A stretch of DNA of 34,193 nt from NCBI GenBank assembly GCA_015493995.1, contig WGCD01000094.1, positions 1 through 34,193 on the forward strand. Direction: 5' to 3'. The position numbers and the translations under genes are program-made. Position 1 is the first letter of the stretch, and every line of letters starts with the position of its first letter. Shown one piece after another: positions 1 to 34,193 of this stretch. The notes beneath the pieces are model-generated. The model was given only the letters and a program-made list of their open reading frames with translations. It searched no databases and was not told the origin of the DNA. The DNA is from Desulfurellaceae bacterium. GTDB lineage: Bacteria; Campylobacterota_A; Desulfurellia; Desulfurellales; Hippeaceae.

Positions 1-2
1 TG

Positions 3-428
3 CTTGATGTTATAACAGGCATTAAGCCTCAAAATGTTTATCTGTCCGTATCTCATCCGGCAAATGAGGGCGAGCAGCTTGCAATTGAGCTTAAAAACAG
101 AAACATCAACCCTATTTTGGTGGAAGACAGCGCATATTCTCTGATTATGAAACAAGTTGATGCCGTAGTTGTCGGCACCGATGCAATTCTTGACAACAGC
201 TTTATAAATAAAACGGGAACCCTCAGCCTTGCATTGGTTTCACAATATTTTTCAAAACCGTTTTATGTTGTGGGTTGCATATGCAAATACTTGGACAAAG
301 ATGCAAAAAAGCTTTTCAAGATAGAACAAAAACCTCAAGAGGAAATATCGTCTGTAAATTGCAGAAGGATAAACAGGTATTTTGAAGAGATACCCAACAA
401 ATTCGCAAATAAAATATTTGTGAGGTGA
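3..428 (+). CDS. eIF-2B alpha/beta/delta-like family protein, C-terminal part (5' truncated by window)
   Basis: Open frame runs from the window edge (LDVITGIKPQNVYLSVSHPANEG...) into the listed ORF. VDAVVVGTDAILDNSFINKTGTLSLALVSQYFSKPFYVV resembles the eIF-2B / sugar-phosphate isomerase family. Confidence 0.75.
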   Translation, partial: LDVITGIKPQNVYLSVSHPANEGEQLAIELKNRNINPILVEDSAYSLIMKQVDAVVVGTDAILDNSFINKTGTLSLALVSQYFSKPFYVVGCICKYLDKDAKKLFKIEQKPQEEISSVNCRRINRYFEEIPNKFANKIFVR

Positions 429-435
429 ATAAATT

Positions 436-1386
436 ATGTCAATGGGATTTATTTTCGGTCCTGTACCTTCAAGAAGACTCGGATTGAGTTTGGGCATTAA
501 CATTATACCCTTTAAAACCTGCAGCTATAACTGCATCTATTGTGAGGTTGGAAAGACAACCGACTTAACGGTGGAAAGAAAGAGCTTTTTTAATATAGAG
601 GATATAAAAAAGGAGTTTAGAGAAACTATCGACAAGGTAGGTTACATAGACTTTGTAACGTTTTCTGGAAGCGGAGAGCCCACTCTAAACAAAGATTTGG
701 GTGAGTTGATTAGGTTTGTAAAGTCGTTTAAAAAATACAAAACAGCAGTTTTAACAAACGGGAGTTTGCTGTTTAAAGAGGATGTAAGAGCGGATCTGCT
801 CGATGCGGATGTTGTTATACCAAGCCTGGATTCCGTTGTTGAAAAATCTTTTAAAAAAATCAATATGCCGCATAAAGACTTAAGCATACAAAAAATAACA
901 GAGGGAATCATTCAATTTTCGAAGGAGTTCAAAAACGAAATTTGGCTTGAGATTCTGTTTGCTAAAGGAGTAAATGACTCCGAAGACGATATTGATGCTC
1001 TTTGCGAAGTTTTAAAACAGATTAAGCCTGCAAGAATTCAAATAGGAACTGTTGACAGGCCTCCGGCATACACAACGGCAAAGAAGCTAAGCAACGAAGA
1101 GATGATGGATATATACGTTTATATGAGCTCCAAGGTGGGCAATATCGACATTATAGGCTCGTTTAACAAAGAAAACGATGCCTTTTACGACAACATCGAA
1201 CGCTCCGTTATAAAGATGATAAATATAAGACCCTGTTCAAAGAGTGAATTAAAAGAAACATTCGGGGTTGACGATAGAAAAATAGAAGAGATTATAGATA
1301 AACTTATAAAGGAATCAAAGGCATATAAACAAAAATTCGGCTCGAAAACTTTTATAGTCGGAAATCGTTCCGTATCAAATCTATAG
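436..1386 (+). CDS. Radical SAM protein, COG0731 type
   Basis: FGPVPSRRLGLSLGINIIPFKTCSYNCIYCEVGKT: CxxxCxxC radical SAM motif in the typical COG0731 N-terminal context. Confidence 0.88.
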   Translation: MSMGFIFGPVPSRRLGLSLGINIIPFKTCSYNCIYCEVGKTTDLTVERKSFFNIEDIKKEFRETIDKVGYIDFVTFSGSGEPTLNKDLGELIRFVKSFKKYKTAVLTNGSLLFKEDVRADLLDADVVIPSLDSVVEKSFKKINMPHKDLSIQKITEGIIQFSKEFKNEIWLEILFAKGVNDSEDDIDALCEVLKQIKPARIQIGTVDRPPAYTTAKKLSNEEMMDIYVYMSSKVGNIDIIGSFNKENDAFYDNIERSVIKMINIRPCSKSELKETFGVDDRKIEEIIDKLIKESKAYKQKFGSKTFIVGNRSVSNL

Positions 1387-1407
1387 ACGCATTTTTAAAA
1401 AAATTTT

Positions 1408-1776
1408 TGGTGGAGACGGCGGGAGTTGAACCCGCGTCCAGAAGTGCTTCACATCCGAAGGCTTTTTACATGCTTAACCCGTTTTTTGATAATGCTGCCA
1501 AGGAAAAGCCGGGTAAAACCTCTTTTGGCAGCATACCGACTGTAATACCCGCAAAAAAGCCAATCGGCAAACTTTTTTTGCGGGGTGCGCTTATGGTTAT
1601 GAAGCCTTATCGAGTGCCTAAGCGACAAAACACCCAACAGACTGCCGCTTTTAAATTAAGCGGCTAACGCGTATTCGTTATCTGCGTTTCTTTTTTCCTG
1701 CCTATTTAACGAGCTGGCAGGAGCTCGGCATGACCTTCGAATGCCATCACACCCTGTCGAACCCAAATACGTCCCC
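1408..1776 (-). ncRNA. ssrA: transfer-messenger RNA (tmRNA)
   Basis: On the minus strand: 5' GGGGACGTATTTGGGTTCGACAGGG ... 3' GGGTTCAACTCCCGCCGTCTCCACCA. The acceptor arm pairs (GGGGACG/CGTCTCC, one wobble). Internal tag frame GCA GAT AAC GAA TAC GCG TTA GCC GCT TAA encodes ADNEYALAA. Confidence 0.97.
1656..1685 (-). other. tmRNA proteolysis-tag reading frame, ADNEYALAA-stop
   Basis: Nine sense codons plus TAA inside the tmRNA, ending in the canonical ALAA degron. Confidence 0.85.
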
Positions 1777-1957
1777 TTTTTGGAGTGTATGCTCGAATAT
1801 AACCATAAATTCTTAAAAGTCAAGTCTAACGGCAAAAACAAATACATTAAAAATGGACAATATTCAATAAATACTACTCTGATAAAACATATAAAAATTG
1901 CAAAAATATGTTTTGAGGTTATAATATGTGGCAAATTAAAGGATTAAGGGGTTTTGT

Positions 1958-3700
1958 ATGCGTTATTCGGAAAGTTTTATATACACTTTGAAGGAAGACC
2001 AGAAAGAAGCCGCAATTGTAAGCCACAATCTGCTTTTAAGAGGAGGATTTATCTCCAAACTTGCAAGCGGCATATATAATTATCTGCCTCTCGGTTTGAG
2101 GGTTATAAGAAAGGTTTCGGAAATAGTCAGACAGGAGATGAATGCTGCGGGAGCTCTTGAAATTCTTATGGCTGCCGTTCAACCTGCAGAGCTGTGGATT
2201 GAATCAGGCAGGTGGAACGACTACGGCAAGGAGCTTTTGAGAATAAAAGACAGAGGAGACAGGGATTTTGTGTTCGGACCTACCCATGAGGAGGTGGTAA
2301 CAGACATAGTAAGAAAATTTGCCAAAAGTTACAAAAATCTACCGGTTAATTTATACCAGATACAGACAAAATTCAGAGACGAGTTGAGACCGCGCTTTGG
2401 TTTGATGAGAGGCAGAGAGTTTATTATGAAAGATGCATACAGCTTTGATGCTGACGAAGACGGTATGGATATAAGCTACCTCAAAATGAGGGATGCCTAT
2501 TTCAATATATTCAGACGTTGCGGGCTTGCTTTTAGGAGTGTAGAAGCCGACACCGGTTCCATAGGCGGCAAGGATTCGGAAGAGTTTATGGTTTTAAGCT
2601 CGACCGGCGAGGATGAAATTGTCGTATGCGATAGTTGCGAATACTCGGCAAATACCGAAAGAGCAGAAAGCATAACGCAGGATGAGCCCGGAACAGAAAA
2701 AGAATTAAGAAAAGTAGAAACACCGAACAAGCAAACCATTAAAGATGTATGCGAATTTCTCGATAAGGACGAACAATTCTCAGCCAAGGCGCTTGTATAT
2801 AAAAACGAGGATGGAAAAATATTCTGCTTCTTTGTTGAAGGAGACGACGAACTAAACGAGATAAAAGCAGCAAGGGCAACGGGCAGCATCGAATTAACAA
2901 TGCTGACAGACGAAGAGCTTGAAAAAGCCGGGCTTTTAAAGGGATATATAGGTCCTATCGACTTTCCGAATAAGGATATCGAGATTGTATGCGATAAGCG
3001 TCTAAAAAACAGAAATGCACTCGTTGTAGGTGCAAACGAAGAGGGGTATCACTTTGTAAACGCAAAATTCGGGCGGGACTTTAAATATAGAACAGCGGAT
3101 ATAAGAAATGTTAAAGAAAACGAAATTTGTCCGAGATGTAAAAGCGGCAGATTAAGTAAAATAAGAGGAATTGAAGTCGGTCATATTTTTAAGCTCGGAT
3201 TGAAATACTCTAAAGCTATGAAAGCTGAATTCCTGGATAAAGACGGAAAAACACAGCCGTTTTATATGGGATGCTACGGAATAGGAATAGGAAGAACCGC
3301 TCAAGCTGCCATAGAGCAAAACAACGACGAGAAGGGAATAATCTGGCCTATATCGATTGCTCCTTTTGAAATTGAGATAGTTCCTCTTGATTCAAAAGAT
3401 ATCGGGCTTGTCAACTTCTGCGATAGAATGTATGACTATTTTGAAAATACGCTTGGCATTGAGGTGTTATACGATGACAGAGCCGAAAGAGCCGGAATCA
3501 AATTGAATGATATGGATTTGATAGGCATTCCGATAAGGATTGTTGTGGGTAAAAAGAGTTTTGCGGATAACAAGGTTGAAGTTTCATTAAGAAGAAACAG
3601 AAACGACAAAACCCTTGTTGATAGAGATGCTGCAATAGAATATGTGGTTGAATTGAGAGAAAAACTATACAAAGAACTTGAAAAAATACGGGAGGTATAG
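1958..3700 (+). CDS. proS: Prolyl-tRNA synthetase
   Basis: 580 aa; bacterial ProRS pattern: FVFGPTHEEVVTDIVRKF, FRDELRPRFGLMRGREFIMKDAYSF, MGCYGIGIGRT, with an editing-domain insertion. Confidence 0.97.
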   Translation: MRYSESFIYTLKEDQKEAAIVSHNLLLRGGFISKLASGIYNYLPLGLRVIRKVSEIVRQEMNAAGALEILMAAVQPAELWIESGRWNDYGKELLRIKDRGDRDFVFGPTHEEVVTDIVRKFAKSYKNLPVNLYQIQTKFRDELRPRFGLMRGREFIMKDAYSFDADEDGMDISYLKMRDAYFNIFRRCGLAFRSVEADTGSIGGKDSEEFMVLSSTGEDEIVVCDSCEYSANTERAESITQDEPGTEKELRKVETPNKQTIKDVCEFLDKDEQFSAKALVYKNEDGKIFCFFVEGDDELNEIKAARATGSIELTMLTDEELEKAGLLKGYIGPIDFPNKDIEIVCDKRLKNRNALVVGANEEGYHFVNAKFGRDFKYRTADIRNVKENEICPRCKSGRLSKIRGIEVGHIFKLGLKYSKAMKAEFLDKDGKTQPFYMGCYGIGIGRTAQAAIEQNNDEKGIIWPISIAPFEIEIVPLDSKDIGLVNFCDRMYDYFENTLGIEVLYDDRAERAGIKLNDMDLIGIPIRIVVGKKSFADNKVEVSLRRNRNDKTLVDRDAAIEYVVELREKLYKELEKIREV

Positions 3701-5068
3701 ATGTCTAAGAAAAAAAACGAGGAATTAAAGAAAAAATTAAGTTATGAAAATAAAAACGGATGGGATTTAAGCCATTCGTCAAAGGACAAGGTTTTTAAGT
3801 TTTCCGAAAAATACAAGGAATTCATAGGAAAGTGCAAAACTGAAAGAGAAACGGTTAACTTTGTGTTTGATGAGTTTGAGAAAAAGAAAAAGAAGGAAGA
3901 CATAACCGTCATAAACAGAGGGAAAAACATAGCATTAATAAGGCTGGGCAGCGAAAACGGAATGAAACTTATAGCAAGCCATATAGACGCTCCGAGGATT
4001 GATATAAAACAAAAACCTCTTTTTGAGGAGACCGATATTGCCTTGCTGCACACCCACTACTACGGAGGTATAAAAAAATATCAATGGTTCAACATACCTC
4101 TTGCCATTCACGGTGTAGTAGTTAAGGAAAACGGAGAAAAAACAGATATAACAATCGGTGAGGACGATAGAGACCCCGTGTTTGTTATACCGGATTTGCT
4201 TCCTCACCTATCCCATAAAGTTATAGACGAAAAGAAGGTAAAAGAGGCGTTCGATGCTGAGAAAATGAATTTAATCGTCGGGAGCATACCGTTCGATAAG
4301 GACGAAAAGGATGCCGTGAAATTAAACATACTGAATATACTTTATGAAAAATACGGCATAAAAGAGGAAGACTTTATATCCTCGGAGCTGGAAATAGTGC
4401 CGGCATTAAAACCAAGAGATATCGGATTCGACAGAGGGTTTATAGCAGCATATGCTCAGGATGACAGAATTTGTGCCTACTGCTCGAAAGAAGCGTTTTT
4501 TGACGCTAAAAGAAATGCCAAAACAGTTGTTGCGTTAATGATAGATAAAGAAGAGATAGGCTCAGACGGCAATACAGGAGCCAAATCAAGATTCTTGATG
4601 GATGTCGTCATTGAAATACTAAAGGCACAAAACAGAGATGTTACCTTTGAGAGCATAGGCGAATTTTTCAAAAATTCCGAGGTTCTTTCGGCGGATGTAA
4701 ACGGCGCTGTCAACCCTATGTATAAAGAGGTTCATGAAAAAGACAATGCAAGCTATATAAACAAAGGTGTTGTTATGACAAAATTTACCGGTCACGGCGG
4801 AAAATATATGGCAAACGATGCCTCTGCCGAGTTTGTCGGAAAAATAAGGAAGATTTTTAACGAAGCAGATGTAAATTGGCAAACCGGAGAGCTCGGAAAG
4901 GTTGATGAAGGCGGCGGCGGAACAATCGCCAAATACCTCGCAAGCTGGAATATGGATGTAATAGACTGCGGTCCCGCCTTATTGTCTATGCACTCTCCAT
5001 ATGAAATTTCATCCAAGACAGACCTTTATGAAACATATAAAGCATATAAGGCATTTTTTGAGGGTTAA
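3701..5068 (+). CDS. M18-family aminopeptidase
   Basis: SHIDAPRIDIKQKPL, YGGIKKYQWFNIPLAIHG, DKEEIGSDGNTGAKS, KFTGHGGKYMANDASAEF are typical of the M18/aminopeptidase I family. Confidence 0.88.
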   Translation: MSKKKNEELKKKLSYENKNGWDLSHSSKDKVFKFSEKYKEFIGKCKTERETVNFVFDEFEKKKKKEDITVINRGKNIALIRLGSENGMKLIASHIDAPRIDIKQKPLFEETDIALLHTHYYGGIKKYQWFNIPLAIHGVVVKENGEKTDITIGEDDRDPVFVIPDLLPHLSHKVIDEKKVKEAFDAEKMNLIVGSIPFDKDEKDAVKLNILNILYEKYGIKEEDFISSELEIVPALKPRDIGFDRGFIAAYAQDDRICAYCSKEAFFDAKRNAKTVVALMIDKEEIGSDGNTGAKSRFLMDVVIEILKAQNRDVTFESIGEFFKNSEVLSADVNGAVNPMYKEVHEKDNASYINKGVVMTKFTGHGGKYMANDASAEFVGKIRKIFNEADVNWQTGELGKVDEGGGGTIAKYLASWNMDVIDCGPALLSMHSPYEISSKTDLYETYKAYKAFFEG

Positions 5069-5074
5069 AAAGTC

Positions 5075-5098
5075 GGGGAGACAACTCTCCCCTTTTTT
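5075..5098 (+). terminator. Rho-independent terminator
   Basis: ggggaga-caac-tctcccc followed by TTTTTT: 7-bp perfect stem, 4-nt loop, U-tract, directly after the M18 peptidase stop. Confidence 0.85.
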
Positions 5099-5103
5099 CT
5101 TTT

Positions 5104-5550
5104 ATGAAGTTTGAAACTATTTTTAACAGCACGATAAAATCGATAATGAGGGTTATTCTATATCTTCTTGCAACCATCATAATGCTCATAATTATCTTTC
5201 AACTGATAAAATTGATACTCGACTTAAAAGATATACTGTTTGAATTTGTAAAGACCGACGAATCCTCAAAAAAAGCCGTCGTATCGGTTTTAAATCTCTT
5301 TATCCTTATAGAATTTTTCAGGGGAATTCTTTCATACTTTGAGTTTGACAGGCTAAAACTGTCCTACATAACGGATGCGGCTTTGGTTTTCATAATAAGG
5401 GAGGTTATGATAACCCTCTTTTACAAACATATAAATCTTCAGCTATCCGTTGCATATTCCATTATTATCATCTCGCTTGCAGCACTCAGAACACTCTCCA
5501 TAATGTACACACCCGATAGGGAAAAACTTGAAAAGGAACTAAAAAAGTAG
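5104..5550 (+). CDS. PsiE-like multi-TM membrane protein
   Basis: 148 aa with four hydrophobic segments; overall pattern resembles the phosphate-starvation-inducible PsiE family. Confidence 0.65.
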   Translation: MKFETIFNSTIKSIMRVILYLLATIIMLIIIFQLIKLILDLKDILFEFVKTDESSKKAVVSVLNLFILIEFFRGILSYFEFDRLKLSYITDAALVFIIREVMITLFYKHINLQLSVAYSIIIISLAALRTLSIMYTPDREKLEKELKK

Positions 5551-6171
5551 TTGACAGAACTGCCGTTTGTTTTAGCTAACGACATAGGGCTTGTGGCTTT
5601 TGCAATATCGGGTGTTTATAAAGGTATAAACAGGAAACTTGATGTGCTGGGAGCATCTGTTTTGGGATTTATGACAGCACTCGGAGGAGGTGTTATCCGA
5701 GATGTGCTTGCAAACAAAATCCCTGCGGTTTTCACCGGATATTCTGATATATCTTTCGCTTGTTTAGGCGTTGTCGTATCCTTTTTAATCCATTTCCTTA
5801 CAAAAAAAGATATCAGTAACTCCACGGCTGTTAAAATATCCGACGCTATAGGGCTTGCGGCATTTACGGTCATAGGTGCAAATATAGCCGCAAGCAGGGG
5901 ATTCAATATGATAGGCATTCTGCTGCTTGGCGTAATCACAGGTGTCGGAGGGGGTTTAATAAGTGATTTGTTAACCCTCAAGGTACCCATGGTTTTAAGT
6001 GAAGATTTCTATGCTACCTGTTCTGTAGCTGGTACTATTTGCTTTTATATCTGTCTTGAGATTCATTACGGAATTAACTTTGCTACATACTCCTCGTTCT
6101 TTGTAGTGCTCCTACTAAGAGGCGCAGCGTTAATGTTTAAGTGGAGCCTGCCTAAGTTCAAAAAAGACTGA
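5551..6171 (+). CDS. TRIC-channel/UPF0126 (YicG-like) membrane protein
   Basis: Two repeated halves with ALGGGVIRDVL and GVGGGLISDLL glycine motifs typical of UPF0126; TTG start adjoining the upstream stop. Confidence 0.88.
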   Translation: MTELPFVLANDIGLVAFAISGVYKGINRKLDVLGASVLGFMTALGGGVIRDVLANKIPAVFTGYSDISFACLGVVVSFLIHFLTKKDISNSTAVKISDAIGLAAFTVIGANIAASRGFNMIGILLLGVITGVGGGLISDLLTLKVPMVLSEDFYATCSVAGTICFYICLEIHYGINFATYSSFFVVLLLRGAALMFKWSLPKFKKD

Positions 6172-6216
6172 TATAGTGTTCGCCTTTTGGTATTTTAAAC
6201 AAAGAGGATTGATTAT

Positions 6217-8331
6217 TTGAAAAGTAGAAAACACTACCTCGAACTTCTCGACATTATAGACTCCATACATTGTGTTCGCAAGAAAGATTGGCCTGTCATA
6301 TTAAGAAAGATAGCCCGTATGTTCGGTGCCGAAGAGGCATTTTTTGCATCCAACGAAAACAATGTACTGGTTTGCACATCCTCCATGCGTACAACCGGCA
6401 AACAATACAAACATGCAGAAAGAGAAACAGCAGCGCACACTACCATAAAAAACTTACAAACACTACCTATAAAAGACTACGAGAGATTTTCTGGTAAATC
6501 CGTATATTGGGTAAAAAGAGGAGTAAAATCCGTTTTAAGCGTCCCTGTCTTTTTCAAAGACGAGATATTCGGAGCTCTCCAGGTTGTCTATTTTTCTAAA
6601 TACACGGAATTTTCAAAAGAAGACACCGCTCTGCTCGAAAAAATAGCAAAAATCATATCCTTTGTCTTGTACAACAACAAACACAAGGAAAGGTACAATC
6701 AGGCAATTAATATGGAGCTCAAACAGATAGAGCTTATTTACAAAAAACAGATACCAAGAACATACAAAGACGAAAAGTTTACCCAATGGATGACAGACTA
6801 TCTAAATAAAATTTTACGTATGACAAAGGCTAAAGCCGTAGGTTTTGTTTTTCCTCAGGAGGACATATATGTTGCTGTCTCAACAGCAGGCAAAAAAATA
6901 ACTTTCGTCTCCTATCTAAAAACTCAAGAGGTGCAAAATCTTATAACATATGGAATATGGGAAAAACAGGTAAAAGACATTCTGCTTTTGGAAGACCTAA
7001 AGAGTGTTAATATAGAAATTTCAAACTTTGCGAAAATGTCGAACATAAAGTCGGCTCTATTTGTTCCCATAGTTATAAACAGCGAGGTCATTGCTGTTTT
7101 CGCATTCGGATTTGATAAAATAAACAAGGTTACCAAGGATTACAGAATTTTTTTGCAAACAATAGCCATGCACATAATGTTTGCCGTAGAAACCTCAAAA
7201 AACCTATCAAGGATAAATTCCACTCTATCCGAAACAGAGGAAAAATTTACGGAATCTTTTGTATTGATGATGGAAGCAAGAGATACATACACAAAAGGAC
7301 ACTCCCAAAGAGTTGCCTTTTATGCCAAAAGAATAGCTGAGGCTTTGGGATTAAACAGCGATGAGCAATCTATGATGTATGCGGCGGGACTTGTTCACGA
7401 TATAGGAAAAATCGGAATACCGGATGCCGTTTTGCTCAAACCCGGCAAGTTAACAAAAGAAGAGTACAACATTATGAAATACCACCCGGAATTCTCGTAT
7501 CAAATTATAAAGGATATAAACAGGTTTAAAAGAATAGCCGATAGTGTGAGATATCACCATGAGAGGTGTGACGGAAGCGGATATCCCGAAGGACTAAAAT
7601 CAAACGAAATTCCTTTAGGTGCAAAAATTCTTGCAATAGCAGATGTTTTTGACGCCATCACTACTGACAGACCATACAGAAAAGCTATGGAGCTGGAAAA
7701 AGCAATTAACACAATGCTTTCTTTGAAAAATGAATTTGACAAAGAGGTTTTAAGCTCAGCTATCGATATTTTGAAAGAGAGTTATCTGTTTGAGGATATG
7801 AGCGAACCCTACAGGAACTTTATGCCTGAATACATAGACAATATAAGAATGGAGATATTTACAAAGGATTTTATGACGGGACTATTGAGAAGAAAAACAT
7901 TTATAGAAAAAGTTGAACACGCAATAAAAACAAATAAAAGATTTACGGTGTTTTATGTTGACATAAAAAATTTAAGTCGTATAAATTACCAATACTCAAT
8001 GGATGTGGGAGATAAGGTTATTTTAGCTACGGCAGAGGTTTTGAAAAAAACAAAATATAAAAGGTTCCTTGCAAGAACACAACCTGATGTATTCTATTTC
8101 CTATATTTCGGGAAATCCCAGCCTGAGGTATTTGCCGTAGAATTGAAGGAAAAGCTGCAAAACAGGGTTATAGAAAAACTGTCAAAAGAAGAAATGGATA
8201 TTTACGGGTGGGAAAATATCGTTGATTTCTATGTGGCTTTTTCGGAATTTATTCCGGGTAAAAGCGCCGAGGATATGATGTACGAATGCCAAAAAAGAAA
8301 AAAAGAGGTAGAGGAGTTAATTAATGAATAG
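6217..8331 (+). CDS. GAF-domain HD-GYP protein with C-terminal degenerate GGDEF-like domain
   Basis: TTG start. HDIGKIGIPDAVLLKPGKL and HHERCDGSGYPEGL define HD-GYP. N-terminal GAF-like segments. C-terminal DFMTGLLRRKTFIEKV...ARTQPDVFYFLYFG follows GGDEF architecture with the signature lost. Confidence 0.88.
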   Translation: MKSRKHYLELLDIIDSIHCVRKKDWPVILRKIARMFGAEEAFFASNENNVLVCTSSMRTTGKQYKHAERETAAHTTIKNLQTLPIKDYERFSGKSVYWVKRGVKSVLSVPVFFKDEIFGALQVVYFSKYTEFSKEDTALLEKIAKIISFVLYNNKHKERYNQAINMELKQIELIYKKQIPRTYKDEKFTQWMTDYLNKILRMTKAKAVGFVFPQEDIYVAVSTAGKKITFVSYLKTQEVQNLITYGIWEKQVKDILLLEDLKSVNIEISNFAKMSNIKSALFVPIVINSEVIAVFAFGFDKINKVTKDYRIFLQTIAMHIMFAVETSKNLSRINSTLSETEEKFTESFVLMMEARDTYTKGHSQRVAFYAKRIAEALGLNSDEQSMMYAAGLVHDIGKIGIPDAVLLKPGKLTKEEYNIMKYHPEFSYQIIKDINRFKRIADSVRYHHERCDGSGYPEGLKSNEIPLGAKILAIADVFDAITTDRPYRKAMELEKAINTMLSLKNEFDKEVLSSAIDILKESYLFEDMSEPYRNFMPEYIDNIRMEIFTKDFMTGLLRRKTFIEKVEHAIKTNKRFTVFYVDIKNLSRINYQYSMDVGDKVILATAEVLKKTKYKRFLARTQPDVFYFLYFGKSQPEVFAVELKEKLQNRVIEKLSKEEMDIYGWENIVDFYVAFSEFIPGKSAEDMMYECQKRKKEVEELINE

Positions 8332-9736
8332 TAGCGGTATTACAAACCGAATAATGGAAATTTTCAAAGAGATAAATTCCATACCGAGGTGTTCCAAACA
8401 CGAAGAAAAAATTGCGGACTTTCTCCTCGATTGGGCAAAAAAGCGAAATTTTGATGCAAAAAAAGACAAGGCAAATAATGTTGTTATAAATGTTCCGGCA
8501 ACAAGAGGCTGTGAAAAGAAAGAAAGCATAGCACTGCAGGGGCATATGGATATGGTATGCGAAAAAACAACAGATTCACAACACGACTTTTCCAAAGATC
8601 CCATAAAAGTGATTAGGCAAGGAGATTGGGTTAGAGCCGACTCCACAACTCTCGGGGCTGACGACGGTGTTGCACTTGCCATAGGGCTTGCAATAGCATC
8701 GACAGACGACTTGGAACACCCCAAACTGGAACTTCTGTTTACCGCCGACGAAGAAACAGGGATGAACGGAGCAAAAAATTTACAAACCGGTTTTTTTAAA
8801 AGCAAAAAGCTCATAAACATAGATTCAGAAAGAGAGGGAGTGTTTACCATAGGTTGTGCCGGAGGGGAAGATACGGATATTGAAATGCCGGTTAGAAACG
8901 AAATTCAAGAGGGCTATTTTTACGAAATAACAATAGACGGGTTATTAGGCGGACACTCCGGCGTTGAGATAGATAAGCTCAGAGCAAATGCATTGAAGCT
9001 CATTGTTGAATTTTTAAAAAGCCTCGATGAAGATAGTGAAGCCAGACTTAGCTCGATTAACGGAGGAAGCGCAAGAAACGCCATACCCAAGCACGCCTCA
9101 GCCGTTATATATATGAAAAAAGCCATAAAAGCCGAAAATATTGCACTGTTTTATAAAGAAATTTTAGAACAGTACCCTGAAGAGAAAAACATAAAAATAG
9201 ACTTCAAACAGTTAAAAAATATAGGAAAAGTGTTTGTTAACTCAAAAGAGATTATAGAGCTGCTGGATGAGCTTCCTCACGGAATTTATGAAAAAACAGA
9301 GTTAGGAATAACCAAAACCTCCAACAACTTGGCAAAGGTGATTACAAAAAAAGACAAATTGATTATCTCAACCAACCAACGAAGCCTAACGGAAGAGGGA
9401 TTAAATACAATCACCGCAAAAATTGAGAACATTGCAAACAAATACAAAGCAAAATATGTAAGCTACAACAGATATCCGTCCTGGCAGCCAAACTATAACT
9501 CAACGTTGGTGACAAAAAGCAGCAAAATTTACGAAAAACTGTTTTCTAAAAAACCAAAAATAGAGGTTATCCATGCGGGTTTGGAGTGTGGAATTATCGG
9601 TTCTTTAAATAAGGATATGGATATGATATCCATAGGTCCGGATATGAAAAATATACACACACCCCAAGAGAGCCTTTATATTCCTTCTTTGGAAAAGGTT
9701 TGGAGATTGATTGTTGCTATACTAAAAGAAATTTAA
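8324..9736 (+). CDS. pepD: Aminoacyl-histidine dipeptidase / M20 family peptidase (PepD-like)
   Basis: IPRCSKHEEKIADFLLDWAKK, LQGHMDMVCEK, TLGADDGVALAIGLAIA, LFTADEETGMNGA, GLLGGHSGVEIDKLRANA, HAGLECGIIG. Confidence 0.93.
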   Translation: MNSSGITNRIMEIFKEINSIPRCSKHEEKIADFLLDWAKKRNFDAKKDKANNVVINVPATRGCEKKESIALQGHMDMVCEKTTDSQHDFSKDPIKVIRQGDWVRADSTTLGADDGVALAIGLAIASTDDLEHPKLELLFTADEETGMNGAKNLQTGFFKSKKLINIDSEREGVFTIGCAGGEDTDIEMPVRNEIQEGYFYEITIDGLLGGHSGVEIDKLRANALKLIVEFLKSLDEDSEARLSSINGGSARNAIPKHASAVIYMKKAIKAENIALFYKEILEQYPEEKNIKIDFKQLKNIGKVFVNSKEIIELLDELPHGIYEKTELGITKTSNNLAKVITKKDKLIISTNQRSLTEEGLNTITAKIENIANKYKAKYVSYNRYPSWQPNYNSTLVTKSSKIYEKLFSKKPKIEVIHAGLECGIIGSLNKDMDMISIGPDMKNIHTPQESLYIPSLEKVWRLIVAILKEI

Positions 9737-9738
9737 GG

Positions 9739-10668
9739 CTATTGCACGTTATCGTTCAATGAGTAGTTAGACACAAGAATCTGCTGTACGCCGTAGTCAT
9801 CGTATCTTGCCAAGCCGTTTGAGGTTAAAATATGCTGAACAAGCTTGATATATCTTTGCCTTTTTGTTGAGTACATAGTTAAATATTCAGCCAGTTTATA
9901 AGGATTTTTATTCTTTCCCATTAGGTAACGTTCTTCCCTGAATTTTTTGTACGCCGCCGATGTGTTTAAATTCATCATATACATAACGGTAGCGTCGTAT
10001 AAATTATCGAAAGACATCACTATGGGCTGCCAGGGTTTTCTATGCTTTCTGTGTATTCCGTAAATATTGTTGTACAAGCTTGTGAAACGGGATTTACCCC
10101 AACCTGATTCTATCCCGGCTTGAGCTATCAAAAGGCTAACCGGAACGCTGTCTGCCCTTTTTACAAGTTCGGCGAGATTGTCTGTTTTATACTTTTTCAT
10201 CATTGCCTTTAAGAACGTTTTATCCTGCTCGTTTAGTTTAGCTCCGCTTTCAACCTTCGCCTTTATTTGCACCACTATTTTATGCTCTTGCTGCAATTGC
10301 TCTCTCACGGTTAATGCTATAGGCAGCATAGCCGATATAAACATTTTTTTTCTTAAATTTGCAGGTAAATATTTGAAATCTTTTGGGAAACTCTTTAAAA
10401 GATACGGCTTTACGGTATTGGTATAGCTCCTGCTGCATAAACCGTATAAATGCAACTCCTTTTTTAGCTGCCTCGAGTTGGAGGCTTGATAAAAAATAAA
10501 CCCCTCTTTGGAGGAAAATGTAATACCGCCGTTAACAATATTGTATGTTTTTACATTCTTTGAAAAAGCCAGTAAGGCAATGCCGGCTAAAAATGCTAAG
10601 GCAAATAAAACTACAAGCAAAACACCCCAAGGGCTGCTCTGCCTAATAACAAGTCGCTTTTTACTCAT
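9739..10668 (-). CDS. Membrane-anchored glucosaminidase-domain (Bax-like) protein
   Basis: N-terminal TM (WGVLLVVLFALAFLAGIALLAF); SLLIAQAGIESGWGKSRFTSLYNNIYGIH is typical of the glucosaminidase/Bax family. Confidence 0.85.
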   Translation of the reverse strand: MSKKRLVIRQSSPWGVLLVVLFALAFLAGIALLAFSKNVKTYNIVNGGITFSSKEGFIFYQASNSRQLKKELHLYGLCSRSYTNTVKPYLLKSFPKDFKYLPANLRKKMFISAMLPIALTVREQLQQEHKIVVQIKAKVESGAKLNEQDKTFLKAMMKKYKTDNLAELVKRADSVPVSLLIAQAGIESGWGKSRFTSLYNNIYGIHRKHRKPWQPIVMSFDNLYDATVMYMMNLNTSAAYKKFREERYLMGKNKNPYKLAEYLTMYSTKRQRYIKLVQHILTSNGLARYDDYGVQQILVSNYSLNDNVQ

Positions 10669-10678
10669 ACCTCAAGCA

Positions 10679-10706
10679 AATATAGTCAAAAAAAGCTATA
10701 AGTCAA
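10679..10706 (-). promoter_or_regulatory. Predicted sigma70-type promoter for the glucosaminidase gene
   Basis: Minus strand TTGACT - 16 nt - TATATT, about 10 bp upstream of the ATG at 10668. Confidence 0.5.
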
Positions 10707-10760
10707 GTAAAAAAGAGGAAAACAGCTATTTGGCAGTAAAATTTAACTTATTGAAAAGGT

Positions 10761-10786
10761 TTTGAGCCCCGCAAACGAGGCTCAAA
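10761..10786 (-). terminator. Terminator-like hairpin
   Basis: Minus strand TTTGAGCCTCG-TTTG-CGGGGCTCAAA (11-bp stem, one G-T wobble) followed by ACCTTTTC; just past the stop of the metal-dependent hydrolase. Confidence 0.65.
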
Positions 10787-10790
10787 TTCC

Positions 10791-11492
10791 CTAAATAGTC
10801 AGGCTTTCGCCGGGTTGAATTATCTTAACTTCCGATTTATCGCCGACAAGTTTTATAAACTCGTTCGGGTCTTGTTTAATTAAATCCCAAGCGAGGTAGT
10901 GCATCGGCATAACGGCTTTCGGTTTTAAAAATTCAACAGCCTTTGCTCCGTCTGCAACACCCATAGTAAAGTTATCGCCTATCGGAATCATAGCCAAATC
11001 AATATTGTTCAGCTCTCCTATCAATTGCATATCCAAAAACAGTCCTGTGTCGCCCGAATGGTAAATTGTTTTTCCGTCAATTTCAACGACAAAACCGACA
11101 GGATTCCCCGTATATACCGTGCCCTCCTCATCGTTCATAACAGCGCTGCCGTGCTGAGCAATAGTGAGTTTTACCCAAAAATCATCACTGAATCGGTGTG
11201 CTCCGCCTATATGCATAGGGTGAACATTTTCAATGCCGTGTCTTTGCAGATATACAATAAGTTCAAATGCAGCAATGACCGTGGCTTTCGTTCTTTTTGC
11301 TATAGCTATTGTGTCTCCGAGGTGGTCCCAATGTCCGTGGGTAACCAAAATATAATCAACGTCAATACCCTCAGGTGTAAAAGTTCCCTCTTTAATATCA
11401 GGATTACCCGTTATGTATGGGTCTATGATGAATTTAGTTTTGTTTCCTTCCACCAAAACAGCCGATTGACCTATCCAAGTAATTTTTGGCAT
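10791..11492 (-). CDS. UPF0173-type metal-dependent hydrolase (metallo-beta-lactamase fold)
   Basis: ITWIGQSAVLVEG, LVTHGHWDHLGD, IYHSGDTGLFLDMQLIGE, PMHYLAWDLI. Confidence 0.92.
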   Translation of the reverse strand: MPKITWIGQSAVLVEGNKTKFIIDPYITGNPDIKEGTFTPEGIDVDYILVTHGHWDHLGDTIAIAKRTKATVIAAFELIVYLQRHGIENVHPMHIGGAHRFSDDFWVKLTIAQHGSAVMNDEEGTVYTGNPVGFVVEIDGKTIYHSGDTGLFLDMQLIGELNNIDLAMIPIGDNFTMGVADGAKAVEFLKPKAVMPMHYLAWDLIKQDPNEFIKLVGDKSEVKIIQPGESLTI

Positions 11493-11661
11493 TTTCTACA
11501 CCTCCTATTTTAAAAGTTTATTTCTTAACTTATAATATATATTCTACGAAAAATATCAAGTATTATTTTATATTTTTTTAAAGACTAAAATCTATCTCGG
11601 CAAAAAATAAAGTTTTCTTTATCAAAGGTATGGTCAAACACTCAAAATTTATAAATCTTGG

Positions 11662-12348
11662 CTATCTAATTTCAAATATATCAAACATTTTACCTATTTT
11701 TTGCCTTATCTCATCAAGCTCCTCATTAGATATACTTCTTTTTGATAAAAAACTTTCATTTAGAGTTTTTGAAGGTATAAAACGCTGAATGTAGTAGGCT
11801 TTTGCACCCTTTATCAAATCGGCTATCAACACTACATCTTCTTTTCCCACAAATCCGTCTATAACGGTCGTTCTGAATTCATAATCTAAGTGACTATCTT
11901 TTATTATATCTATGCTTTTTTTAATGCATTCTATATCGTATCCGCAACCTGTAACAGCACCGTATCTATTCAAAGGAGCTTTAATATCCATGGCTATGTA
12001 GTTTACAAGACGCTCTTGAATCAACTCCTCCAATGCTTTCGGGTTCGTGCCGTTTGTATCAAGCTTTATCTTTTCATATCCCAAAAGACGCATTTCTTTT
12101 ATAAAGTCAGCCAAGTCACTATGAAGGGTGGGTTCACCCCCTGTTATCGATACGGCACTAAGCTTACCCGCCCTTTTTTTTAAAAAGTCAAACAAGTCTT
12201 CCTTATCGATACTTCTTATATTACCGGTCACGAGTTCCGGGTTATGGCAGTAAGGACATCTAAAGTTGCAGCCCACGGTAAAAACAATTGCACAAATCTC
12301 CCCCGGATAATCAATAAGTGATGTCTTTTGTAAAGCGCCTATTATCAT
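11662..12348 (-). CDS. nrdG: Anaerobic ribonucleoside-triphosphate reductase activating protein
   Basis: LIDYPGEICAIVFTVGCNFRCPYCHNPELV radical SAM motif; SITGGEPTLH; adjacent to nrdD. Confidence 0.93.
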   Translation of the reverse strand: MIIGALQKTSLIDYPGEICAIVFTVGCNFRCPYCHNPELVTGNIRSIDKEDLFDFLKKRAGKLSAVSITGGEPTLHSDLADFIKEMRLLGYEKIKLDTNGTNPKALEELIQERLVNYIAMDIKAPLNRYGAVTGCGYDIECIKKSIDIIKDSHLDYEFRTTVIDGFVGKEDVVLIADLIKGAKAYYIQRFIPSKTLNESFLSKRSISNEELDEIRQKIGKMFDIFEIR

Positions 12349-12521
12349 TGCAGTTTAAAAGTTTTCCTCTCCTTAAACTCCTCTTGCTTGCCGTCGTTCC
12401 ACTGCTCCACAGGCCTTAAATATCCTACAACCCTCGAATAGACCTCGCATTTTGTTCCCCTTAGCGCACTTTTTTCAGCCTCCAACTCTTTAATCTTTCT
12501 TTCAATGCTCTTTCTCGTCAT
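12345..12521 (-). CDS. Separate C-terminal glycyl-radical domain of class III RNR (NrdD tail peptide)
   Basis: 58 aa MTRKSIERKIKELEAEKSALRGTKCEVYSRVVGYLRPVEQWNDGKQEEFKERKTFKLQ contains the RVxGYLRPVxxWNxGKxxEF glycyl-radical signature. AGGAGG lies 6 nt upstream of the ATG at 12521. Confidence 0.9.
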   Translation of the reverse strand: MTRKSIERKIKELEAEKSALRGTKCEVYSRVVGYLRPVEQWNDGKQEEFKERKTFKLQ

Positions 12522-12523
12522 TT

Positions 12524-14554
12524 TCAACCTCCTGCTAATTTTAATTTCAACTGTCTTATTTCTCTTTCTATCTGTTCGGTTTTCTCACGCTTACAAATTG
12601 GGCATTCATAGTATTCGCCCGCAATGTATCCGTGTATGGGACATATGGAAAAGGTAGGAGTTATCGTTAAGTAGGGTAATGAGTAATTTTGAAACACCGT
12701 TTTGACAAGCCTTTTTACGCTGTTGGCATCGGTTATTTTTTCACCGACAAAAATATGCAAAACCGTTCCTCCGGTATAGCTTGATTGGAGTTTATCCTGC
12801 AAATCCAAAACCTCGAATATATCGTCACTAAAACCAACAGGCAGCTGCGTGGAGTTTGTGTAGTACGGTTTTCCTCGTTGTGTTGCCGTTATGATATCGG
12901 GATATTTTTTCTTGTCAATCAAAGCCAGCCTGTAGGATGTGCCCTCAGCCGGTGTAGCCTCAAGATTATAGTTGTTGCCGGTTAAATCCTGAAATTCCAT
13001 CAACTTTTCCCTCATTATTCTAAGCACCCTCAAGCCAAATTCCTGGGAACGCCGAGAGGTCAAATCTCTGCCAAAAAGATTCAAACAAGCCTCATTCATA
13101 CCGACAAGACCCACGGTAGAAAAATGATTCTTCCAATACTCTTTAAATCTGTCCTTTATCGCACTTAGATAAAATTTTGAATAAGGATAGAGATTGTTGT
13201 CCGTAAATCTCTCAAGCACCTTTCTTTTGATTTCGAGACTGTTTTTCGCAAGCTCCATCAACGACAACAGTCTGTCTGCAAACTCATCTTCATCTTTAGA
13301 GAGGTATCCTAATCTCGGCAAGTTTATTGTTACGACACCTATGGAACCCGTCAGAGGATTTGCTCCGAAAAGCCCGCCGCCTCTTTTTCTCAACTCTTTT
13401 GTGTCGAGCCTTAAACGACAACACATAGAACGAGCATCCTCAGGTGACATATCAGAATTTATAAAATTTGCAAAGTAGGGTATTCCGTATTTGGCTGTTG
13501 AACGCCACAAAATATCCAATTTTTCATTGTCCCAATCAAAATCTTTAGTTATATTGTAGGTGGGTATGGGAAATGTAAACACCCTTCCGTCCGCATCGCC
13601 TTCAGATAAAACTTCCAAAAAAGCCTTATTAAGCATATCCGCTTCTTTTTGAAAATCCCCGTATGAGCTATTTTGCATCTTGCCGCCTATTACAACAGCT
13701 TGATTTTTTAGATATTCCGGTATCTTCAAATCCATTGTGACATTTGAAAACGGTGTTTGGAAACCAACTCTTGTAGGAACATTCACATTAAAAACGAACT
13801 CCTGCAAAGCCTGCTTAACCTCCGTATAATTCAACTTATCATAAGCTATGAAAGGAGCAAGCAGTGTATCGAAATTGGAGAAAGCCTGAGCTCCTGCAGC
13901 CTCTCCTTGGAGCGTATAGAAAAAGTTGACAATCTGCCCCAATATGGTTCTGAAGTGTTTGGCTGGTTTACTTGCCACTTTGCCTTTGGCGCCTCTAAAA
14001 CCTTTAATCAATAAGTCGTTTAAATCCCATCCCACACAATAAACAGACAGCAAGCCCAAATCGTGTATATGTAAATCACCTTGAATATGAGCTTCTCTGA
14101 TTTCTTTCGGATATATCTTATTTAACCAATACGCTTTACTGACATTTGAGGAGATATAGTTATTCAATCCCTGCAAAGAAAAGCTCATATTGCTGTTTTC
14201 CTTAACTTCCCAATCCATTTTACCAAGGTAGCTCTCAACAAGGTTCACATCCGCCTTGCTTTTTATTTCACGCAGTTTAGAGTGCTGTTCCCTGTAAATA
14301 ATGTAGGCTTTGGCTGTTTTGATAAAAGGAGACGATATCAAAACCTCCTCTACAATATCCTGTATCTGCTCTACGGTGGGTGTTTTTTCTCCGAACATCT
14401 GATATGCCAAATTTAAAACCTTTATGGTGAATTTTTCAGCCACGTCCCTTTTAAATTCCTTTGTTGCAGCTCCGGCTTTCTCTATTGCATTCGTTACTTT
14501 TTCGGCATCAAAATTTACAATGCGCCCGTCCCTTTTGATGATAGTTTTAAACAC
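12524..14554 (-). CDS. nrdD: Anaerobic ribonucleoside-triphosphate reductase, catalytic part lacking its glycyl-radical tail
   Basis: ATP-cone N-terminus (IKRDGRIVNFDAEKVTNAIEKA), NrdD core (HIHDLGLLSVYCVGWDL, NVPTRVGFQTPFSNVT), C-terminal zinc motif CPIHGYIAGEYYECPICKREKTEQIEREIRQLKLKLAGG then stop. Confidence 0.95.
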   Translation of the reverse strand: MFKTIIKRDGRIVNFDAEKVTNAIEKAGAATKEFKRDVAEKFTIKVLNLAYQMFGEKTPTVEQIQDIVEEVLISSPFIKTAKAYIIYREQHSKLREIKSKADVNLVESYLGKMDWEVKENSNMSFSLQGLNNYISSNVSKAYWLNKIYPKEIREAHIQGDLHIHDLGLLSVYCVGWDLNDLLIKGFRGAKGKVASKPAKHFRTILGQIVNFFYTLQGEAAGAQAFSNFDTLLAPFIAYDKLNYTEVKQALQEFVFNVNVPTRVGFQTPFSNVTMDLKIPEYLKNQAVVIGGKMQNSSYGDFQKEADMLNKAFLEVLSEGDADGRVFTFPIPTYNITKDFDWDNEKLDILWRSTAKYGIPYFANFINSDMSPEDARSMCCRLRLDTKELRKRGGGLFGANPLTGSIGVVTINLPRLGYLSKDEDEFADRLLSLMELAKNSLEIKRKVLERFTDNNLYPYSKFYLSAIKDRFKEYWKNHFSTVGLVGMNEACLNLFGRDLTSRRSQEFGLRVLRIMREKLMEFQDLTGNNYNLEATPAEGTSYRLALIDKKKYPDIITATQRGKPYYTNSTQLPVGFSDDIFEVLDLQDKLQSSYTGGTVLHIFVGEKITDANSVKRLVKTVFQNYSLPYLTITPTFSICPIHGYIAGEYYECPICKREKTEQIEREIRQLKLKLAGG

Positions 14555-14644
14555 AACTATCCTCCTTTATTTTCTAACTATACTTATTTATAAAATTGTT
14601 TTATAACGTAATGGGAATAGTAATCATCCTATAGAACCTCCCGT

Positions 14645-14800
14645 TCTTTGCTTTCGGGCAAGTCTCCTGGCTTGGCTTCATCCTACTTTTTCCACCTTCC
14701 CACCTCAAAAAAGGCAGTGGCTATACGGAAATTTCGTCAGCCTTACAGTTGCGGGGGCAGCGTGGGATTTTCACCCATCTTCCTTAAACCCGATATTAAA
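14645..14800 (-). promoter_or_regulatory. Cobalamin riboswitch
   Basis: Minus strand GGTTTAAGGAAGATGGGTGAAAATCCCACGCTGCCCCCGCAACTGTAAG...TATAGCCACTGCC...GGTGGGAAGGTGG...GAAGCCAAGCCAGGAGACTTGCCCG matches the B12-riboswitch core consensus (B12 box, CCCGCAACTGT, GCCAGGAGACTTGCC). Confidence 0.95.
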
Positions 14801-14931
14801 TAATACCAAAAATTTTAAATTCCCGCAAGCAAATAAATTTGCTTATCGAATAATATATAAAAACTGCTCATAAAGAAGAGAGGTCTTTTTTAAGATATAT
14901 ATTTAAAAAATAAGCGCAATCTTACAAAACG

Positions 14932-15588
14932 CTAAACCAAACCGAGAATTTCCTTTGGGCTGTTTATAACAAAATCCACTTTGTAAGCCTTTAAAATCTC
15001 TCTGTCTCTAAAACCGTATGAAGCCCAAATAATCCTTAAATTCAGCGCCTTAGCCAACAGAATATCGTTTTCCGAATCACCCACCACAAAACTATTGTCT
15101 ATGTTTAGACCGTATCTTTCCTTCAGCCTCAAAACGGGTTCAGGGTGTGGTTTTTTATGTTCATAACTGTCTCCGCCCACAACATCCTTAAAATAGTCTG
15201 ATAGTTTAAGCTCTTTTAAAATCTTTTTAGCAAACATCTCACTCTTGTTGGTTACTACAAACATATCATACCCATAACGTAACTGGCGCAAGACATCAAT
15301 AACACCTTCATAGGGGTGTGTATTATCAAGCAGATGGTCTTGGTAGTGTTCCAAAAAATATCTATAAAACTCATCAAGTATGTTTAACTTTTTGTTTTGT
15401 TTCAAGCAATCGACAAGCAGCTGCTTTACACCGTTTCCTACAAATCCGTATATGGTTTCATTATCAAGAGTTTGAAGATTAAAATGAGATAGGGCAGCAT
15501 TTACACTATTGGCTAAATCCAACTTTGAATCTATGATTGTACCGTCCAAATCAAAAAAAAGTGGCTTCATAAATGAAAGGTTAGGCAC
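14932..15588 (-). CDS. HAD-superfamily phosphatase (phosphoglycolate phosphatase-like)
   Basis: PLFFDLDGTIIDSKLDLANSVN, VVTNKSEMFAKKIL, HKKPHPEPVL, FVVGDSENDILLAKAL. Confidence 0.9.
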   Translation of the reverse strand: MPNLSFMKPLFFDLDGTIIDSKLDLANSVNAALSHFNLQTLDNETIYGFVGNGVKQLLVDCLKQNKKLNILDEFYRYFLEHYQDHLLDNTHPYEGVIDVLRQLRYGYDMFVVTNKSEMFAKKILKELKLSDYFKDVVGGDSYEHKKPHPEPVLRLKERYGLNIDNSFVVGDSENDILLAKALNLRIIWASYGFRDREILKAYKVDFVINSPKEILGLV

Positions 15589-15599
15589 TTTAAAAGCGC

Positions 15600-16838
15600 C
15601 TAACCGAATTTTTTAAAAGCTATTACCGCATTTGTACCGCCAAAACCAAATGAATTCGATATGGCAGCATTTATATTTTTCTCAATTGCTTTATTCGGAG
15701 TATAAAACAGGTCACACTCCTCATCTGGGTTTTCCAGATTTACCGTAGGCGGCACCAAAGAGTTCTTGATTGCCAGAATACTAAAAACAGCTTCAACTCC
15801 TCCGGCAGCACCCAAGAGATGCCCTGTAACGGATTTGGTGGAGCTTATAGTTAATTTATAAGCATAGTCCTTAAATACCTCTTTGATGGCTTTAGTCTCT
15901 ATTATATCGTTAAAATATGTTGAAGTTCCGTGTGCATTTACATAGTCTATATCTTCGGTATTCAATCCGGCATCGTCAAGTGCCATTTTTATCGCATAAA
16001 CAGCGCCCTCGCCGTCGGGAGACGGTGCGGTATAGTGATATGCATCGTCACTCATACCGAATCCGGCAAATTCCGCTATAATATCAGCGCCTCTTTTTTT
16101 GGCGTGCTCATACTCCTCAAGAATTATAACCCCTGCACCCTCGCCGACTATAAATCCGTCTCTGTCTTTATCAAACGGTCTTGAGGCTTTATGAGGCTCG
16201 TCGTTTCTTGTTGACAGAGCTTTCATATTGGCAAAACCGGATATTGCAAGAGGTGTAATCGTAGATTCCGTACCTCCGCAAACCATAACATCGGCGTCAC
16301 CGTAAGCTATCGTTCTTGCCGCAAGCCCTATGGAGTGAGTTCCTGTCGCACAAGCCGTAACATCGCTGAAGTTAGGTCCTTTTAGGTGAAACTGCATAGC
16401 AATATTTCCGCCTGCCATATTGATTACGGCTATCGGAATGAAAAACGGGGATACACCCTTTTGCCCTCTTTTTAAATATGCTTCGTTGAACTTCTCTATC
16501 GTTGAAAGTCCCCCTATGCCGGAGCCCACACTAACGCCTATCCTAAAAGGGTTTTCCTTCTCAATATCCAATCCCGACATATCCAAAGCTTCTTTTGCTG
16601 CTGCTATGGCATACATTGAGAACAGGTCAATCTTTTTTATGTCTTTTTTGGAAACGTAATTTTCGGGCTTGAAACCCTTAACCTCTCCGGCTATCCGAAC
16701 GCTCAATCCACTTGCATCGAAACGGGTTATTTCGTTTATTCCGCTAATGCCCTTGCAAGCATTATAAAAACTCTCTCCAGCAGACAATCCGACCGGTGTT
16801 ATAGCTCCCAAACCCGTAACAACAACACGCTTTGCCAT
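15600..16838 (-). CDS. fabF: 3-oxoacyl-ACP synthase II
   Basis: VVTGLGAITPVGLSAGESF, VTACATGTHSIG active-site Cys, NAHGTSTYFND, KSVTGHLLGAAGGVEA, NSFGFGGTNA. Start placed at MAKRVVVTG. Confidence 0.96.
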   Translation of the reverse strand: MAKRVVVTGLGAITPVGLSAGESFYNACKGISGINEITRFDASGLSVRIAGEVKGFKPENYVSKKDIKKIDLFSMYAIAAAKEALDMSGLDIEKENPFRIGVSVGSGIGGLSTIEKFNEAYLKRGQKGVSPFFIPIAVINMAGGNIAMQFHLKGPNFSDVTACATGTHSIGLAARTIAYGDADVMVCGGTESTITPLAISGFANMKALSTRNDEPHKASRPFDKDRDGFIVGEGAGVIILEEYEHAKKRGADIIAEFAGFGMSDDAYHYTAPSPDGEGAVYAIKMALDDAGLNTEDIDYVNAHGTSTYFNDIIETKAIKEVFKDYAYKLTISSTKSVTGHLLGAAGGVEAVFSILAIKNSLVPPTVNLENPDEECDLFYTPNKAIEKNINAAISNSFGFGGTNAVIAFKKFG

Positions 16839-16846
16839 ATACATTC

Positions 16847-17077
16847 CTATTTGTGTTGTTCTACATAGTCAATCGCATCTTGAACCGTAATAATCTTTTC
16901 CGCATCCGAGTCCGGTATATCAATGCCGAATTTCTCCTCTATAGCCATAACAAGCTCTACCGTATCCAAAGAATCGGCTCCGAGGTCCTCAACAAACTTA
17001 GCCTCAGGCTTAACCTCTTCTTCATCAACTCCCAACTGCTCGATAATAATCTGTTTTACCTCATCAGCAATAGACAT
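16847..17077 (-). CDS. acpP: Acyl carrier protein
   Basis: 76 aa; [35 protein letters not shown] with phosphopantetheine DSL motif. Confidence 0.97.
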
Positions 17078-17100
17078 AATACAAACCTCCTAACATTTTT

Positions 17101-17844
17101 TTATATATACAATCCGCCGCTAATATTGATGACTTCTCCGGTAATATAGGATGCCTCCTCGCTCAATAAAAATTCCACAAGATTCGCAACGTCTTCGGGC
17201 GAACCGAGCCTCCTCAATGCAACGGCACCTATTAAATTTTTTCTCTGCAATATATTTAATTTTTCGGTCATTTCCGTCTCTATAAATCCTGGAGCAATCG
17301 CATTAACTCTTATATTTCTCGAACCAAGTTCCTTAGCCAACGATTTTGTAAAACCTATAATACCTGCTTTTGATGCTGCGTAGTTGGACTGCCCGGCATT
17401 ACCCATAAGACCGATAACACTTGACATATTAACAATTACACCGAATTTATGTTTAATCATCCATCTCGAAACGTGCTTTGTGCAGTTAAAAACGCCTTTT
17501 AAGTTAACGCTTACTACCCTGTCAAATTCTTCTTCGCTCATTTTTAAAATAAGATTATCCGATGTTACACCGGCATTGTTGACAAGATAATCTATTCTTT
17601 TATATTTTTTTACGATTTCTCCTACAGCCTCTTTTGTTTCTTCAAAGTCGGCGATGTTAAACTGCATAACCTCACATTCACCGCCGTCCCTTCTTATTTC
17701 CTGCTGCAGTTCAACTGCTGCATCTGTGTTGGATGAGTAGTTGGCTATTATTTTTAAGCCCCTGCTTGCCAATCTTTTGGCTATATGAGAACCAATTCCC
17801 CTTGAGGCTCCTGTTATTAGAGCCACATCTTGTGCAAACCTCAT
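17101..17844 (-). CDS. fabG: 3-oxoacyl-ACP reductase
   Basis: ITGASRGIGSHIAKRLA, NNAGVTSDNLILKM, YAASKAGIIGFTKSLAKE, NAIAPGFIETEMT. Confidence 0.95.
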   Translation of the reverse strand: MRFAQDVALITGASRGIGSHIAKRLASRGLKIIANYSSNTDAAVELQQEIRRDGGECEVMQFNIADFEETKEAVGEIVKKYKRIDYLVNNAGVTSDNLILKMSEEEFDRVVSVNLKGVFNCTKHVSRWMIKHKFGVIVNMSSVIGLMGNAGQSNYAASKAGIIGFTKSLAKELGSRNIRVNAIAPGFIETEMTEKLNILQRKNLIGAVALRRLGSPEDVANLVEFLLSEEASYITGEVINISGGLYI

Positions 17845-18776
17845 ATTTTGCCTTTATAACTGTTATAGCTCGATAAGTCAACTATATAATTTATGTTTGT
17901 CTTCCTGTAATCCCGTTTAAGCATTGATGACAAAACGTTTTTGGGTCCCATCTCCACAAATTCGTCACACCCTGTTTCAATGGCTTTTTCTACATTTTGC
18001 AGCCATCTTACAGGTTTTGTTATCTGTTGAATCAGATACTTTTCTATATTTTCGGCTTTTGTTACAGTATCCGAATACACATTTTCAATAACGGGCTTTA
18101 ACGGGTTTTTTAACTCAATCTTATCCAATACGTTAGCCATCTTCTCCTCAACAGGTTTCATAAGCTCACAATGAAAGGGTGCGCTTACATTCAAAGGTAT
18201 GGTTTTGCCGAGTTTCATATCTTGAGCTCTTTCAACAACCCTGTCAACGCCCTTTTTATACCCTGAAACTATTACCTGATTTTTGGCATTGTAGTTTGCT
18301 ATATTACAATAAGAATCTTTTGATTCTAAACTAACCTCCGAACACAACTCCTCAACCTTCTTGTGCTCCTTTGTTAAAACAGCCGCCATAGCACCCACAC
18401 CCTCGGCGACAGCCTCTTGCATAAACTCTCCTCTTTTGTGAACGGCAAAAACAGCATCCTCAAACTCAAAGGAACCGCAAGCAACAAAAGCTGAATACTC
18501 ACCCAAAGAGTGCCCGGAAGCTATATCAAAATCAAAATCTAACTCACTTTTCAATAGATTGTATATGGCAACAGAAACCGTAAGTATAGCAGGCTGGGCA
18601 TTTGCTGTAAGAGTCAGTTCGTTTGCAGGTCCCTCAAACATCAGCTTTGTCAATGAAAAACCCAAAGAACTGTCTGCTTTTTTAAATGTATCCTTAACCA
18701 CATCAAAATTATCATAAAGCTCTTTTCCCATTCCAACGAATTGAGAGCCCTGCCCCGTAAACATTAAAAAACGCAT
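17841..18776 (-). CDS. fabD: Malonyl CoA-ACP transacylase
   Basis: FTGQGSQFVGMGKELY, ASGHSLGEYSAFVACG, NVSAPFHCELMKP, EMGPKNVLSSM. Confidence 0.95.
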   Translation of the reverse strand: MRFLMFTGQGSQFVGMGKELYDNFDVVKDTFKKADSSLGFSLTKLMFEGPANELTLTANAQPAILTVSVAIYNLLKSELDFDFDIASGHSLGEYSAFVACGSFEFEDAVFAVHKRGEFMQEAVAEGVGAMAAVLTKEHKKVEELCSEVSLESKDSYCNIANYNAKNQVIVSGYKKGVDRVVERAQDMKLGKTIPLNVSAPFHCELMKPVEEKMANVLDKIELKNPLKPVIENVYSDTVTKAENIEKYLIQQITKPVRWLQNVEKAIETGCDEFVEMGPKNVLSSMLKRDYRKTNINYIVDLSSYNSYKGKI

Positions 18777-18777
18777 T

Positions 18778-19725
18778 TTATTCCTCTACCACACCGTTTA
18801 CTTTCTTTATAACTGCTTGTGCCTCTTTGATTATGTCTTCCATTATTTCTTTTACCGGTTTAATATCTTTTATAAGCCCTGCAATTTGACCCGCCATAAC
18901 ACTGCCGTTTTGGATATCTCCCTCTCTTGCAGCCAACCTGAGTTTCCCTTCACCAAACTTCTCCAACTCCTCTTTTGTGGCGCCGTTTGCCTCAAGCTTC
19001 ATAAATTCCCTTGCAAGTTTATTCTTCAATATTCTAACAGGATGCCCTGTGGTTCTTCCAGTTACTACCGTATCTCTGTCTTTTGCTTTAACAATGGCTT
19101 CTTTATAAGCTTCAACGATAGAACACTCTTTTGATGCAACAAACCTTGTACCCATCTGAACACCCTCAGCTCCAAGCGCCAAAGCCGCAATCAACCCTCT
19201 TCCGTCTGCTATACCTCCGGCAGCAATAACAGGAATGCTTAGAGCATCTACTATTTGAGGAACAATCACCATAGTTGTAAGTTCGCCTATATGTCCTCCC
19301 GATTCCATACCTTCTGCTATAACGGCATCCGCTCCTATATCTTCCATTCTTTTTGCCAAAGCAACCGACGGCATAACCGGAATAACCTTTGCTCCTATAG
19401 ATTTAAAATCTTTCATATATTTACCGGGGTTTCCCGCTCCGGTTGTAACCACCTTAACGCCGTGCTTCAAAACAACATTAACCACGTCATCAACAAACGG
19501 CGAAAGCAGCATTATATTAACACCGAAAGGCTTATTAGTTATATCTTGTGCCTTCAATATCTCATTCTCAACCCAATCGGAAGGTGCGTTTCCGGCAGCT
19601 ATAACGCCCAAACCACCGGCTTCAGACACAGCCGCAGCCAAAGATGAATCTGAAACCCAAGCCATACCGCCTTGAATTATGGGGTAATCTATACCCAAAA
19701 CTTCACATATTTTAGTCTTTAGCAT
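18778..19725 (-). CDS. fabK: Enoyl-ACP reductase II (FMN-dependent, FabK type)
   Basis: LGIDYPIIQGGMAWVSDSSLAAAVSEAGGLGVIAAG, EGMESGGHIGELTTMVIVPQ, AAGGIADGRGLIAALALGAEGVQMGTRFVAS; located within the fab cluster. Confidence 0.93.
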   Translation of the reverse strand: MLKTKICEVLGIDYPIIQGGMAWVSDSSLAAAVSEAGGLGVIAAGNAPSDWVENEILKAQDITNKPFGVNIMLLSPFVDDVVNVVLKHGVKVVTTGAGNPGKYMKDFKSIGAKVIPVMPSVALAKRMEDIGADAVIAEGMESGGHIGELTTMVIVPQIVDALSIPVIAAGGIADGRGLIAALALGAEGVQMGTRFVASKECSIVEAYKEAIVKAKDRDTVVTGRTTGHPVRILKNKLAREFMKLEANGATKEELEKFGEGKLRLAAREGDIQNGSVMAGQIAGLIKDIKPVKEIMEDIIKEAQAVIKKVNGVVEE

Positions 19726-19746
19726 TACTCCTCCAATACCACAAAG

Positions 19747-20727
19747 CTACCACTTAATCACACCCGCTGACCATGTCAGGCTCGCCCCGAAACTATTTAA
19801 CAATACAACATCCCCTTTTTTAATCTTTCCGTTTCTGTTTGCCCAATCCAAAGCCAAAGGAATGGAAGCTGCAGCGGTATTGGCGTGTTTATCAATGGTG
19901 ATTACCACCTTATCCTCACTCAAACCTGCTCTTCTTCCGACACTCTCCATAATTCTTCTGTTTGCTTGATGCGAAACCATAATATCTATATCTTCAAATG
20001 TCATACCAACATCATCAAGAACCTCTTTGCTGACATCAATAATATGTCTGACAGCCATTTTAAATGTTTCGTTGCCTTTCATTTTTACATATCTGTCTTT
20101 GCTTTTAGCAACCTCCTCAGAACAGGGTCTTCTGCTTCCGGGAGCCGGCACAATCATAAGATCGGTGTAGCGCCCGTCGGAATGCAGTTTAATTCCCAGC
20201 ATTCCCTCATTCTCATTTTCTGTTGCATCAAGCAGAACGCAGGCGGCACCGTCTCCGAAAATTACGCTTGTGCTTCTTTCCTGCCACTCTATCATAGACG
20301 TCAAAACTTCCGCTCCTATAACAAGAACCTTTTTTGCTATATTAGACCTGATGTAGGAATCCGCTATGGACAGTCCGTACATAAATCCGCTGCAGGCGGC
20401 ATTAATATCAAATCCAAAGGCATTTGTTGCACCGAGCTTTTCCTGAACAAACAGAGCTGTTGCAGGAAGAGGCATATCTGGCGCAACAGTGGCAACAATT
20501 ATGGAATCTATTTCTTTAGGGTCAACATCGGCTCTTGTAAGAGCATCTAAAGCGGCTTTATATGCCAAATCCGACGTTGCCTCATCTTTTGCCACAATAT
20601 GTCTGACCTTTATACCCGTCCTTTGAGTTATCCACTCATCAGACGTATCGACAAACTTCTCCAAATCCTTATTAGTTAAAATCTTTTCAGGCAAATAAGA
20701 ACCAGTCTCAACTATCTTAGACCTCAT
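19747..20727 (-). CDS. fabH: 3-oxoacyl-ACP synthase III
   Basis: ETGSYLPEKILTNKDLEKFVDTSDEWI, DINAACSGFMYGLSIA active-site Cys, VSHQANRRIME. Start at MRSKIVETG, overlapping the plsX end by 11 bp. Confidence 0.95.
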   Translation of the reverse strand: MRSKIVETGSYLPEKILTNKDLEKFVDTSDEWITQRTGIKVRHIVAKDEATSDLAYKAALDALTRADVDPKEIDSIIVATVAPDMPLPATALFVQEKLGATNAFGFDINAACSGFMYGLSIADSYIRSNIAKKVLVIGAEVLTSMIEWQERSTSVIFGDGAACVLLDATENENEGMLGIKLHSDGRYTDLMIVPAPGSRRPCSEEVAKSKDRYVKMKGNETFKMAVRHIIDVSKEVLDDVGMTFEDIDIMVSHQANRRIMESVGRRAGLSEDKVVITIDKHANTAAASIPLALDWANRNGKIKKGDVVLLNSFGASLTWSAGVIKW

Positions 20728-21751
20728 CCGTTCCAACCTTTCCGTACTTTTTAAGCACTCTACAATTTTCAACAGCAGATTCTATTTTATCGTTTATCTG
20801 TTCTTTGGAAAACTTGAGTGCCTTTAATATGGCGTTTTTAATTGCCGTTGCGTTACTCCTTCCGTGACTGATTACACATGTTCCGTTAACCCCGAGCAAC
20901 GGCGCCCCCCCGAATTCAGAATAGTCCACTCTGTTTTTTAACAAACTAAAAGCCGGTTTTGCCAATAAAAAACCTATTTTATACCAGAAGCTCTTCTTTA
21001 TCTCTTCTTTTAAAAATTCAGCTATGATTTGAGGGACAGACTCGCTTGTTTTCAACACTATATTGCCGATAAATCCGTCACAGACAACAACATCGGCTTT
21101 ACCTTTATATATCTCGTCTCCTTCTACGTTTCCGATGAAATTCAATCTGCTTTTTGACAACAAATCGTATGCGCTGACCGTTAATTTATCACCTTTACCG
21201 GGTTCCGAACCGTTTGAAAGTATGCCTATCTTAGGCGATTCTATTCCAAGCATATACTTAACATAAACACCGCCCATAAGGGCAAATTCAAGCAGATTCG
21301 ACGGTTTGCAGTCGGTATTGGCACCGGCATCAACAAGTAAAACATTTCCGCCAAGTGACGGTAAAAGCGTAGCAATAGCCGGTCTTGTGACACCTTTAAT
21401 GCGACCCAGTGTAAACATAGAAAAAGCCATAGAAGCCCCCGAATTACCGGCTGTGACGAAGGCGTCGGCTTTTTTTTCTTTTACAAGCCTGATTCCTACG
21501 GACATAGATGAGTTTTTCTTTCTCAATGCCAAAGAGGGCTTGTCTATCATTCCGACCTCCTCATTGGCGTCTTCTATGCTCAACCTCTCCTTGTCATACT
21601 CCAAACCTTCAAGCAACTTTTTTATCTTGTTTTTGTAACCAGTGAGGACTATGTACAGGTCCTTCACTTCCGACAAGGCTTTAATCGAGCCTTTTATGAT
21701 TTCATCCGGTGCATAGTCACCGCCGTAGGCATCAACGGCTACGCAACTCAT
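20717..21751 (-). CDS. plsX: Phosphate acyltransferase
   Basis: AVDAYGGDYAPDEIIKGSIKAL, VTAGNSGASMAFSMFTLGRIKGV, RPAIATLLPS, VDAGANTDCKPSNLLEFA. Confidence 0.95.
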   Translation of the reverse strand: MSCVAVDAYGGDYAPDEIIKGSIKALSEVKDLYIVLTGYKNKIKKLLEGLEYDKERLSIEDANEEVGMIDKPSLALRKKNSSMSVGIRLVKEKKADAFVTAGNSGASMAFSMFTLGRIKGVTRPAIATLLPSLGGNVLLVDAGANTDCKPSNLLEFALMGGVYVKYMLGIESPKIGILSNGSEPGKGDKLTVSAYDLLSKSRLNFIGNVEGDEIYKGKADVVVCDGFIGNIVLKTSESVPQIIAEFLKEEIKKSFWYKIGFLLAKPAFSLLKNRVDYSEFGGAPLLGVNGTCVISHGRSNATAIKNAILKALKFSKEQINDKIESAVENCRVLKKYGKVGTDEV

Positions 21752-21930
21752 TACTCTTGCGGTGTTACGACTTCTCTGTCTTTATAATACCCGCAGGAAG
21801 GGCAAACCCTATGAGGCAGTTTGTACTCTCCGCAGTTCGGACATTTAGACAAAGCAACACCTTTGAGTTTCTTATGGGTTGCCCTTTTTGCAGCCCTTGA
21901 ATGCGAAGATTTTCTTTTTGGTTGAGCCAT
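21751..21930 (-). CDS. rpmF: 50S ribosomal protein L32 (absent from the supplied ORF track)
   Basis: Minus strand translates MAQPKRKSSHSRAAKRATHKKLKGVALSKCPNCGEYKLPHRVCPSCGYYKDREVVTPQE (59 aa); TAATG overlap with plsX. Confidence 0.96.
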   Translation of the reverse strand: MAQPKRKSSHSRAAKRATHKKLKGVALSKCPNCGEYKLPHRVCPSCGYYKDREVVTPQE

Positions 21931-21952
21931 TTTTTCTCTCCTTATATTTTAA

Positions 21953-22372
21953 CTATTGTAAAATTTCCAACGCATTAAAAAAATAACCTATTTCAAAATC
22001 AGCCGACTCTTTGGAATCGGAACCGTGAACTGCATTTCTTTCAATATCGGTCGCAAAAATAGCCCTTATGGTTCCCTCTTTTGCATCTTTCGGATTTGTA
22101 GCCCCCATAAGTTCTCTGTAATCGGCTATGGCGTTCTCTTTTTCAAGAACCATAACAACAATAGGACCCTCTGACATAAACGTAGTCAAAGAATCGTAAA
22201 ACGGCCTTTCTTTATGAACTATATAAAACCCTTGAGCCTGCTTCTTGGTCAGTTGAATCTTTTTCATAGCAACTATCGAAAATCCGTTTTTTTCCAACAT
22301 ATCGATAACCTTGCCCGCATTTTTTGCAGCTACACAATCCGGTTTAATAATAGAAAGTGTTCTTTCTTTCAC
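21953..22372 (-). CDS. ndk: Nucleoside diphosphate kinase
   Basis: [61 protein letters not shown]. Confidence 0.97.
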
Positions 22373-22641
22373 TTCTTTGTGTCCTCCTTGCTTTTATTTG
22401 CATCTTTCTTCGCACTGTTTTGAACCTGTTTTATCTCTTTTGTTTGCGTTTGTTTCTCATTTTTATAATCCGTTACATACCACCCGCTGCCTTTGAGCTC
22501 AAATGATGCTTCGGAAATAAGCTTGTGTATCCCACCCTCTTTGCCGCAATTGGGGCATATAGCAGGAGGCGGGTCGCTGATTTTTTGCAAAAGCTCAAAT
22601 TTGTGGGAGCAAAATCTGCATTCATACTCATAAATCGGCAC
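22369..22641 (-). CDS. FmdB-family zinc ribbon protein
   Basis: [33 protein letters not shown]. Confidence 0.92.
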
Positions 22642-22945
22642 CTTTTACATCTCCTCCAAGAAGCCTTTTCAAGGTATTTTCTTCTATACACTCTATCTCA
22701 ACTTTTTTTAGCTTTGATTTGGCGCCCTTTAAAAGTTTAACACAGCTCTTGGCTACACCGAGGTGTTTGGCAAGAAGCTCAACCATAGCCTTATTTGCCT
22801 TTCCCTCTATCGGCTGCTCTTTAACGCTGACAATCAAACAACCGTCTTTAAAGCCCAAAATCGTACTTTGCTTTGCGTTAGGCTTTATTTTCACACTTAC
22901 AACCACAAAACACTCCACCGCATCAAAGCTTAGAGAAATTAACAT
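22628..22945 (-). CDS. DUF167 / YggU-family protein
   Basis: [50 protein letters not shown]. Confidence 0.9.
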
Positions 22946-23084
22946 ACCTTCGGCTGTCAGTCAACCTTTTTGTACGAACAGCTTCGGTATTTAAGTTATA
23001 AAACCTGCACACAAAAAAGTTACAAAAACGATAAGGATTAGACCCTGTGCGCTTTAAACAAAACGAAAGTTTTAAATAAAATCG

Positions 23085-23672
23085 TTATTTTTTTATAAAT
23101 CTGCTTCCGGGTTTTTCTACAGGAATACCTCTTTTACACAAAGGACACTCCTCCGGCTTATAATTCACTATATTCAGCTTAATCAAAGGAAAGTAGTCCA
23201 AACCTTGAGGGTCAAAATTTCCTCCCCTATCCACAAGAGCTCCGATACCCACAATATTGTTTGAGTATTGTCTTACAAGTTCAAGTGTTTCGTTAACGCT
23301 TTTGCCAGTTGTCACGACATCTTCGACAACCAATACCCTGTCGTCTTTATCAATTGTAAAGCCTCTTCTTAAAGTGAGTTTTCCGTCAACCCTCTCTGCA
23401 AAAATACTCCTGATATTGGAGCCCAAAGCCCGTGCAACGTCGTATGAAACAAGAACACCACCCATTGCGGGAGCTATAACGACATCGACATCAACTCCCT
23501 TAAAATGTTCTGCAATAGAAGAACACAACTGCCATGCATCGTGGGGATACTGCAACACAAGCGCGCTTTGTAGGTAATATTCGCTGTGAAGACCGCTTGA
23601 TAACTGAAAGTGACCCTGCAGGTATGCGTTTCTTTTCTTGTATATCTTTAATGCTTCTTCTTTGGTTAACAT
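23085..23672 (-). CDS. pyrE: Orotate phosphoribosyltransferase
   Basis: GHFQLSSGLHSEYYLQSALVLQYP, APAMGGVLVSYDVARALG, VLVVEDVVTTGKSVNETLELVR. Confidence 0.95.
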   Translation of the reverse strand: MLTKEEALKIYKKRNAYLQGHFQLSSGLHSEYYLQSALVLQYPHDAWQLCSSIAEHFKGVDVDVVIAPAMGGVLVSYDVARALGSNIRSIFAERVDGKLTLRRGFTIDKDDRVLVVEDVVTTGKSVNETLELVRQYSNNIVGIGALVDRGGNFDPQGLDYFPLIKLNIVNYKPEECPLCKRGIPVEKPGSRFIKK

Positions 23673-24388
23673 ACTTCCTCCATATTTTTAAGTATATTTT
23701 CAAATGAACGCAAAGGGTTATCACTTGCATAAATAGGTCTGCCTACAACTATATAATCCGAACCAGATTTAAGCGCCTCACAAGGAGTCATAACCCTTTT
23801 TTGGTCGTCTTTGTTTGAAGAGGGCAGTCTTATTCCAGGCGTCACAATGCTGAAATAGCCCCCAAAAATTTTCTTTAAAACGGGTGTCTCCTGTGGTGAT
23901 GCAACAAGTCCGTCTATGCCAGCTTTTTTGGCATTGTAAGCTAAATCTGTCACAACACCTTCAACGTCCCTATCCAAAAACATATCCCTTTTCAATGTCT
24001 GTTTGTTAAAACTTGTCAAAATGGTAACGGCAAGAATTTTTGCTCCCTTTTTGGAATACTTATCCTCATAAGCCTTTACTCCGTCTTTTGCGGCAGACAT
24101 CATATCAACTCCACCGATGGCGTGAACTGTCAGCATATCAGCACCGATTTCGCAGGCACTAAACACAGCCTCTTTAACGGTATTTGGTATGTCGTGGTAC
24201 TTTAAATCGAGAAAAATCTTTTTATTCCTCTCTTTCAGCGCTTTTATAACCCTATCAGAATATGCCGTGAAGTTCACAGCCCCTAATTTAAACCATACGG
24301 CTTTATCGTTAAGGTCATCAACAAGCTTTACAATATTGTCCAAGCCTCTCATATCAAGAGCAACTATAATCTTATTTCTCATATTCAT
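23666..24388 (-). CDS. pyrF: Orotidine 5'-phosphate decarboxylase
   Basis: IIVALDMRGLDNIVKLVDDL, KIFLDLKYHDIPNTVKEAV, TPGIRLPSSNKDDQKRVMTP, SDYIVVGRPIYAS. Confidence 0.95.
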   Translation of the reverse strand: MNMRNKIIVALDMRGLDNIVKLVDDLNDKAVWFKLGAVNFTAYSDRVIKALKERNKKIFLDLKYHDIPNTVKEAVFSACEIGADMLTVHAIGGVDMMSAAKDGVKAYEDKYSKKGAKILAVTILTSFNKQTLKRDMFLDRDVEGVVTDLAYNAKKAGIDGLVASPQETPVLKKIFGGYFSIVTPGIRLPSSNKDDQKRVMTPCEALKSGSDYIVVGRPIYASDNPLRSFENILKNMEEVC

Positions 24389-24773
24389 TTTTCCTCACTT
24401 TATCCAATACGGCATTGATAAACCCCTTTGAGGTTTCGTTAGAGAACTCTTTGGCAATCTCCACATACTCGTTTATGACAACCGGAGGCGGTGTATCTTC
24501 CGCATACAGCATCTCAAATATACCAACCCGCAGAATGCACTTATCCACAAGCAGAATCATATCGTATCCCTGCTGAGCATATTTTGCTATCAACCTGTCT
24601 ATGGATTCCTTATTTTTCAAAACACCCCCAATTAGATTTTTTGCAAATTCCCTGTCCTTGTCGGTTTTTGGAGAATTTATATAATCCATAAATTCATCCG
24701 GCGTATCTTGAGTGTCAAATTCTTTGGAATATATATATTTGACAGCCGCCAAACGAGATTTTCTCCTCGACAT
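24372..24773 (-). CDS. nusB: Transcription antitermination factor NusB
   Basis: RRKSRLAAVKYIYSKEF...VVINEYVEIAKEFSNETSKGFINAVLDKV. Confidence 0.92.
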   Translation of the reverse strand: MSRRKSRLAAVKYIYSKEFDTQDTPDEFMDYINSPKTDKDREFAKNLIGGVLKNKESIDRLIAKYAQQGYDMILLVDKCILRVGIFEMLYAEDTPPPVVINEYVEIAKEFSNETSKGFINAVLDKVRKNEYEK

Positions 24774-24775
24774 AC

Positions 24776-25234
24776 CTACAAATTCTTATATACATTGACG
24801 GTCTCAATCAAAGAAACCATCGCATCAAAACCTTTATTTCCCATTTTGGTGCCGGCTCTTTCTATTGCCTGCTCTATCGTATCGGTTGTCAACACGCCGA
24901 AAGATACAGGCGTTTTACCCTTCAAAGATAATTGAGCTATACCCTTTGCCGTTTCATTTGCAATAAAATCAAAATGCGGAGTAGAGCCGCGTATTACCGC
25001 ACCAAGACACAGCACTCCGTCAAAGTCCTTATCAACCACCTTTGACAAAACCATAGGAATCTCAAAAGCCCCCGGGACCTTTATAATTGTTACATCATCC
25101 CTGTCTCCGCCGTTTCTTTCAAAAGCATCCAAAGCACCACTAACAAGTTTATCGGTAATAAAACTGTTAAACCTGCTGACAATAATCGCAACCCTTAAGC
25201 CTTTGGCATCTATTTTTCCCTCTACGATATTCAT
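24776..25234 (-). CDS. ribH: 6,7-dimethyl-8-ribityllumazine synthase
   Basis: [84 protein letters not shown]. Confidence 0.97.
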
Positions 25235-25244
25235 ACCACTCCTC

Positions 25245-26459
25245 TCAAACCTTGGTTAAAATGTGTCCCATTTTTACTTTCTTTGTCTCAAGATAGCATT
25301 TGTTTACATCATTCGGGTCAATCTCGATGGCAACCCTGTCAACAACCTCAAGACCATACCCCTCAAGACCGACAATCTTTTTGGGATTGTTTGTCATAAG
25401 TTTCATCTTTTTAACGCCCAAATCGACAAGTATTTGAGCCCCTATACCGTAATTTCTCAAATCAGGTTTAAAGCCAAGTTTTATGTTAGCCTCAACGGTA
25501 TCGTATCCTTTATCCTGCAAATCATAAGCCTTTATCTTATTCGTCAATCCTATCCCTCTGCCCTCCTGCTGCATATACAAAACAATTCCTTTACCCTCTT
25601 TTTCAACCATCTCCATAGCCGCATGCAGTTGGTCTCCGCAGTCACATCTTAGCGAACCGAGAATATCTCCCGTTAAGCAAGAAGAGTGAACCCTGACCAG
25701 CACCGGTTCATCCTTTGTTATTTTTCCCTTAACAAGAGCAACATGCTCAAAATCATCAACCATATTTTTATATACGACAATCTTAAAATGACCGTATTTT
25801 GTGGGTAAATCCGCCTCAGCCGTTTTTTCAATCAGCCTTTCGTGCTGCATTCTGTATTCTATTATACTTGCAATAGTAACAATCTTGAGTTTGAATTTCT
25901 CGGCTATTTTTTCAAGCTGCGGTCTCCTTGCCATTGTACCGTCTTCATTCAGAATCTCGCAGATAACGCCAGCCGGAATCAAGCCCGCAAGCTTAGCCAA
26001 GTCAACGCTTCCTTCCGTATGCCCTGCCCTAACAAGCACACCGCCTTTTTTTGCAATTAAAGGGAAAATATGCCCTGGTTTTACCAAATCGGAAGGTTTT
26101 GCATCCGGTTTTATGGCAGTTTGAATCGTAGTTGCCCTATCGTATGCCGATATTCCCGTAGTGACACCATATTTCGGATGGGCATCAACCGATACGGTAA
26201 AAGCGGTTTTAAATTTATCGTTTTCATCAACACTCATAAGATGCAAATCCAATTTGTTAATGAGAGATTCATCCATAGGCAGGCAGATTAGCCCTCTTCC
26301 GTATTTTGCCATAAAGTTGATGGCATCAGGCGTTACAAACTGAGCAGCCATAACAAAATCACCTTCGTTTTCCCTGTCCTCGTCATCAACCATTATGACC
26401 ATTTTACCCGACTTAATATCTTCTATCGCCTCTTCCACGCTTGCAAACATCAATTTCAC
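25245..26459 (-). CDS. ribBA: Bifunctional DHBP synthase / GTP cyclohydrolase II
   Basis: [18 protein letters not shown] (RibB) and [27 protein letters not shown]...[16 protein letters not shown] (RibA). Confidence 0.97.
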
Positions 26460-26474
26460 CCCTAATCTTAGTAT

Positions 26475-27107
26475 TTAAATAAATCCGTTTTCCTTCAAAA
26501 AATTCTCATCTATCGATGAGCCGAGTTTTAGCATCTTCTCAACGTACTTTCCAAGCACGTCAACCTCTATATTAACATAATTTCCGACCTTTTTATATCT
26601 TAAATTGGTGTTCTCAAAAGTATGCGGAATTATTGTTAATTCAAGATAGGTGTTGTCAAGTTCATTGATGGTCAAACTTATTCCGTCAATACACACCGAG
26701 CCTTTCTTTATACAATATCTGTAAACATAATTGTCTATCGAAAGCCCTAAAATATAGAAATCGCCGCTTCTTTGAATTTTTGAGATTATGCACTTTGAGT
26801 CAATATGCCCTAAAACAATATGCCCTGAGAGTCTGTCCGACACCTTCAAAGCTCTCTCAAGATTAACAAACTCCTTTATTTTCAAATCTCCCAAGTTGCT
26901 TTTTGAAAGCGTCTCAAATGACACGTCTGCAACAAAAGAATCGTCATTTATCTCAACAGCAGTTAAGCACACACCGTTTACGGCAACACTATCTCCCAAT
27001 TTCAAATCATCAAGTATTTTTTTACACCTTATATGGAGCTTTAAACCGCTGGGAACTCTTTGAATCGAGTCTATCGAACCGACCTCTTCAACAATACCGC
27101 TGAACAC
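26475..27107 (-). CDS. ribE: Riboflavin synthase (alpha-chain type)
   Basis: MFSGIVEEVGSI, VNGVCLTAVEI, SGHIVLGHIDSKCII, VCIDGISLTINEL, VDVLGKYVEKM. Confidence 0.95.
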   Translation of the reverse strand: MFSGIVEEVGSIDSIQRVPSGLKLHIRCKKILDDLKLGDSVAVNGVCLTAVEINDDSFVADVSFETLSKSNLGDLKIKEFVNLERALKVSDRLSGHIVLGHIDSKCIISKIQRSGDFYILGLSIDNYVYRYCIKKGSVCIDGISLTINELDNTYLELTIIPHTFENTNLRYKKVGNYVNIEVDVLGKYVEKMLKLGSSIDENFLKENGFI

Positions 27108-28199
27108 TTAGAAATAGCCCTCCACAAGAATATCCTCACCCACCATCTTACAATCTATATTCCTCAACCTGCTTACACCGGACAAATTAACCGGTGCATC
27201 ACTGCCAACGACATTAAAAGCACCGTATGAACCGGAAATTTTCGGCGCATAAAACAGGTAGGCTTTGTTGTACAGGTTATGCTTGATAAAATAGCCGTGC
27301 GTCCTGCTTCCGCCTTCTATAACACAAGAACACACATCCTTCTCAAGTAAATTCCTGCACAGGCTCTCAGGCTCAAATTCACCGTTTTTTACATCGCACT
27401 CGATTAAATTTATGTTCATAGCCTTTAAAACCCTTTTTTTAGCTCCGTCTGAAAATTCCGAGGTAACAATATAGACATTGTTCAAATATTTACCGAATAT
27501 AGACGAAGAAATCGGAATTCTCAAATTCATATCAAACACAATCCTTTTGGGCTGCTTATAGTTACCTACCCTGCAAGTCAAAAGAGGGTCATCCATAATA
27601 ATTGTATTAATACCGACACCAACAGCATCGTATATGCCTCTCAATCGATGCGAGAATCTTAAGGCTTTTTCAGAGGTTATCCACTTTGAGACACCTCCTT
27701 TAACGGCTATGGAACCGTTTAAAAGCATCGCTGCCTTCATCACAAAAAACGGCTTTTTATTTGCAATATTTTCTATGAAAATTTCATTTAACTTCCTTGA
27801 TTCGTCCTCTAAAACACCTGTTTTAATCTCTATGCCTTTTGATTTTAGATAGGATGCCCCCCCTGCTGCCTCTTTGTTTAAATCAAGCATACCGATAACA
27901 ACTCGTCTTATGCCGCTTCTTTCTATAGCCAAAGAACAAGGAGGAGTTCTGCCAAAGTGGTTGCATGGTTCAAGATTGACATACATAGTGGCACCTTTTA
28001 AATCCTCTTTGTTAGCAACCGAATTCATAGCCTCTATCTCTGCGTGCGGCATTGAAGCCTTTTTATGATAGCCTTCCCCTATCACAACACCGTTTTTCAC
28101 AATAACTGCACCGACAAGAGGATTGGGGCAGGTTCTTCCTACGGCTCTTTTGGCTAAAGATAGCGCTCTTTTCATAAATATTTCGTCAACATCTTTCAT
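27108..28199 (-). CDS. ribD: Bifunctional riboflavin deaminase/reductase
   Basis: CPNPLVGAVIVKNGVVIGEGYHKKASMPHAEIEAM, ATMYVNLEPCNHFGRTPPCSLAI, C-terminal reductase domain ending in CVIEGGSRTHGYFI. Confidence 0.96.
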   Translation of the reverse strand: MKDVDEIFMKRALSLAKRAVGRTCPNPLVGAVIVKNGVVIGEGYHKKASMPHAEIEAMNSVANKEDLKGATMYVNLEPCNHFGRTPPCSLAIERSGIRRVVIGMLDLNKEAAGGASYLKSKGIEIKTGVLEDESRKLNEIFIENIANKKPFFVMKAAMLLNGSIAVKGGVSKWITSEKALRFSHRLRGIYDAVGVGINTIIMDDPLLTCRVGNYKQPKRIVFDMNLRIPISSSIFGKYLNNVYIVTSEFSDGAKKRVLKAMNINLIECDVKNGEFEPESLCRNLLEKDVCSCVIEGGSRTHGYFIKHNLYNKAYLFYAPKISGSYGAFNVVGSDAPVNLSGVSRLRNIDCKMVGEDILVEGYF

Positions 28200-28207
28200 A
28201 TCAACTA

Positions 28208-28236
28208 TAAATACAAAAGCATAAACTTTTTGTCAA
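28208..28236 (-). promoter_or_regulatory. Predicted sigma70 promoter for the rib cluster
   Basis: Minus strand TTGACA - 17 nt - TATTTA, expected start about 1-4 nt upstream of the ribD ATG. Confidence 0.55.
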
Positions 28237-28245
28237 AAAGTTTAT
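28221..28245. repeat. Perfect 11-bp inverted repeat (operator-like) in a divergent intergenic region
   Basis: ATAAACTTTTT-GTC-AAAAAGTTTAT overlaps the predicted -35 of the rib promoter. Confidence 0.75.
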
Positions 28246-28320
28246 TAAAAAACTTGCTTTGGCAATTATAAACTATAAACTTATAGGGTATAAACAAATA
28301 CGATTTTGGAGGTGTTTAAG

Positions 28321-29097
28321 ATGGAGTATAGCAGTATAAAGGTTAAAAAGGAGAACTTTATAGGGACATTGACACTAAACAATCCTGATAACTTAAACGT
28401 TTTCACAACACCGCTGGCGAGGGAGTTAAATACGGCTTTAAAGGAGTTTGACGAAGACGATGAAGTGAGAGTTGTGGTTATAAACGCGGCAGGTAAAGGC
28501 TTTTCGGCAGGTATTGATGTAAACGAATTGAAGGATAAAACATTCGAAGAGTACTACAACACAACAACATTGATGGAGCAGATGAACTTAACCATAACCC
28601 AGATGAAAAAACCGGTTATAGCCTCTGTGCACGGTTTTGCTGTGGCAAACGGAATAGGATTAACGGCACTGTGCGATTTGGCGATAGTCGAGGAGGGAAC
28701 AAAACTCGGAGCAACGGCAATAAATGTCGGTTTATCCTGCATAGGACCGTCAATTGCCATATCAAAAAGCCTCGGAAGGAAAAAAACACTTGAGCTTTTG
28801 TTAACCGGAGAAATAATAACAGCCCAAGAAGCAGAAAGAATAGGGCTTGTCAACAAAGTGGTACCCAAAGGCAAATTGGAAGAAGAGACAATGAAATTGG
28901 CAAAAGAGTTGGCGTCAAAAAGCCCGCTTGCTATGCAAATTACAAAAAGGGCGTTCTATAAAGCCGCAGATGTTGATATTTCAAAAGCCATAGAGATAGC
29001 GAATTATGCATTTTCGGAAATCTGTATGCTTGAGGATGCCAAAGAAGGCATAAATGCATTCTTGGAAAAAAGAGAACCTGTTTGGAAACTGAAATAA
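28321..29097 (+). CDS. Enoyl-CoA hydratase/isomerase family protein
   Basis: GTLTLNNPDNLNVFTTPLARELNTAL, AAGKGFSAGIDVNELK, KPVIASVHGFAVANGIGLTALCDLAI: crotonase fold. GGAGG 8 nt upstream of the ATG at 28321. Confidence 0.93.
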   Translation: MEYSSIKVKKENFIGTLTLNNPDNLNVFTTPLARELNTALKEFDEDDEVRVVVINAAGKGFSAGIDVNELKDKTFEEYYNTTTLMEQMNLTITQMKKPVIASVHGFAVANGIGLTALCDLAIVEEGTKLGATAINVGLSCIGPSIAISKSLGRKKTLELLLTGEIITAQEAERIGLVNKVVPKGKLEEETMKLAKELASKSPLAMQITKRAFYKAADVDISKAIEIANYAFSEICMLEDAKEGINAFLEKREPVWKLK

Positions 29098-29098
29098 T

Positions 29099-30061
29099 TT
29101 AAAGCTTGACGATTAAAGCGGCTTGGAACTGTTCGTCAATAACTTTTGTTTCGAAATGCCATCTGTTTTTGGAGCTTATATATTTTACAAGGCTTAATCC
29201 GAAACCCGAGCCGCTTTTTCTTAAGCCTATATCGTTTGAAATAACAACGTAGAGCATTTTATTCTTTTTAATTGTTTTTATATATATCTTGCTTTTAGAA
29301 TACTTTATGCTGTTTTCCATCAACTCGTGGATAACGTTGTAAAAATCGTTTCCGTTTGAGCTTATTTTTGCATTTATTATTGACAAACTCACCTCTTTAT
29401 TTGACAGGCTATCCTTAAATAAATTAAGAGTATCTTTTATAACATCCTCTACGTCATACTTCATAGAATTAGCATTTTCCGAATCTTTTATCATTTTAAC
29501 TATGTTTTTAAAGTCCTTTTCCATAAATACATACGCCTCTTTCAATCTTTCAAGAGGCTTTTTATTTTGCGTTTCTATGAGTTCGAGGTTGAGCCTTTGA
29601 ACGGATAAAAAATTGCCGAATTTATGGGATATTGCGCCAAGTAAAAAACTTAAAAATTCTTTGTGCCGCTGCTCTTTTTTTGAAAAATGCCTCAGCACGG
29701 TATAAACCATAACAATCAACAAGAAAGAGAGGGCAAATTCCCACAAAATTAGTGTAAAAACAAATCTGTTCATATCTTTTTTCATATAATCTTTGCTAAA
29801 ATATACAAAACGTCTGTTGTAGCCGCCGAATAACTGAAAATCCTTGATTTTCCCGTAGTATTTCGTAATTTTAATATGTTTTGGGAGTTTATAATCAGGC
29901 TTTTTTGATTTTATGTAGGTGTAGAGCCTGGCTTCGTTTGTCAGTCTGTCAACCTCTCTGTATTTAAAAAAAGTGACAATCAAGACATTTATGGCTACTA
30001 TCCATAAGATTATGATTGCTCCGAAGGATATGATAATCTTGTTTTCAAAGTTTATTTTAAT
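29099..30061 (-). CDS. Sensor histidine kinase with probable ATT start
   Basis: HATPase motifs HELMENSIKYS and KSGSGFGLSLVKYIS; H-box-like AISHKFGNFLSVQRLNLE. The frame extends upstream of the track's TTG start (29983) to encode a first TM helix (KINFENKIIISFGAIIILWIVAINVL). The ATT at 30059-30061 is preceded by AAGGGG with 6-nt spacing. Confidence 0.8.
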   Translation of the reverse strand: MKINFENKIIISFGAIIILWIVAINVLIVTFFKYREVDRLTNEARLYTYIKSKKPDYKLPKHIKITKYYGKIKDFQLFGGYNRRFVYFSKDYMKKDMNRFVFTLILWEFALSFLLIVMVYTVLRHFSKKEQRHKEFLSFLLGAISHKFGNFLSVQRLNLELIETQNKKPLERLKEAYVFMEKDFKNIVKMIKDSENANSMKYDVEDVIKDTLNLFKDSLSNKEVSLSIINAKISSNGNDFYNVIHELMENSIKYSKSKIYIKTIKKNKMLYVVISNDIGLRKSGSGFGLSLVKYISSKNRWHFETKVIDEQFQAALIVKL

Positions 30062-30699
30062 CTGTATCCCCTTCCCTTGTGGGTTTCTATGGAGCCTTCA
30101 GGCAAAACGGCTCTCAATTTTTTAATATAGGTTCTGACGGACTCCTCGCCGACATCACTATCAGACCAGACATAGTTCAATATATCATTGTGCGTAACAA
30201 TCTTACCTCTTCTTTTGAGCAAAAACAGAAGAATATCCCACTCTTTTTTGGTTAAAACTATCTCATTGTTTCTGTTTTTTACAATCCTGTTTTCCACGTC
30301 TATCTCAACATCTCCCACTATCTCTTTACTGCCTATCCTGTAGTATCTTTTGCAGACCGCTTTCATTCTCAAAACCAACTCTTTCGGGTCAAACGGCTTC
30401 ACAATATAATCGTCAGCACCAAGAGCAAAACACTCCTCTTTGGAGCTTATGCTATCCTTAGCCGTGGTTATTATAATCGGCACATCAGACACTTTTTGCT
30501 TAATCTTTTCTATCAACTCTTCGCCCTTAAAGTATTTGAGTATCAAGTCCAGTATGATTATATCGAAAAGTTCAACGCTCAAAGTTTGAACAACAAGTCT
30601 GTCATCGTCTATCCATTTAACGTCAAAATCGGCGTTGGTTAAATAGTCGGATAAAGACTCCCCGAGCAGCATATCATCTTCAACAAGCAGTACTTTCAC
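30052..30699 (-). CDS. OmpR-family response regulator
   Basis: VKVLLVEDDMLLGESLSDYL, IIILDLIL, VPIIITTAKD, GADDYIVKPFDPKELVLRM; winged-helix C-terminus SVRTYIKKLRAVLPEGSIETHKGRGYRLK. GTG start at 30699 preceded by AAGGAG. Confidence 0.93.
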   Translation of the reverse strand: MKVLLVEDDMLLGESLSDYLTNADFDVKWIDDDRLVVQTLSVELFDIIILDLILKYFKGEELIEKIKQKVSDVPIIITTAKDSISSKEECFALGADDYIVKPFDPKELVLRMKAVCKRYYRIGSKEIVGDVEIDVENRIVKNRNNEIVLTKKEWDILLFLLKRRGKIVTHNDILNYVWSDSDVGEESVRTYIKKLRAVLPEGSIETHKGRGYRLK

Positions 30700-30856
30700 T
30701 TTACAAAACTCCTTATACGGTTTTGCAAATAATATCAACTGGCGTTTCAATAGTCAACAAAGGCGGATTCAGGCTTCTTACTCTTAAAATAATATCACAA
30801 TAATTCTTGACAATTAAAACGAAATAGGATATTCAATATCTCGCATTTGAAAAACT

Positions 30857-30943
30857 GCCGAGGTGGTGGAATAGGTAGACACGCCATCTTGAGGGGGTGG
30901 TGGGATAACTCCCGTGCGGGTTCAAGTCCCGCCCTCGGCACCA
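30857..30943 (+). tRNA. tRNA-Leu (GAG)
   Basis: gccgaggtggtggaataggtagacacgccatcttGAGggggtgg...gcgggttcaagtcccgccctcggcacca: long variable arm, anticodon GAG, CCA encoded. Confidence 0.97.
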
Positions 30944-31049
30944 TCTCTTTTTTTAAACCGCAAGGTAATTCAAATTAAGTTTAAGCTACCCGCCAGTCAC
31001 TAAACACCTCTTGCCTATTTTACCATTTAACCTTTTTCTTGTTTTTCAA

Positions 31050-31123
31050 ACACAATAAAATTATATTGCTCACAATGTCCTTTAATTCCTTTATTTGTTC
31101 GTAACACAATTTTATTGTGTTAC
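31050..31123. repeat. Nested AT-rich inverted repeats
   Basis: Perfect GTAACACAAT-TTT-ATTGTGTTAC at 31101-31123. In addition, ACACAATAAAATT (31050-31062) is the exact reverse complement of AATTTTATTGTGT (31108-31120), allowing an alternative pairing. Confidence 0.8.
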
Positions 31124-31237
31124 GGTTTTCTAAGTATTGTTTTTTTCTTTACAAAGACAAAAGGCTTGGTCTGCGTCGTTCTTTTTACTTTCTTGTTTTA
31201 TTCAATCCAAACAAAGCCGACGATAAAGCATTTATAC

Positions 31238-31348
31238 CTACGCTGAGCGTCCGGCTTTAGTCGAAAATCCTGCATAGAGAACTATAGCTAAAACTGTAAG
31301 AATACCCAATCCCACCAAACATAGCCACATAGATTTGCATTCAAGCAT
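31238..31348 (-). CDS. Small single-TM protein, 36 aa (not in ORF track)
   Basis: MLECKSMWLCLVGLGILTVLAIVLYAGFSTKAGRSA*; AAGGGGG lies 5 nt upstream of the ATG; continuous hydrophobic core. Confidence 0.55.
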   Translation of the reverse strand: MLECKSMWLCLVGLGILTVLAIVLYAGFSTKAGRSA

Positions 31349-31380
31349 TGCAACCCCCTTTTTCTAATAACATTTTAATA

Positions 31381-31995
31381 TTATTTTAACTTTTTACAGG
31401 GTGGTTTGAATGAAAAATCTAGAACCCCACCAGTAGTTTCATTGTTTACAAGACATGCCATTACTTCTTTTGTTTTCCTTCCCTGTAAAGGTCTGGGTAT
31501 AAAAGCTTTGACCTTTACTTCATCGCCGGGTTTTAAGTTAACTGAAGGCAGCCTTTTTGTGGGAGCCAGCCAGACTTTTATAGTTTTATTATTTGTTTTT
31601 ATATTTATAATCCACCACCTGCTTTTATTTTTTCTGCCAAAGCCAGTAGATTTTTCTATATTTGTTATTCTCCCTGTTATTTCTATTGAACGAAAAGCAC
31701 GACCGGGTCTGCGTTGTCTTTTTCCTTTTCCCTTTCCTTTGAAGTAGGGAGAACCACCGTAGAGCTCCTCGCCAACCAGACGGTATCCCATACCACGCTC
31801 CATTTTTCCGCTTGAAACTGCGTTTCTAACTGCTGTCATAAATTGGTTTATTGTTTTATATTTTTGTAATATGGTTTCTCTAGAGGGGGCAACTTTTCCA
31901 TTGTGGCAGGAAGCGCAGTTATCTTCCCATAAACCAGCATAGGCGGGTAGCGTGAAAATTGCGATTAAGACAGAAGTAACTAAAAACCTTTTCAT
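31381..31995 (-). CDS. Exported protein with one CXXCH heme site and C-terminal OB-fold-like domain
   Basis: Signal peptide MKRFLVTSVLIAIFTLPAYAG, then DNCASCHNGKVAPSRETILQKYKTINQFMTAVRNAV; basic linker KGKGKGKRQRRPGR; C-terminal ITGRITNIEKS...WWIINIKTNNKTIKVWLAP...LKPGDEVKVKAFIPR suggests a beta-barrel. Confidence 0.75.
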   Translation of the reverse strand: MKRFLVTSVLIAIFTLPAYAGLWEDNCASCHNGKVAPSRETILQKYKTINQFMTAVRNAVSSGKMERGMGYRLVGEELYGGSPYFKGKGKGKRQRRPGRAFRSIEITGRITNIEKSTGFGRKNKSRWWIINIKTNNKTIKVWLAPTKRLPSVNLKPGDEVKVKAFIPRPLQGRKTKEVMACLVNNETTGGVLDFSFKPPCKKLK

Positions 31996-32155
31996 AAAAT
32001 TTTCCTCCTTCATTTACTTAAAGCCATCTTTCTTTTCATTATCCTAAATATACATAAAAAACAGTTGCATTGAAAGTAAAAGTTTATATCTTATTAATTT
32101 AGTTAATTTTAATTTTAAACCGATGCTTTTGAATTTGATTTTTAAAATTTAATTT

Positions 32156-32380
32156 TTAGAACTCAATTATATCTATTAGTTGGTGAAGAAGAGTAGTAAT
32201 TCCCTTCGTTAGCGGGATTAATTCAACAGGACTTTCAAAAAGCCTTTGTGAACAAGGATAAAAGTTTATAACTTTAATGTCAAGTTTTTGTAAAACCTTA
32301 AAAAAACAACATTTCCCGCTGTATAAGAAAAAGACATCATTTAATTGTAAAAGAGCACTTTTTGACAGGCTTTTTAACAA
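32156..32380 (-). CDS. Hypothetical ORF, 74 aa, possibly spurious
   Basis: Open frame in the otherwise empty gap between the cytochrome-like gene and cas1; TTG start without a clear RBS; no family recognised. Confidence 0.25.
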   Translation of the reverse strand: MLKSLSKSALLQLNDVFFLYSGKCCFFKVLQKLDIKVINFYPCSQRLFESPVELIPLTKGITTLLHQLIDIIEF

Positions 32381-32558
32381 TGCAAATAGCCTGCCTAATT
32401 TTGCCTATTACTTTAACTACGCCAATTACAGCATAAAGTCAAGTAAAAAATAGACTCAGAAAACCTATACAATAATTTTTTTCTACTGAAGGTCAAAAAT
32501 ATAGTTACTTTTGTCCAATTTCATTCACTTTTTTCGTTTAGTATAGATGGAGGTTGTT

Positions 32559-33476
32559 ATGAAGGGATTATTATTTGTGGCTACCCCTGGTTGCGTTATA
32601 ACAAGAAAGGATAACAACATAGTAGTCCAAAATGGGGCTGATACACATAAAATTCCGATTGGTGCAATAGAGCATGTGTTTATTTTTGGTGGCGTTCAGA
32701 TTTCTACACCCGCCGTGAGATTTATCAATACCAAGGGTAAGTTTATCTTTTTGTTAAATCAATTTGGTAAGACCGTTAGCATTATAGCGCCTGAACTTAT
32801 TACAAGTGATTACAGGATTAGACTTGCGCAGTACGAAGTTTTAAAAGATGAAAAAAAGAAACTTGAGTTAATAAAGATGTTATTGAAGACAAAAGCCAAG
32901 GGAATTGGCTATATAATGGGTTTTAATCAATCAAATTACAATAAAAGCCTGTTCATCAAAGCTTTGGAGGGTAATGTTAGATTTTCAAGTCTTCAAGAAG
33001 CTCTGGGTGTGGATGGAAATTTGAATAAAGCAATGTTTGAACACTTTAGAGATACAATGCTACCAGATGAATTTGAGTTCAACATAAGAGAGTACCATCC
33101 GCCGAAAGACCCTGTAAACGCACTTTTGTCTCTTACTTATAGCATCTATTATTCAATTTTGTTTCCCATATCACTTGCAAATGGGTTTGACCCATATCTT
33201 GGTTTCTTTCATGCAAAAAGAGGGAGACACGCATCTTTCTGTTCTGATGTTATTGAGGTTTCAAGACCGTGGCTGACTTTATTTGTTTTTCAATTATTGA
33301 ATGACGGATTTTTTCATCCTATGGATTTTATCACAAACGACAAGGGATGTTTTATAAAACAAAAAGCTCTCAAAGCTTATATAAAGATTTTTAGCGAAAG
33401 AATTATTCATAAAGACGAATCTTTTTTGAGCTATAGCGTTGATTTTTTGAAAAAATTCAAAGGAATGATTGAGTAA
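32559..33476 (+). CDS. cas1: CRISPR-associated endonuclease Cas1
   Basis: GLLFVATPGCVITRKDNNIVV..., IPIGAIEHVFIFGGVQISTPAVRFI, DPVNALLSLTYSIYYSIL, GFDPYLGFFHAKRGRHASFCSDVIEVSRPWL. Adjacent to cas2 genes. Confidence 0.95.
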   Translation: MKGLLFVATPGCVITRKDNNIVVQNGADTHKIPIGAIEHVFIFGGVQISTPAVRFINTKGKFIFLLNQFGKTVSIIAPELITSDYRIRLAQYEVLKDEKKKLELIKMLLKTKAKGIGYIMGFNQSNYNKSLFIKALEGNVRFSSLQEALGVDGNLNKAMFEHFRDTMLPDEFEFNIREYHPPKDPVNALLSLTYSIYYSILFPISLANGFDPYLGFFHAKRGRHASFCSDVIEVSRPWLTLFVFQLLNDGFFHPMDFITNDKGCFIKQKALKAYIKIFSERIIHKDESFLSYSVDFLKKFKGMIE

Positions 33477-33746
33477 ATGAAGTTTTTGATTACCTACGAT
33501 ATTTCAAGCCCGAAAAGATGGAGAAGGGTTTTTAAAACCTTGAAAAATGCAGGGCTTAACGTTCAGTTATCCTGTTTTGAGGTTGATATGAATAAAAGCG
33601 AGATTGAGAAACTAATTATGGAATTGCAAAAACTGATTGATTGGCAGGATGATAGTATATATTTTTTCCCCATAAGTAATTATGCTGAAGGGTTGACGGT
33701 TAAACTGGGTAAAAATGAGGAGATTAACGAAAGCAAGGTCGTGTGA
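33477..33746 (+). CDS. cas2: CRISPR-associated Cas2 (first copy)
   Basis: MKFLITYDISSPKRWRRVFKTLKNAGLNVQLSCFEVDM...SIYFFPI; 89 aa; Cas2 ferredoxin-like pattern; ATGA overlap with the cas1 stop. Confidence 0.93.
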   Translation: MKFLITYDISSPKRWRRVFKTLKNAGLNVQLSCFEVDMNKSEIEKLIMELQKLIDWQDDSIYFFPISNYAEGLTVKLGKNEEINESKVV

Positions 33747-33747
33747 A

Positions 33748-34032
33748 ATGAGCAGAGTTGAGAATTTTGTTGTTATTTATGATATTGAGAATACGAAGAA
33801 CAGAACAAGGCTCTCTCGATTGTTGTTTGAATACGGCATAAGAACGCAATTTTCAGTTTTTGAGGTTGAGGTTAGACAAAGGGAGTACAACAGATTTGTC
33901 AAATTGCTTGAAAAGAAAATAAAAAGCACAAAAGACAAAATATACATTTATCCGATGGATGGAAACAGCCTAAGAAAGGTTACAAGAGCAGGAAATTTGG
34001 AAAATTCAATAATAAACGACTTTTTTATTTGA
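33748..34032 (+). CDS. cas2: CRISPR-associated Cas2 (second, divergent copy)
   Basis: MSRVENFVVIYDIENTKNRTRLSRLLFEYGIRTQFSVFEVEVRQREYNRFVKLLEKKIKSTKDKIYIYPMD; canonical Cas2 pattern. Start placed 1 nt after the first cas2 stop rather than at the track's 33715. Confidence 0.93.
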   Translation: MSRVENFVVIYDIENTKNRTRLSRLLFEYGIRTQFSVFEVEVRQREYNRFVKLLEKKIKSTKDKIYIYPMDGNSLRKVTRAGNLENSIINDFFI

Positions 34033-34102
34033 CATATGAAAGGAAAAGTTTTATTAACTTATTTAATTGGCTTTTTAATGAGATTTATAAAAGGAGGTTG
34101 AT

Positions 34103-34193
34103 GTGGAACTAAATAATTTTCAGATATTAAGCTTAGCCGGGTTGCTGCACGATGTCGGAAAAATAAGGCAAAGAGCCGGAGAAAAAATAATAA
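34103..34193 (+). CDS. Cas10/Csm1-like HD-domain protein, N-terminus only (truncated by window)
   Basis: AAGGAGG then GTG: VELNNFQILSLAGLLHDVGKIRQRAGEKII. LAxLLHDVGKxxQRAG is typical of the HD domain of type III Cas10. Confidence 0.8.
   Translation, partial: MELNNFQILSLAGLLHDVGKIRQRAGEKII

What the first reader, a model, noticed from the sequence alone, without database searches (positions are those of the whole stretch)
33477..34032. Two tandem, divergent cas2 genes behind one cas1
Both ORFs read as complete Cas2 proteins keeping the YDI Asp (YDISSPKRWRRVFKTLKNAGLNVQLSCFEVD and YDIENTKNRTRLSRLLFEYGIRTQFSVFEVE), yet they differ strongly. Cas2 normally acts as a homodimer bridging two Cas1 dimers, so two adjacent co-translated paralogs raise the possibility of an obligate Cas2 heterodimer, an asymmetric adaptation complex, or one copy repurposed for another role. 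The next gene is Cas10-like, so this would be a type III locus carrying its own adaptation genes.
Basis: partly seen in the sequence, partly recalled or inferred. Interest (0 to 1): 0.62.

Follow-up and report, generated by a model that had tools for sequence, protein, structure and literature searches.

The report
Conserved tandem Cas2 pair, type III CRISPR
This bacterium's CRISPR immune system carries two different, co-translated versions of the memory-writing protein Cas2 where one is usual, and the same paired arrangement recurs in at least 19 other loci, which suggests that the spacer-inserting machine may be built from two unlike halves.

Summary
ORFs 33477-33746 (Cas2A) and 33748-34032 (Cas2B) both pass curated Cas2 cut-offs, keep the N-terminal Asp, are only about 30% identical, and follow cas1 with gaps of 0 and 1 nt. 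The contig ends in cas10, but an exact 50-base overlap joins it to contig C141, giving a type III-A operon: cas1-cas2A-cas2B-cas10-csm2-csm3-csm4-csm5-csx20-CARF nuclease-weak Cas6. No other Cas1 or Cas2 was found in the genome (89% complete MAG, Desulfurellales). The pair is old and selected: seven other loci in the order carry orthologous A and B genes in the same order, with dN/dS about 0.04-0.11. Twelve more loci, eleven of them in a genome group outside the phylum, have cas1-cas2-cas2 on another Cas1 lineage; every effector typed was type III. Most likely both Cas2s serve one integrase, probably as a Cas2A-Cas2B heterodimer. Joint use is well supported; the heterodimer is inferred. From memory, a Vibrio vulnificus RT-Cas1 module also needs two Cas2s, so this is an RT-free variant of a known kind. 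A recombination junction inside cas1 joins a foreign leader, repeat and Cas1 body to the Cas2A-Cas2B-Cas10 block.

The parts
32193..32227 (+). Single CRISPR-repeat-like unit GTAGTAATTCCCTTCGTTAGCGGGATTAATTCAAC; equals the L030 array repeat with one change. Only copy of this repeat type in the genome.
32228..32558 (+). Leader-like stretch between the repeat and cas1, about 90-100% identical to L030
   Evidence: the role as leader is inferred from its place
32559..33476 (+). cas1 (305 aa; the ORF opens at 32547, but GGAGG lies just before ATG 32559). Recombinant: an L030-like body up to about 33225, an L027-like C-terminus after it.
33477..33746 (+). cas2A (89 aa), 0 nt after the cas1 stop codon
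33748..34032 (+). cas2B (94 aa), 1 nt after the cas2A stop codon; open from an alternative ATG at 33715
34103..34193 (+). Start of cas10/csm1 (GTG start, 30 residues, cut by the contig end; goes on in contig C141 through an exact 50-nt overlap)

Best explanation
The two genes encode two specialised Cas2 subunits of one adaptation complex. Made together with Cas1, they most likely pair as a Cas2A-Cas2B heterodimer at the centre of a Cas1(4)-Cas2A-Cas2B integrase that adds spacers to type III-A arrays. Shown: both are Cas2 by sequence; the pair is old, co-inherited and in fixed order; both are under strong purifying selection; the genes abut or overlap; no other Cas1 or Cas2 was found in the genome; a type III-A effector follows and an array lies about 20 kb downstream. 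Inferred: both are needed for spacer acquisition. Inferred with less certainty: they pair with each other rather than each with itself, so that the two ends of the complex differ.
For: Cas2 profile matches for both. Orthologous A and B in all eight loci of this Cas1 lineage, same order, each its own clade with 100% bootstrap. 4-nt overlaps between cas2A and cas2B in the relatives. dN/dS 0.04-0.11 for A and 0.04-0.08 for B. Asp kept in 20/20 first and 20/20 second copies. No other Cas1 or Cas2 match in the genome, yet about 18 repeats of the type that sits upstream of cas1 in relative L033. Distances of A and B correlate at 0.96 within the order, against 0.81-0.86 with Cas1. Second lineage with 12 pairs. 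Weak: single-chain models of two in-frame pairs from relatives gave pTM 0.68 and 0.67.
Against: No direct evidence of A-B contact. No homodimer control could be folded, no interface error was returned, and joining the chains forces proximity. In L067 a Cas1 nested in the second tandem lineage has a single Cas2, so in that lineage one Cas2 may suffice. Every Cas1-Cas2 complex I know of has a Cas2 homodimer. The MAG is 89% complete, so another cas2 could be missing.
Confidence: 0.6

Rival explanations
1. Two homodimeric integrases share one Cas1: Cas1-Cas2A and Cas1-Cas2B, with different prespacer or array preferences. Both are functional, but they never pair with each other.
For: Known Cas2 proteins form homodimers (family knowledge). 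The locus has one leader-repeat of one type and an array of another repeat type in the same genome, so two preferences are conceivable.
Against: One Cas1, a fixed gene order and a strict one-to-one pairing in 20 loci suggest fixed stoichiometry. The two repeat types are better explained by recombination.
Confidence: 0.2
2. One copy is the integrase subunit; the other has been repurposed, for example as a regulator or a nuclease acting on RNA or DNA.
For: The copies are divergent (25-44% identical within loci). Cas2 proteins with nuclease activity are known, as the PDB titles of homologues say.
Against: Both keep the Cas2 core and Asp and evolve at similar rates under similar constraint. Neither is seen away from cas1 in this order. 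Neither is plainly more derived.
Confidence: 0.13
3. A recent duplication, redundancy or assembly artefact without functional meaning.
For: The window is a MAG contig (89% complete, 189 contigs) with a recombinant cas1.
Against: Orthologous pairs in seven other loci, several in separately deposited MAG records; 12 pairs on another Cas1 lineage; strong purifying selection.
Confidence: 0.03

Closest known systems
Vibrio vulnificus YJ016 type III-D RT-Cas1 adaptation module with two Cas2 proteins (Gonzalez-Delgado et al. 2019, doi 10.1093/nar/gkz746)
   Same: One Cas1-type integrase with two different Cas2 proteins in a type III locus. From memory of the abstract, both Cas2 proteins were needed for spacer acquisition; the text is not held, only its citation and that the strain carries a type III-D system (PMC6360697).
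   Different: Here Cas1 has no reverse transcriptase domain, the effector is type III-A, and the pairs span many species. Homology of our pair to the Vibrio pair could not be tested.
Standard Cas1-Cas2 integrase with one Cas2 (homodimer), e.g. PDB 4qdl, 7cr6, 7mi4, 8d3l
   Same: Both proteins match such Cas2 chains: A best to 7mi4 (2.4e-08), B best to 7cr6 (6.8e-09).
   Different: Two unlike cas2 genes instead of one; each best matches a different solved Cas2.
Type III-A (Csm) CRISPR-Cas with its own adaptation module
   Same: cas10/csm1, csm2, csm3, csm4, csm5, csx20 and a CARF nuclease follow the adaptation genes.
   Different: A second cas2 next to the first.

Membership tests
Cas2 (PF09827 / TIGR01573) | Whole-protein score over the curated cut-offs | tested here: met
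   Both proteins, both libraries
Cas2 (PF09827 / TIGR01573) | N-terminal Asp at the end of strand 1 (YDI motif) | tested here: met
   20/20 first and 20/20 second copies
Cas2 (PF09827 / TIGR01573) | Ferredoxin-like Cas2 fold | tested here: inconclusive
   Predicted for a pair from relatives (Foldseek best hits are Cas2); the window's own two proteins were not folded, only matched by sequence
Cas2 (PF09827 / TIGR01573) | Homodimer between two Cas1 dimers | not testable with these tools
   No multimer prediction available
Type III-A CRISPR-Cas | Cas10/Csm1 and Csm2-Csm5 | tested here: met
   NCBIfam matches over the curated cut-offs on contig C141, joined to the window by an exact 50-nt overlap
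RT-Cas1 module with two Cas2 (V. vulnificus type) | Reverse transcriptase domain fused to Cas1 | tested here: not met
   Cas1 is 305 aa with PF01867 only; no RT gene lies directly before it in the window
RT-Cas1 module with two Cas2 (V. vulnificus type) | Two different Cas2 proteins, both required for acquisition | not testable with these tools
   Two Cas2 are present; the requirement needs an experiment

The most novel reading that the evidence does not exclude
Type III systems have, probably more than once, on distinct Cas1 lineages and without a reverse transcriptase, evolved an obligate Cas2A-Cas2B heterodimer, giving an integrase with built-in asymmetry that could decide which prespacer end meets the leader or what kind of nucleic acid is captured.
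Probability: 0.3. Interest if true: 0.72.

Novelty: new variant of a known kind. Interest (0 to 1): 0.52.

Why it matters
How a two-fold symmetric Cas1-Cas2 complex inserts an asymmetric spacer in one orientation is a central question of CRISPR adaptation; in well-studied systems factors outside the Cas1-Cas2 core (PAM recognition, Cas4, host proteins) break the symmetry (own knowledge). [quoted passage not shown] A conserved pair of unlike Cas2 subunits would put asymmetry inside the integrase, and the loci found here give about 20 small natural pairs on which to test it.

Tried and rejected
Recent duplication or artefact: rejected (orthologous pairs, purifying selection). RT-linked module: rejected for this locus (no RT domain). 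Single origin of all tandem loci: unresolved. One Cas1 clade is mildly disfavoured (AU p = 0.042; the p = 0.006 counted a nested single-Cas2 row against the group and is not relied on); one clade for all first copies (p = 0.33), for all second copies (p = 0.16) or for the whole Desulfurellales pair (p = 0.39) cannot be rejected. Cas1 relatives on named plasmids: the five regions opened carry one cas2 each. Viral contigs: none. Genome contigs returned only six Desulfurellales records, so no names were obtained for the other tandem group. Vibrio genomes could not be reached as a search centre. Paper searches found no description of tandem or heterodimeric Cas2. A mixed alignment of joined and single Cas2 put every second copy on the first half and was not used for folding. 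The wide survey of 290 genomes was cut in its match table, so no overall frequency is claimed from it. Foldseek on the joined model matched single Cas2 chains only and says nothing about the docking.

Full report
Observation. The window is contig C94 of a 1.79-Mb, 89% complete MAG; close relatives with names are Desulfurellales MAG records. Cas2A (33477-33746) and Cas2B (33748-34032) pass the Pfam and NCBIfam Cas2 cut-offs and are 33% identical over 64 residues. cas1 (start 32559, judged by the GGAGG before it) ends in TAA directly before the ATG of cas2A; cas2A ends in TGA one base before the ATG of cas2B. In the relatives cas2A and cas2B overlap by 4 nt.

Context. The genome has no other Cas1 or Cas2 match; the caveat is the 89% completeness. 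The window's last 50 bases equal the first 50 of contig C141, on which the Cas10 frame goes on. C141 then carries Csm2, Csm3, Csm4, Csm5, Csx20, the counterpart of the CARF/PDDEXK protein of relative L027, and a Cas6 match below its cut-off: type III-A. C141 ends in a CRISPR array that joins contig C110 by a 56-nt overlap; together about 18 repeats of 35 nt, start-to-start spacing 69-80 nt. That repeat is the one found upstream of cas1 in relative L033. The window keeps one repeat of another type (32193-32227), the L030 repeat with one change. Contig joins by exact overlap are likely but not proven.

Conservation. Among the 19 held genomes of the order, seven (the window's own included) have tandem pairs, in eight loci. 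Cas1, Cas2A and Cas2B are orthologous in all eight: Cas1 56-93%, A 53-85%, B 59-85% identical to the window, always in the order cas1, A, B. dN/dS is 0.04-0.11 for A and 0.04-0.08 for B where dS could be computed. A and B each form their own clade with 100% bootstrap.

Recurrence. The Cas1 of these 12 loci form one clade (100/100), apart from the Desulfurellales tandem Cas1 (100/100). Joining the two is mildly disfavoured (AU p = 0.042), so two origins are likely but not certain; the Cas2 trees do not settle whether the duplication is shared. Effectors typed next to these pairs are Csm (L048, L065) or Cmr (L062, L068): all type III. Several have CRISPR arrays close by, for example about 36 repeats in L048 and 21 in L065.

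Recombination. From the repeat (about 32190) to about 33225 the window is about 90-100% identical to L030 and about 55-72% to L027; after about 33250 this reverses. The leader, the repeat and the first three quarters of Cas1 thus come from an L030-like locus, and the Cas1 C-terminus, Cas2A, Cas2B and the start of Cas10 from an L027-like one. A chimeric assembly cannot be excluded, but the match to L030 is not exact.

Mechanism. Both proteins keep the Cas2 core and the Asp (20/20 and 20/20). Gene overlap, joint inheritance and the lack of another Cas2 make joint use the simplest reading. I favour a Cas2A-Cas2B heterodimer in one Cas1-Cas2 complex (0.6) over two homodimeric complexes (0.2) and over repurposing of one copy (0.13). 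Single-chain models of two pairs from relatives, whose genes lie in one frame (L066 and L062), folded both halves and gave pTM 0.68 and 0.67. This is only weak support: joining the chains forces proximity, the alignment had three rows, and there is no homodimer control. Reading the stop codons as residues was a modelling device; no claim is made that they are read in the cell.

Known and new. From memory, the V. vulnificus RT-Cas1 type III-D module has two Cas2 proteins that are both needed for acquisition (doi 10.1093/nar/gkz746; text not held). The Cas1 of the systems here lacks the RT domain, the effectors are III-A or III-B, and the arrangement is conserved across many species. I found no paper in the library describing tandem Cas2 pairs without RT, but the library is incomplete, so this is not proof that none exists. 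The fair class is a new variant of a known kind.

Noticed in passing
window 32190-33250: Recombination tract: the leader, the repeat and about three quarters of cas1 match L030 at about 90-100%, while the rest of cas1, cas2A, cas2B and the start of cas10 match L027.
   Followed up: partly
L067 879-2272 and 7991-9673: One contig with two cas1 modules: one with a tandem cas2 pair, one with a Cas1 nested in the tandem lineage but a single cas2, a possible natural loss of one partner.
   Followed up: partly
L051 5015-7401 and L034 2080-4971: Other Desulfurellales loci carry RT-Cas1 (L051, 704 aa) and Cas6-RT-Cas1 (L034, 869 aa) fusions, each with a single cas2.
   Followed up: partly
L060 7755-12238: Next to a tandem cas1-cas2-cas2: a Schlafen/AlbA ATPase-like gene and a 482-aa protein with a weak pAgo match.
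   Followed up: no
L064 8420-10063: The array upstream of cas1 has two internal breaks of near-equal length (276 and 286 nt) with similar flanking repeats, which looks like a duplicated segment.
   Followed up: no
window 1408-1776 (-) and 30857-30943 (+): tmRNA gene (tag ADNEYALAA) and tRNA-Leu(gag); the tRNA lies about 1.2 kb upstream of the CRISPR repeat, and in L027 a tRNA-like stretch also lies upstream of cas1.
   Followed up: no
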